Assembly (NCBI GenBank): GCA_024103385.1
Contig: JAGFIT010000022.1
Coordinates: forward strand, 1 to 64,000
DNA from: Vicingus serpentipes
Lineage (GTDB): Bacteria > Bacteroidota > Bacteroidia > Flavobacteriales_E > Vicingaceae
Direction of reading: 5' to 3'
Length of the DNA: 64,000 bases
The notes below the pieces were generated by a model that saw nothing but the letters and a program-made list of their open reading frames with translations, was not told the DNA's origin and did no database searches. This document shows positions 1 through 64,000 of the stretch, in pieces. Position 1 is the first letter of the stretch. Every line of letters begins with the position of its first letter. The translations under genes and the position numbers were made by a program.

Positions 1-85
1 CTCTTGAAATTAACTCCTGAATAATTAAATGTTTTTCTGTTTCGGTAAAATATTTACCTGCTTTTTGAATGATTTTTTTGTCCAT
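1..85 (-). CDS. Partial ORF running off the left edge, possibly a transposase N-terminus
   Basis: An open frame starts at an ATG at 85-83 and stays open for 28 codons to the window edge. The product begins MDKKIIQKAGKYFTETEK and continues with a hydrophobic and charged pattern that would suit an alpha helix. This resembles the start of the small helix-turn-helix OrfA of IS3-type transposases in Bacteroidota, but 28 residues are too few to prove it. A perfect hairpin lies just upstream of the ATG and a truncated lipoprotein lies behind that, which fits an insertion-sequence end. It could equally be an unrelated small protein. Confidence 0.35.
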   Translation of the reverse strand, partial: MDKKIIQKAGKYFTETEKHLIIQELISR

Positions 86-87
86 TT

Positions 88-107
88 TTTACACTTTTTA
101 GTGTAAA
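88..107. repeat. Perfect 8-bp inverted repeat directly upstream of the left-edge ORF
   Basis: TTTACACT at 88-95 and AGTGTAAA at 100-107 are perfect reverse complements separated by TTTT. On the minus strand the hairpin ends two bases before the ATG at 85, so it would cover the ribosome-binding region of the left-edge ORF. Hairpins that hide the start of transposase messages are known from IS10 and IS50. Here that role is only an inference. A regulator site is the main alternative. Confidence 0.55.
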
Positions 108-108
108 C

Positions 109-204
109 CTATTTCAGGACAAGACAAGGTTCTTTCTTGCACCCTAATAGAGATATCACAACAACAATTATTAGTACACTCGTAATTCTTATCATTTTCA
201 TCAT
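109..204 (-). pseudogene. Lipoprotein cut off after its signal peptide
   Basis: Reading from an ATG at 204-202, the frame encodes 31 residues: a short basic start, a hydrophobic run ending in the lipobox LLGC, then KKEPCLVLK and a stop. This is a textbook Bacteroidota lipoprotein signal peptide with almost no mature protein. The stop lies immediately before the hairpin and the left-edge ORF. I infer that a longer lipoprotein gene was broken at about 110-117, probably by an insertion from the left. A genuine tiny lipoprotein is the alternative. Two further in-frame ATG codons, at 201-199 and 195-193, could also serve as the start. Confidence 0.6.
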
Positions 205-286
205 GACTTATTATTTTTATAATTCTAATTTTTCAGTAAGATACTTAAATTTAACATTCACCACGCAAAAAACAGATCTCTTTTTA

Positions 287-316
287 TTTAACGGTCACTT
301 TTAGCACTTTAACGGT
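287..316 (-). promoter_or_regulatory. Paired direct repeats with LytTR-site geometry
   Basis: On the minus strand ACCGTTAAA occurs twice (316-308 and 295-287) with exactly 12 bp between copies. The identity extends to TGACCGTTAAA at both sites. LytTR-domain response regulators (AgrA, AlgR and relatives) bind pairs of roughly 9-bp direct repeats of the form [TA][AC][CA]GTTN[AG][TG] about 12 bp apart. This pair matches eight of nine positions in each copy and the spacing exactly. It lies about 80 bp upstream of the truncated lipoprotein, the expected place for an activator site. Confidence 0.45.
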
Positions 317-372
317 CATTTTTCAACTCCTTTCGTAATTTTTAATCAAAGAAATCTCATTTGATTTTCGTT

Positions 373-3165
373 TTAATGCGCCAACAACCAATTTTCAGCA
401 GCATTCATTTCTACTTCCAGCGGAACAGCCAACTTCACAGCATTCTGCATTTTATCTTTAATAATCGGTTTAATTTTTTCTAACTCGGGTTTGTAAACAT
501 CAAATACCAATTCATCATGCACTTGCAACAACATTTTAGATTTAAACTGTTGTTTCTCTAGTTCTTTTTGAATGTTAATCATCGCTATTTTAATAATGTC
601 TGCTGCTGAACCTTGTATTGGAGCATTAACTGCGTTACGCTCTGCGTGGCCACGAACTACGGCATTATTAGAATTAATATCTAATAAATTTCTTCTCCGC
701 TGCATAATCGTTTCTACATATCCGTGTTCTTTAGCAAAAATTACACTATTGTCCATGTATTCTTTTAATTTCGGATATTTCTCAAAATAAGTGTCAATAA
801 TTTCTTTGGCTTCTCCTCTGGAGATATTCAAGTTTTGAGACAAACCGAATGCAGAAACTCCATAAATAATTCCAAAATTCACAGCCTTCGCTTTGCTTCT
901 CATCTCTCTATCTACCTCCTCAGGTTTCACTCCAAAAACTTTAGCTGCTGTAGCTGTATGAATGTCTTCTCCTTTCACAAAAGCTTCTTGCATATTTTCA
1001 TCACCACTTAAGGCCGCAATAATTCGTAATTCAATTTGAGAATAATCTGCTGCTAATAATGTATAATCTTCATTTCGTGGTATAAATGCTTTTCTAATTT
1101 CTCTCCCTTTTTCTGAACGAATGGGAATGTTCTGTAAATTAGGATTATTAGAACTTAACCGTCCTGTTGCTGCCACCGTTTGCATATAGCTCGTGTGTAC
1201 CCTTCCTGTTTTTGGATCTACCAATTCTGGCAATGCGTCTACATAAGTCGATTTTAATTTCTTTAATGTTCGATACTCTAGTATTTTAGGAATAATCTCA
1301 TGTTTATTCGCCAACTTAGAAAGCACATCTTCATTAGTAGAGTATTGTCCTGTTTTTGTTTTCTTAGCTTTTTCTACAATTTGCATTTTTTCAAAAAGTA
1401 CCTCTCCTAATTGTTTTGGAGAATCTACATTAAAATCTTCTCCTGCCAGTGCTTTAATTTCATTCTCCAGTTTCACCGTTGTTTCTGCTAATTCTTCCGA
1501 GAAAATTTTTAAAGCCGGAACATCCAAATTAATTCCTTCTTGTTCCATCTTTGCCAACACAGGAATTAATGGTGATTCTATTTCATCCATCAATTTCTTT
1601 AATGTAGCATTCATTTTAGGTTCAAACTCATTTTTCAATTGTAAGGTAATGTCTGCGTCTTCACATGCATAATCAGAAATCTTTTCTTGCGCAACATCTC
1701 GCATACTCAACTGATTTTTTCCTTTCTTCCCAATTAACGTTTCAATAGATACGGGTTTGTACCCCAAATAAGCTTCTGATAATAAATCCATGTTATGACG
1801 CATGTCTGGCTGTATCAAATAATGCGCAATCATGGTATCAAACAGTTTTCCTTTCAATTCAATTCCATAAGTGCTGAGTACATTTAAATCATACTTAATA
1901 TTCTGCCCTACTTTTTCAATCGCTTCATTTTCAAACAAGGCCTTAAATTCATTTAAAACTGCTGTTGCTTCTTCTCTATTTTCAGAAAAAGGAATATAAT
2001 AAGCTTCGTGTGCTGCAAACGCAATCGACAGCCCAACTATTTCTGCGGTTAATGGATTTAGCCCTGTTGTTTCGGTATCAAAACAAAAAGAGTTTACTTT
2101 CTCTAATTGTTCAATTAATTCTTTTCGCTTTTCTGCTGTATCTATAAATTGATAATTATGTTGGGTGTTCTCAATGTTTTTTAATTCCATTGGTTTTTCT
2201 TCCTCAACAACTTCCTCTTGCTCTGCTACATTACCAAATAAATCCATCTGACCACCAGCAGCAACTTTGGATGGTTGTATCTGTATTTCTTTACCTAATA
2301 CTCTTTTAGCTAGGTTTCTAAATTCTAACTCAGCAAATAATTCTGTTATTTTTTCTTCATCAGGTTTTTCCAAAACTAAATCTTCAAAATTATATTCCAC
2401 TGGCACATCCAAAATAATAGTTGCTAACTTTTTAGACATTAGTCCTTGTTCTGCATAATTGATAACGTTCTCTTTTTGCTTTCCTTTTAGTTCTTCCGCA
2501 TGTTCAATCAACCCTTCAACACTACCATATTTAGCAATTAAGATTTTAGAGGTTTTCTCTCCAATACCTGGTATTCCTGGAATATTATCTACCGCATCTC
2601 CCCACAGCCCTAAAATATCTATTACCTGCAAAGGGTCTTTCACTTCAAATTTTTCACAAACCTCTTTTACTCCTAGCACCTCCGCAGGTTTCCCGTAGGC
2701 TGCTGGTTTATACATAAAAATATTTTCCGAAACCAACTGTCCAAAATCTTTATCTGGTGTCATCATGTAAGTGGTATATCCTTGTCGTTCTGCTTCTTTC
2801 GCCATTGTCCCAATAATATCGTCTGCCTCATACCCTTCTTTTAATAAAATGGGAATCTTAAATGCTTCAATAATTTGTTTGATGTATGGTATCGCTATTC
2901 TAATATCTTCGGGCATTGCCTCTCTACCAGCCTTATACTCAGCAAAATCATCTACTCTATTCGTTGCCCCAGGAGCATCAAAAACAACTGCAATATGCGT
3001 TGGTTTTTGCTTTTCTAATACTTCTATTAAAGTGTTGGTAAACCCAAGCATAGCTGATGTGTTTAACCCTTTAGAATTGTATCGGTGATTTTTACCAAAC
3101 GCAAAATATGCTCTATAAATTAGCGCATAGGCATCAAGTAAAAATAATTTTTTTTGATTTGGCAT
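373..3165 (-). CDS. polA: DNA polymerase I
   Basis: This is a 930-residue DNA polymerase I for Okazaki-fragment maturation and repair, close to the usual length. Residues 1-290 are the 5'-3' exonuclease, with LLDAY at the N-terminus and the helix-hairpin-helix GDAVDNIPGIPGIGEKT at 189-205. Residues 335-525 are the 3'-5' exonuclease. Its DEDDy residues are all present (D363 and E365 in FDTETTG, D426, Y499 and D503), so proofreading should be active, unlike in Taq polymerase. The polymerase domain has motif A DYSQIELR (D707), motif B RSKAKAVNFGIIYG (756-769) and motif C QVHDELVF (H883, D884). It is the last gene of a minus-strand run, 88 bp behind rlmN. Confidence 0.98.
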   Translation of the reverse strand: MPNQKKLFLLDAYALIYRAYFAFGKNHRYNSKGLNTSAMLGFTNTLIEVLEKQKPTHIAVVFDAPGATNRVDDFAEYKAGREAMPEDIRIAIPYIKQIIEAFKIPILLKEGYEADDIIGTMAKEAERQGYTTYMMTPDKDFGQLVSENIFMYKPAAYGKPAEVLGVKEVCEKFEVKDPLQVIDILGLWGDAVDNIPGIPGIGEKTSKILIAKYGSVEGLIEHAEELKGKQKENVINYAEQGLMSKKLATIILDVPVEYNFEDLVLEKPDEEKITELFAELEFRNLAKRVLGKEIQIQPSKVAAGGQMDLFGNVAEQEEVVEEEKPMELKNIENTQHNYQFIDTAEKRKELIEQLEKVNSFCFDTETTGLNPLTAEIVGLSIAFAAHEAYYIPFSENREEATAVLNEFKALFENEAIEKVGQNIKYDLNVLSTYGIELKGKLFDTMIAHYLIQPDMRHNMDLLSEAYLGYKPVSIETLIGKKGKNQLSMRDVAQEKISDYACEDADITLQLKNEFEPKMNATLKKLMDEIESPLIPVLAKMEQEGINLDVPALKIFSEELAETTVKLENEIKALAGEDFNVDSPKQLGEVLFEKMQIVEKAKKTKTGQYSTNEDVLSKLANKHEIIPKILEYRTLKKLKSTYVDALPELVDPKTGRVHTSYMQTVAATGRLSSNNPNLQNIPIRSEKGREIRKAFIPRNEDYTLLAADYSQIELRIIAALSGDENMQEAFVKGEDIHTATAAKVFGVKPEEVDREMRSKAKAVNFGIIYGVSAFGLSQNLNISRGEAKEIIDTYFEKYPKLKEYMDNSVIFAKEHGYVETIMQRRRNLLDINSNNAVVRGHAERNAVNAPIQGSAADIIKIAMINIQKELEKQQFKSKMLLQVHDELVFDVYKPELEKIKPIIKDKMQNAVKLAVPLEVEMNAAENWLLAH

Positions 3166-3253
3166 TAGTTGACTGTTTTTGGTTCTTAGTTTTTTAATTA
3201 AGCATCCAAAATACGGTTTTTAACAAAAGGAATAAACCGTTGTTGAGTTCTTT

Positions 3254-4333
3254 TTATATTTTACTAATCGCCTTATTTTTACCATGCCTATTAGCAGACA
3301 GGTTGGCTAATTGTCCGCAAGCTGCATCGATATCTTTCCCTCTGCTTCTACGAACATTCACAATCAAATTAAACGTCTTTTCTAAGAAAGCTGCAAATTT
3401 ATCCGTCTTTTCTGAAGCAGCTTTTTCAAATTGAGCATCATCTATTGGATTGTATTCAATGATATTAATTTTTACTGGAAATGGTTTGCAAAAGTGAGCC
3501 AAGTCTTTTGCATCTTCCAAACTGTCATTAAAATCTTTAAAAATAATATACTCTATCATAATGCGAGCACCAGTTTTTTCATGAAAATAAACCAGTGCTT
3601 GTGACAAGGCTTCTAAAGAATTGGATTCGTTAATCGGCATGATCTCACTTCGTTTAGCATCACGTGCAGCGTGTAAAGACAATGCCAAATTAAATTTTAC
3701 TTCATCATCTCCCAACTTCCTAATCATTTTAGCGATACCAGCCGTAGATACCGTAATCCTTTTAGGAGACATGCCCAGTCCATTTTCTGAAGTGATGTAT
3801 TCAATAGATTTCAACACGTTGTGATAGTTCAGCAATGGCTCTCCCATCCCCATATAAACAATGTTACTCAAAGGAGTTTTATAATATTCTTCCGCCTGAT
3901 TTTTAATCAATACTACTTGATCAAAAATTTCATCGGCATCAATATTTCTTAATCGTTCTAATTTTCCTGTAGCACAAAAAGAACAAGTTAAACTACATCC
4001 TACTTGGCTAGAGATACAAGCTGTCATTCTTTTAGGCGTTGGAATCAAAACGCCCTCAGTAATTTTTCCATCATGTAATTTGAAAGCATTTTTTATTGTT
4101 CTGTCTGAACTGATTTGTTTTTCCGCAATGGTTACTTTATTAAAAACAAAGTTATTCTCAAGCAGTTCTCTAGTTCCTATCGAAAGGTTAGTCATTTCTT
4201 CAAAAGAACTTACTCCTTTTTTAAATAACCATTCGTAAACTTGTTTGGCACGAAATGCCTTTTCTCCATTTTTGATAAAAAATGCTTTTAGCTCATCTAA
4301 GGATAGAGTACGTATGTTTTGTTTTTCCAGCAT
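3254..4333 (-). CDS. rlmN: Dual-specificity 23S rRNA/tRNA adenine-C2 methyltransferase RlmN
   Basis: This 359-residue radical-SAM enzyme methylates C2 of A2503 in 23S rRNA and, in characterised members, A37 of some tRNAs. The 4Fe-4S site CSLTCSFC gives C113, C117 and C120. GMGEPLLNY follows, and the C-terminal RGKDIDAACGQL supplies the second catalytic cysteine (C339) that forms the methyl-transfer intermediate. Length and both cysteines match the family. It sits between a glycosyltransferase and polA on the same strand. The neighbours do not suggest a shared pathway. Confidence 0.97.
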   Translation of the reverse strand: MLEKQNIRTLSLDELKAFFIKNGEKAFRAKQVYEWLFKKGVSSFEEMTNLSIGTRELLENNFVFNKVTIAEKQISSDRTIKNAFKLHDGKITEGVLIPTPKRMTACISSQVGCSLTCSFCATGKLERLRNIDADEIFDQVVLIKNQAEEYYKTPLSNIVYMGMGEPLLNYHNVLKSIEYITSENGLGMSPKRITVSTAGIAKMIRKLGDDEVKFNLALSLHAARDAKRSEIMPINESNSLEALSQALVYFHEKTGARIMIEYIIFKDFNDSLEDAKDLAHFCKPFPVKINIIEYNPIDDAQFEKAASEKTDKFAAFLEKTFNLIVNVRRSRGKDIDAACGQLANLSANRHGKNKAISKI

Positions 4334-4360
4334 AAAAGCACGAAGTTACAATTAGTTTTG

Positions 4361-5116
4361 TTATCCTTTTTTCCTATTTAAATAACGAGCTGATTTAAAA
4401 AAGCCTAACTTATAAAAAAAATGAGAAAATGAAACCCTTAATACTCCCAAACCATATTCAATACTCCGCTTTAGGTTAATAGAAGATGCCTCTTCAAAGT
4501 ATTTAGTTGGACAAGTTATTTCTGCTATTTCAAAATTAGCCATAAAAATTTGAGAAATCATTTCATTGTCAAATACAAAATCATCACTATTTGCTTCATA
4601 ATTAATCGTCTCTAACACCTCTTTAGAAAAAGATCTAAATCCTGTATGGTATTCCGATAATTTTTGGTTCAACAAAATATTTTCTACAAGGGTTAAACAT
4701 CTATTAAAAAAGTATTTATACAATGGCATTCCTCCTTTTAAAGCTCCCTTTCCTAAAATTCTTGATCCAAATACAACAGGATATAAATCATTGGCGATAA
4801 TATGTGCCATAGACTGAATAAGCATAGGTGTATATTGATAATCTGGATGTAACATTACCACAATATCTGCTTCTAATTCCAATGCTTTATCATAACATGA
4901 TTTTTGGTTCCCTCCGTACCCTCTATTTTTATCATGTTTAATCACATGGTCAATCCCTATTTCTTGAGCTACACGAACAGTGTCATCCTTACTGGCATCA
5001 TCAACTAAAACAACCTCATCAACTATATCAAAAGGAATTTCATTGTATGTTTTTTTTAGTGTTAATGCTGCGTTATAAGCAGGCAATACTACTACTACTT
5101 TCTTATTATTAATCAT
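4361..5116 (-). CDS. Family 2 glycosyltransferase, polyprenyl-phosphate-sugar synthase type
   Basis: This is a 251-residue GT-A glycosyltransferase. It begins with VVVVLPAYNAALTLKKTY and the nucleotide-binding segment VDEVVLVDDASKDDT, then KNRGYGGNQ, as in DPM1-like dolichyl or undecaprenyl phosphate sugar synthases. HPDYQYTP takes the place of the usual DxD region. There are no clear transmembrane segments. Its start overlaps the end of the upstream GT39-type gene by 4 bp (ATGA type), so the two are translationally coupled. A simple model is that this enzyme makes a lipid-linked sugar and the membrane enzyme transfers it. The sugar is unknown. Confidence 0.85.
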   Translation of the reverse strand: MINNKKVVVVLPAYNAALTLKKTYNEIPFDIVDEVVLVDDASKDDTVRVAQEIGIDHVIKHDKNRGYGGNQKSCYDKALELEADIVVMLHPDYQYTPMLIQSMAHIIANDLYPVVFGSRILGKGALKGGMPLYKYFFNRCLTLVENILLNQKLSEYHTGFRSFSKEVLETINYEANSDDFVFDNEMISQIFMANFEIAEITCPTKYFEEASSINLKRSIEYGLGVLRVSFSHFFYKLGFFKSARYLNRKKG

Positions 5117-6612
5117 TTTTTTGTTGTAATAACCTTCTCATTAATATATAGATCCAGTGCTTGTGTTTTAATGGGCACTCTATTGTATCCTAAAGGGATT
5201 AAATCTTTAGATGCATCTTTCTTAATAATCAAGTATTTATATCGCTTTTCACCACTAAACAAACTAATATAATTATGACGAATCATGGTCGTTTTCAAAC
5301 CCCAGTTCCCATCTAAATCCCCCTTTGTATTAACAATGTCTCCTTTAGGTATAACTGTTCCAAATGTATAAACATCTGGTAAAAAATCTTTATACCTTTT
5401 AATCTTTCCAATCTGCTTCTCCGTGAAAACAATAGACCCAACTAATAAAATAAGCGTAATTATCTTGAAAACCTTAAATCCCAACTTTTCTATTTCTATC
5501 TTTTCTATCATTGACGTTATAGCTGGGGCAAGCCACATAGCAATCGCTAAAGAAAAGAAAGGTAATGTAGTTACTAAATAGAAACTTCTTTGTTCTAAAG
5601 TAACCAGCAATGGCAATGCTCCTGATAAACCAACTAAAAACAACCACAAAGATAATCCTGACTTTTCTTTGGCTTTTGAAAACGTTTTCTTTTTAATAAA
5701 TAGAAAAATTGCAGTAGCCACCAACATAGGTAGCAATTCATAAGTTAGTCTTCTTAAAAGATAGAACCGACTATCAATAACTCTAGCATCATTAAAAGTC
5801 GTAATTATCCGACTTTCAAAATATTTATAATAACTCTCATATACCCCATCAACAGCTATAAGCAAAAAACTGTAAATAGTAACAACTATTGTCAGCAAAT
5901 AAAAAGAATAAAGCATCATCTTTTTAAAAGATATTTGCTGAGTAGTTAACCAATAAAACCCAATAGCAACCAAAGGAAATAAACCTTGCACCCCTTTTGT
6001 TAAACTTGAAAGAAAAAGCAGTATTCCTGAAAAAAGTATTTTTAAGAAAACTTTTTTTTCTGAAAGTACTGCAACATAAAGGTAATATGTAGAAGTTAAT
6101 GCAAAGAATGACATCACCACTTCCTCCACTCCATTAGTATAAGCCCAAAAACAAACAGGCATGGTAATCCAAAACAGAATTGGCAACCAGCTATTTTTAG
6201 CTATCTTGTCTTCTTTCATAAAAATTAATTGCCAAAATTTATGAATATAGAAAGCTGTACCTCCCAAAAAAACAAGAACAAAAAATCTCTCTACATAAAT
6301 ACTAGTTCCTAATACTTTATAAAACAGTGCCAATAATCCAAAATACAAAGGAGGTTGTTCATGGAAAGAATCGTATACTGTTTTACTAAAGTGGGGGTCC
6401 CAAAATGTACCTCTTCCTTCTGCAAGGTTAAAACTTACACTAGTGTACAACACTCCATCCAAAAACATTCCATCTTGAATTAATTGTGAAACAACTAACC
6501 CAATAATAGCTGTAACTGTTAATATCCAAAATGGGAGTACGTTAGAACTCCTTAAAAAGATAGCCATTAAACCAGTTTTAATATGACCCCAAAAGTAGTG
6601 TTTTAAGACCAT
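5113..6612 (-). CDS. GT39/ArnT-type membrane glycosyltransferase
   Basis: The 499-residue product has about ten to twelve hydrophobic segments. After the first comes a loop, residues about 45-95, with NLAEGRGTFWDP and HEQPPLYFGLLALFY. This is the acidic-residue plus PPLY arrangement of the PMT_2/ArnT glycosyltransferases, which move a sugar from a polyprenyl phosphate to protein or lipid at the outer face of the inner membrane. The short soluble C-terminus is about 90 residues. The gene is first of the pair with the GT2 gene and overlaps it by 4 bp. The acceptor cannot be read from the sequence. Envelope glycolipid or secreted glycoprotein are both possible. Confidence 0.8.
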   Translation of the reverse strand: MVLKHYFWGHIKTGLMAIFLRSSNVLPFWILTVTAIIGLVVSQLIQDGMFLDGVLYTSVSFNLAEGRGTFWDPHFSKTVYDSFHEQPPLYFGLLALFYKVLGTSIYVERFFVLVFLGGTAFYIHKFWQLIFMKEDKIAKNSWLPILFWITMPVCFWAYTNGVEEVVMSFFALTSTYYLYVAVLSEKKVFLKILFSGILLFLSSLTKGVQGLFPLVAIGFYWLTTQQISFKKMMLYSFYLLTIVVTIYSFLLIAVDGVYESYYKYFESRIITTFNDARVIDSRFYLLRRLTYELLPMLVATAIFLFIKKKTFSKAKEKSGLSLWLFLVGLSGALPLLVTLEQRSFYLVTTLPFFSLAIAMWLAPAITSMIEKIEIEKLGFKVFKIITLILLVGSIVFTEKQIGKIKRYKDFLPDVYTFGTVIPKGDIVNTKGDLDGNWGLKTTMIRHNYISLFSGEKRYKYLIIKKDASKDLIPLGYNRVPIKTQALDLYINEKVITTKK

Positions 6613-6697
6613 ATCCGAAACTTGTTCTATTGGTTACTTAATCATTAGATTCTTCTCTTCTTTCAGATTGACAAAGAAAATGGTGTATTTTTGACCC

Positions 6698-7864
6698 ATG
6701 AGAAAAATTTCTGCCAATTTTATTTTTTCTGGAAACACCCCTCCCATTCAGAATGGTGTTATTATTATCAATAATAATGGTGTTATTATAGACCTTATTG
6801 ACCCTAAAAAAATTGACATCAATTGGAAAGAAGTAGAAAAATACGAAGGAATTATCTGTCCTGGTTTTGTTAATACACATTGCCATTTAGAACTCTCTTA
6901 TTTAAAAAATCAACTTTCCAAACGAACTCAACTACCCCATTTTGTAAAAGAAATCGTCTCCATTAGGGATAATTATTCTTCTGAAGAAAGACTAAGAGGC
7001 ATTCAGCTAGCTGAACAAGAAATGCTGAAAAATGGTATTGTTGCTGTTGGGGATATTGCCAATGGAAGCAGCACTTTTTTAACTAAAAAAATGAGCAAAA
7101 TAAAATACCACACCTTCATCGAAGTTTTTGGTTTAGATCCGACAAAAGCAAAGGAAATAATTAATAAAGCGCATAAGTTAAAAAAAACATTTCTTCAATC
7201 CAATCCAGCTTCAATTACCCCTCATGCACCTTATTCTATATCTAAAGAACTTTTCCAACTGGTACATGAAGAACATGAAGTCCTAGCAACTATTCACAAC
7301 CAAGAAACCAAAAGCGAAAATGAACTGTTTCAATCACATTCAGGGGATTTGTTTAATCAATTGTCCAACTTTGGCGACCATATCAAAGGGTGGGAACCAA
7401 CAGGAAAAAATTCTTTGCCATCTTATCTCCCACAGTTTTCTGCTTCCCAAAAAGTACTGCTAGTACATAACACTTACACTTCAGCAGAAGATATTGTTTT
7501 TGCCAAGCAACATTCAAAAAATATCTACTGGTGTTTTTGTCCCAATGCCAATTTATACATAGAAAATACCTTGCCTGATTTTAATTTATTTATCAACGAG
7601 AAATGTACTATTGGAACTGATAGTTTAGCTTCTAACTGGAGTTTATCTATTTTAGACGAACTCAAAACCATTTCTAAGAACTACCCAACTATTCCTCTAG
7701 AAAAACTCATTCAATGGGCAACAATTAATGGCGCTAAATTTTTAGATTTTAATGAATTAGGCACTATTGAAAAGGGAAAGTCTCCAGGATTAAATCTGAT
7801 TAAAGACATTGCCCTCGAAACGCTATCATTAAAATCCAACTCTTCAATTCAAGTTTTAAATTAA
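6698..7864 (+). CDS. Zinc-dependent amidohydrolase of the SsnA/aminofutalosine-deaminase group
   Basis: This 388-residue metallohydrolase has the usual deaminase set: HCH at residues 61-63, TPHAPYSIS, an HNQE segment, a VHNTYT histidine and the late aspartate in IGTDSLASNW. These support a TIM-barrel enzyme that hydrolyses an amine or chloride from a ring compound. Bacteroidota copies are often labelled aminofutalosine deaminase-like, but nothing here shows the menaquinone-futalosine pathway. A -7 element TATTTTTG (6686-6693) ends five bases before the ATG, so the message may be leaderless or nearly so. The only TTG upstream (6668-6670) is 15 bp away, closer than usual. Confidence 0.85.
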   Translation: MRKISANFIFSGNTPPIQNGVIIINNNGVIIDLIDPKKIDINWKEVEKYEGIICPGFVNTHCHLELSYLKNQLSKRTQLPHFVKEIVSIRDNYSSEERLRGIQLAEQEMLKNGIVAVGDIANGSSTFLTKKMSKIKYHTFIEVFGLDPTKAKEIINKAHKLKKTFLQSNPASITPHAPYSISKELFQLVHEEHEVLATIHNQETKSENELFQSHSGDLFNQLSNFGDHIKGWEPTGKNSLPSYLPQFSASQKVLLVHNTYTSAEDIVFAKQHSKNIYWCFCPNANLYIENTLPDFNLFINEKCTIGTDSLASNWSLSILDELKTISKNYPTIPLEKLIQWATINGAKFLDFNELGTIEKGKSPGLNLIKDIALETLSLKSNSSIQVLN

Positions 7865-7908
7865 TTTTTTATATCTTCAACTCTTTCTAATCTTATAAAA
7901 GTGTTATC

Positions 7909-8733
7909 ATGAAAAATTTCTTTCCCCTTTTAATTACCTGCTTTACACTTACGGTTTTTGCTCAAGAAATTAAAGTAAAAGATGTGAAATACAAATTTAA
8001 TAACGGAGAAAAATTTGCTTTAGAGGTAAATATTCATTCTGACGACATTAAAGATGTAATGAAAGCTTTTAAAAAAGAAGCAGAACAAGATGCTGGAGTT
8101 ATTGTAGAAAAAAAAGGAGAACTATTTTTAGATAATACAATCTTCAAAGCTATAAGTGAAGATAAAATTGATGTTTATGCTGCCGTAGAAAAAGGGAAAG
8201 ATGGCACTTCTAAATTAATTGCTTCTTTTGAAGTGAACAATGAATACATTATCCCAAAAAGTGCCGCATATAAAAATGCAGAGAAATTCATGGAAAAACT
8301 AGCAAAAGAAATTTCCATTATCGTGTTAGAAAAAGAATTGGAAAAAGAGGAAAAAGAATTAGAAAACATCAAAGACAAAATCAACAACAAAAGAGATAAA
8401 ATCAAGGATTTAGAAGATGATATTAAAAAGAAAGAAAATAATATTGAAGATGACCAAAAAGAGCTAAAAGAAATTGCTGCGGACTTAAAAGATGTAGTTA
8501 AAGACATCAATAATGGAAAAGGGAAGTTAGACAAATTAGCCAAAGAAAAAGAAAAACTGGATAAAAAGCACGAAAAGCTAACTGAACGTATTATTGATAA
8601 TAAAAAAGAAATTAAAGAGAATCAAAAAAAGATAGAAAAAACCAAAAAGGACATTGAAGATTTAGAAGATAAAAAAAGTAAACAAGAAAAAGTAGTCAAT
8701 CAGGCGAAGCAAAAACTAGCTGACGTAAAATAA
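7909..8733 (+). CDS. Secreted coiled-coil protein of unknown function
   Basis: Residues 1-19 form a signal peptide (MKNFFPLLITC to VFAQE). Residues 20-130 are a small globular region. Residues about 135-274 are almost pure lysine, glutamate, leucine and isoleucine with heptad spacing, so they should form a long coiled coil of about 20 nm. I do not recognise a named family. It follows the amidohydrolase by 44 bp on the same strand and may be co-transcribed. The end is 2 bp from the convergent ispD stop. A periplasmic spacer or a dimer rod is possible. No catalytic residues stand out. Confidence 0.75.
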   Translation: MKNFFPLLITCFTLTVFAQEIKVKDVKYKFNNGEKFALEVNIHSDDIKDVMKAFKKEAEQDAGVIVEKKGELFLDNTIFKAISEDKIDVYAAVEKGKDGTSKLIASFEVNNEYIIPKSAAYKNAEKFMEKLAKEISIIVLEKELEKEEKELENIKDKINNKRDKIKDLEDDIKKKENNIEDDQKELKEIAADLKDVVKDINNGKGKLDKLAKEKEKLDKKHEKLTERIIDNKKEIKENQKKIEKTKKDIEDLEDKKSKQEKVVNQAKQKLADVK

Positions 8734-8735
8734 CG

Positions 8736-9404
8736 CTAACCCAATAACGCTTCGGCTATCATTAAATCTTCTGCTGTGGTAATTTTAATGTTTTCTCTAT
8801 TCCCCTCTACTAAATGAATCGTGGTTCCCAACCTTTCAACCACTGAAGCATCATCAGTAAAAGCGCTATCGAATTCTTGTTCATATGCTTTTAACAGTAA
8901 TGCTGACTGAAAACACTGAGGGGTTTGCACAATTTTATAACAACTTCGGGGAACTGCTTTATTTTCTCCATCTTGTTTTGATACAAAACGTAGTGAATCT
9001 ACTACATCAACTACAGGAATTGCATTCCCCTTTTCTAGCGCTATTTCGAAACATTTTTTTATCGTTGCCTCACTTACCAAAGGACGAACCCCGTCATGAA
9101 CAGCAACAACGCCTTCTTCTTGAACGAAAGTTAACGCATTTTTAACGGAATAAAAACGAGCTTCTCCTCCCGTTACAACTTTATGCGAAACATCAAAAGA
9201 ATGGTCTTTACACAACACTTCCCAATAATCCATTTGATTATTGGGAAGTGCTAGTATAATTTGAATATCTGGAAAAGCAGTTTTAAACTTCTCAATAGTA
9301 TGCATTAAAACAGGCTTGCCTTTTAAATTTAGAAATTGTTTAGGAACATTAGCTCCCATTCTTTCTCCTTTTCCTCCAGCAACTATTATTGCATACTTAA
9401 GCAT
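8736..9404 (-). CDS. ispD: 2-C-methyl-D-erythritol 4-phosphate cytidylyltransferase
   Basis: This 222-residue enzyme joins MEP to CTP in the non-mevalonate isoprenoid pathway. The nucleotide-binding loop AGGKGERMGANVPKQFL is near the start. HDGVRPLV, VVDSLR and PQCFQS follow, and FTDDASVVE closes the active site, all typical of IspD. The length matches the family. Its start overlaps the end of the upstream four-helix-bundle gene by 8 bp, so the two are probably translated from one message. Confidence 0.97.
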   Translation of the reverse strand: MLKYAIIVAGGKGERMGANVPKQFLNLKGKPVLMHTIEKFKTAFPDIQIILALPNNQMDYWEVLCKDHSFDVSHKVVTGGEARFYSVKNALTFVQEEGVVAVHDGVRPLVSEATIKKCFEIALEKGNAIPVVDVVDSLRFVSKQDGENKAVPRSCYKIVQTPQCFQSALLLKAYEQEFDSAFTDDASVVERLGTTIHLVEGNRENIKITTAEDLMIAEALLG

Positions 9405-9888
9405 TCGATGTTAATTCTTCCGTACTAAAAAATTCATCTGCATCTGCTGTAAATGAATTTCCATTAGGTTCTTCGTCTTGAGTATTATCATCCTCAAATC
9501 TATCATCGTTATTCGATTTTGTATAGTTTCCTTCTTTTGGTCTACCAATTGATCGAATATAGGCGTTTAACATTCTATGAATCTTTTCAACGAATTCCAA
9601 TAATTCATCTGCTTCATCACTAGGTATTAATTCTCTTTCTTTTGCTTTTAATAACCAACCCTTGGTTTTTAATAAGTACCCTCTTGATATATAACAATAA
9701 TGCTTTTTATCTTTAAAGTTATACCTACCATATCCTGAAGCAATGTTTCCTGATATAGCATCAGCCGATTGCACAAAAGATTGCCCTATTGTTTCTTTGT
9801 TGAATCCTTCCCATTGGTTAACGATGTTCCAAATCTTTTGCTCAAAATCTAAACATTCTTGATAAAGTTTTAGGTCTTCTAGTCTCAT
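9397..9888 (-). CDS. Four-helix-bundle protein with an acidic tail
   Basis: The first 120 residues match the four-helix-bundle (23S rRNA-intervening-sequence or S23) family: MRLEDLKLYQECLDFEQKIW, then QSFVQSADAISGNIASGYGR, then KKHYCYISRGYLLKTKG. Members are small cytoplasmic proteins of uncertain role. The family is often found inside intervening sequences of rRNA genes, and the Avd protein of diversity-generating retroelements is related. Here it stands alone, with no reverse transcriptase or rRNA near. Residues 122-163 are an acidic, low-complexity tail not normal for the family. It overlaps ispD by 8 bp. Confidence 0.8.
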   Translation of the reverse strand: MRLEDLKLYQECLDFEQKIWNIVNQWEGFNKETIGQSFVQSADAISGNIASGYGRYNFKDKKHYCYISRGYLLKTKGWLLKAKERELIPSDEADELLEFVEKIHRMLNAYIRSIGRPKEGNYTKSNNDDRFEDDNTQDEEPNGNSFTADADEFFSTEELTSNA

Positions 9889-9938
9889 TTAATTAAAATT
9901 TTGTTGTATGAATATTTCCTTTTTCTTATATACTTTTC

Positions 9939-10985
9939 TTATATGATCAACATCGCATCACCATAAGTGTAAAAACGATATTTCTCTTTAATGGCTTCTT
10001 GATAAGCCTTCATAATTAAATCATAACCACCAAAAGCTGCAGTCATCATTAACAATGTAGACTCTGGGGTATGAAAATTAGTAATCATGCAATTTGCTAT
10101 ACTAAAATCATAAGGTGGAAAAATAAACTTATTGGTCCACCCATCAAAAGGTTTTAATAATCCTTCTGTAGAAACAGGTGTTTCCATAGCCCTCATGGAT
10201 GTAGTCCCTACCGCGCAAACCCTTTTGTTTTTCTTTTTAGCTTCATTTACCACTTGAACACATTCTTCTGTAATATGAAATTCTTCAGAATCCATTTTAT
10301 GTTTAGTCAAATCTTCTACATCAACCGATCTAAATGTTCCTAACCCGATATGCAAAGTAACATACCCAAAACCAACTCCTTTTATCTCCAATCTTTTTAA
10401 TAAGTGCTTGCTAAAATGTAACCCTGCTGTTGGAGCAGCAACAGCTCCTTCATTTTTTGCATACACCGTTTGGTACCTTTCTGCATCAGCTGGTTCAACT
10501 TCTCTTTTAATGTATTTAGGTATTGGGGTTTCTCCTAACTTTTCGATAATCGCTTTAAATTCTTCATAAGAACCGTCAAATAAAAACCGTAATGTTCTTC
10601 CCCTTGATGTTGTGTTGTCAATTACTTCTGCTACTAAATCATCATCCCCAAAATACAGCTTGTTTCCAATTCTTATTTTACGAGCAGGATCAACCAATAC
10701 ATCCCACAAAAAACTTTCTCTATTCAACTCTCTCAATAAAAATACTTCTATTCTAGCTCCTGTTTTTTCTTTATTTCCATACATTCGTGCAGGAAACACT
10801 TTTGTATCATTCATCACCATCACATCTCCATCATCAAAATACTCCAAAATATCTTTAAATACACGATGCTCAATCTCTCCAGTATCTCTATGAACTACCA
10901 TCAACCTAGACTCGTCCCTTTCTTTTGCTGGGTGCTCTGCGAGTAATTCTTCTGGTAAATTGAATTTAAATTTAGATAATTTCAT
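9939..10985 (-). CDS. queA: S-adenosylmethionine:tRNA ribosyltransferase-isomerase
   Basis: This 348-residue QueA transfers the ribosyl part of SAM to preQ1 in tRNA to make epoxyqueuosine. Family segments present are [24 protein letters not shown] at the N-terminus (read as family pattern), [33 protein letters not shown] and [12 protein letters not shown] near the end. Length is normal. A consensus promoter lies 30 bp upstream, so it is transcribed on its own and not from hemD. Confidence 0.97.
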
Positions 10986-11014
10986 GTGTCTTGGTTTTCT
11001 TGAAAATAAGGGTG

Positions 11015-11044
11015 CAAATGTAACAATATATAACCAAAAATCAA
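11015..11044 (-). promoter_or_regulatory. Consensus Bacteroidota promoter for queA
   Basis: Read on the minus strand, TTG (11044-11042) is followed by 19 bp and then TACATTTG (11022-11015). This matches the Bacteroidota sigma consensus TTG-N19/20-TAnnTTTG perfectly. Transcription should begin near 11008, giving a leader of about 20-25 nt before the queA ATG at 10985. Confidence 0.8.
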
Positions 11045-11111
11045 GCGATTTTATGATTTAGAAACAATGGCAAAGAATATCATTTTTACTAATCAAAAAA
11101 ATAAATATCCT

Positions 11112-11891
11112 TTATTTTGATTTTCCGTTTTTGTTGGCTTTTTTGATATACAACTCCAAAGCTTTAGTCATTGATGGAGATTCTGGTTTTGGTGCAGCAA
11201 TGTCAATGTTCAACCCTGCTTCTTCTGCTGCTTTTGCTGTAGTTGGTCCAAAAACAGCGATACGTGTATTGTTTTGTTTAAATTTTGGGAAATTCTGATA
11301 CAACGATTTAATTCCTGATGGGCTAAAAAATACCAAGACATCATAATTAACATCTTTTAAATCAGATAAATCACTGCACACCGTTTTGTATAAAGTAACA
11401 CTTTTGAAGTCAATATTATTTTCTTCCAACAGTTCAGGGATATTTGGTCTCAATATATCCGAACAAGGCAATAAAAACTTATTGTCTTTATGCTTTTTCA
11501 ATACGGTAACCAAGTCCGCAAAAGTTTGTTGCCCGTAAAAAATTTTTCGTTTTCGATAAACAATATACTTCTGTAAATAAAAGGCAGTTGACTCCGAAAT
11601 ACAAAAGTACTTCATATCGTCAGGAATCTGAATACGCGACTCTTCAGCTGCTCTAAAGTAATGATCAACAGCGTTTCTACTAGTAAAAATTACCGCTGAA
11701 TAATCTAAAAAATTAATGCGTTGCTGGCGAATTTCTTTTCCAGAAACACCTTCTACATGTATAAATGGACGAAAGTCAATTTTAACTTTACAGTCGTCAG
11801 ATAAATCAAAGTAAGGTGATTTTTCTGTTGTGGGTTTTGGTTGCGATACTAAAACACTTTTTACTTTCAACATCTTCCTCTTTTTTAACAT
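11112..11891 (-). CDS. hemD: Uroporphyrinogen-III synthase
   Basis: This protein of up to 259 residues matches the HemD fold of two alternating domains. Recognisable segments are VLVSQPKP at the start, YSAVIFTSRNAVDHYF, NKFLLPCSDILRPNIPELL, YDVLVFFSPSGIKSLY and IAVFGPTTAKAAEEAG. It closes the linear tetrapyrrole with inversion of ring D. HemD is poorly conserved, so the call rests on pattern. A second in-frame ATG at 11873 (residue 7) is an equally good start. It follows DUF4271 by 16 bp, and a perfect -7 element inside that gene may give it a promoter of its own. Confidence 0.88.
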   Translation of the reverse strand: MLKKRKMLKVKSVLVSQPKPTTEKSPYFDLSDDCKVKIDFRPFIHVEGVSGKEIRQQRINFLDYSAVIFTSRNAVDHYFRAAEESRIQIPDDMKYFCISESTAFYLQKYIVYRKRKIFYGQQTFADLVTVLKKHKDNKFLLPCSDILRPNIPELLEENNIDFKSVTLYKTVCSDLSDLKDVNYDVLVFFSPSGIKSLYQNFPKFKQNNTRIAVFGPTTAKAAEEAGLNIDIAAPKPESPSMTKALELYIKKANKNGKSK

Positions 11892-11907
11892 CTTAGTCGA
11901 ACAATCG

Positions 11908-12792
11908 TTATCCTAAGATGAAAATCTTAATCAAAACGATTAACGGTAAAATTTCAAGGCTGCAAATGTACAAAATTATATAGAAATACGAAATATCTTT
12001 TAAATTCCCAAGAACAAATAATCTTACCAATCTAAACCAAAATATAATCAACATCATTGGAACTGCAAAATAAGTAAGTACAGTCGAGAAATTTATTGAG
12101 GTATAATACATTACGCTTAATACAGGAATCAATAATACTCCTAATAAGTTATTAAACAATGTTATCGTAAACGTATAATCATTGATCAAGTAAGCTGTAT
12201 CAAAAACAAAGGATAACAAATGAGCAACCACCATTTTTAAAATAAACATTATGGATAGAACCCCAAAAACAACAAGAAAAAATAACTCTGACGTAATTTG
12301 GTTATTGATATTGTTTAATACATCCCTTAATTGATAAACAAATAAAGCACTAACTATTAAATAATTAATGGTTAATAAAACATTTACACGATGAAAAAAT
12401 ACTTTTTCTTCGTTACAAATAGCTTGAGCCACCCTATAATTGTAGAGCGATTTATATGTTTCCTTAAAACGTCCCCAACTAAATGCTCTGGCTAGACCTA
12501 ATAAGGTAACTGCTAATAGGAGCAATACCGTTTGCCAGCCTGAAACAGTAATTTCTCTTACATGAGGATCAAAAAGTTGCTCTATTTGCGGGGGGGTTAC
12601 GTCTACTTCTTCTCGGTAATAAGTTCTCACAGGTAATTTGTCAGGATTCTCAACCCCATAATGAACACTATCTCTTCCATTTAAAATTGTCGAATCAACA
12701 TATTGATTTACTTCATTGGTTACGAGTAAAACACCAACTTGCTCTTGTTGAAGCTCCATATTTATATTTTGATATAATGCTAAATCAGCCAT
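11908..12792 (-). CDS. DUF4271 membrane protein
   Basis: This is a 294-residue integral membrane protein when started at the ATG at 12792-12790. Residues 1-75 are soluble, then follow about seven or eight hydrophobic segments. It matches the Bacteroidota-only DUF4271 family, which has no known function. A longer frame starts at 12867, but those 25 extra codons are exactly the stem-loop of a strong terminator, so I reject that start. The pairing with hemD 16 bp downstream is one I recall in other Bacteroidota genomes. Confidence 0.8.
   Translation of the reverse strand: MADLALYQNINMELQQEQVGVLLVTNEVNQYVDSTILNGRDSVHYGVENPDKLPVRTYYREEVDVTPPQIEQLFDPHVREITVSGWQTVLLLLAVTLLGLARAFSWGRFKETYKSLYNYRVAQAICNEEKVFFHRVNVLLTINYLIVSALFVYQLRDVLNNINNQITSELFFLVVFGVLSIMFILKMVVAHLLSFVFDTAYLINDYTFTITLFNNLLGVLLIPVLSVMYYTSINFSTVLTYFAVPMMLIIFWFRLVRLFVLGNLKDISYFYIILYICSLEILPLIVLIKIFILG
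11963..11992 (-). promoter_or_regulatory. Possible internal promoter for hemD
   Basis: A perfect -7 element TACATTTG lies on the minus strand at 11970-11963, inside the end of the DUF4271 gene. Nineteen bp upstream is TTTC instead of TTTG, a one-base mismatch at -33. It would start transcription near 11956, about 65 nt before the hemD ATG at 11891. Confidence 0.45.
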
Positions 12793-12824
12793 ACAATTAT
12801 GTAAAAATACATTATTTAGCACAT

Positions 12825-12864
12825 AAAAAAGTCCCGACCCCATAGCTATCGGGGTCGGGACTTT
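12825..12864 (-). terminator. Strong intrinsic terminator after the exbD genes
   Basis: GTCCCGACCCC (12831-12841) and GGGGTCGGGAC (12851-12861) pair perfectly. AAA/TTT pairs extend the stem to 14 bp, and the loop is ATAGCTATC. Read on the minus strand, six T residues follow (complement of 12830-12825). It begins about 18 bp after the exbD stop at 12883, so it ends the exb operon. Read on the plus strand only three T residues follow. Confidence 0.9.
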
Positions 12865-12882
12865 CATATTGATTAGATAAGT

Positions 12883-13359
12883 TTAATCCAATATTTTGTC
12901 TGTCTTTTTAGTAGAGTAGTTAATTTTTAAGGCATTTGCTTTTCTTAACTCTTGTTTCACATCAGTTACAATCCCCATTTTTGTTTCTTGATCTACTTTT
13001 AATGACCAAGTAATCATATTTCGTTCTACCTCATCCCTTTCCTCTTTTTCCATTTCTACAAATTGAAAAATATCTTCTTTGGTTTTAAAGGCATCATTTA
13101 ATTGAATACGTGGAGCAGTACCAAAAGCACTTTGCAGTGCTTTAATCGGTTTTCCGATGTAGATGTAACTTACTAACGACTTACGCTCTAGTTTGTCAAC
13201 TTCCGTAGCTTTAGGAGTTACGTTAATTACTTTTAATGAAGTTTCTCTCATTACAGTAGTTACCATAAAAAAGAACAACAACATAAATACGATATCGGGT
13301 AAAGCTGCTGTTGATATAGCTGGCTGTCCCTTTTTTCCGTTTTTTCTAAATTTTGACAT
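12883..13359 (-). CDS. exbD: ExbD/TolR-type proton-channel subunit (second copy)
   Basis: The 158-residue protein has a short basic N-terminus, then one transmembrane helix with the key aspartate in STAALPDIVFMLLFFFMVTT, then a periplasmic domain. ExbD with ExbB turns proton flow into force on a TonB-like or other envelope partner. Its ATG overlaps the stop of the preceding exbD by one base (TAATG), which implies coupled translation. The two ExbD proteins differ clearly in sequence and length, so they may form a mixed dimer. A strong terminator follows. Confidence 0.93.
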   Translation of the reverse strand: MSKFRKNGKKGQPAISTAALPDIVFMLLFFFMVTTVMRETSLKVINVTPKATEVDKLERKSLVSYIYIGKPIKALQSAFGTAPRIQLNDAFKTKEDIFQFVEMEKEERDEVERNMITWSLKVDQETKMGIVTDVKQELRKANALKINYSTKKTDKILD

Positions 13360-13997
13360 TATTCAGCTCCCCCTATTTTTTTAGGCTCTGCTTCTGAAAT
13401 TCGTTGAGGGTAGATTTTTTTAATCGCCTTCACTTTTTCCTCAATTGCTTCCGAAGAACCCGCTTGTTTTTCTAATTCATCATAAGACTTTCCAAACTTT
13501 TGGTTGGACAACTCATTTCTTAATTCTTTATACGCAGCTATCAATTCATTTTGTACCTTAATATACATTTCGTAAGATGTTCCGTTGTCATTTTGTAAGG
13601 ATACAATTTGTTTTGAAACCAACATTTTACCAAAAACAGGAACATCTTCTTCTTTAAACTCTGGCATATTAGGGTATGAAGCATTTGTTACATCTGCTAC
13701 ACTTGGATAAGCTGGATTGGTTTTAATAAACTCTTTCGCTTTTGCTCTTAATTCTGATACTTGAATGTATTCTCCTTCCACCAACAATTGATCATTGGCA
13801 TTCACCAAAATTTCAAAGATATTTCGTTGTCTAATCTTATCATTATCTTCTGTAATTTCTTCTGGTGGTGGAGGTAATCTTCTAATCAACCCCGTATCTG
13901 TATCCATGGTAGTGGTTACCAAAAAGAAAATCAATAATAAGAAGGCAATATCAGCCATTGACCCAGCATTGATTTCAGATATTTCTCTTTTAGCCAT
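13359..13997 (-). CDS. exbD: ExbD/TolR-type proton-channel subunit (first copy)
   Basis: This 212-residue ExbD has NAGSMADIAFLLLIFFLVTTTM as its single membrane helix, including the conserved aspartate. The periplasmic part begins with a proline-rich LPPPPEE and is longer than usual, with an extra predicted helical region at residues 145-200. It lies between a small four-helix membrane protein (9 bp gap) and the second exbD (one-base overlap). The same gene order occurs widely in Bacteroidota as I recall, supporting a stable complex. Confidence 0.92.
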   Translation of the reverse strand: MAKREISEINAGSMADIAFLLLIFFLVTTTMDTDTGLIRRLPPPPEEITEDNDKIRQRNIFEILVNANDQLLVEGEYIQVSELRAKAKEFIKTNPAYPSVADVTNASYPNMPEFKEEDVPVFGKMLVSKQIVSLQNDNGTSYEMYIKVQNELIAAYKELRNELSNQKFGKSYDELEKQAGSSEAIEEKVKAIKKIYPQRISEAEPKKIGGAE

Positions 13998-14006
13998 ACC
14001 GCTTAA

Positions 14007-14417
14007 TTATTTTAACATTTTAGATACTTCAGCATAAACAATAGATCCTATTGCTGCAGCTGCTAATATGTAAAAAGCGATTAATCCCGCTTCTGACATT
14101 TTTGCCTCTGATGCAGTAGCTAACAACTTCCCATCTACATCCAATGTTTCCGTTCCTGAAGCAAGTGCATATCCTAATCCAAACACCACTACTAAACCAA
14201 GCACTCCTATCAATGCATTTTTGGCATTCGCAGGGTTTTTAGCCATTGTAATTACAGGAAAAACAATTGCACTTACTGCCGCAATAGCCAACAACAAATA
14301 ACACCATCCTATCAATACTCCTTCAGAAACAACGCTTGCAAAAAACAACGCACACAATAAAGCTGAAACGCCTAATAAGGCTATCAATATAATACTAAAT
14401 AACTTATTATTGTCCAT
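14007..14417 (-). CDS. Small four-helix membrane protein of the exb operon
   Basis: This is a 136-residue protein with four hydrophobic segments at about residues 5-30, 35-58, 67-87 and 108-130, and a short loop with GTETLDVDGK between the last two. I recognise no named domain. It lies 8 bp behind exbB and 9 bp ahead of exbD, so it is almost certainly made with them. It may be an accessory subunit of the Exb channel. Helix-rich small proteins of this kind are also seen as sequences of unknown function beside ExbB in other Bacteroidota. Confidence 0.75.
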   Translation of the reverse strand: MDNNKLFSIILIALLGVSALLCALFFASVVSEGVLIGWCYLLLAIAAVSAIVFPVITMAKNPANAKNALIGVLGLVVVFGLGYALASGTETLDVDGKLLATASEAKMSEAGLIAFYILAAAAIGSIVYAEVSKMLK

Positions 14418-14425
14418 GTTTTTTT

Positions 14426-15256
14426 TTATTTAGTTAGTTTATTTTTTACTAATAAATCAATCAATGAAATAGAAGCATTTTCCATGTCATTAACAATACT
14501 ATCTACTTTTGCAACAATGTAGTTATAAAAGATTTGAAGAATAATTGCTACAATCAATCCAAAAACTGTCGTTAATAAAGCTACTTTAATACCTGTTGCA
14601 ACAACCGCTGGAGAAATATCTCCCGCTTCAGCAATCGCATCAAAAGCGCCAATCATACCAATTACCGTTCCCATAAATCCTAACATCGGAGCCAACGCAA
14701 TAAATAATGAAATCCAAGAAATTCCTTTTTCTAATAATCCCATTTGCACTCCACCATAAGAGATAACTGATTTTTCAACCATTTCAATCCCTTCGTGACT
14801 TCTGTCTAATCCTTGATAGAAAATACTAGCAACAGGTCCTTTTGTATTTCTGCAAACTTCTTTTGCAGCATCAACTCCACCACTGTTTAAAGCATCCTCA
14901 ATGTTCTTTAATAATTTAGTAGAGTTAGTAGTTGCCATGTTTAAGTAAATAATTCTTTCAATAACAATCGCTAAACCTAATATCAAACAAACCAATACAA
15001 TCCCCATAAATCCAGGACCACCTTCAATAAATTTTTGCTTGATGATTTGTGTAAATGACTCATCTTCTGCCGGAGCCACTTCCTCTGTATTTTCCTCAAC
15101 TGGTGCAGCAACTTCTTCTTTAGCTGGCTCTTCTGTTTGTGCAGCTTCCTCAGTACTTACTTCTTCAGTAGTTGGCTCTTCTTGAGCATAAACTGAATTA
15201 AATGTTCCGAAACTTAAAAATCCGGCAATTGCAATTAATGTAAATAGCTTTTTCAT
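14426..15256 (-). CDS. exbB: ExbB/TolQ/MotA-family proton channel with a secreted acidic N-terminal extension
   Basis: The 276-residue protein begins with a signal peptide (MKKLFTLIAIAG to VYAQ). An acidic Glu/Pro/Ala stretch follows at residues 25-67, then the MotA_ExbB core. The core has three membrane helices: about 78-100, then 175-200 with LAPMLGFMGTVIGM, and 218-245. It should form the pentameric channel around the ExbD dimer. The cleaved leader and acidic linker place its N-terminus in the periplasm, as in other Bacteroidota ExbB. It heads the operon exbB, small membrane protein, exbD, exbD. About 180 bp separate it from metK. Confidence 0.92.
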   Translation of the reverse strand: MKKLFTLIAIAGFLSFGTFNSVYAQEEPTTEEVSTEEAAQTEEPAKEEVAAPVEENTEEVAPAEDESFTQIIKQKFIEGGPGFMGIVLVCLILGLAIVIERIIYLNMATTNSTKLLKNIEDALNSGGVDAAKEVCRNTKGPVASIFYQGLDRSHEGIEMVEKSVISYGGVQMGLLEKGISWISLFIALAPMLGFMGTVIGMIGAFDAIAEAGDISPAVVATGIKVALLTTVFGLIVAIILQIFYNYIVAKVDSIVNDMENASISLIDLLVKNKLTK

Positions 15257-15436
15257 AGTTTTTAAAATTGTTTTTATTCTAACCGTTTTTATTTTAATTT
15301 ATTGTTTTTACTATCTAATTTTAATCCTCTTTCTTGAGTTTATCCAGTAAATAGGTCGCCAAGTTACAAAAAAATATAATTAATGATTCACTTTTTTTAT
15401 TAAGAATACATTAACTCTATTTTCGTATAAAAATGA

Positions 15437-16690
15437 CTATATATTAAATGCTTTTTTAACTTTACTAACATAGTCTAATTCTTCCCATGGGAACAATTTT
15501 ACTTTTACTTTTTTTATTTTCCCTGACCCGTCTTTAAAAGTTTTCTCTACTGTTTCTGTAGTTCTACCCATATGGCCATAAGCCGCAGTTTCAGAATAAA
15601 TAGGTGTTCTTAGTTTAAATCTATTTTCAATAGCATAAGGACACATGTCAAAGATCTTTTCTACTTTCTTTGCAATTTGTCCATCTGTTAATTTCACTTT
15701 TGCAGTACCGTAAGTGTCTACAAAAATACCCATCGGTTTTGCCACCCCAATAGCATAAGCTACCTGAACTAACACCTCATCACACAACCCAGCTGCCACT
15801 AAGTTTTTAGCAATATGTCGAGTAGCATAAGCTGCAGATCGATCCACTTTACTTGGGTCTTTTCCAGAGAATGCTCCTCCACCATGAGCCCCTTTTCCAC
15901 CGTAAGTATCTACAATAATTTTTCTTCCTGTTAATCCTGTGTCTCCATGTGGACCGCCAATTACAAATATTCCTGTTGGATTAACATGGTATTTAATTTT
16001 GTCATTAAATAATTTTTGAATGTGCTTCGGTAATTGTTTTTTAACCCTTGGAATTAAAATGTTGATTACATCCTCCCTAATCTGCTTCAACATTTTAGCT
16101 TCTGTATCAAAATCATCATGTTGTGTAGAAACCACTATGGCATCAATTCTAATAGGGTTATTGTCGTCATCGTATTCAATTGTTACCTGAGATTTGGAAT
16201 CAGGACGAAGATATTTCATTTTCTTCCCTTCTCTTCTAATCGCTGCTAACTCCTTTAACAACAAATGAGAAATTTCCAGTGCCAATGGCATATAGGTTTC
16301 TGTTTCATTGGTAGCATAACCAAACATCATTCCCTGATCTCCTGCTCCTTGATCTTCTTTTTTCTTTCTTTCTACTCCTTGATTAATATCTGGCGACTGC
16401 TCGTGAATTGCTGAGAAAACACCACATGAGTTCCCATCAAACATATATTCACTTTTCGTATAACCAATTTTATTAATCACATTACGTGCAATTTGTTGCA
16501 CATCTATATAAGTGTTTGATTTTACTTCTCCAGCTAATACTACTTGTCCAGTAGTTACTAAAGTTTCACAAGCCACCTTTGAGTCTTTATCAAACGCTAA
16601 AAAATGATCAATTAATGCGTCAGAAATTTGATCAGCAACTTTGTCCGGATGCCCTTCTGATACTGATTCGGATGTAAATAAATATGACAT
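15437..16690 (-). CDS. metK: S-adenosylmethionine synthetase
   Basis: This 417-residue enzyme makes SAM from methionine and ATP. It has [17 protein letters not shown] near the start, the loop [12 protein letters not shown] and the C-terminal [18 protein letters not shown], which bind ATP, magnesium and phosphate. About 30 residues more than the E. coli enzyme are spread through the central and C-terminal parts, which is usual in Bacteroidota. A near-consensus promoter is about 95 bp upstream, leaving a leader of about 85 nt in which I could not recognise a known SAM riboswitch. Confidence 0.98.
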
Positions 16691-16782
16691 TCTATAATTA
16701 TAATTTAAGTTTTTAGAACTGTAGTTTAAGTTATTGTACCCATCACGATGAGCCTATAAATCCCCCACAAAATTATTTCAGT

Positions 16783-16813
16783 CAAAAGTCGTAATTTTTT
16801 TTAGTTAGCACAA
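16783..16813 (-). promoter_or_regulatory. Near-consensus promoter for metK
   Basis: On the minus strand TTG (16813-16811), 20 bp, then GACTTTTG (16790-16783). One base of the -7 consensus TAnnTTTG differs (G for T). The start would be near 16776, giving a metK leader of about 85 nt with a small imperfect hairpin around 16738-16752. Confidence 0.5.
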
Positions 16814-16864
16814 CTCTGCTTAAAAAAATAACAAATTAAAATTCGCCTCTTAGACAAGACACTT

Positions 16865-17767
16865 TTAAGTCGTTAATTTTTTAAATACATTTTCTAAACT
16901 CTGACTCTCTTTTTGCATCGTTAACACTACCATTTCATGTTGAACAGCAAACTGAAAGATGTTATTTCTCACATTATCTTTTTCGATTTCAAATACCCAA
17001 GTATTTTCTTGTGCTTGTTTTACCCGATTAACTCCTTCAATTTTTTTCAACGCCTCAATGGTCGTTGTTTTGTCAAACTCTACCTTTAATACTAAATGGC
17101 TTTTTGACTCCTGCTGTAAATCTGCTGTCTTATCGTCAGCTACTATTTTTCCTTTATTAATAATAATGGTTTGATCACATATTGCTTCTACTTCTTGCAT
17201 AATATGCGTAGATAACATAATGGTTTTTTCTTGCCCTATGTCTTTAATCAACCCTCTAATTTCTTCTAACTGATTAGGGTCTAATCCTGTGGTAGGCTCA
17301 TCTAAAATCAACACCTTAGGATCATGTATCATCGCTTGTGCCAATCCCACTCTTTGTCGATACCCTTTGGATAAAGCACCTATTTTTTTATTTTGCTCTA
17401 TTTCTAATCCTACCATATCTATCATTTCCTTCACCCTTGCTTTTCGATTTTCAATTTTATACACCCCTCCAATAAAATCCAAATACTCCTTTACATACAT
17501 GTCCACATATAAAGGATTGTGCTCTGGCAAATAACCTACTTGTCTTTTTACATCAATAGGCGATTCTATTACATCATATCCACACACGCTCACATTTCCA
17601 GCACTTTGAGGAATAAAGCAAGTGATAATTTTCATCATCGTAGATTTTCCTGCTCCATTAGGACCTAAAAAGCCAACAATATGGCCTGGGTCTATTTTAA
17701 AGGAAACATCATCTAATGCCTTTTGCTTTCCATAAATTTTAGTAACATTCTTTACTTCTATCGACAT
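16865..17767 (-). CDS. gldA: ABC transporter ATP-binding protein, GldA type
   Basis: This is a 300-residue single ATPase domain with Walker A GPNGAGKS (35-42), signature LSKGYRQR, and Walker B VLILDEPTTGLDP. The C-terminal 80 residues form the extra domain found in GldA-like exporters. GldA with GldF and GldG is needed for gliding in Flavobacterium johnsoniae. GldF and GldG are not next to it here, but gldA is often separate from them. The match to GldA in particular, not just to ABC-2 ATPases, is inferred from overall sequence and length. The neighbours metK and rsgA are unrelated. Confidence 0.82.
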   Translation of the reverse strand: MSIEVKNVTKIYGKQKALDDVSFKIDPGHIVGFLGPNGAGKSTMMKIITCFIPQSAGNVSVCGYDVIESPIDVKRQVGYLPEHNPLYVDMYVKEYLDFIGGVYKIENRKARVKEMIDMVGLEIEQNKKIGALSKGYRQRVGLAQAMIHDPKVLILDEPTTGLDPNQLEEIRGLIKDIGQEKTIMLSTHIMQEVEAICDQTIIINKGKIVADDKTADLQQESKSHLVLKVEFDKTTTIEALKKIEGVNRVKQAQENTWVFEIEKDNVRNNIFQFAVQHEMVVLTMQKESQSLENVFKKLTT

Positions 17768-17905
17768 TTTTATGAGTTGAGAGTTAAAAAGTTAAAAAGT
17801 TGAAGGTTTTTTATTGCGCTTCAATATTCTCCCTTTTCGATAAATTAACAATACGAAAGTAGCAAAAATAGCTTAATGCTTTTTATTACTTTTGATTTTT
17901 GAGTT

Positions 17906-18841
17906 ATGAAAGGTGTTGTAATAAAATCTACAGGCAGTTGGTACTCTGTTCGTACAGAAAATGGCGAACAGGTAGAAGCTCGTATAAAAGGAAAGTTTCG
18001 CCTACAAGGAATTCGAACAACCAATCCCATTGCTGTTGGAGACAACGTAACACTTAGCAAGGAAGAAGATGGAAAAGCTGTTATTAGTGAAATTGCTCCA
18101 CGTAAAAATTATATTATTCGCAAGTCTATCAATCTTTCAAAACGCTCACACATCATTGCATCAAATATCGATCAGGCTATTTTATTGGTTACCTTAACTC
18201 AACCCAAAACTTATACGGCTTTTATTGATCGTTTTCTGGTTACTGCAGAGGCTTACCATATTCCTACTGTGATTGTTTTTAATAAAACTGATCTTTATTC
18301 TGATTCAGAAAAAAAAGAATTAACATTTCTGATAAAAACGTATGAAAAAATTGGGTACCGCTGCATCACTATTTCTGCTACCAAAAATGAAAATATTACT
18401 GCCGTAAAAGAAATTATGAAAAATAAAGTTTCTATGATTTCTGGACACTCTGGTGTTGGAAAAACAACATTACTGAATACTATAGAGCCCAACTTAAAAT
18501 TGAAGACCAATACCATCTCTGAAATGCACAAAGCAGGAAAACATACTACTACTTTTGCAGAAATGTTTCCCCTTTCTTTTGGGGGTTACATTATAGATAC
18601 ACCAGGAATTAAAGCTTTTGGTTTAATTGATTTTGATAAAGCAGAATTGTCTCATTATTTTTTAGAGATGCGACAACGGTTAACCAATTGTCAGTTTCAC
18701 AATTGCTTGCATATTAACGAACCTAAATGTGCTATCAAAGATGCTGTAGCCAATCAAGAAATTGAAGAGTTTAGATACCTCAATTACTTAAGTATGTACA
18801 ACGATGATGAGGAAGAAAATTATAGGTCAAAAGGCTATTGA
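17906..18841 (+). CDS. rsgA: Ribosome small-subunit GTPase RsgA
   Basis: This 311-residue GTPase checks late 30S subunit maturation. Residues 1-70 are the OB fold. The GTPase is circularly permuted: NKTD (126-129) comes before the P loop GHSGVGKTT (180-188) and DTPG. A zinc site CQFHNCLHINEPKC follows, with the usual Cys-x-x-His pattern. A -7 element TACTTTTG (17887-17894) ends 11 bases before the ATG, with no clear -33. dtd follows 49 bp later on the same strand. Confidence 0.97.
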   Translation: MKGVVIKSTGSWYSVRTENGEQVEARIKGKFRLQGIRTTNPIAVGDNVTLSKEEDGKAVISEIAPRKNYIIRKSINLSKRSHIIASNIDQAILLVTLTQPKTYTAFIDRFLVTAEAYHIPTVIVFNKTDLYSDSEKKELTFLIKTYEKIGYRCITISATKNENITAVKEIMKNKVSMISGHSGVGKTTLLNTIEPNLKLKTNTISEMHKAGKHTTTFAEMFPLSFGGYIIDTPGIKAFGLIDFDKAELSHYFLEMRQRLTNCQFHNCLHINEPKCAIKDAVANQEIEEFRYLNYLSMYNDDEEENYRSKGY

Positions 18842-18890
18842 CAACTGAATGGTCTAATGATAAAATGAGTGAATGGATTATTAAATTACA

Positions 18891-19343
18891 ATGAAAGTAG
18901 TTATTCAACGAGTTAAAGAAGCTTCCGTTACGATTAACAATAACGTTAAAAGTAAAATAGCAACTGGCTTATTAATTTTGGTGGGAATTGAAGCCACAGA
19001 TACTTCCGAAGATATTCAATGGTTATCGAAAAAAATAACTGGGTTACGAGTTTTTCCTGATCAAGAGGGAGTAATGAATTTATCCGTAAAAGACGTTGAT
19101 GGAGAAATTATTTTGGTGAGTCAATTTACCCTCCATGCTAGCACTAAAAAAGGAAATCGTCCTTCTTATATCAAGGCTGCTCCGCCTAAAATAGCCATCC
19201 CTTTATATGAAGAAATGATTCAACAATTGTCGTTGGATTTAAATAAACCTATTCCATCTGGAGAATTTGGAGCAGATATGCAAGTTGCTTTGGTAAATGA
19301 TGGCCCTGTTACTATTATTATGGATTCTAAAAACAAAGAATAA
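18891..19343 (+). CDS. dtd: D-aminoacyl-tRNA deacylase
   Basis: The 150-residue protein removes D-amino acids, and glycine misloaded on tRNA-Ala, from tRNA. It starts MKVVIQRVKEASV and contains both active-site signatures: VSQFTLHAS at residue 80 and NDGPVTIIMDS at the C-terminus, a variant of the GP-containing motif. Length is standard. It follows rsgA on the same strand, and both act in translation quality control. A structured inverted-repeat element follows directly after it. Confidence 0.96.
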   Translation: MKVVIQRVKEASVTINNNVKSKIATGLLILVGIEATDTSEDIQWLSKKITGLRVFPDQEGVMNLSVKDVDGEIILVSQFTLHASTKKGNRPSYIKAAPPKIAIPLYEEMIQQLSLDLNKPIPSGEFGADMQVALVNDGPVTIIMDSKNKE

Positions 19344-19352
19344 GTCATTTTA

Positions 19353-19441
19353 GGGGAGCTCTAAAAATTAATATTTTTTAATGACACACCCCAAGCCCCT
19401 CTTGATAGAGGGGATACTAAATGTTAATTTTTAGAACTCCC
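19353..19441. mobile_element. MITE-like inverted-repeat element between dtd and the next gene
   Basis: Arms at 19354-19376 and 19419-19441 are reverse complements over 23 bp with two mismatches, one of which is a G-U pair in RNA. Between them is a second hairpin, CCCCTC (19396-19401) with GAGGGG (19408-19413). The whole element has TTTA on both sides (19349-19352 and 19442-19445), as a 4-bp target duplication would leave. No coding capacity. It may also act as a terminator for dtd. Whether it is repeated elsewhere in the genome cannot be seen here. Confidence 0.55.
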
Positions 19442-19509
19442 TTTACTAAATAGCACGTAGTTGAATTATATTAAATAATATTGCTTTATAGATTACAAAT
19501 TTTAATTTG

Positions 19510-20034
19510 ATGGCTTTAATAAAAACACTTTTAGGAAAAACCCCTGTATTTGGTAAAAATTGCTTTTTAGCAGAAAACGCTACAATAATAGGTGATGTAG
19601 TAATGGGTAATGATTGCAGTATTTGGTTTAATGCTGTAGTGAGAGGGGATGTACATTACATTAAGATAGGGAATAAAGTAAACATACAAGATGGAGCTGT
19701 CATCCATGCCACTTATAAAAAATCTCCTACTAATATTGGAAACAATGTATCCGTTGGGCACAATGCTATTGTTCATGGCTGTACGGTTAAAGACAACGTA
19801 CTGATAGGTATGGGAGCTATTGTAATGGATGATGCCGTTATAGAAAGTAACTCCATTATAGCTGCTGGAGCAATAGTAACCAAAGGAACGATTGTGGAAA
19901 GTGGTTGTGTGTATGCAGGTACTCCTGCCAAAAAAATAAAAGAAGTAGGGACGGATTTATTAGAAGGAGAAATTAACCGCATTGCTGAAAGCTATTTGAT
20001 GTACTCGGGGTGGTATGGGGAGGAGGAGAAATAA
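19510..20034 (+). CDS. Gamma-carbonic-anhydrase-like hexapeptide-repeat protein
   Basis: The 174-residue product is a left-handed beta helix with repeating hexapeptides (NIGNNVSVGHNAIVHG and similar). The metal-site histidines lie in AVIHATY, SVGHNAIVHG, matching the YrdA/PaaY/CaiE branch of the gamma-carbonic-anhydrase family. Such proteins bind zinc or iron as trimers. Many lack measured activity. I start at the ATG at 19510 and not at the TTG just before it. It is separated from dtd by the MITE-like element. Confidence 0.88.
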   Translation: MALIKTLLGKTPVFGKNCFLAENATIIGDVVMGNDCSIWFNAVVRGDVHYIKIGNKVNIQDGAVIHATYKKSPTNIGNNVSVGHNAIVHGCTVKDNVLIGMGAIVMDDAVIESNSIIAAGAIVTKGTIVESGCVYAGTPAKKIKEVGTDLLEGEINRIAESYLMYSGWYGEEEK

Positions 20035-20052
20035 ATGCTTCTGTAAAACAAC

Positions 20053-20574
20053 TTAACTTTTTCTAATCTTCTCCTCAATTTTTGAAGTAGAATAGCCTTC
20101 TACAAATGGAATTACCTCCACTTTTCCTCCATTGGCTTTTACCACATCCGACCCAACAATGTATTTTTTATCCGTTGGGTCCGTTTCTAAAGGATTATAA
20201 TCTCCTCCTTTAATTAATACATCAGGTAAAACTTGTGTAATTAATGCTATGGGTGTGTCTTCATCGAAAATCACTACTGCAGCTACAAATTCTAAAGCGG
20301 CAATAATTAATGCGCGTGAATTTTCATCTTGTAACGGTCTAGCATCTCCTTTTCCTAATCGTTTAACCGATGCATCCGAATTGACTGCAACAATTAATTG
20401 ATCTCCAAAATCAGCTGTTTGCGCTAAGTACTCAATGTGTCCTCGATGTAAAATATCAAAACAACCATTCGTAAAAACCACTTTTTGATTATCCAATTTC
20501 CATTGCTTCACTTTTACCAAAAGCTCATTGATAGAACAAATTTTTTGATGAATATTGAATAAATGAGTACTCAT
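20053..20574 (-). CDS. rfaE2: D-glycero-beta-D-manno-heptose 1-phosphate adenylyltransferase
   Basis: This 173-residue nucleotidyltransferase has the cytidylyltransferase motif HRGH (43-46) after FTNGCFDIL, then VAVNSDASVKRLGKGDARP and LIKGGDY. This is the stand-alone C-terminal half of HldE, which activates heptose for lipopolysaccharide core. The kinase half is not in the window. It follows the UPF0104 gene by 2 bp, so panC, panD, UPF0104 and rfaE2 form one minus-strand unit. Confidence 0.93.
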   Translation of the reverse strand: MSTHLFNIHQKICSINELLVKVKQWKLDNQKVVFTNGCFDILHRGHIEYLAQTADFGDQLIVAVNSDASVKRLGKGDARPLQDENSRALIIAALEFVAAVVIFDEDTPIALITQVLPDVLIKGGDYNPLETDPTDKKYIVGSDVVKANGGKVEVIPFVEGYSTSKIEEKIRKS

Positions 20575-20576
20575 TA

Positions 20577-21545
20577 TTAGCTTCTAAATCGATTATACAC
20601 AGGAATCACTAAAAAGGAAATTAATCCCACTACTATAATCATTCCACTTTGTGCTACCCACACTGCCCATCCAAAACCATAACCTACATCTTCTAATCCG
20701 TATAATGCTAATACTACACTAATTCCTAAAGGGTAAGCTCCTATTCCTCCATTGGTTAAAGCAATGGTCAATCCCCCTACCACAAAAGCAGTAAAAATTC
20801 CTGAAAATGGAACAGTCATTAATTCTGGTAATGCATAAAAAGTAACCTGAAACATCATAAAATACATGATCCAAATAAAAAACGTGTGCCCTATAAATGC
20901 CCACTTTTTTTCCATCGTAAATATGGTTTTTACCCCCTCTAAAATACCATCAACAAATCCTTTTACTTTTTGTACAAACACATTTTTCGATTTTCTAAAA
21001 ATCAAAAAACCTATAACCATTAACACTAAACCTCCTAAAGCAATTATTATTTTAGTGACAGTAAATTTTTCTTTCCCCGATGCCAATGTATCTAAAATTA
21101 AATCTGATTGTAAAAACAAGGCTAAACAGATAGAGGCTATTAACAAAATAAAATCTGCTACTCGTTCAGCAATTACAGTCCCCACCAGTTTATTAAACGA
21201 CATGTTTTCATATTTTGCCATTACACCACAACGCAACACTTCTCCACTTCTTGGAATTCCTAAATTGGCGAAGTAGCCAATCATTACCGTAAAAAAACTG
21301 TTCCAAAAACGAGGAGTATAACCCAATGCTTCTAAAGGATATTTCCATCTCCAAGCTCTACTTGCATGACTCAAAATTCCTAACAAAACGGAAAGCCCTA
21401 AGTAAAAATATTTCATCTCATAGATCGCTGCTTGTGCTCGCTCTATTTGTTCAGGAGTTAATTTATTGTACGCCAACCAAATTAAAAATATCCCTAAACC
21501 TAAAGGAATAACGGTTTTAAGTATGGCCAAAATTATTTTTTTCAA
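20577..21545 (-). CDS. UPF0104/lysylphosphatidylglycerol-synthase-like membrane protein
   Basis: This is a 322-residue polytopic protein with about eight membrane helices. It has LSHASRAWRWKYPLEALGY and FANLGIPRSGEVLRCGVM, and later GGIGAYPLG, which are the signature segments of the AglD2/MprF-flippase-like family. Such proteins are thought to move lipids across the membrane, but the substrate here is unknown. It lies 6 bp from panD and 2 bp from rfaE2. The link with an LPS-core enzyme makes an envelope-lipid role plausible. Confidence 0.85.
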   Translation of the reverse strand: MKKIILAILKTVIPLGLGIFLIWLAYNKLTPEQIERAQAAIYEMKYFYLGLSVLLGILSHASRAWRWKYPLEALGYTPRFWNSFFTVMIGYFANLGIPRSGEVLRCGVMAKYENMSFNKLVGTVIAERVADFILLIASICLALFLQSDLILDTLASGKEKFTVTKIIIALGGLVLMVIGFLIFRKSKNVFVQKVKGFVDGILEGVKTIFTMEKKWAFIGHTFFIWIMYFMMFQVTFYALPELMTVPFSGIFTAFVVGGLTIALTNGGIGAYPLGISVVLALYGLEDVGYGFGWAVWVAQSGMIIVVGLISFLVIPVYNRFRS

Positions 21546-21551
21546 CGAAGG

Positions 21552-21902
21552 TTATTTTAACTGATTGGTCTTTTCATCTGGAAAGATGATAGTGGGCTTG
21601 AAGCTTTTCGCTTCCTCAAAATCCATAATACCATACGAAATAATGATAATGATATCATTTACGGCTACCCGTCTTGCAGCTGGTCCGTTTAAACAAACCT
21701 CTCCCGAACCTCTTATTCCTTTAATCACATAAGTTTCTAAACGCTCCCCATTGTTAATATTAACAATCTGCACTTTTTCCCCTTCGATAATATTAGAAGC
21801 TTCCATCAAATTTTCGTCAATGGTGATGCTCCCAATATAATTTAAATCGGCTTCCGTAACTTTTACTCGGTGTATTTTTGACTTTACTACTTGTACTTGC
21901 AT
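21552..21902 (-). CDS. panD: Aspartate 1-decarboxylase
   Basis: PanD makes beta-alanine for pantothenate from aspartate and self-cleaves to form its pyruvoyl group. The frame could start at a TTG at 21914, but starting at the ATG at 21902 gives 116 residues and puts the cleavage site YIGSIT at exactly Gly24-Ser25, the family position. Tyr58-type region and the segment RIY-like are replaced by [13 protein letters not shown], which holds the conserved N-G-A. It follows panC by 14 bp. Confidence 0.95.
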
Positions 21903-21916
21903 AACTGGCAGCAAAA

Positions 21917-22756
21917 TTAACTAATAATTGTCATATTATCTATCAACCTAACAGGACCTATTTTTACGGCAACAAAAGCTACGGGATAATTGGTCTCCGA
22001 CCAATCTTTTATAGGTTGCAAAGTTTGTCCATCTGCTATTTCAAGATATTCTAATTGAACAGTAGCATCATGAGTAATGGTCGCTGCCGCTTTCTCTTTT
22101 AAGCGAGGCAACGTGTCGTGCTTATGGTTGTTCTTAATATCATTTAATGCTTTAAAGATTATCCCCGCTTTTTGTTTTTCTTCATCAGATAATCGTTGAT
22201 TTCGAGAACTCATCGCTAATCCATTTTTTTCTCGAACGATAGGGCAACCCACAATTTTGATAGGTAGTTTTAGTTGCTCCACTAACGCACGGATAACTGC
22301 CAATTGTTGAAAATCTTTTTCTCCAAAATAAGCAATGGAGGGTTGAATAATCTCAAAAAAACGTTTCACTACAACAGCAACAGCACTAAAATGACCAGGA
22401 CGATATACTCCCTCCATCACATTAGAAAGTGGTCCAAAATCAAAAACCGTATTTTCTGGCTGGGGATATATTTCTTCAACACTTGGTATAAAAAGCACAT
22501 CACACGGAGATTTTTCTAGCAACTGAATATCCAATGCTGTATTTTTAGGATAATTGATTAAATCTTCTTGATTATTAAATTGGGTAGGGTTAACAAAAAT
22601 ACTACAAACAGTAATGTCGTTTTGTTTTTTAGAAAAATCAATTAACGACAAATGACCTTTATGCAAAGCGCCCATTGTAGGAACAAACCCAATAGTTTGA
22701 TTTTTTTTTTGATTCAAAAAAGCTCGTAAATCAGATATATGTTCAACTACCAACAT
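21917..22756 (-). CDS. panC: Pantothenate synthetase
   Basis: This 279-residue ligase joins pantoate and beta-alanine with ATP. It has [15 protein letters not shown] with H32 and H35, FVNPTQFN, then [14 protein letters not shown] and GEKDFQQL, and the second nucleotide-binding segment MSSRNQRLS. All are typical. It begins the unit panC-panD-UPF0104-rfaE2. The opposite strand starts the glgA-like gene 137 bp away. Confidence 0.97.
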
Positions 22757-22838
22757 AAATTATTTTTCCAAAAATTGACGCAAAGTAAATAAATAAATTG
22801 CAGTTTAAATGAAATAAACGAACTAAGCTATTTTTAAC

Positions 22839-22869
22839 TTGACAAGCACCTCAAAAAGTAGTACCTTTG
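22839..22869 (+). promoter_or_regulatory. Consensus Bacteroidota promoter for the glgA-like/DUF4270/glmS unit
   Basis: TTG (22839-22841), 20 bp, TACCTTTG (22862-22869) is a perfect match to the TTG-N19/20-TAnnTTTG consensus. The transcript would begin near 22876, about 17 nt before the ATG at 22893. It also shows that an alternative TTG start codon at 22839 is in fact the -33 element. Confidence 0.85.
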
Positions 22870-22892
22870 CAATTAAATTTATAGGCAGGATT

Positions 22893-23723
22893 ATGAAAAA
22901 GAAGAAGATTTTATTTATCTCTCAAGAAATTACCCCATACTTAGAAGAAAACGAATTAGGCCATTTTGGTCGCTATCTCCCACAAGGCATACAAGAAAAA
23001 GGAAAAGAAATTAGAACCTTTATGCCCAAGTTTGGATGTATTAATGAAAGAAGAAATCAACTTCATGAAGTTATTCGATTGTCAGGAATGAATCTGATCA
23101 TTGATGAAAACGATCATCCATTAATCATCAAAGTAGCTTCCATCCAAGCTGCTAGAATGCAAGTGTATTTTATTGATAGTGAAGATTTCTTTCAGCGAAA
23201 AGCTATCTTTCATAACAAGGAAAATGGAAAGTTTTTTGAAGATAATGATGAAAGAGCCATCTTTTTTGCAAGAGGAGTATTAGAAACGGTGAAAAAATTA
23301 GGATGGGTACCAGATATTATTCATTGCCATGGTTGGATGACCAGCTTGGTTCCTTTATACATTAAAACGTCTTATAGAAAAGAGCCTATTTTTGAAAATT
23401 CAAAAGTAATTTATTCATTATATGACAACGAATTTAAACCGAATCTCAACGAAAAATTTGCCAAAAAGGCTATGATGGATGGAATTACGGATGAAGATGT
23501 TGCTGATTATAATTCTACTTCTTTTGTTGGTTTAAATAAAGCCGCTATGAATGCTGCCGATGCAGTTATCAAAGCAAGTAAAAACATCCATGATGAGTTA
23601 GAGTCTTATTTTAACGAGGTAAACAAGCCTAAATTAGGATACCAAAGTCCAGAAGAATATGTAGATGCTTATTCTAATTTTTATGATGAAATTTTAGAAT
23701 CAGTAGAAGTATTACAAGATTAA
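22893..23723 (+). CDS. Half-length glycogen/starch-synthase-like protein
   Basis: These 276 residues match the N-terminal (GT5) domain of GlgA only: KILFISQEITPYLEENELG at the start, the DERAIFFARGVLE segment, and PDIIHCHGWMTSL. The C-terminal ADP-binding domain is missing. In true GlgA the N-terminus carries KxGGL, which binds ADP-glucose. Here the position reads NELGHFGRYL, without the lysine. It is therefore unlikely to be a normal glycogen synthase. It precedes DUF4270 by 3 bp and glmS follows, an arrangement I recall from other Bacteroidota. The true role is unknown. Confidence 0.85.
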   Translation: MKKKKILFISQEITPYLEENELGHFGRYLPQGIQEKGKEIRTFMPKFGCINERRNQLHEVIRLSGMNLIIDENDHPLIIKVASIQAARMQVYFIDSEDFFQRKAIFHNKENGKFFEDNDERAIFFARGVLETVKKLGWVPDIIHCHGWMTSLVPLYIKTSYRKEPIFENSKVIYSLYDNEFKPNLNEKFAKKAMMDGITDEDVADYNSTSFVGLNKAAMNAADAVIKASKNIHDELESYFNEVNKPKLGYQSPEEYVDAYSNFYDEILESVEVLQD

Positions 23724-23726
23724 GCA

Positions 23727-25052
23727 ATGAATAGACTCAGTATTGTTTCCGTCATGACACGGAAAATTTATTTACTTTCTGCGTTACTTTTTATTGCCCT
23801 ATTATTTTCATGTAAAAAAGATGGAGAATTATCTCCTGACTTTGATCTTTCTGCTGTTTCTATTCAATTTACAGATACCCTATCAATAGAAGCTATAGTA
23901 GTTAAAGAAGATTCTTTTCGAACAGATCTTTCTGAATTCTACCTTTTAGGACTTTACCACGACCCTCTCTTTGGTGTAAAATCATCTTCTATCTACACCA
24001 ATGTGAAACTTGCCGGTTCAACCAATTTTGGAAGTGGCTTTTCCATAGATTCTATTGTTTTAACGTTAGCTTATGCAGGGTTATATGGAAACCCTAATTC
24101 ATCCATGTCAATTAACGTATATGAATTATCCTCTCCTTTAGATGAAAGCAAGAATTATTATTCCAATGATACTGCTGCTTATAACTCTACACTATTAAAG
24201 AGTTTAACATTTACGCCCAATCTAACTGATAGTGTTCTAACAGCTATTGATGGTGTGATGCACGCCCCTCATTTAAGAATTAAAATAGATGATCCTACGT
24301 TCATATCCAATTTTGAATCTGACACTTTATATTCTGATAATGCGGCTCTTAACAATGTGCTTGGCGGATTATATATCACTACTGCAAATAACGTAACCAA
24401 CAGTTCATTAATTGCTGAAGAAGGTTCCATCGCCTATTTTGATATGCATTCTTCTCTATCTACTGTCACTATTTATTATAAAAATGCTACAACCGACTCG
24501 TTACAGGAAAGTTTTTTAATTGATGCTGACACCAAAAAATTCAGTCGATTTGCGCATAACTATACAGGAACAGACATTGAAAAACATTTAACCAATTCTG
24601 TTTCAAAAGACACTACTGTTTCTTATCTCTCTTCGATGGCTGGAGTGAGAACAAAATTGAAGGTTCCTTATTTAAAAACGTTACTGAAAGATGGCAACAT
24701 AATTATCAATAAAGCTGAATTAACAATTCCTGTAGCCATTAACACTTCGGGAAATTATGACACCCCTTTGGCTGCTATTGGGCTTGCCGCAATCAATGCT
24801 AATGGAGAAGCTATTTTTACTCCTGATGCTACTTCATATGACTATTGTGGTTGTTTAAATACATCAACCAATACTTATACTTTTGATGTTTCTCGTTATG
24901 TACATCAATTGCTTTATGAAACTTCCACTGATTATGGAATGTACCTAATTGCTAGAGGGGGTGCTGTTAATGCTAACAGACTAGTTTTTGGATCTTCATA
25001 CAATGCCTTCTCTCCCTTAAAGCTTAATATTACTTATTCAAAATATAATTAA
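23727..25052 (+). CDS. DUF4270 family lipoprotein
   Basis: This 441-residue lipoprotein has a signal peptide ending in the lipobox LLFSC, followed by KKDG. An internal ATG at 23754 would give a more standard signal peptide (MTRKIYLLSALLF) and is an equally good start. The mature part is mostly beta-rich with SIDSIVLTLAYAGLYG and YDYCGCLNTSTNTYTFDVSRYV, the pattern of DUF4270. The function is unknown. It lies 3 bp from the glgA-like gene and 2 bp from glmS, so all three are one operon from the promoter at 22839. Confidence 0.85.
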   Translation: MNRLSIVSVMTRKIYLLSALLFIALLFSCKKDGELSPDFDLSAVSIQFTDTLSIEAIVVKEDSFRTDLSEFYLLGLYHDPLFGVKSSSIYTNVKLAGSTNFGSGFSIDSIVLTLAYAGLYGNPNSSMSINVYELSSPLDESKNYYSNDTAAYNSTLLKSLTFTPNLTDSVLTAIDGVMHAPHLRIKIDDPTFISNFESDTLYSDNAALNNVLGGLYITTANNVTNSSLIAEEGSIAYFDMHSSLSTVTIYYKNATTDSLQESFLIDADTKKFSRFAHNYTGTDIEKHLTNSVSKDTTVSYLSSMAGVRTKLKVPYLKTLLKDGNIIINKAELTIPVAINTSGNYDTPLAAIGLAAINANGEAIFTPDATSYDYCGCLNTSTNTYTFDVSRYVHQLLYETSTDYGMYLIARGGAVNANRLVFGSSYNAFSPLKLNITYSKYN

Positions 25053-25054
25053 CT

Positions 25055-26899
25055 ATGTGTGGAATTGTAGCTTACGTTGGCAAAAAACAAGCTTATCCCA
25101 TTTTAATAAAAGGACTAAAGCGATTAGAATACAGAGGTTATGACAGTGCTGGTGTTGCATTAATTGACAACAACACCATTAATCTTTATAAGAAACAAGG
25201 TAAAGTTGTAGAGTTAGAAAATTTTGCTTCAGGAAAAAATATTGAAGGAACAATAGGCATAGGACATACTAGATGGGCTACTCACGGAGTACCTAACGAC
25301 AGTAATGCCCACCCTCACTTTTCAGAATCTAATGATTTAGCCATCATCCACAATGGAATTATTGAAAACTATGCCAGCTTAAAAGCTTCTCTTGAACAAA
25401 GAGGGCATACATTTGCTAGTGATACAGATACCGAAGTGCTCATTCATTTAATTGAGGACGTTCAACAAAAAACACAAGTAGATTTAGTAGAAGCAGTAAG
25501 AATAGCACTTAACGAAGTTATTGGGGCATATGCTATTGTTATTATTTCAAAAGACAATCCTGATTTATTAGTAACCGCAAAAAAAAGTAGCCCTTTAGTT
25601 ATTGGTATTGGAAAAGAAGGTGAATACTTTGTTGCTTCTGATGCCACGCCAATTGTAGAATACACTAAAAATGTGGTTTATTTGGAAGATGAAGAGATTG
25701 GCGTGATCCAAAGAGGAGAAGAGCTCCGGTTAATTAACATTAAAAATCAAGAGAAAACTCCTTACGTACAAGAATTAGAAGTTCACCTTGAAGCCATTGA
25801 AAAAGGTGGTTATGAGCACTTTATGCTCAAGGAAATTTACGAACAACCTCAAACTATCAAAAACAGTATGAGAGGAAGGATTAGTGTGGATAAGGGAATT
25901 ATTTCATTAGGTGGAATAAGAGACTACGAACAAAAAATAATCAATGCCAACAGAATTATTATTGTTGCTTGTGGGACTTCCTGGCATGCAGGATTAGTTG
26001 GAGAATATTTGTTTGAAGATTTAGCAAGAATTCCTGTTGAAGTGGAGTATGCTTCTGAATTCAGATACAGAAACCCAATTATCAATGAAAACGATGTGGT
26101 AATTGCTATCTCTCAATCAGGAGAAACAGCTGATACATTAGCAGCTATTAAATTAGCAAAAGACAAAGGAGCTACAATCATCGGTATATGTAATGTGGTC
26201 GGTTCTTCTATATCAAGAGAGACCCATGCAGGTTCATACACCCACGCTGGTCCTGAAATAGGAGTAGCCTCTACCAAAGCATTTACTGCTCAAGTAACTG
26301 TTTTGTCATTAATGGCACTATCCATAGCACAAAAAAAAGGATCTCTTTCTGATTCTAAATTCAGACAATTGTTAGTTGAATTAGATGCTATTCCTACTAA
26401 GGTAGAACAAATGTTGGAGTCTGATAAACAAGTTACACACATTTCTGAATTGTTTAAAAATGCTACTAACTTTTTGTATTTAGGACGAGGATACAACTTC
26501 CCTGTTGCTTTAGAAGGCGCTTTAAAGTTGAAAGAAATTTCTTACATCCACGCTGAAGGTTACCCTGCTGCAGAAATGAAACATGGTCCAATTGCTTTAA
26601 TAGACGAAGAAATGCCTGTGGTAGTTATTGCTACCAAAAAAGGAAATTATGAAAAGGTAGTTAGCAATATTGAAGAAGTAAAAGCCCGTAAAGGCATTAT
26701 TATAGCGATAATTACTGAAGGTGACACAGAGGTAAAGAAAATTGCAGATTATGTAATTGAGGTTCCCGAAACAGAAGAAGCTCTTACTCCATTATTAACT
26801 TCTATCCCTTTACAGTTACTTTCTTATCATATAGCTGTAATGCGTGGATGCAATGTTGATCAACCAAGAAATCTGGCAAAATCGGTAACAGTAGAATAA
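25055..26899 (+). CDS. glmS: Glutamine-fructose-6-phosphate aminotransferase (isomerizing)
   Basis: This 614-residue enzyme makes glucosamine-6-phosphate for peptidoglycan and LPS. Cys2 in MCGIVAYVG is the glutaminase nucleophile. GHTRWATHG and NGIIENY follow. Two SIS sugar-isomerase domains span about residues 285-425 and 455-600, with ACGTSWHAG, SQSGETADT and the C-terminal NLAKSVTVE. All are intact. No glmS ribozyme-like leader was seen: it starts 2 bp after DUF4270. Its stop is 3 bp from the convergent TM2 gene. Confidence 0.98.
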   Translation: MCGIVAYVGKKQAYPILIKGLKRLEYRGYDSAGVALIDNNTINLYKKQGKVVELENFASGKNIEGTIGIGHTRWATHGVPNDSNAHPHFSESNDLAIIHNGIIENYASLKASLEQRGHTFASDTDTEVLIHLIEDVQQKTQVDLVEAVRIALNEVIGAYAIVIISKDNPDLLVTAKKSSPLVIGIGKEGEYFVASDATPIVEYTKNVVYLEDEEIGVIQRGEELRLINIKNQEKTPYVQELEVHLEAIEKGGYEHFMLKEIYEQPQTIKNSMRGRISVDKGIISLGGIRDYEQKIINANRIIIVACGTSWHAGLVGEYLFEDLARIPVEVEYASEFRYRNPIINENDVVIAISQSGETADTLAAIKLAKDKGATIIGICNVVGSSISRETHAGSYTHAGPEIGVASTKAFTAQVTVLSLMALSIAQKKGSLSDSKFRQLLVELDAIPTKVEQMLESDKQVTHISELFKNATNFLYLGRGYNFPVALEGALKLKEISYIHAEGYPAAEMKHGPIALIDEEMPVVVIATKKGNYEKVVSNIEEVKARKGIIIAIITEGDTEVKKIADYVIEVPETEEALTPLLTSIPLQLLSYHIAVMRGCNVDQPRNLAKSVTVE

Positions 26900-26902
26900 A
26901 CG

Positions 26903-27307
26903 TTATTTACTCCACATGATAATTTGTGTTTTATTTTCAAACACTGTTAAATCTTTGGTAAAAACGAGATGAATGAGGTCTATAACAGGAAGTATTCCTA
27001 GTCCTCCTAGTGTAACAGAGTAGAGTATTGGCGTTCTTTGGTGCGTTCCTAAGTAAATACGGTGCCCACCTAAAAATCCAGTGAATATCGTAAAAAGAAT
27101 CGCTTTTCCTCTTTTGAATTTTACTACTGGAGCAATTGAATCTATCCCTATAACTTGCTCACTACTGTCTTCTGTAAATAACCGTTGGTTTATCATTTCA
27201 ATGACGGGTTGATCTATGTGAATATGAAAAGTAGCAGCGGCTTTCATACTTACCCTATAAAACATCAATAAAAAGACAACTAAAGAAGCTTTATATATTG
27301 ACCCCAT
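26903..27307 (-). CDS. Small TM2-domain membrane protein
   Basis: This is a 134-residue protein with an N-terminal hydrophobic segment (residues 6-24), a soluble middle, and a C-terminal TM2 pair: KAILFTIFTGFLGGHRIYLG, then YSVTLGGLGILPVIDLIHL. The GGHRIYLG turn is the TM2 signature. It stops with the conserved region LVFTKD. It overlaps cysC by one base and is probably co-transcribed. The function is unknown. Confidence 0.82.
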   Translation of the reverse strand: MGSIYKASLVVFLLMFYRVSMKAAATFHIHIDQPVIEMINQRLFTEDSSEQVIGIDSIAPVVKFKRGKAILFTIFTGFLGGHRIYLGTHQRTPILYSVTLGGLGILPVIDLIHLVFTKDLTVFENKTQIIMWSK

Positions 27308-27915
27308 TATTTTATAGTAATTAGCGGTAAAATGGTTTTTAGAATTACATTAACAGACTCTTCAACTGACTGGTGAGCTGTTTTTACATTAATAGCCGGA
27401 TTTGTGGGTGCTTCAAAAGGAGCATCAATTCCTGTGAAATTTTTAATTTCGCCTGCTCTCGCTTTTTTATAAAGCCCTTTTACATCTCGTTGTTCGCAAA
27501 TCTCTATAGGAGTGTTTACAAAAACTTCTACAAAATTTTCTGCTCCAATAATTTTTTTTGCCTGCTCTCTAATTGCAACCGTTGGACTTACAAAACAGTT
27601 TAAGGTAATAATACCACAATTTAGAAACAGTTTAGAAACTTCTGAAATTCTTCTAATATTTTCTATTCTATCTTCTTCAGAAAACCCTAAATTGTTATTG
27701 ATTCCTGTCCTCACGTTATCCCCATCTAAAATCTGTGTCAAAAACCCTTTTTCATTCAACGCTTGTTCTAGCGCAATAGCAATCGTAGTCTTTCCTGATC
27801 CTGAAAGCCCTGTAAACCATATAACAATAGATTTTTGTTGCAGTAACGATTCTTTATCTTTTCTTTGTAAAATCCTATTAAAAACAGGATGTATATTATT
27901 TTGATTCTCTTGCAT
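27307..27915 (-). CDS. cysC: Adenylyl-sulfate kinase
   Basis: This 202-residue kinase turns APS into PAPS. It has NIHPVFNRILQRKDKESLL at the start, the P loop GLSGSGKT (36-43), LDGDNVRTGINNNLGFS, SPTVAIREQAK and FTGIDAPFEAP. PAPS serves sulfate reduction or sulfation. cysQ, which disposes of PAP, is nearby on the opposite strand, but no sulfate adenylyltransferase or PAPS reductase is in this window. Its promoter overlaps the beginning of deoC, and the leader would be only a few bases long. Confidence 0.96.
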   Translation of the reverse strand: MQENQNNIHPVFNRILQRKDKESLLQQKSIVIWFTGLSGSGKTTIAIALEQALNEKGFLTQILDGDNVRTGINNNLGFSEEDRIENIRRISEVSKLFLNCGIITLNCFVSPTVAIREQAKKIIGAENFVEVFVNTPIEICEQRDVKGLYKKARAGEIKNFTGIDAPFEAPTNPAINVKTAHQSVEESVNVILKTILPLITIK

Positions 27916-27922
27916 AACAAAA

Positions 27923-27951
27923 CAAAATTAATAATTATATAATTGCCTCAA
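27923..27951 (-). promoter_or_regulatory. Promoter for cysC overlapping the start of deoC
   Basis: On the minus strand TTG (27951-27949), 18 bp, then TAATTTTG (27930-27923). The -7 box matches TAnnTTTG fully. The -33 box lies inside the first codons of the deoC frame. Transcription of cysC would start near 27917, two or three bases before its ATG. Confidence 0.5.
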
Positions 27952-28863
27952 TTGATTTCAATTACAAACATAAAAGATATCCCCAGCTTAAGCGCTAGTT
28001 TTCATTTTAAGGAAGATTATTCTGCTGAAATCAACGCTATACACTCAACAAAAAACAGCTTCAACGACTCTTTATCTACATTAACACTTCTTTTTAGCTT
28101 ACTTGATCTTACCTCTTTAGAAGGTAGTGATAATAATACAAAGATTGAACGCCTATGTGATAAAGTGCTTGCATTAGATGCTGTACCTGATATTCCATCT
28201 ATTGCTGCTATTTGTGTTTACTCTCCTTTTGGAAAATTGGTAGCTAATAAACTAAAAAACACCTCTATACAAACTGCTTGTGTTGCTGGTGCCTTTCCTA
28301 GTGGACAATCTCCTATTGAAATTAAGCTACAAGAAATTGAATGGATAATTCAGCAAGGAGTTACAGAAATTGACGTGGTTATTTCTAGAGGGAAATTAAT
28401 TGCTGGTTATTATCAAGAAGTTTTTAATGAAATGATAGCCATCCGATCAGTAGCAAAAAATGTTACTTTGAAGGTAATTATTGAATCTGGTGAATTGCAA
28501 ACTGCTAAAAACATAAGAATTGCAAGTGACATCGCAATGTATGCTGGAGCCGATTTCATTAAAACTTCAACAGGAAAAATAGCTGAAGGAGCTACTTACC
28601 CTACTGTTTATATTATGCTCCACGCCATTAAAGACTTTCATAAAGCTACAGGAAGAAAAGTAGGATTAAAACCTGCCGGGGGGATATCCACCGTAGAAAT
28701 CGCAAGAAATTACCTAATTTTGACCGAACAAATTTTAGGTCGAAAATGGATAAACAATCAATTGCTAAGATTTGGTGCTAGTCAATTAGCAAACACGATT
28801 TTATATCAGTTAGCTACGCCATTAAACAACCCACAATTGATTAATTACTTTAAGAATGAGTGA
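27943..28863 (+). CDS. deoC: Deoxyribose-phosphate aldolase
   Basis: This 306-residue aldolase cleaves 2-deoxyribose-5-phosphate. Asp144 (EIDVV), Lys207 in FIKTSTGK (the Schiff-base lysine) and Lys243 in GLKPAGGI are present. It is of the longer form (about 300 residues, as in animals), not the 220-260 of many bacteria. There is no ATG: the frame begins with TTG at 27943, right after an in-frame stop, or with TTG at 27952. The start region overlaps the cysC promoter. DUF2061 overlaps its end by 8 bp. Confidence 0.93.
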   Translation: MPQLISITNIKDIPSLSASFHFKEDYSAEINAIHSTKNSFNDSLSTLTLLFSLLDLTSLEGSDNNTKIERLCDKVLALDAVPDIPSIAAICVYSPFGKLVANKLKNTSIQTACVAGAFPSGQSPIEIKLQEIEWIIQQGVTEIDVVISRGKLIAGYYQEVFNEMIAIRSVAKNVTLKVIIESGELQTAKNIRIASDIAMYAGADFIKTSTGKIAEGATYPTVYIMLHAIKDFHKATGRKVGLKPAGGISTVEIARNYLILTEQILGRKWINNQLLRFGASQLANTILYQLATPLNNPQLINYFKNE

Positions 28864-29287
28864 AGATTTTCTAATAAAAAGACACCTCGCTAAAACCATC
28901 ACTTGGCGTATAGTAGGCTCTATCGATACGATGATTATTGGATGGATAGTTTCTGGAAACCATCTAATAGGTTTATCTATTGGAGGTACAGAAGTAATTA
29001 CTAAAATGGTTCTTTATTTTTTACATGAAAGAGCTTGGTTAAAATATGGCTATAAAAGGGATTCACAAGGTAAAAGAAAAGAGATGTCTAGAAAAAGGCA
29101 TATTGCAAAAACTTTTACCTGGAGAATTGTGGGAACAATAGACACAATGGTATTAGCTTGGTTAATAGCTGGAGATCCTATGGTAGGATTAAAAGTAGGG
29201 GGAATTGAAGTGGTTACTAAAATGATATTGTATTATCTCCACGAACGACTCTGGTATAAATTTGATTTTGGAATAGATAAAAAATAA
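28856..29287 (+). CDS. Tandem DUF2061 membrane protein
   Basis: This 143-residue protein has two copies of one domain, residues 8-68 and 77-138. Both have RHxAKTxTWRIVGxxDT, a hydrophobic stretch, and GGxEVxTKMxLYxLHERxWxK. Each copy should give two short membrane helices. DUF2061 is often linked with sulfate-assimilation genes, and here it sits between deoC and cysQ and opposite cysC. That link is known for the family; its function is not. The 8-bp overlap with deoC and 3-bp gap to cysQ show one operon. Confidence 0.9.
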   Translation: MSEDFLIKRHLAKTITWRIVGSIDTMIIGWIVSGNHLIGLSIGGTEVITKMVLYFLHERAWLKYGYKRDSQGKRKEMSRKRHIAKTFTWRIVGTIDTMVLAWLIAGDPMVGLKVGGIEVVTKMILYYLHERLWYKFDFGIDKK

Positions 29288-29290
29288 AAA

Positions 29291-30082
29291 ATGGATAGAA
29301 AAAAATTATTGCTAGAAGCGATAAATGCTGCACTGAAGGGTGGAGAAGAAATTTTAAGTGTATATGATTCTGAATTTGCAGTAGAACATAAAGATGACAA
29401 ATCTCCTTTAACTGAGGCTGACAAAAGAGCACATATTGCTATTACAAAACACTTAACAGCTACAGGATTACCTATATTAAGTGAGGAAGGAAAAGCAATG
29501 GAATATTCCGAAAGAAAAAATTGGAAGCAATTTTGGATGGTAGATCCACTTGATGGCACTAAAGAATTCGTAAAAAGAAATGGAGAGTTTACAGTAAATA
29601 TTGCACTTATTGAAGATGGTCATTCAACCATGGGAGTAATTTACGTACCTGTAACTAAAGAGCTTTACTTTGCAGATGATAAAGCTCACAAAGTTGAAAA
29701 TTTTAATTCTGCTGCTAATAGTTTAGAAGAGCTAATTGACAGATCTACTCAACTTCCTGTTGCGCAAAATAGAACTAATTATATTGTGGTTGGCAGCCGC
29801 TCTCATATGAGTGAAGAAACCGAAGCGTTTATTAATGAACAAAAAGAAAAGCACCAAAAAGTAGATATTCTTTCTAAGGGAAGTTCTTTAAAATTGTGTA
29901 TGGTTGCTGAAGGGAAAGCAGATGCTTACCCCCGTTTTGCTCCTACTATGGAATGGGATACCGCAGCAGGTCAAGCAATTGTAAATGGGTCTGGAGCTCA
30001 AGTGATTAATTGGGAAACACAAGAACCTATGCTTTATAATAAAGAGAATTTATTAAACTCCTGGTTTTTAGTGAAACGTTAG
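29291..30082 (+). CDS. cysQ: 3'(2'),5'-bisphosphate nucleotidase (PAP phosphatase)
   Basis: This 263-residue member of the inositol-monophosphatase fold removes the 3' phosphate from PAP. The metal-binding DPLDGTKEF (85-93), SEEG (64-67) and the C-terminal PTMEWDTAAGQAI are all present. It partners the CysC kinase nearby. It is the last gene of the deoC unit and is followed by a strong bidirectional terminator shared with rplI. Confidence 0.95.
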   Translation: MDRKKLLLEAINAALKGGEEILSVYDSEFAVEHKDDKSPLTEADKRAHIAITKHLTATGLPILSEEGKAMEYSERKNWKQFWMVDPLDGTKEFVKRNGEFTVNIALIEDGHSTMGVIYVPVTKELYFADDKAHKVENFNSAANSLEELIDRSTQLPVAQNRTNYIVVGSRSHMSEETEAFINEQKEKHQKVDILSKGSSLKLCMVAEGKADAYPRFAPTMEWDTAAGQAIVNGSGAQVINWETQEPMLYNKENLLNSWFLVKR

Positions 30083-30097
30083 TTTATTAACTAAAAT

Positions 30098-30127
30098 AAA
30101 AAAAGGGAACTAAGCTTCCCTTTTTTT
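30098..30127. terminator. Bidirectional terminator between cysQ and rplI
   Basis: A-rich arm AAAAAAAGGGAA (30098-30109) pairs perfectly with TTCCCTTTTTTT (30116-30127) around loop CTAAGC. Both directions have a T run after the G/C core, so it serves cysQ from the left and rplI from the right. Confidence 0.88.
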
Positions 30128-30170
30128 ATTTTAACACGTTGATATTAAATAAACACCCAATTAAGGGTTT

Positions 30171-30620
30171 TTATTTTTCAGCAACTACTTCAAACTTAAT
30201 GGTAGCAGCAACATCTTTATGTAGTCTAACATCTGCTTCGTAGTTCCCTAATGATTTGATTTGCTCACCTCTAATTTTAATATATTTTCTATCAACAGTA
30301 TGACCTAGCTTTTCAACTGCTTCTGCAATTTGAATAGTGTTAATAGATCCAAAGATTTTTCCTTTTTCTCCTGCTTTCGCTTCCACCTTAACAACCATCT
30401 CATTTAAAGCTGCTGCTGTTTTTAAAGCTGCATCTTTTGTTTTTGCGTCTTTAACAGCTCTTTGTTTTAAGTTTTCTTCTAAAACCTTAACTGCTGATTT
30501 AGTAGCCAAACTAGCTACACCTCTAGGAATTAAAAAATTTCTACCGTATCCGTTCTTAACTTCAACAATTTCATCCTTAAATCCTAAATTCTCTATATTT
30601 TCTTTTAATATTATTTTCAT
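30171..30620 (-). CDS. rplI: Ribosomal protein bL9
   Basis: The 149-residue large-subunit protein has the N-terminal domain MKIILKENIENLGFKDEIV with KNGYGRNFLIPRGVA, a central helix and the C-terminal domain beginning FGSINTIQIAEAV. It is the usual length. It is the last of rpsF-rpsR-rplI and ends near the shared terminator. Confidence 0.99.
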   Translation of the reverse strand: MKIILKENIENLGFKDEIVEVKNGYGRNFLIPRGVASLATKSAVKVLEENLKQRAVKDAKTKDAALKTAAALNEMVVKVEAKAGEKGKIFGSINTIQIAEAVEKLGHTVDRKYIKIRGEQIKSLGNYEADVRLHKDVAATIKFEVVAEK

Positions 30621-30636
30621 CTCTAAGTCCTCCTAA

Positions 30637-30906
30637 TTATTTAAGCATATCTGCCACATATGGCATTAAAGCTAAGTGCCTTGCTCTTTTAACAGCCTGA
30701 GCTACTTTTCTTTGGTATTTTAATGATGTACCAGTAATTCTTCTTGGTAATAATTTCCCTTGCTCGTTAACAAATTGTAATAAGAATTTTTCGTCTTTAT
30801 AATCGATGTACTTAATTCTATTTTTTTGGAATCTACAATATTTCTCTCTTGCCAATTCAATATTAGGGGGAGTTAAATATCTAATTTCTGATGTATTCTC
30901 AGCCAT
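30637..30906 (-). CDS. rpsR: Ribosomal protein bS18
   Basis: The 89-residue small-subunit protein has [17 protein letters not shown], then [33 protein letters not shown] (read as pattern), the core of bS18. It pairs with bS6 in the ribosome. The spacing to rpsF is 26 bp and to rplI 16 bp. Confidence 0.99.
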
Positions 30907-30932
30907 GATTTCTGAATTTTAATGTGTTTAAC

Positions 30933-31271
30933 TTAATCTTTTTTAGTTCTGTTCTTTCTAGATTCTACGAAAGCGATTGCGTGCTTGTCTAAAGAAACAG
31001 TTAAGAAACGCATTACCTTCTCGTCTCTTTTTAAGTTTATTTCCATATTAGCAATTAAATCCCCTTCTGCTTCATACTCAAACAAATGGTAAAAACCAGT
31101 TGATTTTTTTTGAATTGGGTAGGCCAATTTCTTTAATCCCCAATCTTCTTCATGCATGAGTTTAGCCCCACCATCTTTCAAAGACTTTTTAAATTTTACA
31201 ACTGTCTCCTTTACCTGATCTGCAGATAAAACGGGAGTTAAAATGAAGACAGTTTCATAACGTTTTGTCAT
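30933..31271 (-). CDS. rpsF: Ribosomal protein bS6
   Basis: The 112-residue protein has TKRYETVFILTPVLS at the start, DWGLKKLAYPIQKKSTGFYH in the middle, and a basic C-terminus ESRKNRTKKD. An upstream TTG at 31277 adds two residues, but the ATG at 31271 matches the family start. It heads the operon and follows a perfect-consensus promoter by about 40 bp. Confidence 0.98.
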   Translation of the reverse strand: MTKRYETVFILTPVLSADQVKETVVKFKKSLKDGGAKLMHEEDWGLKKLAYPIQKKSTGFYHLFEYEAEGDLIANMEINLKRDEKVMRFLTVSLDKHAIAFVESRKNRTKKD

Positions 31272-31316
31272 TTCCAATTAATTTTTAATTAAACAATTTT
31301 CCTTAAAAAAGGACGG

Positions 31317-31347
31317 CAAATGTAGTGAAAATAAATTGATTAGCAAA
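31317..31347 (-). promoter_or_regulatory. Consensus promoter for rpsF-rpsR-rplI
   Basis: On the minus strand TTTG (31347-31344), 19 bp, TACATTTG (31324-31317): a full match to the Bacteroidota consensus. The start would be near 31310, leaving a leader of about 40 nt. Confidence 0.88.
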
Positions 31348-31524
31348 TACTTATTTAACTGTTATAACAATTCTTTAACAAATATTCTTTTCCCTTTACT
31401 CCATCATTAATTTTTACCTGTTAATTGAAGCACTTATTTTGTTGAAATTATATCAATTATTACAAAAATTTGCTAACCAAAATCCATTATATTTGTTACT
31501 CTTTAATAAACAGTTGAGTCGCTA

Positions 31525-33315
31525 ATGGAAAATTTTATTGTTTCTGCACGGAAATACAGGCCCACCACATTTGATACTGTGGTTGGTCAGAAATCAATTA
31601 CAGAAACATTAAAAAATGCCATTAAAAGTAATCATGTAGCACAAGCTTTTTTATTTACAGGACCGAGAGGAGTTGGTAAAACCACTTGTGCACGAATTTT
31701 AGCAAAAACAATCAATTGCTTCAGTATTACCGAAAACATTGAAGCTTGTAACGAGTGTGAATCTTGTAAATCCTTTAATGAAGGTCGCTCACTAAATATT
31801 TATGAATTAGATGCTGCATCCAATAATTCTGTTGATGACATTAGAGGCTTAATTGAACAAGTGCGATTTGCACCTCAAATAGGTACACATAAAGTTTACA
31901 TTATTGATGAGGTACACATGTTGTCTCAAGCTGCATTTAATGCATTTCTTAAAACACTTGAAGAACCCCCTAAACATGCTATTTTTATTTTAGCAACCAC
32001 AGAAAAACATAAAATTATTCCTACTATACTCTCTCGTTGTCAGGTTTTTGATTTTAATCGAATTCAAATTGATGACATAGCAAACCTTCTTGCTCAAATT
32101 GCAACTAAAGAGAATATTACTGCGGAAATAGATGGGTTGCATATTATTGCACAAAAAGCAGATGGAGCACTGAGAGATGCGCTTTCTATGTTTGATCAAA
32201 TAGTTAGCTTCTCAGGAAATAATATTGCTTACCAACAGGTAATAGACAATTTAAATATTTTAGATTATGATTATTACTTTAATATTACGGATGCTATCTT
32301 AAAACAAGATATATCTTCTTCTCTTTTAACTTTTAATGAAATTTTAGACCATGGTTTTGATGGACACAATTTTATTAATGGGTTAGCGGAACATTTCAGA
32401 AACTTATTGGTTTGTCAAGACCAAGCTACTATAAAACTCATAGAAGTTGGCGCTAATATTAAAGAAAGATACTTACAACAAGCAAAAGGAGCTGATATTA
32501 ACAATTTAGTTCAAGCGTTAGATATAACTGCTAAAACTGACGTACAATATAAAAGCAGTAAAAATCAACGCTTATTAGTAGAGGTAATGTTAATGCAATT
32601 ATGTTCTTTAGGAAATTCCTTAGAAAAAAAAAAGCCCATAATTAATCTTCCTTTTAATTCTCCTAGCAAAATTGAACCTCAGCAAGGAATTCCTGTTTAT
32701 AAAAAACAATCTGCTGCTGTTACTACTCTAAAAGAGCCCAAAGAAATTATCAAGACTTCCTCTAAAACAACTGAACAACCTCCGAAAGATGAAGTTAAAC
32801 CAACAAAAGAGAGCAAAACAGACACAGTTATTGCTCCGCTGTTAACTCCTGAAAATTTAATTTTAGCTAATTCCATTTCGATTAATAAAGAAATCATTAC
32901 TCAAAAGAAAAACAATGAGCCTTCTAAAGACCAACCACAAAAATTATTTGAGCCTTTTACCATTTCTCAATTTGAGAAAAAATGGCATGCATATAAACTC
33001 ACATTAAGAGAAAAAGGAAAAGCAAGCTTAGTTACCGTTTTTGAAGAAACCCCAAATATTGAGGATAATACCATCCGATTATTAATTGAAAACAAAGCGC
33101 TAGAAGACGAATTCAATTACTATAAAGCTGATTTCTTAGAATTTATTCGAAAAGAATTAAAAAACTATGCCATTCAAGTTGAAACCCAAATCAATAAAAA
33201 TTTTAAAGCGAAAAAAGCATACACCCCTCAAGAAAAATTTGCGAAAATGAGTGAGAAAAATCCCAGTTTGGTAACACTCAAACAAAAATTGGATATGGAT
33301 ATTGGCTACTCTTAA
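31525..33315 (+). CDS. dnaX: DNA polymerase III subunit gamma/tau
   Basis: The 596-residue clamp-loader ATPase has the P loop GPRGVGKT (46-53), a zinc site with four cysteines (C65, C75, C78, C81), DEVHMLSQAAFNAFLKTLEEPP (DEx box) and the lid region. After about residue 365 there is a low-complexity lysine/proline/threonine-rich linker up to about 470, then a C-terminal domain. A -7 element TATATTTG (31488-31495) with a TTG 15 bp before it is the likely promoter. It diverges from rpsF and its stop is 5 bp from that of the next, convergent gene. Confidence 0.97.
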   Translation: MENFIVSARKYRPTTFDTVVGQKSITETLKNAIKSNHVAQAFLFTGPRGVGKTTCARILAKTINCFSITENIEACNECESCKSFNEGRSLNIYELDAASNNSVDDIRGLIEQVRFAPQIGTHKVYIIDEVHMLSQAAFNAFLKTLEEPPKHAIFILATTEKHKIIPTILSRCQVFDFNRIQIDDIANLLAQIATKENITAEIDGLHIIAQKADGALRDALSMFDQIVSFSGNNIAYQQVIDNLNILDYDYYFNITDAILKQDISSSLLTFNEILDHGFDGHNFINGLAEHFRNLLVCQDQATIKLIEVGANIKERYLQQAKGADINNLVQALDITAKTDVQYKSSKNQRLLVEVMLMQLCSLGNSLEKKKPIINLPFNSPSKIEPQQGIPVYKKQSAAVTTLKEPKEIIKTSSKTTEQPPKDEVKPTKESKTDTVIAPLLTPENLILANSISINKEIITQKKNNEPSKDQPQKLFEPFTISQFEKKWHAYKLTLREKGKASLVTVFEETPNIEDNTIRLLIENKALEDEFNYYKADFLEFIRKELKNYAIQVETQINKNFKAKKAYTPQEKFAKMSEKNPSLVTLKQKLDMDIGYS

Positions 33316-33320
33316 TCTGT

Positions 33321-36300
33321 CTATTTAATTACAGTAACCCTTCCAATGTACTGGTGATCTACCCCATAAATATCTTTTAATTCAACCTTCCATACATATA
33401 CATCTTCCTGCACAATATTTCCATTTTTCCCGCCATTCCAACCAGCAAAATAATCATGTGTTTTGTAAATCATTTCTCCCCATCTATCGAATATATACAA
33501 AGTGTAGTGGTCATAATCAATTGCATAACCTTGTGGGATAAAAGCTTCATTTATTCCATCATCATCTGGTGTAAAAGCATTAGGAGCATAAAAGGAGTAA
33601 ACATCTCTTATTACAATAGGTTTAGAAATAGAATCTGTACACCCATATATATTTTCTACTCTTAACCAAACCAAATAACTCCCTGTATCGGTATACTCAT
33701 GTCTTGGGTGCTGTTCTATTGAGCCTGTAGCATCTCCAAAGTTCCAAAACCATTGATCCGCTCCAAGAGACCTATCAGTAAAAGAAATTAAGGGGGCATA
33801 AATATTTGTTATTGATGGAGTTGCTATGAAGTTCGCATCTGGCATTGGATAAATCTCAACATACGCTATTTTAGTCAATTCGTTAGGGCATCCCTCTGGA
33901 GTTAATACTCGTAATGTTACGTCATATATTCCCGGTTTTGTATAAGTATATGTTATAGATGTATCGTTAGATGTAACTGATCGTCCATCTCCAAAAATCC
34001 ATGTATAGGTATAATTAGAATTATAATCCAATGAGGTATTCCTAAAAGTAGATGTTACAGGAGGACATCCTGGCTGACCTCCGTTAAATGTAGGTTGTGG
34101 AACATAATTAACTCTTACGTTTCTAGTGGTCGTATCAGCGCAGCCTATCGATGTACTCACTATGAGTGTTACCAAATAAGTCCCAGAGTCCTGGTAAAAA
34201 TGTAACGGACTAAATACCATAGATGTGTTTGAAGAACTTGTAGGGTCCCCAAAATTCCAACTATAATTAGCTCCCCCTATAGATGTATTATTAAACACCA
34301 TAGAATTTCCTTCACAAATGCTTCCTGCAGAAAATTTAGCAACAGGTGTTGGATCAACAGTCACCATTACAGTGTCCCAAGAAATACAACCTGCTGCATC
34401 CGTTCCTCTTAAAACATACTCAACGGTAGAGCTTGGTGTAACATTAAAAGTCGTTCCAGAAGAAACTGGCACCGGATTGCCTTTAACAAACCAATCATAA
34501 GTAATAGCATTTCCTCCTGCTTGCAGTTGTGCAGTAACTCCGCTACATATTACCTGATCATTTCCTGCTAAAACAGTTGGAAGAGGATTTAAAGTAATCA
34601 AGACGTCATCCGTATTTACACAACCATTGACATCTGTTACTGTTACTGTATAGGTTGTTGTTGCTGTTGGTGTAACTACTGGATTTGCAATATTAGGATT
34701 ATTCAACCCTGTAATTGGAGACCAGCTATAAGTTACTCCTCCTGTAGCATTTAGGTTTTTAGAGCTTCCCGTACAAATAAAATCGTCTGGCCCTGCACTT
34801 GCGTTAGGTAGAGGGTTTACGGTTACTGTTACATTAGCTGTGTTGATACATCCTTTAGCATCTGTTCCTGTTACTGTGTATGTTGTGGTAGCTGTTGGCG
34901 AAGCTACTGGATTAGCTATATTAGGATTGCTCAAGTTAGTAGTAGGTGTCCACGTGTAAGACACTCCTCCAGAAGCTCCAAGTGTAGTACTTGTTCCTAT
35001 ACAAATAGATGCATTATTCCCTGCATTAATATTAGGCAAAGGATTTACTGTAACAAGGATATCGTCTGTATCTATACACCCATTAGCGTCTGTTACTGTT
35101 ACTGTATAAGTTGTTGTTGCTGTAGGAGAAGCTATAGGGTTTCCTATACTAGGGTTGTTTAAGCCTGTGATAGGAGACCAAGCATAACTAACACCACCTA
35201 ATGCATTTAGGCCTATATTTCCTGCTGGACATATCTCCACATCAGTTCCCGCATTTGCTACTGCTGGTGGATAAACAGTAACAGTAACCATCCCTGTATC
35301 TTGGCACCCTCCAGCATTGCTTGATATTACCGTATATTGTGTAGTAACAGCAGGAGAAGCTACAGGGTTTCCTATATTAGGATTATTCAGCCCCGTAGTA
35401 GGGGTCCATGAGTACGTTGTTCCTCCGGTAGCAGAAAGGGTAGTATTCGTTCCTGGACAAATACCTACATCAGGTCCTACAGTAAGAAAATTAGCCGCAT
35501 TTACCGTAATATTAATATCATCTGAAGCAACACATCCGTTAGCATCAGTAGCTGTTACCGTATATAATGTAGTGGCTGGAGGTGTTGCAATAGGATTAGC
35601 AATATTAGGGTTATTTAACCCTGTTGTTGGAGACCAAGAATAACTAATTCCTCCTGTTGCATTCAATTGTAAGTTTCCCCCTGAACAAACTGATGCATCA
35701 TTTCCAGCAAACACTGTTGGCAAAGGGTTTACAGTAACAGTAACATTGTCTGTGTTTGAACAACCTGTAGCAACATCTGTAACAGTAACAGTATATACTC
35801 TTGTAATCGTTGCTGATGAAATTGGGTTTGGAATATTGGGGTTATTCAATTCAGAAACTGGTGACCATACGTATTGATTTCCTCCCGAAGCGGATAGTTG
35901 TACATTAGATCCTATGCACAAGGAAACATCTGGTCCAGCATTTGCATTAGGTAACGGGTCAACCGTAATAATAGCATCTGCAGAGTCTTTACAGCCATTT
36001 CCATCGACTACCAACACTGTATATGTTGTAGTTGTAGTAGGAAATACAGAGTGAGGCCCTGCTCCGTTAAGAGCTCCGCCATTCCATGAGAAAGTATAGT
36101 TTCCATCCCCTCCAACAGCAGTGGCGTTTATTGGAGTAGCATCTCCATCACAAATTGAAGTGGTTCCTGTTGATGTGACTGTTGGTGAACCAGGCAAAAC
36201 TAGAGTAACTGCTGTATCAGCGGTACACCCATTGTTATCCCTTACCACGATTGTGTAGGGTCCTTGCGCAAGTCCTGTAAACAAACTGGAAGCCTGGTAG

Positions 36301-37535
36301 GTAGCTCCATTATCAACACTATACAACAGCGAAGGAGTTCCTCCAGATGCAGCAATATCAATAGATCCTGATGGCGATCCACATGTAGGGTGTGATAACG
36401 TAACCCCATCAATGGTTAACAGTGGGGGCTCATATATGGTTACAACAGCTGAATCTTGACATCCTAAACTGTCTGTAACAATAAGTGTATGACTGTCTGT
36501 CCCAGCGCATAAACTTGATGCTGTAACTGTGCTCTCACCACTACTCCACAAGTAGGTATATGCACCTGTTCCGCCTGTAACAATTGCATCAGCACCACCA
36601 TCGCACACACCATTACAAGAAACGCTATCCGTTAGTATGTTTATTGATGGATCAGGAATTTCCCTAACGGGTGGGCTACTACTTCTTGTTACTGTTAAAC
36701 AAGATGCATCTTGAACGGTAACCGTATAAGTTGTTGGTACAGCTGCTGTTGGACAAAACTGGTGTCTCCCAGGTCCTGTAGCTCCAGTAGCGTCATCTGA
36801 CCAAGTATATATAAAAGGGCCTCCTCCTGTACTTTGGTCAATAACCCCGACCACTCCTTGATCAGGGCATCCATAACAACCTCCTACCCATATTTCTATA
36901 CACTCATTATTACAGATATAAAAATAGTCATCTTGAGTAGTATTAGGATCTCCTTGAGGAATACGGTGCGTGTAATTCGTCCACAACGTAAAACTTAGAA
37001 AGTCATTAACCCCAATCACACTATTTCCATCTAAAACAGGGCTTTGATAAGAATAAGTGTAAGGGTTTCCTAAATCCGTAACAACAACATGGACTAGTGT
37101 ATCTGCACATAACCCAGTAATAGAAGGGTTAGTCTCTCCTGGTATAGGATTGTTATTTCCATTAGGCCCCCAATGCCATTGATAGGTAAAAGGACCTGTC
37201 CCGCCATTAGTAATCGCTGTTAATCCTCCATCACAAACACCACAACTTGCATTTTGATAAGTTAAAGAAACAGTAAAAGCCTTATCTTTTTGAACTTTTT
37301 TCCCATCCAAACGTGTTATTTCTGTAGCTACACCTGTATTTTCTTTGGTAACATTAACAATTTCAGGTTGAGCATATTTAGAGTTAATTGTATTTAGGGT
37401 ATTTACTCCTTGCGTATTAATAGTGTTATCATTTTGAGAAAAAACAGTATTTCCCAAAAAAAACACAGACGCAACTAGAAAGAGTATTAGTATTTTTTTC
37501 AGATTAAAAATCATTGTGTCCACAAAATTTAACAT
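33321..37535 (-). CDS. 1404-residue secreted Ig-like/PKD repeat protein with a gliding-motility C-terminal domain
   Basis: A signal peptide lies at the N-terminus (KKILILFLVASVFFLG); the ATG at 37514, residue 8, gives the cleaner start. The next 450 residues hold SprB-like repeats (GGTGPFTYQW, GGTGAYTYLWSSG). Seven units of about 78 residues then follow (LPNxxAGxDxxIC to TTTYTVTVTDxNGC), then three or four PKD domains. The CHU_C/TIGR04131-type gliding-motility domain occupies the last 90 residues (FYAPNAFTPDDDGINEAF, IFDRWGEMIYKT, EDVYVWKVELKD). This marks secretion by the type IX system and surface display. No porP/sprF partner is adjacent. Confidence 0.92.
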   Translation of the reverse strand: MLNFVDTMIFNLKKILILFLVASVFFLGNTVFSQNDNTINTQGVNTLNTINSKYAQPEIVNVTKENTGVATEITRLDGKKVQKDKAFTVSLTYQNASCGVCDGGLTAITNGGTGPFTYQWHWGPNGNNNPIPGETNPSITGLCADTLVHVVVTDLGNPYTYSYQSPVLDGNSVIGVNDFLSFTLWTNYTHRIPQGDPNTTQDDYFYICNNECIEIWVGGCYGCPDQGVVGVIDQSTGGGPFIYTWSDDATGATGPGRHQFCPTAAVPTTYTVTVQDASCLTVTRSSSPPVREIPDPSINILTDSVSCNGVCDGGADAIVTGGTGAYTYLWSSGESTVTASSLCAGTDSHTLIVTDSLGCQDSAVVTIYEPPLLTIDGVTLSHPTCGSPSGSIDIAASGGTPSLLYSVDNGATYQASSLFTGLAQGPYTIVVRDNNGCTADTAVTLVLPGSPTVTSTGTTSICDGDATPINATAVGGDGNYTFSWNGGALNGAGPHSVFPTTTTTYTVLVVDGNGCKDSADAIITVDPLPNANAGPDVSLCIGSNVQLSASGGNQYVWSPVSELNNPNIPNPISSATITRVYTVTVTDVATGCSNTDNVTVTVNPLPTVFAGNDASVCSGGNLQLNATGGISYSWSPTTGLNNPNIANPIATPPATTLYTVTATDANGCVASDDINITVNAANFLTVGPDVGICPGTNTTLSATGGTTYSWTPTTGLNNPNIGNPVASPAVTTQYTVISSNAGGCQDTGMVTVTVYPPAVANAGTDVEICPAGNIGLNALGGVSYAWSPITGLNNPSIGNPIASPTATTTYTVTVTDANGCIDTDDILVTVNPLPNINAGNNASICIGTSTTLGASGGVSYTWTPTTNLSNPNIANPVASPTATTTYTVTGTDAKGCINTANVTVTVNPLPNASAGPDDFICTGSSKNLNATGGVTYSWSPITGLNNPNIANPVVTPTATTTYTVTVTDVNGCVNTDDVLITLNPLPTVLAGNDQVICSGVTAQLQAGGNAITYDWFVKGNPVPVSSGTTFNVTPSSTVEYVLRGTDAAGCISWDTVMVTVDPTPVAKFSAGSICEGNSMVFNNTSIGGANYSWNFGDPTSSSNTSMVFSPLHFYQDSGTYLVTLIVSTSIGCADTTTRNVRVNYVPQPTFNGGQPGCPPVTSTFRNTSLDYNSNYTYTWIFGDGRSVTSNDTSITYTYTKPGIYDVTLRVLTPEGCPNELTKIAYVEIYPMPDANFIATPSITNIYAPLISFTDRSLGADQWFWNFGDATGSIEQHPRHEYTDTGSYLVWLRVENIYGCTDSISKPIVIRDVYSFYAPNAFTPDDDGINEAFIPQGYAIDYDHYTLYIFDRWGEMIYKTHDYFAGWNGGKNGNIVQEDVYVWKVELKDIYGVDHQYIGRVTVIK
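34560..35990 (-). repeat. Seven tandem units of about 234 bp inside the 1404-residue protein
   Basis: Successive copies of the block encoding NPNIANPxAxPxATTTYTVT occur at about 34.69, 34.92, 35.15, 35.38, 35.61 and 35.84 kb, so the period is about 234 bp (78 codons). The DNA copies share long identical runs, such as ATTAGGATTATT, but differ at many third positions. These are old, diverged repeats and not a fresh expansion. Confidence 0.8.
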
Positions 37536-37723
37536 TTAATGTTAGTTAAGACTGTTTTTCTAACAATATGGTTGCCTTTTACATTAAAAAATTTATTATT
37601 CCATCGTAAAAAACTATATGTTTTAACATAAAAAAGAGGCATCAGCTAATTGGGAACCTACCTATTTTACTGTATCCTACCAAAAATAAATTATTTTAAG
37701 GGGTAACCTATTCCTAATTATTA

Positions 37724-37751
37724 AAAAAATGAGCTTTCTAAGCTCGTTTTT
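37724..37751. terminator. Terminator-like hairpin with no gene feeding it
   Basis: GAGCTT (37731-37736) and AAGCTC (37740-37745) form a stem with loop TCT. GTTTTT follows on the plus strand, and on the minus strand a seven-T run follows the stem. No gene is transcribed into it from either side: the 1404-residue gene reads away to the left and rpsP reads away to the right. It may close a small untranslated RNA. Confidence 0.5.
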
Positions 37752-37908
37752 ATTTCGATAACTACCTGATTAAATGATATTTAATTCTATTTAATTTACG
37801 TTTAGAAATATTACCTAGTAAACCTTACAGCCCTACTGCAGTTATAACCATATTATTATTAATAACCATAGTTCTAAAACTTCTTCTTTAAAATTTCTAA
37901 CCTATTAA

Positions 37909-37938
37909 TTGTAAATCATTAACATTTTTGTACATTTG
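37909..37938 (+). promoter_or_regulatory. Consensus promoter for rpsP-rimM
   Basis: TTG (37909-37911), 19 bp, TACATTTG (37931-37938): a perfect match. The start would be near 37945. Just downstream CCGAT (37943-37947) and ATCGG (37954-37958) could form a small hairpin at the 5' end of the leader. Confidence 0.85.
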
Positions 37939-37983
37939 CTGCCCGATAAAAAAATCGGATTAGTATAATTTAAATAAAAAACA

Positions 37984-38673
37984 ATGCCTACAAAGATTAG
38001 ATTACAAAGACATGGTAAGAAAAAATATGCTTACTATCATGTTGTTGTAGCGGATGCTCGTGCCCCACGTGATGGGAAGTTTATTGAAAAACTAGGTACT
38101 TACAATCCAAACAACGACCCAGCAATAGTCGATATTAATTTCGATAGAGCCCTATATTGGGTAAAAGAAGGTGCACAACCTACAGACACCTGTCGCGCTC
38201 TACTTTCCTATAGAGGAATAATGCATAAAGATCACCTTGACAGAGGGGTATTAAAGGGTGCTTTAACTCAAGAACAAGCAGATAAAAAATTTGAAGCTTG
38301 GTTAAAAGAAAAAGAAACTAAAATTAATAGTAAAAAGGACAACTTATCTAAAGTATCTAGTGATGCTGAAAAAGCTAGGTTAACAGCTGAAAAAGAAGCT
38401 AATGCTAAAAAAGCTGCCGCTATTCTAGCAAAAACTTCTGAACTAGCTGCTGCTGCCGAAGTTGAAACAACAGAATCTGCAACAGAAGAAGCTCCAGCTA
38501 CTGCAACAGAAGAAGTTGTTGCGGTTGAAACTCCCGAAGTACCAGCTACTGAAGAAAAAGAGGAAGAAGCTACGGCTGAAGAATCTCCTGCTTCCGAAGA
38601 AAAAACAGAAGAACCTATTGCTGAAGTAAAGGAAGAAGGTCCATCTGAGGAAGAAGAGAAAAAAGCGGAATAA
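37984..38673 (+). CDS. rpsP: Ribosomal protein bS16 with a long acidic tail
   Basis: Residues 1-80 are bS16 (TKIRLQRHGKKKYAYYHVVVADARAPRDGKFIEKLGTYNP, read as family pattern). The protein is 229 residues, about 145 more than in E. coli. Residues 85-150 are a helical, charged stretch; residues 150-229 are almost only glutamate, alanine, threonine, valine and proline. Longer bS16 proteins are common in Bacteroidota, but this tail is long. It begins the unit rpsP-rimM, which share a 5-bp gap. Confidence 0.95.
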   Translation: MPTKIRLQRHGKKKYAYYHVVVADARAPRDGKFIEKLGTYNPNNDPAIVDINFDRALYWVKEGAQPTDTCRALLSYRGIMHKDHLDRGVLKGALTQEQADKKFEAWLKEKETKINSKKDNLSKVSSDAEKARLTAEKEANAKKAAAILAKTSELAAAAEVETTESATEEAPATATEEVVAVETPEVPATEEKEEEATAEESPASEEKTEEPIAEVKEEGPSEEEEKKAE

Positions 38674-38678
38674 TACAA

Positions 38679-39218
38679 ATGAATTTAGATGCGTGTTATT
38701 ATTTAGGTTACACCGCTAAAGTTCATGGAAAAAATGGAGAACTCATTGTCAAACTCAATGTAGATTTTCCTGAAGAGTATCAAAATTTGGAATCAGTGTT
38801 TATCCAACTAAATGAAAAGGATAAAACATTGATTCCTTTTTTTTTGACCTCAGCACAAATTCAAAACTCAGGGAACCTGCAAATTAAAATAGAAGGCATA
38901 GATAATTTAGATGAAGCAAAAAAAATGATAGGAAAATCGCTTTATCTTCCTCTCAACACGCTTCCAGAATTAACAGGAAATCAATTTTACTACCATGAAG
39001 TAATTGGCTTCAAAGTAATTGATGCTGAAAAAGGAAATATAGGGCAAATCACTCAAGTACTTGATTATCCTACTCAAGCTATTTTTGAAATTCAACATCC
39101 TACTTCAAAAGAAATTCTTGTGCCTATAACTGATGAAATTATTACCAAACTAGATAGAACAAACCAAACTATTTTTGTTACATCTCCAGAGGGGTTAATT
39201 GATTTATATCTTACTTAA
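38679..39218 (+). CDS. rimM: Ribosome maturation factor RimM
   Basis: The 179-residue protein has LGYTAKVHGKNGELIVKL at the start and FYYHEVIGFKVIDAEKGNIGQI marking the PRC-barrel domain, with EILVPITDEIITKLD at the end. RimM helps 30S head assembly. rpsP-rimM is a normal pair. In many bacteria trmD and rplS follow, but here mrp follows 66 bp later. Confidence 0.95.
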   Translation: MNLDACYYLGYTAKVHGKNGELIVKLNVDFPEEYQNLESVFIQLNEKDKTLIPFFLTSAQIQNSGNLQIKIEGIDNLDEAKKMIGKSLYLPLNTLPELTGNQFYYHEVIGFKVIDAEKGNIGQITQVLDYPTQAIFEIQHPTSKEILVPITDEIITKLDRTNQTIFVTSPEGLIDLYLT

Positions 39219-39284
39219 TTTTTTCTTTTTACATTTTCGTTAATTTAGAATGATTACAAATTGCGTAAATTTGTCCCAAACATA

Positions 39285-40415
39285 ATGGATATGAATATTA
39301 CCACAGATAAAATCAGAGAAGCATTAAGTTTTGTAATTGAGCCTGATTTAAAAAAGGACATCATAGAACTAAACCTAGTATCTAATATTAAATCTGATGC
39401 TAATAAAATTAGCTTTGATTTACAAATTAATAATCCTGCAATGCACAACAAAAAAAGAGTTACTGAAGCCTGTGAATTGCACTTGAATCGAATTCTTAAA
39501 ACCCCTATCGATTTAGATATTAATATTACACCTATAACTAAAGCCCCTGAAACTCCAAAAAGCAATAAAGCTTTACCCAATGTTAAAAATATTATTGCAA
39601 TAGCATCTGGTAAAGGAGGTGTTGGAAAATCAACAGTAACTGCAAACTTAGCAGTAGCTTTAGCAAAAAAAGGATACAAAGTGGGATTAATAGATGCGGA
39701 TATTTATGGTCCTTCTATGCCATTAATGTTTAATGTAGAGAACGAAAAACCAATGCCTATTGAAATAAATGGAAAAAACCTAATCAATCCCATTGAAAGT
39801 TATGGCGTAAAATTATTGTCTATCGGTTTCTTTGCCGATACTAATCAAGCCGTAGTTTGGAGAGGTCCTATGGCAACAAGAGCATTAACACAATTGTTCA
39901 CTGAAGCCAATTGGGGTGAGTTAGATTATATGCTCATCGATTTACCTCCTGGGACAGGAGATATTCATTTATCATTGGTACAAACTGTTTCCGTTACAGG
40001 AGCAATTATTGTGAGTACACCTCAAAAAGTAGCTTTAATTGATGCTCGAAAAGCAGTTGGCATGTTCAAGCTCGAACAAATAAATGTACCTGTTTTAGGA
40101 ATGATAGAAAACATGGCATACTTTACTCCTGAAGAATTACCGAATAACAAATATTATATTTTTGGAAAAGAGGGATTAAAAAAATTAGCTGAAGAATATA
40201 ATTTACCCCTTTTAGGAGAAATACCTTTAGTACAAAGCATAAGAGAAGCAGGAGATGCTGGAAGACCAGCTATACTACAAGAGACAACTCCTCAAGCAAT
40301 TGCGTTCAGTGGTTTTGCAGATAATGTGATTGAAGCCACCAAAAAAAGGAACAATCAAATAGCTCCTACTCAAAAAGTAGAAATAACAAATATGAATGGT
40401 TGTTCAAGTAATTAA
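39285..40415 (+). CDS. mrp: Mrp/ApbC-family iron-sulfur carrier ATPase
   Basis: The 376-residue protein has an N-terminal MIP18/DUF59 domain (residues 1-95) and a P-loop domain with ASGKGGVGKST (deviant Walker A), DADIYGPSMP and LIDLPPGTGD. A TTG at 39261 would add eight residues, but that TTG lies in a -7-like element (TAAATTTG, 39266-39273), so I use the ATG at 39285. The paired cysteines that bridge a cluster in E. coli Mrp are absent: the region reads ENMAYFTPEELPNNKYYIFG. The C-terminus ends NGCSSN. nfu follows 38 bp later. Confidence 0.93.
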   Translation: MDMNITTDKIREALSFVIEPDLKKDIIELNLVSNIKSDANKISFDLQINNPAMHNKKRVTEACELHLNRILKTPIDLDINITPITKAPETPKSNKALPNVKNIIAIASGKGGVGKSTVTANLAVALAKKGYKVGLIDADIYGPSMPLMFNVENEKPMPIEINGKNLINPIESYGVKLLSIGFFADTNQAVVWRGPMATRALTQLFTEANWGELDYMLIDLPPGTGDIHLSLVQTVSVTGAIIVSTPQKVALIDARKAVGMFKLEQINVPVLGMIENMAYFTPEELPNNKYYIFGKEGLKKLAEEYNLPLLGEIPLVQSIREAGDAGRPAILQETTPQAIAFSGFADNVIEATKKRNNQIAPTQKVEITNMNGCSSN

Positions 40416-40453
40416 TAATTTTACTAAATTGCAATAATGTAATTGTTGATAAA

Positions 40454-40708
40454 ATGAACCAACAAACATCAATAGAAAAAATAGAAATCGCATTAGATCA
40501 GATTCGTCCCTTTTTAAGGGATGACGAGGGTGATATTGAATTTGTTGAGTTAACGGATGATCTGGTAGTGAAAGTAAAATTTCTTGGTGCCTGTAAGTCC
40601 TGCTCAATGAATCCTTCTACATTAAAAGGAGGAGTTGAAGAAGCTATAAAAAAAGTACTACCAGAAGTTAAATCAGTAATTGCTATTGACGAAATAATAG
40701 AGGCTTAA
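40454..40708 (+). CDS. nfu: NifU-like iron-sulfur scaffold protein (Nfu domain only)
   Basis: This 84-residue protein is the Nfu domain alone. CKSC at residues 47-50 (GACKSCSMNPSTLKGG) binds a bridging cluster between two subunits. It follows mrp on the same strand, so the two may hand clusters on together. Its stop overlaps the stop of the convergent gpsA by 4 bp. Confidence 0.93.
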   Translation: MNQQTSIEKIEIALDQIRPFLRDDEGDIEFVELTDDLVVKVKFLGACKSCSMNPSTLKGGVEEAIKKVLPEVKSVIAIDEIIEA

Positions 40709-41706
40709 GATAACTTTGCTGCTAATAATTTCATCTCCATAATCGGTGAAATTTTCTCATACAGAATATTATATACTGCTTCCATAATCGGCATTTTTAC
40801 TTGAAATTTCTTATTGATTTCGTAGATCCCTTTAGCCGCATAATATCCTTCTGCAACCATGTTCATTTCTATTTGTGCTGATCGAACGGAATAACCTTTT
40901 CCCACCATACTGCCAAAATTTCTGTTCCTAGAAAATTGCGAATAAGCTGTAACTAATAAATCTCCCATATAAGCTGATGATTTCACATCACGATGAATAG
41001 GGTGAACAACATCTATAAATTCTTTCGTTTCCCTTAGCGCTGCCGAAATTAAAACGGCTTGGAAATTATCCCCATATCCCAATCCATGGTAAATCCCACT
41101 AGCCACCGCATAAACATTCTTTAAAATGGCTGAAAATTCGGTTCCAAATAGGTCGTCAGAAGTTGATGTGTGAATGTATCTGCACGACATAGCATTTGCC
41201 ATTATTTTTGCAATTTCGATATCTTCACACGCCATAGTTAAGTATGACAATCGTTCCATGGCTACTTCCTCAGCATGACAAGGCCCTGCTATCATTCCTA
41301 TTTTTTCATAGGGCACATTAAATTGTTTATGAAAGTATCTTGCAGGAATTCTGTTAGGCTCCCCCAAAACAACTCCCTTTGTTGCTGAAATAATAATTTT
41401 TTTGTCTATTCCCGTCACCTCTACCTCATCAAATGCTTTTGCTAAATATGGAGATGGAATAGCAATAATCAAAATATCAGAAACATCAACTATTTTCTGT
41501 ATTTCAGTATTAATATTCAACTTATCGATATCAAATTGAATAGCTTGAATGTAGCGAGGATTGTGTTTAAATTGCATAATATGATTAGCACACTCTTTGT
41601 CGCGCATCCACCAATTCACCTGCTCTAAATTTTCTGTAAGAATTTTAACGATAGCCGTAGCCCAACTACCACCTCCTAACACTGCTATTCTCGGTTTCGT
41701 TTCCAT
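40705..41706 (-). CDS. gpsA: Glycerol-3-phosphate dehydrogenase [NAD(P)+]
   Basis: The 333-residue enzyme makes glycerol-3-phosphate for phospholipids. It has the Rossmann loop IAVLGGGSWATAIVK, the segment SATKGV, AGPCHAEEVA, and the catalytic-lysine region FSAILKNVYAVASGI with GYGDNFQAVL. The reading is complete. It follows lysS by 21 bp and overlaps nfu at the stop. Confidence 0.96.
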   Translation of the reverse strand: METKPRIAVLGGGSWATAIVKILTENLEQVNWWMRDKECANHIMQFKHNPRYIQAIQFDIDKLNINTEIQKIVDVSDILIIAIPSPYLAKAFDEVEVTGIDKKIIISATKGVVLGEPNRIPARYFHKQFNVPYEKIGMIAGPCHAEEVAMERLSYLTMACEDIEIAKIMANAMSCRYIHTSTSDDLFGTEFSAILKNVYAVASGIYHGLGYGDNFQAVLISAALRETKEFIDVVHPIHRDVKSSAYMGDLLVTAYSQFSRNRNFGSMVGKGYSVRSAQIEMNMVAEGYYAAKGIYEINKKFQVKMPIMEAVYNILYEKISPIMEMKLLAAKLS

Positions 41707-41727
41707 ATCTTCACAAATATAACTATT

Positions 41728-43428
41728 CTAAGATTGTAATACACATATCTTACTATCGCCATCAACTTCCACTTTTATTAACCCGTGTTTAGATAGCCCT
41801 TTCATTCCTTTATCCCACTGCTTTCCGCTTAATTCTGCAGCAGATTTCAACTCTCCTAAATCCATCGTGTTGTTAGCCTTCATTAAATTGAGTATTGTTT
41901 TTTCTGCATCACTTAATTCTAACGCCTTTTTTTCTGGCTTCATTTGCGGAAACAGCAATACTTCTTGTATCGACTGATTATTCGTTAAATACATTACCAG
42001 CCGATCTATCCCTATTCCCAAACCAGAAGTTGGAGGCATCCCATACTCCAGTGCTCTTAAAAAATCATAATCAATAAATTGACTTGCTTCATCATCCCCT
42101 TTTGCAGCCAATTTTAATTGTTCTTCAAACCGTTCTCTTTGATCTATAGGATCGTTTAATTCCGTATAAGCGTTAGCCACCTCTTTACCACAAATCATCA
42201 ATTCAAATCGTTCCGTTAGTTCTGGATTGTCTCTATGCTCTTTACATAACGGTGACATCTCTTTAGGGTAATCAATAATAAAAGTAGGCTGTATGTAATT
42301 CCCTTCACATTTTTCCCCAAAAATTTCATCAATCAACTTTCCTTTCCCCATCGTTTCATCTACATCTACATCATTGGATTTGCACCAATTCGCTAATTCT
42401 TTTTCTGTTTTCCCATCAATATCAAACCCTGTGAAGTCGATAATTGATTGCCGCATAGTAACTCTTTTATAAGGTGCTTTAAAATCAATTTGATGTTCTC
42501 CAAAAGTGGCTTTGGTGGTTCCATTTACCTCAACAGCACAATATTCTAATAACTGTTCTGTAAACTCCATCATCCAATTGTAATCTTTATAAGCTACATA
42601 AATCTCCATAGCTGTAAACTCTGGATTATGTGTTCTGTCCATTCCTTCATTTCTAAAGTTTTTAGAAAATTCATACACTCCTTCAAAACCACCAACTATT
42701 AATCTTTTTAAATACAACTCATTGGCAATTCGCATGTACAAAGTCATATCTAAAGTATTATGATGCGTCATAAAAGGACGAGCAGCAGCACCCCCTGCAA
42801 TTGGTTGCAGTACCGGAGTTTCTACTTCCATATACTCTCTTTCATTAAAAAAAGTACGCATGGCATTAAACAACTTCGTTCTTTTAACAAACACTTCTTT
42901 TACATGGGGGTTTACCACTAAATCAGCATATCGCTGCCTATATCTCATCTCAGGGTCAGTAAATGCATCGTGGACATTTCCTTCACTATCCGTTTTAGGT
43001 AACGGTAATGGTTTTAGGGATTTACTTAACAAAGAAAATCGCTTTACACGCACACTTATCTCCCCAACTTGAGTTTTAAACAATGTTCCTTCCACACCTA
43101 TAAAATCTCCAATATCTAACAACTTTTTATACACCTCATTATACAAAGTAGTATCCTCTCCCTCGCAAATTTCATCTCTATTAAAATATACTTGTATTCT
43201 TCCTGCACTATCTTGTAACTCAGCAAAAGAAGCTTTTCCTTGATTTCTTCTAGACATCAACCTTCCAGCAATGACCACCTTTCTCCCTTCTTCAAAATTG
43301 GATTTTATTTCCTTGGATAAAGCATTAACGGGGTATAATGCTTGTGGATAAGGATTAATCCCTAAATCTCTTAACTTGTTTAACGACTCTCTTCTAACAA
43401 GCTCTTGTTCTGATAATTGGTTACTCAT
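41728..43428 (-). CDS. lysS: Lysyl-tRNA synthetase (class II) with a C-terminal extension
   Basis: The core is typical: an OB-fold anticodon domain (NQGKASFAELQDSAGRIQVY), class II motif 2 (FRNEGMDRTHNPEFT) and motif 3 (GLGIGIDRLVMYLT). The core ends at about residue 500. Residues about 503-566 form an extra domain that reads like a small winged helix (ELSDAEKTILNLM, LGELKSAAELSGKQWDKG, LSKHGLIKVE). The E. coli enzyme is about 505 residues. Longer LysS is known in Bacteroidota as I recall. The product charges tRNA-Lys. Confidence 0.97.
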   Translation of the reverse strand: MSNQLSEQELVRRESLNKLRDLGINPYPQALYPVNALSKEIKSNFEEGRKVVIAGRLMSRRNQGKASFAELQDSAGRIQVYFNRDEICEGEDTTLYNEVYKKLLDIGDFIGVEGTLFKTQVGEISVRVKRFSLLSKSLKPLPLPKTDSEGNVHDAFTDPEMRYRQRYADLVVNPHVKEVFVKRTKLFNAMRTFFNEREYMEVETPVLQPIAGGAAARPFMTHHNTLDMTLYMRIANELYLKRLIVGGFEGVYEFSKNFRNEGMDRTHNPEFTAMEIYVAYKDYNWMMEFTEQLLEYCAVEVNGTTKATFGEHQIDFKAPYKRVTMRQSIIDFTGFDIDGKTEKELANWCKSNDVDVDETMGKGKLIDEIFGEKCEGNYIQPTFIIDYPKEMSPLCKEHRDNPELTERFELMICGKEVANAYTELNDPIDQRERFEEQLKLAAKGDDEASQFIDYDFLRALEYGMPPTSGLGIGIDRLVMYLTNNQSIQEVLLFPQMKPEKKALELSDAEKTILNLMKANNTMDLGELKSAAELSGKQWDKGMKGLSKHGLIKVEVDGDSKICVLQS

Positions 43429-43451
43429 TGATTTGCGCTTTTTTAAGTCGG

Positions 43452-43480
43452 CAAAGATAATAAAGATTTAGCTACTTTTG
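43452..43480. promoter_or_regulatory. Back-to-back -7 elements for lysS and tatD
   Basis: Minus-strand TATCTTTG (43459-43452) faces lysS, and plus-strand TACTTTTG (43473-43480) faces tatD. Both match TAnnTTTG fully and are 13 bp apart. Neither has a TTG at the usual distance. tatD's ATG is five bases after its box. Confidence 0.4.
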
Positions 43481-43485
43481 CCCCA

Positions 43486-44256
43486 ATGATTTTAACAGAT
43501 ACACATACCCATTTATATTCCGAACAATTTAATGAAGACATTGATGTTGTAATTAATAAATGTATTGAAAAAGGGATTGATCGGTTATTTCTTCCTAACA
43601 TCGATTCTACTTCTATCTCTGTAATGATGGAATTAGCAAAAAAATACCCCAATAACTGTTTCCCTATGATGGGTTTACATCCTACATCAGTAAAGGAAAA
43701 TTACAAGGAAGAATTACAACTAATAGAAGAATGGTTAAACAAACAACAGTTTTGTGCCATTGGAGAAATAGGCATTGATTTATATTGGGATAAATCTACT
43801 TTAGCAATTCAACAAGATGCTTTTAGAACTCAAATTAATTGGGCAAAAGAAAGAAATCTTCCTTTCGTTATCCATTGCAGAGATGCATTCAATGAAATTT
43901 TTGATATCCTAGATGAATTAAACGATGAAAAAATGAAAGGAATTTTTCATTGTTTTACTGGAACCCTTGAGCAAGCACAACATATTATTAACTATGGCAA
44001 TTTCAAAATTGGAATAGGAGGAGTTGTTACTTTTAAGAATGCTGGTCTGGATAAAGTGGTAGAACAATTGGATATTAACCACCTCGTTTTAGAAACAGAT
44101 TCTCCATACTTAGCACCTGCACCATACAGAGGAAAAAGAAACGAAAGTACTTACCTGTATGAAATTGCTAATAAAATAGCCGAAATTTATCATCTTCCCA
44201 TTGAAGAAATTGCCAAAATAACAACCCACAACTCGAAAGAAATATTTGGTTTTTAA
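43486..44256 (+). CDS. tatD: TatD-family metal-dependent hydrolase
   Basis: The 256-residue protein has DTHTHLYSEQF (the first two metal histidines), GEIGIDLYWD, PFVIHCRDAF, HCFTG and ETDSPYLAPAPYRGKRN. All are conserved in TatD 3'-5' exonuclease-like hydrolases of the TIM-barrel type. It may act in DNA repair or remove D-amino-acid tags. ansA follows 29 bp later. Confidence 0.95.
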   Translation: MILTDTHTHLYSEQFNEDIDVVINKCIEKGIDRLFLPNIDSTSISVMMELAKKYPNNCFPMMGLHPTSVKENYKEELQLIEEWLNKQQFCAIGEIGIDLYWDKSTLAIQQDAFRTQINWAKERNLPFVIHCRDAFNEIFDILDELNDEKMKGIFHCFTGTLEQAQHIINYGNFKIGIGGVVTFKNAGLDKVVEQLDINHLVLETDSPYLAPAPYRGKRNESTYLYEIANKIAEIYHLPIEEIAKITTHNSKEIFGF

Positions 44257-44285
44257 GCCCTATATTTGTTTCATAAATTTTAAGA

Positions 44286-45305
44286 ATGAACTCCATATTA
44301 ATTATATATACAGGAGGGACAATTGGTATGATTCAAGATGAAAAGACTGGTTCATTAAAGTCTTTTGATTTTGATTCCCTATTAAAAGAAGTCCCTGAAT
44401 TAAAAAAAATTAATGCTACCATTGATTCTATCTCTTTTGAAAACCCTATTGATTCTTCAGATATGGGGCCTGAAAATTGGTTAGAGATTGCTCAAATTAT
44501 TTTTGACAATTACAATCAACATGATGGTTTTGTAGTACTTCATGGTTCCGATACTATGTCTTACACTGCTTCAGCACTAAGTTTTATTTTAGAGAATTTA
44601 AACAAACCTGTAATTTTAACAGGATCTCAACTGCCCATTGGATCTATTAGAACGGATGCTAAAGAAAATTTACTTACAGCCATTGAAATAGCCAATACAA
44701 AGATTAATAATATTCCAACAGTACCAGAAGTTGCCGTTTATTTTGAGTACAGTCTATATCGAGGTAATCGATCCATAAAGGTTAGCGCAGAAGAATTTGA
44801 AGCATTTAAATCCCCCAATTATCCACTACTAGCTGAAGCAGGTGTTAACTTGAAATTCAATAAATCGGTTATTCATCAAACAAATGGTAAAGATTTATTT
44901 CTAAATAAAAAACTAGATAATCATATTGCTACACTTAAAATGTTTCCTGGAATTACTCAACAACAAGTAAATGCTACCTTAAGTATTCCAAATTTAAGAG
45001 CAGTTGTATTAGAGACTTTTGGTGCAGGAAACGCAACTACTGAATCTTGGTTTATCAACCTAATTGATGAAGCTATTCAAAAAGGTATTATTGTTTTAAA
45101 TATCTCACAATGTATAGGAGGAAGTGTAGATTTAGGTAAATATGCTACCAGTTCTGATTTTTTGAGAATAGGTGTAATAAATGGAAAAGATATGACTTTT
45201 GAAGCTGCTGTAACGAAGTTGATGTATCTATTGGGGACTAATTACTCTATTTCTCAAATAAAAGAGTTATTGCAACAATCCTTAAGAGGAGAAATTACTC
45301 TTTAA
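44286..45305 (+). CDS. ansA: Type I L-asparaginase
   Basis: The 339-residue enzyme has TGGTIGMIQDE near the start with the nucleophile Thr12, the second active-site block HGSDTMSYTASAL, and GSIRTDAKENL. It is of the cytoplasmic type I size and has no signal peptide. A -7 element TATATTTG (44261-44268) lies 18 bp before the ATG. Its end overlaps a convergent gene by 11 bp. Confidence 0.95.
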   Translation: MNSILIIYTGGTIGMIQDEKTGSLKSFDFDSLLKEVPELKKINATIDSISFENPIDSSDMGPENWLEIAQIIFDNYNQHDGFVVLHGSDTMSYTASALSFILENLNKPVILTGSQLPIGSIRTDAKENLLTAIEIANTKINNIPTVPEVAVYFEYSLYRGNRSIKVSAEEFEAFKSPNYPLLAEAGVNLKFNKSVIHQTNGKDLFLNKKLDNHIATLKMFPGITQQQVNATLSIPNLRAVVLETFGAGNATTESWFINLIDEAIQKGIIVLNISQCIGGSVDLGKYATSSDFLRIGVINGKDMTFEAAVTKLMYLLGTNYSISQIKELLQQSLRGEITL

Positions 45306-45747
45306 ACCCTACTAATAAAGAAACACAGCCTTGCGCTACCATTTCAGTCATCTTAGTGGTCTTTTCTTTTTCAGGGATAGTAATGTGAATAAACAGTTGT
45401 TGGGTATTTGTCACCTTAAAGTCCCAAAAAGGATTAACATCATCTTCCTCACTAGTATAAAGCACTTTCTTTTTTTTATCTAAAACTTTAAACTGAACAT
45501 TTCCAATCATTTCTTGAGAACAAATTAAAATTCGATATTCTTTCCCTGCGTTAAAAGTCATCAACACTTCGGCTGAATCCCCCTGAATCATATATGTGCT
45601 GGTTAATTGTCCGTTATGAATATATGGAGCTAAAGATGGCAAACAGTATTTTTTAGTAAACCTTTTACACTGTGCAGCACTATCAAGCGTACTTAATAGC
45701 AGCAAACTACCTATAAATACTAGAAATAATTTATTGAATAATTTCAT
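45295..45747 (-). CDS. Small secreted protein of the adhesin operon
   Basis: A 150-residue protein with a signal peptide (MKLFNKLFLVFIGSLLLL to DSAAQ). The mature part has QCKRFTKKYCLPSLAPYI, then a beta-rich stretch with DSAEVLMTFNAGKEYRILIC and WDFKVTNTQQLFIHI. I recognise no named domain. Its ATG overlaps the end of the upstream lipoprotein gene by 17 bp, so the two are surely translated together. Its end overlaps ansA by 11 bp. Confidence 0.75.
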   Translation of the reverse strand: MKLFNKLFLVFIGSLLLLSTLDSAAQCKRFTKKYCLPSLAPYIHNGQLTSTYMIQGDSAEVLMTFNAGKEYRILICSQEMIGNVQFKVLDKKKKVLYTSEEDDVNPFWDFKVTNTQQLFIHITIPEKEKTTKMTEMVAQGCVSLLVGFKE

Positions 45748-46606
45748 ATCGAATTTTTTCTATTTCTTCTACTATTTCAAATATCACCTCGTTTTCATAA
45801 GACAATGTCGCTCCTCCTTCAATAGTTGCTACACCAGCACTATTATTAACGGTAACCTCATCTTCCGTCTCTTTCACTTTCTCAAACAAAATCCTTAAAC
45901 TTTCTAATCGAATTGACAGTTTTTTTACATCCTCGTTTTCATAAGTAGAAAGTAATTCCATTAAACTCGCTAGTGAAAATTTTTGCTCTGCAATTTTTCG
46001 CATCAATTCTTCCTCTGGATTAGCTTTATTTAATGTTTTTGCCCCTATATACAATCCTTCTATCCACCCTCCAATAATGATCAATGCCGAAAGGTTATCT
46101 TGTCCATTTTCTTTCAAGTGGGCATCAACATCCCAAAAAGCATCGTTTGTAAGCCTCATTAGTGAATCTCTATTATTAATATTTTCTTCCATGCGCTCCA
46201 TCGTTTCAGCATCAAAAGCAGAAGTTATTCCTAATTCATCCGCCAATGTTTTAACACAATTCATATAAAACATAGCGTCTTGTGACTGGTCAAATATATT
46301 CACATAGCTCAAGTCTGCACCATAGACCCCAAAGTTGATTGCTTTTTGAGAACTCGTTGAATAATTACCAACATTCTGTATAGCATTTAAAATTTCTCCA
46401 TTATAATTTGCTCCTGCTTGATGAAAGATGGATGCCGTTTCCATTGGTGACGGAACTGTTTGAAAAACTGTTTGCGCTTTTCCCTGTCTTTCTGATATAA
46501 TATCATTTTCCCCCAATGTTGTTTCTGTTGCTGATTTTTGTTCTGTATTATTAGTACAAGCTACTAGTATACTCACTAGGAAAAAAACTGGGAAATATTT
46601 ATTCAT
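45731..46606 (-). CDS. Lipoprotein of the adhesin operon
   Basis: This 291-residue lipoprotein has a signal peptide ending in lipobox LVAC, then TNNTEQKS. The mature part is mostly helical (LADELGITSAFDAETM, DVDAHLKENGQDNLSALIIIGGW, KLSIRLESLRILFEKVKE). There is no named family I can recognise. It lies 81 bp after the PorP/SprF gene and overlaps the next gene by 17 bp. A partner or anchor for the adhesin system is possible. Confidence 0.75.
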   Translation of the reverse strand: MNKYFPVFFLVSILVACTNNTEQKSATETTLGENDIISERQGKAQTVFQTVPSPMETASIFHQAGANYNGEILNAIQNVGNYSTSSQKAINFGVYGADLSYVNIFDQSQDAMFYMNCVKTLADELGITSAFDAETMERMEENINNRDSLMRLTNDAFWDVDAHLKENGQDNLSALIIIGGWIEGLYIGAKTLNKANPEEELMRKIAEQKFSLASLMELLSTYENEDVKKLSIRLESLRILFEKVKETEDEVTVNNSAGVATIEGGATLSYENEVIFEIVEEIEKIRYEIIQ

Positions 46607-46687
46607 CTAATTTATTATTATTTTATTATTCCAAATATACTGATTCTTATCAGCTCTACATAAGAAATACAACTACATTATAACGAT

Positions 46688-48037
46688 TTATTTAACCAAT
46701 ACTAACAGCCATGCTCCCTTAGTTGCTTTCAAGCGAGATTCTTCCAATTTGGTTAATGCTTGCTCTTTTGTGTCAAATTTATATGTGTATACATAATTAT
46801 ATTTAGATTCTTCCGAATAAACCCAGTTCGTTTGAGAGAATCCTTTTGCGGCAATTGTTTTTACGTACTCTATCGCAAAGCCTCTCTCTAGAAAAGATCC
46901 TACAACAATATATACCCCTTTTTCAGGAAGGTGAGAATCAACATCTTTAAAATCTTCTACCGGGTTTGTAATAACTGTTATTCCATTCTCAACCACTTTA
47001 CTGTACTTGCTTTCTTCTTTCGGTTTTTCTTCTTCCACTTTCTTTTCTTCAACTTTTTCCTCCTCTATTGATTCTTCAACCTCTTCTTTTGGCTTCTCTT
47101 TCTTAACCTTTTCTGGTTTTTCTTTTTTCTCTTTTTGAGCTGAATTAGCAAACTTGAAATTAAGCATGAGCTCATGGCTTATTCCTGAATATTGGCCTAT
47201 ATCACTCGTAATAATATCATAAGAGTAACCGATGTCAAATCTTTTTAATAAGCTTATTCCTGCGTGAGCACTAACAGCATATTCATTTTTATAAGCTGCT
47301 CCCATCCAAAATTTTTTATTCCAATCTAATGTTGCACTTGCTTCATATTGCAATGGCGCATTTGGTACATACCGAATCAATGCTTGTGGTACAACAAATA
47401 CATTTTTTTCTTTAATAAGTAAAGCTCGATATTTGATAGAATTCATAAAGTGATGTGATTGAGTATAAGAAACATCTGTTCCTCCTTCATTTAAAAATGA
47501 GGCTTTATTTTGTAATATTTGGTCAACTGCAACACCAACTTGTAGTTCTCTCCATGTGAAAGATACCCCCACATTTCCATCAAAATTAGTTTTACTTTGA
47601 TCCATGGTAAGTATCGTTGGATCAGTTATTTCTTGGACAACAGTTTTAGAAAAATCCATGTTATGATTAAGAAAACGAAATGAAGCTCCAAACCTTAAAT
47701 GACTGTCGTCACTAATCGTTACTTTATATGAAGATAAAACTGATCCTCCTATTCTTTCGTTAATTCCCTTTTTATCACTAATAAATACAGCTCCTATTCC
47801 CAGTTTTTTATTAAAGAGATTGCCATCAGCGGCTACCATATTGAGTTTAGGAGCTCCTTCAAACCCAGTCCACTGAGCCCTAGAGAGCAACATGATATTA
47901 GTAAAACCCTTATCTCCGGTAAAAGCGGGGTTGTAAGTTATCGGATTGTAGAAATAATGATCATAAAGCCCAATCTGTTGCGCTCGAATGTTAGTCAGCA
48001 AAAACCCTAAAAATATGATTAATATACTTTTCTTCAT
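46688..48037 (-). CDS. PorP/SprF-family outer-membrane protein fused to a SPOR-like domain
   Basis: A signal peptide (residues 1-19, ending RAQQ) precedes a PorP/SprF beta-barrel domain (about residues 20-295; DHYFYNPITYNPAFTGDKG at its start, GYSYDIITSDIGQYSGISHELML at its end). A charged KEKKEKPEKVKK/EE linker spans about 298-345. The last 80 residues (372-449; KGVYIVVGSFLERGFAIEYV, YVYTYKFDTKEQAL) look like a SPOR domain. SprF in F. johnsoniae helps export SprB. The SPOR-type end, which binds stripped peptidoglycan in other proteins, is a variant. It lies 20 bp from the 627-residue repeat gene. Confidence 0.87.
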   Translation of the reverse strand: MKKSILIIFLGFLLTNIRAQQIGLYDHYFYNPITYNPAFTGDKGFTNIMLLSRAQWTGFEGAPKLNMVAADGNLFNKKLGIGAVFISDKKGINERIGGSVLSSYKVTISDDSHLRFGASFRFLNHNMDFSKTVVQEITDPTILTMDQSKTNFDGNVGVSFTWRELQVGVAVDQILQNKASFLNEGGTDVSYTQSHHFMNSIKYRALLIKEKNVFVVPQALIRYVPNAPLQYEASATLDWNKKFWMGAAYKNEYAVSAHAGISLLKRFDIGYSYDIITSDIGQYSGISHELMLNFKFANSAQKEKKEKPEKVKKEKPKEEVEESIEEEKVEEKKVEEEKPKEESKYSKVVENGITVITNPVEDFKDVDSHLPEKGVYIVVGSFLERGFAIEYVKTIAAKGFSQTNWVYSEESKYNYVYTYKFDTKEQALTKLEESRLKATKGAWLLVLVK

Positions 48038-48057
48038 CTAATCAACCTTCTTCTGTA

Positions 48058-49941
48058 TCACCGCAATATTTCTAATGGCCCCTTAATTACTTCAAAATCA
48101 TCTGATTTTATAATGTAATAATACGTTCCATCAGGCAACTGACCACCTCCCCAATCATTAAGATAATCCTTTTTTGAAAAAACCAAATTGCCATAAATAT
48201 TGTATACATAAACTTCTACATTTTTATACTTATCAATGTTTTCAATATACCAATAATCATTGATTCCATCTCCATTAGGAGTAAATAAATTCGTAATCAC
48301 AAGGGCTGTCTCGTTCGTTGTTGTATCAGAAACAAACACATTAACAGTATCCACATTAATACATCCATTAACATCAGTTACCATCAATATATACTCAATA
48401 GTATCTGTAGGTGAAGCAGTAGGATTAAAAATATTGGGATCATCAAGATAAGTAGGAGGTGACCAACTTGGTGTTCCCATTCCCGTTCCATTCAATACAA
48501 CAGTCTCTCCTAAAACAATTGAAACATCGTTTCCTGCCGTAACAGGAGCAACATTAAACATAGTAACTGTAATACTATTTGAAGTAAGAATGCTACATCT
48601 TCCGCTTTGAACGGTAACTCGATATTGCGTTGTTTGAGTTAAGCCACTAAACATATATGTTCCTGATGAATTATTAATTATCGACCAATTTAGCCCATTA
48701 TCAGTAGAATACTCCCAATAAAGTACATTCCCTACATAACCTGTTAAGGTTAAAGTTCCTTGATTCAATACAGGGCAAACAGTAGTGTCTTGAGTAAGGG
48801 TTCCTGCAATAGTTTCTGGGTCTGCAAAAACCGTATCAATGTTTGTGTATGCAACAGGACAAACACCACTCTGAACTCTTACTCTATACAACCTGGTTTG
48901 CAGAAGACTTGAATAATTTTCTGTGGTAGTGGAGTTTGCTATCTTTACCCATGTTGTTCCTCCATCAACAGAATACTCCCAATCAATTATTCCTCCCACA
49001 TTTCCTGTTAAAGTTAAGGTTCCTGAAGCAACGTTAGGAGAACAATAAACTCCTCCGCCAGATATAGTTCCTGCAACTGTTCCTTGATCTACCATTATTG
49101 TTTTTATTGCCGTTGTATCATCACAATTTGAGTTTCCAACTATAGCTCGATACCACGTTTCTTGTGTTAAATTGGAGTATGATAGAGTTGTACTAGTATT
49201 AGAAATTGGAACCCATGTACTTCCGCTATTAATAGAATATAACCATCCTAAAACAGGGGCATTATTTCCCGTAAGTGTTAATGTTCCCGAATTATTTCCA
49301 GCGCAAACAGCTCCTGATCCATTAATTATGCCTGCTATTATAGGCCCATCTACCACCACAGTATCTACATTAGAAACGGCTTGTGGGCAGGTACCACTTT
49401 GCACTACCGCTCGGTACTGTGTAGTTTGTGTAATACCTGAATAATTATGTGTAGTAGTTGTGTTAGAAATAGAATACCACATCGCTCCTCCATCGGTAGA
49501 GTACTCCCAGTAAAGTATATTTCCAACACTTCCAGATAATGTTAAAGTTCCAGACACAGGTGATGTACAATAAATTCCTCCGCCATTTAATGTTCCTGGA
49601 ACGGTAGGAGAATATATATTTATACATGCTATAGTAGATGTGTCTGGAGGAAAAGATCCGTCTTTTACTATCGCTCTATAACACGTTGTTTGACTTAAAT
49701 TAAAATAGGTTTGTACGGCATTTGTGTTGGGAATATTAATCCAACTCAACCCTCCATTGGTAGAAAGCTCCCAGTTTAAGATAGAACCATTATGTCCTGT
49801 TAAATTTAAAAACCCTGAATTAGTCGTAGAACAATAACTGGTACCTCCATTAGTAGTTCCCCCTACAGATACTGAAAAAACACTAAAAGGAAGTACTAGA
49901 AAGATAAAGAGTAATGAAATAATTTTTATACGCTTTTCCAT
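48058..49941 (-). CDS. 627-residue secreted repeat protein with a gliding-motility C-terminal domain
   Basis: After a signal peptide (to about residue 25) come five units of about 85 residues, each with GxLTLTGxxGxxLxWEYSTDGGxxW and TTQYRAxVQSGxCP. One Ig-like unit follows (NPTASPTDTIEYILMVTDVNGC). The CHU_C-type domain occupies the last 90 residues (VITNLFTPNGDGINDYWYI, YVYNIYGNLVFSKKDY). It is a T9SS cargo. The WEYSTDGG repeat is different from those in its larger neighbour. It sits between the giant adhesin (72 bp) and the PorP/SprF gene (20 bp). Confidence 0.9.
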   Translation of the reverse strand: MEKRIKIISLLFIFLVLPFSVFSVSVGGTTNGGTSYCSTTNSGFLNLTGHNGSILNWELSTNGGLSWINIPNTNAVQTYFNLSQTTCYRAIVKDGSFPPDTSTIACINIYSPTVPGTLNGGGIYCTSPVSGTLTLSGSVGNILYWEYSTDGGAMWYSISNTTTTHNYSGITQTTQYRAVVQSGTCPQAVSNVDTVVVDGPIIAGIINGSGAVCAGNNSGTLTLTGNNAPVLGWLYSINSGSTWVPISNTSTTLSYSNLTQETWYRAIVGNSNCDDTTAIKTIMVDQGTVAGTISGGGVYCSPNVASGTLTLTGNVGGIIDWEYSVDGGTTWVKIANSTTTENYSSLLQTRLYRVRVQSGVCPVAYTNIDTVFADPETIAGTLTQDTTVCPVLNQGTLTLTGYVGNVLYWEYSTDNGLNWSIINNSSGTYMFSGLTQTTQYRVTVQSGRCSILTSNSITVTMFNVAPVTAGNDVSIVLGETVVLNGTGMGTPSWSPPTYLDDPNIFNPTASPTDTIEYILMVTDVNGCINVDTVNVFVSDTTTNETALVITNLFTPNGDGINDYWYIENIDKYKNVEVYVYNIYGNLVFSKKDYLNDWGGGQLPDGTYYYIIKSDDFEVIKGPLEILR

Positions 49942-50013
49942 AATTAATGAAGTAAAAATATTAATTTTTTGTGGGGAAAATAATATTGCTTATTTCTTTA
50001 TGAATTAAAGAAG

Positions 50014-53000
50014 TTATTTTATCAGCGTAACACGACCAATCTTCGCATGATCCTCTCCATGGACATCTCTAAAAAATAAATGCCAAACATATACTTCTTC
50101 CTCCACTATTGACCCCTTATAAGTTCCGTCCCAAGGTTCAAATTTAGTATGTGTTTCAAAAAACAATTCTCCCCAACGATCAAATATTAAGAAGGTATAA
50201 TTATCATCTAATATTCCATACCCTTTTGGTCCAAACCCATCATTTATTCCATCTCCGTCTGGTGTAAAAGAATTAGGAATAAATAATGCCCAATCTTCTT
50301 TTATCATTAACAATTTCGTAATGGTGTCTTTACATCCATTGATGTCCACTACTTCTAACTGTATCACGTGTGTCCCAGCAACAACAGGAAAAGTATATTC
50401 TGGATGTTGTTTTAGACTTATAGCTAATCCTCCAAAATCCCACTCCCATGATACAATATTAAATGAGGTTCCTATTTCAAAATAAGATTTATCCTTAAAT
50501 TGAATAGTATTATCAACTATTGTTGTTGGGTTAGGTGTCATAACGAAATCTGCAATAGGTTGAGGAAAAACATGTATATAATCCATGCTATCAACTATAG
50601 TTGAGCATCCATCCAAACTAACGATTAATAAACTTACATCAAACCATCCATGTTTAATATAGGTGTGATGTACAGAATCAAGAGCTGTGCTACTAATAGG
50701 GGTGTTGTCTCCAAAATTCCAATAATACCTGCTAACATTAGAGCTAACAGCCTCAAACAAAACATCTAAAGGGCTACACCCTTCTTTAGGGTAAGCAAGA
50801 ATTGCTCCTGATGGGGCTGGTTTAACAAAAACATAAGCTGTATCATAAGCAGGACTTGAACAACCATCATTTAAAGTAATAATAAATGTAAGTAAGGAAT
50901 CGTTAAGATTCGTACTTACCGTTTGCCCTTGCGTATTCACGCCATTATCCCAACTATAAGTATATGTGCCACTTCCTCCTTGAGGAATTGCGTTGATCAA
51001 TGCATTGTCACCACCACAAACTGTTGCATCAGATGCTGTTATAGACAATGGCGGTCCTACTTTCACCCTAACATTTTGAGGAGCAACATTACAGCCATTT
51101 GCATCTACAGCTCCAACAGAATAAAAAGTTGTTATCGTTGGAGATACCTGATGAGGTCCTGGCCCAGTTGCAGTTACCCCCCCCCAACTATAAGTATAAG
51201 GAGATATTCCTCCTATCACACTGGCTGACATTGTAGCTGTATCTCCATAACAGATAGAATCACCAAAAACGGTCAACACCATTAAATCAGGTTCGTTAAC
51301 AGTAATGCTATCTGTTACAGAACAACCGTTATTGTCTGTAACTACAACCGAATAGTTCCCTTTCATTAAACCCGTAATTGTTGTATTTCCTTGAGAAACA
51401 AAACCCCAATCGTAAATGTACGGAGCTTGTCCTACTGTTGTATTCATATAAACATTGGCTCTTCCTGTATTTCCTCCATAACAGAGAACGTCCACTACAG
51501 AAATACTATCTATAATTGGGTTATTATAAACAGTAACATAAGAAGTATCATATGCTGGAGATGAGCATCCATCATTTACAGTAACAACATATTTGATAGG
51601 TAGCGGAGAAAAAGATGGACCAACTAATTGAGAGGCCGTATTAACTCCATTATCCCAACTATAAGTATGTGGATCACCATTGCCTCCTAAAGAACTAGCG
51701 CTAATTGTTCCGCTATCTCCATCACAAATAGCTATATCTGTTGCTGCAACAACTAATGGATCTGTTACAGTTACCGTTATACTTAATGGTCCTGCAGCAC
51801 AATTATTAGCATCGGTAACATCTACTATATAAGTAGTGGTTGTAGTTGGAAACACATCATGCACACCTGGTCCAGACAAAGGTGGGCCTCCTGTCCATGT
51901 ATAGGTATACGGAAGAGTACCTCCTGTAGCTTGTCCATAGATTTGTGCAGTATCTCCATGACAAATTGTAATTCCATCACTCACCTCTAATTCAAGTAAC
52001 ACTGGTTCATCAACAGCAATGTTCCCACCAGCTGTACAGCCATTACTATCTGTTACAATAACTGAATAAATACCCTTTGATAAACCACTTATATTCTGAA
52101 ATATTTGTGAAGTTGGTGCCCAAGCATAAGTAAAAGGAGGTGTACCAGTTCCATTTGTTAAGTAAACAGATGCTGTACCTGTACTCCCTCCATAACATAA
52201 TACAGGTGTAGATGTTACACTATCAATTTCAGGCCCTGGACTATCTGTAATTGTATAATTTTCAGTAATACTACAGCCATTATTATCTACTACATTGACC
52301 GTATAATTACCTGCAAATAAACTTGCTGCAACAGCGGTTGTTTGTAGTCCTGGATCATTCCATTGATAACTATATGGCAACGTTCCTCCTGACACAGTAA
52401 TTGATGCATTCCCATTATTCATACTACATGTCGCATCCTCAAATGAAGGATTTCCTGTTAACAATGGTGGTTCTGTTAATACCCAGTTTTCATCTGTTGT
52501 ACAACCATTTTGATCTACTACCTGTAGCGCGTAATTTCCAGCTGCTAAAGTATTTGCTGTAGGTGCCGAACTAACATTTGGCGTCCAGTTAAAAATGTAA
52601 AATGGTGTTCCTCCTGTAACACTCACAAAGATGCTTCCCGTGTTATCCTGAAAACATTTTAAGTGTTCAAAACTATTACTATCTATTACTAATTCATCAG
52701 GTTGAGTAATAATTACGGAATCCTTTACTTGGCAATTATTATCATCGGTTACAGTAACCATATAATCTCCATCACATAGATCAATAGCATTTGCAGTGCT
52801 CTGAGTTAATGGGTCATCCCATAAAAAAGAAAGTGCACCTGTTCCTCCAATAGCTGAGGCATTAGTTGTACCATCACAAGCATTAAAACAACTCACATCA
52901 GTATGTGATGTAATCACTAAATTAATTTTTGGCGGTTCTAAAACAGTAACAGATTGGGAAACACTACATCCTGCAGAATCTATTACAGTCATAGTATGAG

Positions 53001-56000
53001 TTCCTCCTTTTAAATTAGTTGGATTCTGAACAGTTTGATTATCAGGAGTCCATAGTATAGTATACGGTGTAACCCCTCCTGTAATAGTTGTAGTTGCCGT
53101 ACCATTAGTATCTCCATAACATAATAAATCTGTATGCCCGTCAATAGTTAATGTTGGAGCAGAAAGATCATTAATATTGACCACTTCTGTTCTTAAACAA
53201 CCTACGGCATCGGTGACATCAACAGAATAAGTTCCCGCTAACACATTAGCAATACAAGATGTGTTAGAAACCGCAGAATCATTCCAAACATAAGAATATG
53301 GAGGTAAACCTCCTGAAGGAGTAACACAAGCACCCCCATTTGCTTGTCCACAGTTAGAAACGTTAGTAGATTGAACAGTTATTAAAATTGGCAAAGATTC
53401 AATAAGGGTAATAGTATCTGTTACTGAACAACCATTAGCATCAGTTATTTCAGCAATATTTTGTCCTGGACATAAATCTACAGGGTTATTGGTAGTTTGA
53501 AGTCCAGGCATCCATACAAATGAATAAGGAGCTGTTCCGCCACTAAAGGCAATATTTCCTGTTCCATCACAAATTCCATTACACTTAATATCTGTCCCAG
53601 TCACTGTCGCAATAAGTTCAGTGGGTTGTGTAATAATTACGTTAATAATAGAGGTACACCCGTTAGCGTCAGTAACTGTGGAAGTGTATGTACCTGCGCA
53701 CAAATTAGTAGCAGTAGTCACTGTATCTCCGTTACTCCAACTATATGAATAAGGTGCTGTTCCTCCAGAAGCCGTTACTTGAGCAAAACCTATACATTCC
53801 TGATAACACACTAAGTTCCCTTTAGAAGAAATATTACTTACTAGTTGAGTGGGTTCATTAATTGTAGTTACAGCTTGTGATGTACAACCATTATTATCTA
53901 CAATATTAACAGTATATGTTCCCGCACATAAAAATTTAGCGGTGTCTCTTGTTTGGTTTAATGGGTCATTCCAAGTATAAGTATATGGAGCCTGCCCATT
54001 CCCAACGATAGCAACAGCAACTCCATCACATGAACCTTGACATAAAGCATTCGTTTTCGCTATAGTTGTTGTTACTGTTGGTGGATTATTTAATGTTACT
54101 GAACGATTGATATTACACCCATTTGCATCCGTAACAGTAACGGTGTACGTTCCTGCTGTTAAATTGTTCACCGAAGCCGTTGTTGGATTCCCAGGTATGG
54201 CCCACAAATAAGTATAAGGAGGAACTCCTCCAACAGGATTCATAGAAACAGAACCGGTGCTTCCTCCAAAACATATAGGGTTTGTTCCTATGATATTTCC
54301 ATTTAAAAGTGGTGGCTCTGTAATTGTAGTATCAACAACAGCAGAACATCCATTTGCATCAGTTACTGTAAGAGAGTAAACTCCTATTGGTAAATTAACA
54401 GCCGTTGGTGTAGTTTGTCCATTACTCCATAGATAGGTATACGGTGTTGTACCCCCAGAAATCGTAGTGTAAATATTACCATTACTTCCTCCTGAACAAG
54501 AAACATTATTAACTATTTTTAGTCCAGCAACAGGACCAGCATTATCAGTGATAGTTACTGGAGCCGTTTTAGTACAGAAGTTTAAATCCGTAATAGTCAC
54601 TATGTATGTTCCTGATGCTAAATTACTCGCATTAGGTCCTGTTTGCCCATCAGACCATGACCACGAATAAGTAGGAAATCCTCCTGAACCTGTTACTGAA
54701 GCAGAGCCGTCAGCCTGTCCACAATTAGCATTCACAACAGTACTGGATATTTGCAATTCATCAGGCTGATCAATTACAGCAGAACCAGATGTAGTACAGC
54801 CATTATCGTCCGTTACTGTTACTGTGTAAGTCCCTACAGGTAATGAAGATATATTATCTGAAGTATACCCTCCTGGCATCCATAAATAAGTATAAGGAGC
54901 AGTTCCACCTATTCCTATTGCAGAAACAGATCCTGTGGAAGCCCCAAAACAACCCACGTGAATAGGGGTAACACTTGTTGATAATGGTGTTGGTTCCGTA
55001 ATCGTTTGTGAAATGGTGTCAGAACACCCTTGGCTATCAGTTATTTCTACTAAGTAGGTTCCTGGAGCAAGCCCACTAGCAGTGGGTGTATTTCCTGCAA
55101 CTGCAGGTGTCCATATGTAAGTGAAAGGAGGAACAATAGCTGGTCCAGTTAGTGCGGCAGTTATCTTTCCATCATTAGCTCCATTGCAAAGAACATCTGT
55201 ATATGAGGTAATTCTAGCGTTTCCTCCAGGATTAACCCCTACAATAATTGTATCCGTCACTGAACAACCAAGAGAATCTGTTGTAGTTACATTGTAACTA
55301 CCACCTGATAGTCCATTTTGCCAGTCAGTTGTTCCTCCAGTACTCCATAGATAAGTAAAAGGGCCTATACCGCTTGTAACAAGAACATCTGCTCTCCCAT
55401 TCGAAGCATTACAATTAGCGTTACTCGAAGTTGTTGTAGTTGTTACCCCTCCAACAGTAATACAAAATGCATAGGTTTGAGATCCTTGGTAAGGACAATT
55501 ATCATCTTGCACTGTTACTGTAAAGCAATGAGGAGTAGACCGAATATCTGCTTGCGTGGGTGTCCATGAAAAATTAGCTGTTGGCCGATTTCCTGTACCA
55601 GGCGTAAAAGTACCTCCAGCAATTCCATTATTCCATGTCAATGTTAAATTATCCCCTGCATCTGCGTCAAAAGAAGGAATGTCAAAATTAATAGGGTTTC
55701 CTACACACTCAGACAAAGAGTAGCTTCCTGTATTGTTAATCCCATTTAAATAAGGGTTGTTGTTAGAACAAGGAATTGTTCTGACTTGTATATCTCTTCT
55801 TATAGAGCCTATTAATACCCCATTTCTATATTCTTGAACTAATACGGCAAATACGGTCACTTGAATTTGATCTGGAGTTACACAAATATCTCCAGTTGCT
55901 GGATTAAAGGTTATTGGAAGACTAGTTGATAGAGGGTTAGTAGAAGAATAGGGAACAGTATATGTAACTGGCACACCCACATTATGCAAAGGTTCAGTCA

Positions 56001-56613
56001 TCGAATAATATAAAGAATCTCCATCTATGTCTAAAGCCCCATTATTAAAACAGTAAGGTTGTCCCACACAAATAAAAGGAACTGGTTTATTCGTAAATGT
56101 AGGTGTGTTATTACAAGGAAAATCAAGTGTATTTATTGTTGACTGAATGTACATGTTTTGTCCGCCAGGGTTATTAATTGTTTGAATAGCATTATTCCTA
56201 CAACACAAGCGATAACCTACAACCCAATCGTTACAAGGCTGAAGTGTTACTATCGCAGAATAAATGTATTCTTGAACACCAGGATTAGAACCTCCTGTGC
56301 ATCTACTTGATGCACTTGGGCAAATCGGTGTTACTTCTACCCCAGTACCAGGTATTTTATTTAGTGTTACATTTTGGTTAATTCCACAAGACGCTGAGGA
56401 ATAAGTCACGCTCGCAGAGTTGGGAGCGTTAACTCCAGCACAATCTCGATACAGAGACAATCTTATTTCGTATTGATTTCCACCTAAGCATTTTATCGTA
56501 ATATCTCCTCCTTGTACGTGTGTTGCGTATGAGTTAACGCTTAGAAGCCCTAAAAAAAGAAATAAAAATGCTTTAAACAGTAATGAATAAAATATTTTTA
56601 GTTTATGGGGCAT
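50014..56613 (-). CDS. Giant SprB-repeat adhesin with a gliding-motility C-terminal domain
   Basis: This 2199-residue surface protein has a signal peptide (ending about residue 30, SYATHVQGGDITIKC) and a conserved N-terminal domain of about 380 residues with many cysteines (CNDWVVGYRLCCRNNAI). About twenty repeats of about 80 residues follow. Most are SprB type (GGTAPYTYLWSNGxxT, xLxxGTYTVTVTDxNGC); four near the end are a different Ig-like form (SPLPIKYVVTVNDGCSSPAYDT) found in pairs. Two PKD-like domains and the CHU_C domain (FIPNSFTPDGDGINDGF, IFDRWGELFFET) end it. It resembles F. johnsoniae SprB, the mobile gliding adhesin, but is shorter. It starts the operon. Confidence 0.93.
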   Translation of the reverse strand: MPHKLKIFYSLLFKAFLFLFLGLLSVNSYATHVQGGDITIKCLGGNQYEIRLSLYRDCAGVNAPNSASVTYSSASCGINQNVTLNKIPGTGVEVTPICPSASSRCTGGSNPGVQEYIYSAIVTLQPCNDWVVGYRLCCRNNAIQTINNPGGQNMYIQSTINTLDFPCNNTPTFTNKPVPFICVGQPYCFNNGALDIDGDSLYYSMTEPLHNVGVPVTYTVPYSSTNPLSTSLPITFNPATGDICVTPDQIQVTVFAVLVQEYRNGVLIGSIRRDIQVRTIPCSNNNPYLNGINNTGSYSLSECVGNPINFDIPSFDADAGDNLTLTWNNGIAGGTFTPGTGNRPTANFSWTPTQADIRSTPHCFTVTVQDDNCPYQGSQTYAFCITVGGVTTTTTSSNANCNASNGRADVLVTSGIGPFTYLWSTGGTTDWQNGLSGGSYNVTTTDSLGCSVTDTIIVGVNPGGNARITSYTDVLCNGANDGKITAALTGPAIVPPFTYIWTPAVAGNTPTASGLAPGTYLVEITDSQGCSDTISQTITEPTPLSTSVTPIHVGCFGASTGSVSAIGIGGTAPYTYLWMPGGYTSDNISSLPVGTYTVTVTDDNGCTTSGSAVIDQPDELQISSTVVNANCGQADGSASVTGSGGFPTYSWSWSDGQTGPNASNLASGTYIVTITDLNFCTKTAPVTITDNAGPVAGLKIVNNVSCSGGSNGNIYTTISGGTTPYTYLWSNGQTTPTAVNLPIGVYSLTVTDANGCSAVVDTTITEPPLLNGNIIGTNPICFGGSTGSVSMNPVGGVPPYTYLWAIPGNPTTASVNNLTAGTYTVTVTDANGCNINRSVTLNNPPTVTTTIAKTNALCQGSCDGVAVAIVGNGQAPYTYTWNDPLNQTRDTAKFLCAGTYTVNIVDNNGCTSQAVTTINEPTQLVSNISSKGNLVCYQECIGFAQVTASGGTAPYSYSWSNGDTVTTATNLCAGTYTSTVTDANGCTSIINVIITQPTELIATVTGTDIKCNGICDGTGNIAFSGGTAPYSFVWMPGLQTTNNPVDLCPGQNIAEITDANGCSVTDTITLIESLPILITVQSTNVSNCGQANGGACVTPSGGLPPYSYVWNDSAVSNTSCIANVLAGTYSVDVTDAVGCLRTEVVNINDLSAPTLTIDGHTDLLCYGDTNGTATTTITGGVTPYTILWTPDNQTVQNPTNLKGGTHTMTVIDSAGCSVSQSVTVLEPPKINLVITSHTDVSCFNACDGTTNASAIGGTGALSFLWDDPLTQSTANAIDLCDGDYMVTVTDDNNCQVKDSVIITQPDELVIDSNSFEHLKCFQDNTGSIFVSVTGGTPFYIFNWTPNVSSAPTANTLAAGNYALQVVDQNGCTTDENWVLTEPPLLTGNPSFEDATCSMNNGNASITVSGGTLPYSYQWNDPGLQTTAVAASLFAGNYTVNVVDNNGCSITENYTITDSPGPEIDSVTSTPVLCYGGSTGTASVYLTNGTGTPPFTYAWAPTSQIFQNISGLSKGIYSVIVTDSNGCTAGGNIAVDEPVLLELEVSDGITICHGDTAQIYGQATGGTLPYTYTWTGGPPLSGPGVHDVFPTTTTTYIVDVTDANNCAAGPLSITVTVTDPLVVAATDIAICDGDSGTISASSLGGNGDPHTYSWDNGVNTASQLVGPSFSPLPIKYVVTVNDGCSSPAYDTSYVTVYNNPIIDSISVVDVLCYGGNTGRANVYMNTTVGQAPYIYDWGFVSQGNTTITGLMKGNYSVVVTDNNGCSVTDSITVNEPDLMVLTVFGDSICYGDTATMSASVIGGISPYTYSWGGVTATGPGPHQVSPTITTFYSVGAVDANGCNVAPQNVRVKVGPPLSITASDATVCGGDNALINAIPQGGSGTYTYSWDNGVNTQGQTVSTNLNDSLLTFIITLNDGCSSPAYDTAYVFVKPAPSGAILAYPKEGCSPLDVLFEAVSSNVSRYYWNFGDNTPISSTALDSVHHTYIKHGWFDVSLLIVSLDGCSTIVDSMDYIHVFPQPIADFVMTPNPTTIVDNTIQFKDKSYFEIGTSFNIVSWEWDFGGLAISLKQHPEYTFPVVAGTHVIQLEVVDINGCKDTITKLLMIKEDWALFIPNSFTPDGDGINDGFGPKGYGILDDNYTFLIFDRWGELFFETHTKFEPWDGTYKGSIVEEEVYVWHLFFRDVHGEDHAKIGRVTLIK

Positions 56614-56648
56614 AATGGGGTAAAATTTAATTATTTCAAAAACGCCTA

Positions 56649-56679
56649 CAAATGTAAAACATTAACCTAGAAACCACAA
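56649..56679 (-). promoter_or_regulatory. Consensus promoter for the adhesin operon
   Basis: On the minus strand TTG (56679-56677), 20 bp, TACATTTG (56656-56649): a perfect match to the Bacteroidota consensus. The start would be near 56642, about 30 nt before the ATG of the giant adhesin. The five minus-strand genes after it, to 45295, are spaced 17-bp overlap to 81 bp with no terminator seen among them. Confidence 0.85.
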
Positions 56680-56806
56680 TTATTCCACGGAATCTCTATA
56701 CTATTTAGACGGAAAATTCACAATAAAGTTGCCAAAAGCATAAAAAATAATACCTCAATAACTTCCCTTTATAAAAAATTAGGAATTGATTAATGAACAA
56801 GAACCC

Positions 56807-57256
56807 TTATTGATAAAGTTCTTTGTCAGCGGCACTCCAGGCTGTAATTCCTCCCAACAAATTATAGACTTGTAGAAAACCCTCCGCTTGCAATTGTTTA
56901 GCCGCTTCTGAACTTCTTCCTCCAGCTTTGCAATACACATAAACCGGTTTTTGCTTATCTAGCTTACTAATCTGACTTTTAAAATCTTGATCATAAAAAT
57001 TAATTTTTATAGCTCCTTTGATTATTCCAGAACTCCATTCTTCTGGAGTTCTTACATCCAACACTTGCCCTTCTCCCTTTTCAATAAGAGCTGCAAATTT
57101 TTCAACATCAACATTTTCAATTTTTGCATCAATTTGCTTTGGTGAATTATTTGATATGCTAGTTGTGTGCTCTGTGTCTTTTTGTTTGTTGGTATTTGAG
57201 CAACCCATTATTGAGATTGACCCTGCTAGTAGAATAATAAAAAATATTTCTTTCAT
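56807..57256 (-). CDS. Rhodanese-domain lipoprotein
   Basis: This 149-residue lipoprotein starts at the ATG at 57256. A longer frame from 57388 puts 44 unlikely residues before the signal peptide. The lipobox is IMGC. Residues about 55-149 are a rhodanese domain with catalytic Cys109 in YCKAGGRSSEAAKQL, and VLDVRTPEEWSSGIIKGAI before it. It should act at the cell surface or in the periplasm on a sulfur or arsenate-type substrate that is unknown. A -7 box TATTTTTG (57328-57321) lies 65 bp upstream. Confidence 0.9.
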   Translation of the reverse strand: MKEIFFIILLAGSISIMGCSNTNKQKDTEHTTSISNNSPKQIDAKIENVDVEKFAALIEKGEGQVLDVRTPEEWSSGIIKGAIKINFYDQDFKSQISKLDKQKPVYVYCKAGGRSSEAAKQLQAEGFLQVYNLLGGITAWSAADKELYQ

Positions 57257-57431
57257 GTTAAAATCGTAATTATTAATGTTGGTAACTTCTTTTTTTTGAA
57301 TTTTAAGCTTGGCTTCATCGCAAAAATAAGAAAAAAGTATAGTTAATTCGATATGTTCAACAATCTCTAAGTTAGTTGTACAGGACATATTATTTATTTT
57401 TGTATTAGACTTATAATCAATATGTTAATCC

Positions 57432-57506
57432 AGGTTTGTTTTTCTTAGAAAACAAACCTTAATAGCAAATGAGGTTTGTAAACATATCGTGGTTCTGTTA
57501 TCTTCG
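57432..57506 (+). promoter_or_regulatory. Palindromic operator and promoter before the secreted hydrolase
   Basis: AGGTTTGTTTT (57432-57442) and AAAACAAACCT (57449-57459) form a perfect 11-bp inverted repeat around TCTTAG. A third AGGTTTGT occurs at 57472-57479, and its TTTG (57475-57478) sits 20 bp before TATCTTCG (57499-57506), a -7 box with one mismatch. A regulator bound here would touch the -33 box. The 270 bp between 57257 and 57526 hold nothing else I recognise. Confidence 0.5.
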
Positions 57507-57526
57507 GATAGACTAAAGCTTTTGCT

Positions 57527-59962
57527 ATGAAGAATTTAATTCCCCAATGGATCCTTTTTTTTACTCTCACTGTTTTACAAGTTTCAAGTTTTGCACAATC
57601 TTCAAAAGAACATGAAGCACAATCAAATATGGACACCACAGCAAAACATCATTGCACTGTTGGATATGCAATGGGAAATGCTGTAAATGATGGAAGAGCC
57701 ATCATTTGGAGAAATTACGATTGGGACAACGCTCCCCATGTTACCAACTTAATAGACAACAATTATGAAACTTGGTTAAACAACTGGGGAACTTATAGAT
57801 GGATTGGTACTTCTCAAGAATCGTGGTTTGTCTTCGGAGGACTTAATGAAAAAGGGTTAGGTTGCTTTAACTCACTATTACTTGATTTTGCGACTGAAGG
57901 AAATTATAACATGGGAAACTACCGGCCACAGGCATGGATATTGGCTAACTGTAAAACAATTGCAGAAGTAAGACAAGGCATTCAAGAACAAATTGACTTT
58001 AATAATGGAGCTGGAGGAGTTGATCATGGCTGGAACTGGGGCCCAACAAACAACAGTCCAGCATTAAGCTTAGTGGTAATTGACGCTAACGGACAAACAT
58101 CCTTGTTTGAAATAGCAAAAACATTTTATTATGAATATGATCCTACAACAACTAACAGGCTCAATCAGTTTCCAATTCAAGTAGGAGCCAGGGCTAATGA
58201 ACCACATCGAAACACAGACCATACAGACACTCCTGGAACAGATTATCAGGCAACAGGAGGAAGACGTTATTATGAGGCTAGAGATCATTTATTACAAGAA
58301 GCAACAGATGGAGATTTTCTCAGTATACAGGAAGTAATGGATACTGTCTCCCGATGGGGAAATCCAGGGTATGATGGTTCATATACAAACTGTTTAAACA
58401 GTAATTACTCAACAATGGATGCTACCATTATATGGGGTGCAGCAGCTGGAGAAGATCCAAGAACCGCAACTCTTTTTATTGCTCTAGGCAATCCTGATTA
58501 CAGTGCTTTTGTTCCTGTGTGGCCAACCACAGGAAGTATGTTAAGTGATCGTCTCAATAAAACCACTTCACAAGGAATAGGTAGTAAGGCGACCGACCTT
58601 TACGGAAAACGTGTTGACATCAATTATGATGATTATATCAATACATTTTTTACAGGTATGGAAGAAAACTTTCGAGAAGTAGTGACAGATGTTCGTGAGT
58701 ATTGGAACACCAATGGTTTTGATGTGAATATGGCAGATGCGATTACAGATGAAGCAGCAGAGACCGTATATCAAGCACTAGTTAGTTTAAATGTTGGAAG
58801 CGGATACAATCTAAATCCTACACCAACGTTAACTGCAATTAATACCACTATAACTAACTTTGATGTTGATTTTACCGCAACAAGTAGTGATGATGGAGCC
58901 ATAACATCCTTTTCTTGGGATTTTGGTGATGGAACAACGAGCTCCCTTTCTTCTCCGAGCCATATGTATACTAATGCTGGCTCTTACTTGGTTCGAGTTA
59001 CAGTAGAAGATAATGACGGCTCTAGAAATACCAAATGGAAATTCATAGATGTTCCAAATACAACAACTTGTAGTGCCCCAACTGTACCAACAATAACTTA
59101 TGATCCCACAACAATATGTAATGGAAATGATGCAACATTATCCATTTCAGGAAACTTAAATGATGCCACAGAATGGAAAATATATACAGGATTATGCGGA
59201 GAAACAGAAGTAGGGTCAACTACTAATGATAGCATAATTGTTTCACCTGCTTCTCCAAGCACAACTTATTATGTTCGAGGAGAGGGTGGTTGTGTAACAC
59301 CAAGTTCTTGTGGTAATGTTACTCTTAATGTTCTTTCTGCATTAACAGGCACAGATGTACAAACCGGCTGTAATAATTATATATGGATAGACGGAAATAC
59401 ATACACCTCAAGTAATAATACAGCAACTCATATCTTAACAGCAACTAATGGTTGTGATTCGGTAGTTACATTAAATTTAACAATTACTACAGTTGACACA
59501 TTGGTTACAAATACATCACCTCCCACTTTAACTGCCAATCAATCTGGAGCCAATTACCATTGGTTGGACTGTAATAACAATAATGCTGTAATTTTTGGAG
59601 AAACCAACCAAAATTATACTCCAACAAGTAGTGGAAGTTATGCAGTAGAAGTTACCAATGGAAGTTGTATCGATTCTTCAGCTTGTTACAATGTTGTTGT
59701 TTCAAGTGTTGTAGTCCCTAGTTTATCTAAACCAGATGTTCATCCAAATCCAACGAAAAGCGTGATTAATATTACCCTAAACAGCCGTAGCGGGAATGTA
59801 AACTACCTGCTGTCCACAATTGAAGGGAAAATAATTAAGCAAGAACAAGGTATAACCGATGATTATTTTGTTATTGATTTAAGTAAAGAAAGTAAAGGAG
59901 TTTATTTGTTGCAAATAAGAGATAACCAATCAAAGAAAATATACAAGATTATTAAAGAATAA
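57527..59962 (+). CDS. Secreted Ntn-hydrolase-like enzyme with PKD and T9SS sorting domains
   Basis: The 811-residue protein has a signal peptide (residues 1-24). Cys43 in HHCTVGYAMGNAVNDGRAIIWRNYDWD is followed by the Arg/Asp pattern of N-terminal-nucleophile hydrolases (choloylglycine hydrolase, C45 and C69 peptidases). The catalytic domain runs to about residue 420. A PKD domain follows (SFSWDFGDGTTSS, about 460), then Ig-like modules (about 515-725) and a T9SS type A tail (HPNPTKSVINITL). The bond it cuts is not known. The short stretch 25-42 may be removed to free the nucleophile. Confidence 0.8.
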   Translation: MKNLIPQWILFFTLTVLQVSSFAQSSKEHEAQSNMDTTAKHHCTVGYAMGNAVNDGRAIIWRNYDWDNAPHVTNLIDNNYETWLNNWGTYRWIGTSQESWFVFGGLNEKGLGCFNSLLLDFATEGNYNMGNYRPQAWILANCKTIAEVRQGIQEQIDFNNGAGGVDHGWNWGPTNNSPALSLVVIDANGQTSLFEIAKTFYYEYDPTTTNRLNQFPIQVGARANEPHRNTDHTDTPGTDYQATGGRRYYEARDHLLQEATDGDFLSIQEVMDTVSRWGNPGYDGSYTNCLNSNYSTMDATIIWGAAAGEDPRTATLFIALGNPDYSAFVPVWPTTGSMLSDRLNKTTSQGIGSKATDLYGKRVDINYDDYINTFFTGMEENFREVVTDVREYWNTNGFDVNMADAITDEAAETVYQALVSLNVGSGYNLNPTPTLTAINTTITNFDVDFTATSSDDGAITSFSWDFGDGTTSSLSSPSHMYTNAGSYLVRVTVEDNDGSRNTKWKFIDVPNTTTCSAPTVPTITYDPTTICNGNDATLSISGNLNDATEWKIYTGLCGETEVGSTTNDSIIVSPASPSTTYYVRGEGGCVTPSSCGNVTLNVLSALTGTDVQTGCNNYIWIDGNTYTSSNNTATHILTATNGCDSVVTLNLTITTVDTLVTNTSPPTLTANQSGANYHWLDCNNNNAVIFGETNQNYTPTSSGSYAVEVTNGSCIDSSACYNVVVSSVVVPSLSKPDVHPNPTKSVINITLNSRSGNVNYLLSTIEGKIIKQEQGITDDYFVIDLSKESKGVYLLQIRDNQSKKIYKIIKE

Positions 59963-60113
59963 CATTTGGGTATATATAATGAGGAACAATACAGCTTATC
60001 TATTTTTAAGTTAGGAATGCAACAATAACTCTGTTTTGTTGTCAGAAAATTAACAAAATATGAAGATTTTTTTGTAAATTGTGCTTCTACACTGCTAACT
60101 AAACTACATTAAC

Positions 60114-62138
60114 ATGAAAAAAATCTATCTAACTTTATTTTTAATTACTTCCTTTTTTACGTCTCAGCTATATAGCCAATGTATGGAAGTTCCTGTTTCT
60201 CAACAAGAAATGATAAATACCTCTCATGCAATTATTGAAGGAGAAGTTATTTCAAAAACTTCTTTCTGGGATAGTAGTCATGGAAATATTTATACTGAAA
60301 ATACCGTTAAAGTTTATAAGGTGTTTAAAGGAAATATTAATAGTTCTACTATTAATATCCTCACTTTAGGAGGACAAGTAGATGACGTTCTTCAAAAAGT
60401 GGAACCAAGTCTTCAGTTAAGAAGTGAAGCACTTGGAGTATTCTACCTTCAACAAGAGCCTGCCTCAAGCAACATAATATCTACTCCATACACCCCTACT
60501 AACGGATCGCAAAGTTTCATTAAGTATAATTTAGAGGAAGAGACTGCTTCAACAGCATTTGTATCCTACCAAAGTATTGAAGATGTATATAATACTATAC
60601 AAAATATCACCAACACTCCATTTCAAACAATTCAAAAATTGAAGAAGGATAACTCTACCCCAACAGAAACAAAAGCTGCTCCATCTATAAGTAACTTTAC
60701 TCCCACTACAATTACTGCAGGAACAAAAAGCGTTCTTACTATTAACGGAAGTGGTTTTGGCGCTACAAGAGGTAGTGGCGACTATGTTTCCTTTTATGAT
60801 GCTGATGACGGAGGAAGTACTTGGTTAAACGTTACTGATGCATGGCATTATGTATCTTGGTCTGATAGTCAAATAAAAATATACGTGCCTAATGGTGCTG
60901 GAACGGGAAAAGTAAGAGTAAGAAACACTACCAACGTCACAAGTGCTGCAACCTTAACTATAAGATATAATAAAATGACAGCCGACCAAGAAAGTAATTC
61001 ATGGGAAACAGATCTAATTAATAACAATGGATCTGGAGGGTACCAGCTACTATTGCATCCTGAAATAGAGAATGTTAGTTCTAAAAAAAATTCATTTATG
61101 AGAGCTCTAGAAAAATGGAGATGTGCAACTTACGTTAATTTTTCTTTAGGCACTACTTCTGTGGATGTTGTTTCTAGAGACGGGGTTGATGTGGTGCGAT
61201 TTGATAACGGTAGTGAACTTCCTTCATCAACATTGGCTAGAACCAACTCTTGGTGGAGCGGATGTAAATCAGGAGGTGTATGGAATTGGTATTTGGATGA
61301 AGTGGATATGTCCTTTAACGATAATATTAACTGGGAATATGGCCCTGCCAACCCATCGGGTAGTGAATACGATTTTGAATCCGTTGCTCTTCACGAATTA
61401 GGTCATGCTCATCAATTAGGGCACACTATTGGAAACAGCCTTGTAATGCATTGGAGTACTAGTACCGGACAAACACGAAGAAATTTAAATACTGAGGCTA
61501 TTGACGGGGGGAATTATGTTATGAACCTTAGTACTGCTAATGGAATTTGTGGTCCCACTGAAATGGTTCCCTTAAATTCATCAAATTGCACATTTGCAAC
61601 AGCTGTTCCTGTTGCCAATTTTGTGGCTGATAAAACAACCGCATACACGGGAGAATGGATTACTTTTACTGATTTAAGTACAAACTCTCCAACTTCTTGG
61701 GCTTGGACTACAGGAGGAGCTGTTCCTTCTGCTCCTGCAACACAAAATCCTCAAGTACGTTATTTTACAACTGGTTTAAAAACGGTGACTTTGTGCGCGT
61801 CTAATTCTTTAGGACAAGATTGCATGACTAAAACCAATTATATAAATATTATTAATAACACTACTGATGTAGCAATTATTACCAACGATTTACATATTAA
61901 CTTGTTCCCTAATCCTATGCGTGATCAACTAACACTTAGTTTTAATAATAAATCATCAAAAAATGTGGTAGTTAATGTATTAAATGTAATAGGGGAAACA
62001 ATCTATCAAGAGAACTTAAATAACATAATGAATGGTGATTATAAAATAGACCTTAGCACACAACCAAATGGTGTTTATTTTGTAATGCTAACTATTGATC
62101 AAGAATTGTACACCAAAAAAATTGTATTAAGTAAATAA
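60114..62138 (+). CDS. Secreted zinc metalloprotease with IPT/TIG, PKD and T9SS sorting domains
   Basis: This 674-residue protein has a signal peptide (residues 1-22). An N-terminal domain spans about 22-195, an IPT/TIG domain about 195-285 (ISNFTPTTITAGTKSVLTINGSGFG) and a protease domain about 290-490. The zinc motif is HELGHAHQLGH (427-437), with VMHW as the Met-turn. A PKD-like unit (about 520-590) and T9SS tail (FPNPMRDQLTLSF) follow. The zinc motif has Gln where the usual HExxHxxGxxH has Gly. It resembles M10-type or matrixin-like enzymes but I cannot name a subfamily. Confidence 0.85.
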   Translation: MKKIYLTLFLITSFFTSQLYSQCMEVPVSQQEMINTSHAIIEGEVISKTSFWDSSHGNIYTENTVKVYKVFKGNINSSTINILTLGGQVDDVLQKVEPSLQLRSEALGVFYLQQEPASSNIISTPYTPTNGSQSFIKYNLEEETASTAFVSYQSIEDVYNTIQNITNTPFQTIQKLKKDNSTPTETKAAPSISNFTPTTITAGTKSVLTINGSGFGATRGSGDYVSFYDADDGGSTWLNVTDAWHYVSWSDSQIKIYVPNGAGTGKVRVRNTTNVTSAATLTIRYNKMTADQESNSWETDLINNNGSGGYQLLLHPEIENVSSKKNSFMRALEKWRCATYVNFSLGTTSVDVVSRDGVDVVRFDNGSELPSSTLARTNSWWSGCKSGGVWNWYLDEVDMSFNDNINWEYGPANPSGSEYDFESVALHELGHAHQLGHTIGNSLVMHWSTSTGQTRRNLNTEAIDGGNYVMNLSTANGICGPTEMVPLNSSNCTFATAVPVANFVADKTTAYTGEWITFTDLSTNSPTSWAWTTGGAVPSAPATQNPQVRYFTTGLKTVTLCASNSLGQDCMTKTNYINIINNTTDVAIITNDLHINLFPNPMRDQLTLSFNNKSSKNVVVNVLNVIGETIYQENLNNIMNGDYKIDLSTQPNGVYFVMLTIDQELYTKKIVLSK

Positions 62139-62161
62139 CCTAAAAAACTCTTAGGTAAAAG

Positions 62162-62193
62162 AAAAGGCATTCTTGCAAACAAGAATGCCTTTT
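62162..62193. terminator. Bidirectional terminator between two T9SS-cargo genes
   Basis: AAAAGGCATTCTTG (62162-62175) and CAAGAATGCCTTTT (62180-62193) pair perfectly over 14 bp around loop CAAA. T runs follow on both strands. It serves the metalloprotease gene from the left and the right-edge gene from the right. Confidence 0.9.
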
Positions 62194-62208
62194 TCGTAAT
62201 CTTATAAA

Positions 62209-64000
62209 TTATTTGACTACACTAAATCTACGAACTGTTTTTTGATTATCGAATTCCATTTCTAGAAAATAGAACCCCTGCTTAAAACTAGATGCATCTA
62301 TCTTAATGCTAGAATTTTTACTAACTTCCGAATGAAACTGATGGATGTTTTCTCCAAGAGTATTATACACTGTAAATAAAACTTGTTGAGTTCTTACCTC
62401 ATCAAATTTAATAGTAAGAGATTCATTTGTTGGATTAGGATAAACCGAAATATCATTATTTAAGTCTCTTTCCTCTATTGAAACCCCCTTTATCACAAAA
62501 ATAGTATGGTAAATAGTATCTGAACATCCTCCATTCGTAGCAACTAACATAACTGTAAAATCATCTCCTGATTTATAGGTGTGTATCGGATTAGGAACGT
62601 TATCAGTCCCTCCATCATCAAAATCCCAGTAAAATCCCAAAGCATTAGTACTCAAAGTAGAGAAAAACTGAATGTCTCCTCCTTGAGGCAGGTTTAAATT
62701 CAACGTATCATTGGTTGTTGAATTAGACATTTTTGCAACAGGAGAAACGCTGATTGCAATATGTATTGTATCAAAATTCTTACACCCATTAACATCTTCT
62801 CCAACAACCCAATAATTAGTTGGTGTTTTTGGATAAGCAAGTGGGTTTGCAATAGTAGAATCTGTTAATCGATTTTGAGTATTCCAATTATATATGATTG
62901 CACCTGTGGCATTTAATTGTACAGAATCTCCATTACAAACATTTAAATCTGGTCCCACACTTACATTAGGTAGCGGATTAACGGTTACTGTTTGTTGCCC
63001 ACTATTAGTACATCCATTAGAATCAATAATAGCTACTGTGTGTGTACCAGTGCTAAAAACTTTAATAGACCTAGAAGTATCTGTAGATGGTGACCAAGTA
63101 TAAGTTCCTAAATTAGTTGCTGTTAAAGTTACCGAATCTCCTGCACAAAAAGTAGTTGGACCACTAGCTGATATGGTATTTACGGGTAATGGGTTTACAG
63201 TAACAATAATAGTATCATAATCCATACACCCTAAACTATTTTCTGCCGAAACAACATAAGTGGTGGTAACAGTAGGATTGGCTATCGGATTAGAAATTCC
63301 TGTGCTACTTAACCCAGTTGATGGAGACCATTGGTAATTAAACCCTCCTGTAGCAGATGCATTAAGCTGAACACTTTCTCCAAAGCAAATAATTTCATCT
63401 GTTCCAGCATCCACTTCTAACTGACACCATTTAATGGTAGAAAAGTCTTGATTAGATGCAGGATCCTTACTCGCTCCTGTTACATATACACTTTCAAGTG
63501 CATCAATTTCCATAGCTAGTGCTTGATCACTATTACTCGCAGGCCCGTCAAACCTTGCTTCCCACAACACACTTCCATTTAGAGTGTCATATTTTAGTGT
63601 TAAATAATCATTATTTGTCCCATTTCCAGCACTATAGCCTGTTACATACAACGCGCCTGAATTGCCTAACCTCATTTGTTGCGCTTCATCATACCCATTT
63701 GATGGCCCATTATACGTGTCTTGCCAAATAAGATTCCCATTCAAATCGTATTTGATAGTCAGCATATTTTCTGCTGTTCCTCCTGCACCCATACTTCTTC
63801 CTGTAACATATACGTTTTGATTTTGATCCACAACGACATCAAATGCTTTGTCTTCATCATTTAATGGCCCATCAAAAATTTTAGACCATTGAAGAGTCCC
63901 CGAACTATTATATTTCACAGTTGCATAATCATTTTCAGTAGCTATACCACCATAAGAAGCTCCAACAACATAGACATTATTTAAATTATCAACAAAAATG
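62209..64000 (-). CDS. Secreted beta-propeller/Ig-repeat protein, N-terminus beyond the window
   Basis: The frame is open from the right edge to the stop, so the start lies past 64000; a GTG at 63918 is inside the protein. Visible residues begin with SBBP-type propeller repeats (VDxNxNVYVTGxS, about six), then Ig-like units (SPSTGLSSTGISNPIANP, LPNVSVGPDLNVCNGDSVQLN), a PKD domain (FYWDFDDGGTDNVPNP) and a T9SS type A tail (VYPNPTNESLTIKF). It is surface-exposed or released. The Ig-like units are the same family as in the 1404-residue protein. Confidence 0.9.
   Translation of the reverse strand, partial: IFVDNLNNVYVVGASYGGIATENDYATVKYNSSGTLQWSKIFDGPLNDEDKAFDVVVDQNQNVYVTGRSMGAGGTAENMLTIKYDLNGNLIWQDTYNGPSNGYDEAQQMRLGNSGALYVTGYSAGNGTNNDYLTLKYDTLNGSVLWEARFDGPASNSDQALAMEIDALESVYVTGASKDPASNQDFSTIKWCQLEVDAGTDEIICFGESVQLNASATGGFNYQWSPSTGLSSTGISNPIANPTVTTTYVVSAENSLGCMDYDTIIVTVNPLPVNTISASGPTTFCAGDSVTLTATNLGTYTWSPSTDTSRSIKVFSTGTHTVAIIDSNGCTNSGQQTVTVNPLPNVSVGPDLNVCNGDSVQLNATGAIIYNWNTQNRLTDSTIANPLAYPKTPTNYWVVGEDVNGCKNFDTIHIAISVSPVAKMSNSTTNDTLNLNLPQGGDIQFFSTLSTNALGFYWDFDDGGTDNVPNPIHTYKSGDDFTVMLVATNGGCSDTIYHTIFVIKGVSIEERDLNNDISVYPNPTNESLTIKFDEVRTQQVLFTVYNTLGENIHQFHSEVSKNSSIKIDASSFKQGFYFLEMEFDNQKTVRRFSVVK

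Follow-up and report, generated by a model that had tools for sequence, protein, structure and literature searches.

Here we ask whether a PorP/SprF-family protein of Vicingus serpentipes ends in a SPOR domain and, if so, what such an end would hold in place. The protein is encoded in the window (the whole stretch of 64,000 nucleotides that we analysed), together with two neighbours upstream of it (Table 1). It matches PorP_SprF (PF11751) over residues 18–294 (Pfam, E = 2.2e-62) and TIGR03519 over residues 1–296 (NCBIfam, E = 2.3e-66), and the QQ pair that follows its putative cleavage site (residues 20–21) is invariant among relatives. Judged from its sequence, this 449-residue protein is very likely a carrier, predicted to bind and export cargo, and we refer to it as such hereafter. 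The AF2 full-length model consists of a 14-strand barrel, the last strand of which extends to residue 296, a disordered linker and a folded tail. Foldseek matched the barrel to FadL-type barrels and to the T9SS translocon chains 8gl6 and 6h3i. The linker, of which 71% is K or E, has a pLDDT of about 32; the original prediction had placed and described this 45-residue segment correctly. The architecture of barrel, linker and SPOR-fold tail is certain. Cysteine is absent from the whole protein, and the C-terminal tail carries no SprF-type Cys motif. A scan of the locus for promoters and terminators returned nothing useful beyond what shuffled sequences gave.

Table 1 Features of the carrier gene and of the two cargo genes upstream, in window coordinates.
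Feature	Position	Strand	Description and basis
PorP/SprF-family carrier with SPOR tail	46688..48037	-	449 aa, ATG start, whole ORF including stop
Signal peptide, residues 1-19	47981..48037	-	By eye, putative cleavage before QQ
14-strand outer-membrane barrel, residues 46-296	47150..47902	-	AF2 model, Pfam PF11751, Foldseek
Disordered K/E-rich linker, residues 299-343	47009..47143	-	AF2 model and composition
N-terminal beta-hairpin of tail domain, residues 346-359	46961..47002	-	AF2 models; outside Pfam SPOR core
SPOR-fold domain, residues 374-449	46691..46918	-	Pfam, homologous tails, tail profile, AF2, VIA
Type B CTD (CHU_C/TIGR04131) cargo protein, 627 aa	48058..49941	-	20 bp upstream of carrier
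2199-aa SprB-repeat adhesin, PKD domains, type B CTD	50014..56613	-	72 bp further upstream

Scanned alone against Pfam SPOR (PF05036), the C-terminal ~100 residues scored 17.7 bits (E = 0.0044), below the cut-off of 21 bits. Homologous tails were then collected, 13 from related genomes (its own included) and 41 more from named records. A SPOR match was found in 12 of 13 homologous tails at E ≤ 1 and in 35 of 42 at E ≤ 0.01, the best value being 1.9e-11. The collection was scanned with an alignment of five sequences, one of 13 distant sequences being too diverse for this purpose. Searched against the PDB, the tail profile retrieved the SPOR domains of CwlC (1x60, E = 4.5e-7) and FtsN (1uta, E = 7e-4); a PDB search with the single tail of this carrier found no SPOR domain, which was detected by profiles only.

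The AF2 model of the tail (pLDDT 95.6) has, after a hairpin, the element order β-α-β-β-α-β of an RNP-like fold. In VIA, the top row was an uncharacterised exported protein (6ozd, Z 8.4), and the SPOR domains of CwlC (Z 7.7), RlpA (7.5 without and 7.3 with glycan) and DedD (6.9) aligned with the tail over 73–76 residues (r.m.s.d. 2.5–3.2). DamX (4.7) and FtsN (4.3) also scored above the first unrelated folds (3.6). Foldseek ranked SPOR domains in its top three rows for the tail, but its E-values all exceeded 0.001 (best 0.06); because these are weak, the fold assignment rests on the VIA Z-scores, the topology and the profiles together. By these models and profiles the tail is a predicted SPOR fold and more than a chance resemblance, a claim that would be arguable from the sequence of this copy alone. 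The original prediction had read the tail in this way, and the profile search and structure prediction that it proposed bear it out: the structural similarity to SPOR, whose absence would have spoken against it, is present. The sub-threshold Pfam score of this copy could also mean that the tail has degenerated into a remnant without function or resembles SPOR by chance. This reading is highly improbable, being already contradicted by the conservation of 51 tails in which A388, Y415 and W443 are near-invariant, and by the confident fold and wide distribution.

Because 14 is an even number of strands, both termini of the barrel lie on one side, the periplasmic one. The model thus puts the tail in the periplasm, in agreement with the report that the SprF C-terminal tail is periplasmic (PMC12635249), and not outside the cell, the orientation that would have weighed against the original prediction.

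PorP/SprF proteins act as dedicated carriers and remain attached to their type B cargo (PMC9143113, PMC12618676, PMC12635249); published pairings include SprF–SprB and the PorE–PorP–PG1035 complex (PMC9143113). The genome studied here encodes SprA, GldK and GldJ and has 36 type B CTDs above the cut-off, and the carrier gene is paired with type B cargo in the same way, following two type B CTD genes. Among carriers with enough flanking sequence, an ORF with a type B CTD lies directly upstream in 50 of 50 SPOR-tailed, 16 of 16 OmpA-tailed and 77 of 88 short ones, and the homologue of the 627-residue protein is the recurrent, conserved partner of SPOR-tailed carriers. Since carriers remain cargo-bound and two genes for type B cargo lie just upstream of the present one, what the tail would anchor is the adhesin–carrier complex and not the export machine. 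The original proposal, that the tail fixes the outer-membrane export machine to the wall, thus keeps its periplasmic SPOR-fold end and, as a conditional step, peptidoglycan binding, and changes its object. Downstream of the carrier on the same strand lie a putative lipoprotein of 291 residues with a lipobox-like LVAC identified by eye (45731–46606) and a secreted protein of 150 residues with no family match (45295–45747). We considered both as parts of the carrier unit and rejected them, as no homologue of either was encoded near any relative that was fetched.

That the barrel is normally the end of a PorP/SprF protein, as first assumed, holds within this genome, in which the other 13 of 14 copies end within 29 residues of the barrel match. 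It does not hold for the family at large: 163 non-redundant PorP/SprF sequences from the fetched loci comprised 51 with SPOR ends, 16 with OmpA, 6 with other folded ends and 90 short ones, counts that show the existence of the tail types and not their frequency because a large part of the sequences came from searches with SPOR-tailed queries. By hand count, SPOR-tailed carriers are encoded in at least 11 of 41 related genomes and OmpA-tailed ones in at least 9 of the 41. The OmpA tails match PF00691 above the cut-off, which means that the place of SPOR can also be taken by an unrelated domain from a peptidoglycan-binding family. A tree built from the barrels alone contains about 10 changes of tail type, at least 4 of them involving SPOR on well-supported branches, which indicates several swaps of the tail. 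The SPOR-tailed PorP/SprF protein is therefore a recurrent design, with OmpA as an alternative end. We found no paper describing SPOR-tailed PorP/SprF proteins in the literature searched; the architecture may well be on record in domain databases.

Two further observations concern the collected loci. One record filed under Gammaproteobacteria (L103; CP034120.1, 'Glaciecola amylolytica THG-3.7') encodes SprA and 19 PorP/SprF proteins, and the SPOR-tailed carrier among them is similar to one from a Fluviicola MAG (L104); the record is probably a mislabelled Bacteroidota genome. At five loci (L084, L085, L088, L089 and L091) a second PorP/SprF gene directly follows the SPOR-tailed carrier. Its tail, a different one of about 220–300 residues, comprises a coiled coil and an end that by eye appears transthyretin/CRD-like, and the two such tails that were scanned had no Pfam match. 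A second PorP/SprF of this type is absent from the window.

Two known arrangements offer a comparison for a carrier with its own periplasmic end. SprF of Flavobacterium johnsoniae has the same barrel family, is the dedicated carrier of an SprB-type type B adhesin (PMC9143113, PMC12635249) and uses its periplasmic C-terminal tail for attachment to what lies beneath (PMC12635249). The SprF tail, however, is short and is disulfide-bonded through twin cysteines to GldK of the moving track, whereas the carrier described here has a SPOR domain and no cysteine. In Porphyromonas gingivalis, PorP binds the type B protein PG1035 and is itself bound by PorE, a lipoprotein that binds peptidoglycan (PMC9143113). 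This system and the PorE-like operons of F. johnsoniae share with our locus a type B cargo held by PorP and a proposed tie to the wall (PMC9143113, PMC12618676); there a distinct lipoprotein that carries an OmpA-like domain provides the link, whereas here it would be the carrier's own SPOR-fold tail. The F. johnsoniae cargo Fjoh_3952, which has a PorE-like partner encoded alongside, appears to be static, whereas the moving cargos of this species are not encoded with a PorE-like gene (PMC12618676).

A PorE-like ORF follows 16 of 83 short (tail-less) carriers versus 0 of 55 tailed ones (raw Fisher p = 2e-4), an exclusion that is suggestive only because the phylogeny makes the cases non-independent and leaves 4 to 6 independent pairs on the tree (sign test p = 1; p = 0.1 for the related-genome-search subset alone). 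Three or four of the five PorE-like neighbours scanned have TPR, propeller and OmpA domains, some with a CRD; in one (L141) the propeller alone was above threshold. Fusions also occur: one protein (L155) is PorP–CRD–OmpA and another (L036) is PorP–TPR–SPOR, the SPOR domain of the latter being found by a local profile, and they give the impression that pieces of PorE have become fused to PorP. Together with L062, these are PorP/SprF proteins fused to CRD and OmpA or to TPR and SPOR, domain types that occur in PorE.

Cysteine and peptidoglycan-type tails were also considered as mutually exclusive classes. This rule is not borne out, as cysteine occurs outside the domain in 11 of 90 short and 8 of 16 OmpA-type tails, and one carrier of the same genome (L169) combines a C-terminal cysteine with a PorE-like neighbour. 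SPOR tails are the only type that is cysteine-free there (0 of 51). Five short-tailed carriers of this genome (L161, L162, L165, L167 and L169) have a cysteine among their last five residues, and one of them lies beside GldJ; these cysteines are possibly the counterpart of the SprF link.

The SPOR domains of RlpA, FtsN, DamX, DedD and CwlC (PF05036; PMC6895207) resemble the tail in their RNP-like β-α-β-β-α-β fold and in their place at the end of a flexible linker. Unlike those, the PorP tails belong to an outer-membrane barrel and not to a division protein, lack the conserved Gln and the R285/R309 Arg, and are aromatic-rich at the corresponding strand positions. In RlpA, the conserved Gln and three Arg contact denuded glycan, most glycan contacts being made by the main chain, and in FtsN the residues Q251, S254, W283, R285 and I313 matter (PMC6895207). 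An alignment with FtsN shows another residue in place of the Gln in 51 of 51 PorP SPOR tails (V in 40, I in 9, M in 2), and Tyr in 46 of 51 where FtsN has R285 and RlpA has R309. The S254 position keeps S, T or A in 42 of 51, the W283 position is aromatic in 40 of 51, and the strand 4 Trp (W443) is present in 50 of 51. The tail of our carrier accordingly has neither the Gln in strand 1 nor a basic residue at the FtsN R285 position. Most of the other readable SPOR domains in this genome keep the Gln. One 370-residue protein (L016; G000:C47:about 41000) has a C-terminal SPOR domain that likewise lacks it and is the closest within the genome to the PorP tails.

The replacement of Gln and Arg makes denuded septal glycan a doubtful ligand, so that the 'denuded' peptidoglycan named in the original prediction finds no support in the residues. 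A tail that recognised such glycan in the classical manner would place the adhesin at the division site. The fold match to RlpA and CwlC, the retention of F382 in 39 of 51 tails and the position of W443 where the alignment ranges put DamX W416 are in keeping with this; the Gln is nonetheless lost from all members and the Arg from nearly all, and no division genes lie in the neighbourhood of the carrier. We regard septal recognition, on these residues, as improbable. A wall anchor for adhesins over the whole cell would presumably not want septal specificity.

The same substitutions would suit a SPOR fold that has been repurposed as a protein–protein module, docking the carrier not to glycan but to a periplasmic partner such as the GldK/GldJ track, GldN, a PorE-like protein or another lipoprotein. 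The uniform exchange of glycan-contacting Gln and Arg for V/I/M and Tyr, the presence of GldK and GldJ in the genome and the attachment of SprF to GldK through its C-terminal tail (PMC12635249) all speak for docking. Set against it, the SPOR tail alternates in the same place with OmpA, a known peptidoglycan-binding family, and lacks the cysteines of the SprF link. Moreover, because the RlpA contacts are mostly main-chain (PMC6895207), peptidoglycan binding could survive the substitutions. On balance we consider docking unlikely.

The likely reading is that the carrier is a cargo holder with its own peptidoglycan anchor, which would keep the adhesin static. It would take the two type B adhesin-like proteins encoded upstream out of the SprA translocon and stay bound to its cargo in the outer membrane, while the periplasmic SPOR-fold tail, on its flexible linker, would bind peptidoglycan and hold the cargo in a fixed place. 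One polypeptide would thus do the job of PorP and of the separate peptidoglycan-binding PorE of other operons. That relatives have either SPOR or OmpA in this place suggests an attachment of the adhesin to the cell wall through the tail, as do the SPOR fold, the periplasmic position, the cargo pairing, the PorE pattern and the fusions. The loss of Gln and Arg, and the dependence of PorE absence on phylogeny, count against such an anchor. From this evidence we infer peptidoglycan binding and a static cargo.

A broader scheme, less probable than not to our minds, treats the periplasmic tail as a swappable destination module: a Cys tail would couple the adhesin to the moving gliding track, a tail of SPOR or OmpA type would couple it to the wall, and a separate PorE would serve some of the short-tailed carriers. 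The SPOR version would then be an aromatic-rich, Gln-less subfamily that reads intact, not denuded, peptidoglycan and fixes adhesins all over the cell and not at the septum. The tails do point to a SPOR subfamily in which the side chains known to contact glycan are missing.

Papers of 2025 ask how Bacteroidota determine which of their surface adhesins move by gliding and which remain fixed (PMC12618676, PMC12635249). A built-in tail of wall-binding type makes this question testable by the swap or deletion of one domain and, if the wall anchor is real, would allow static and mobile adhesins to be told apart in advance by a rule based on sequence.
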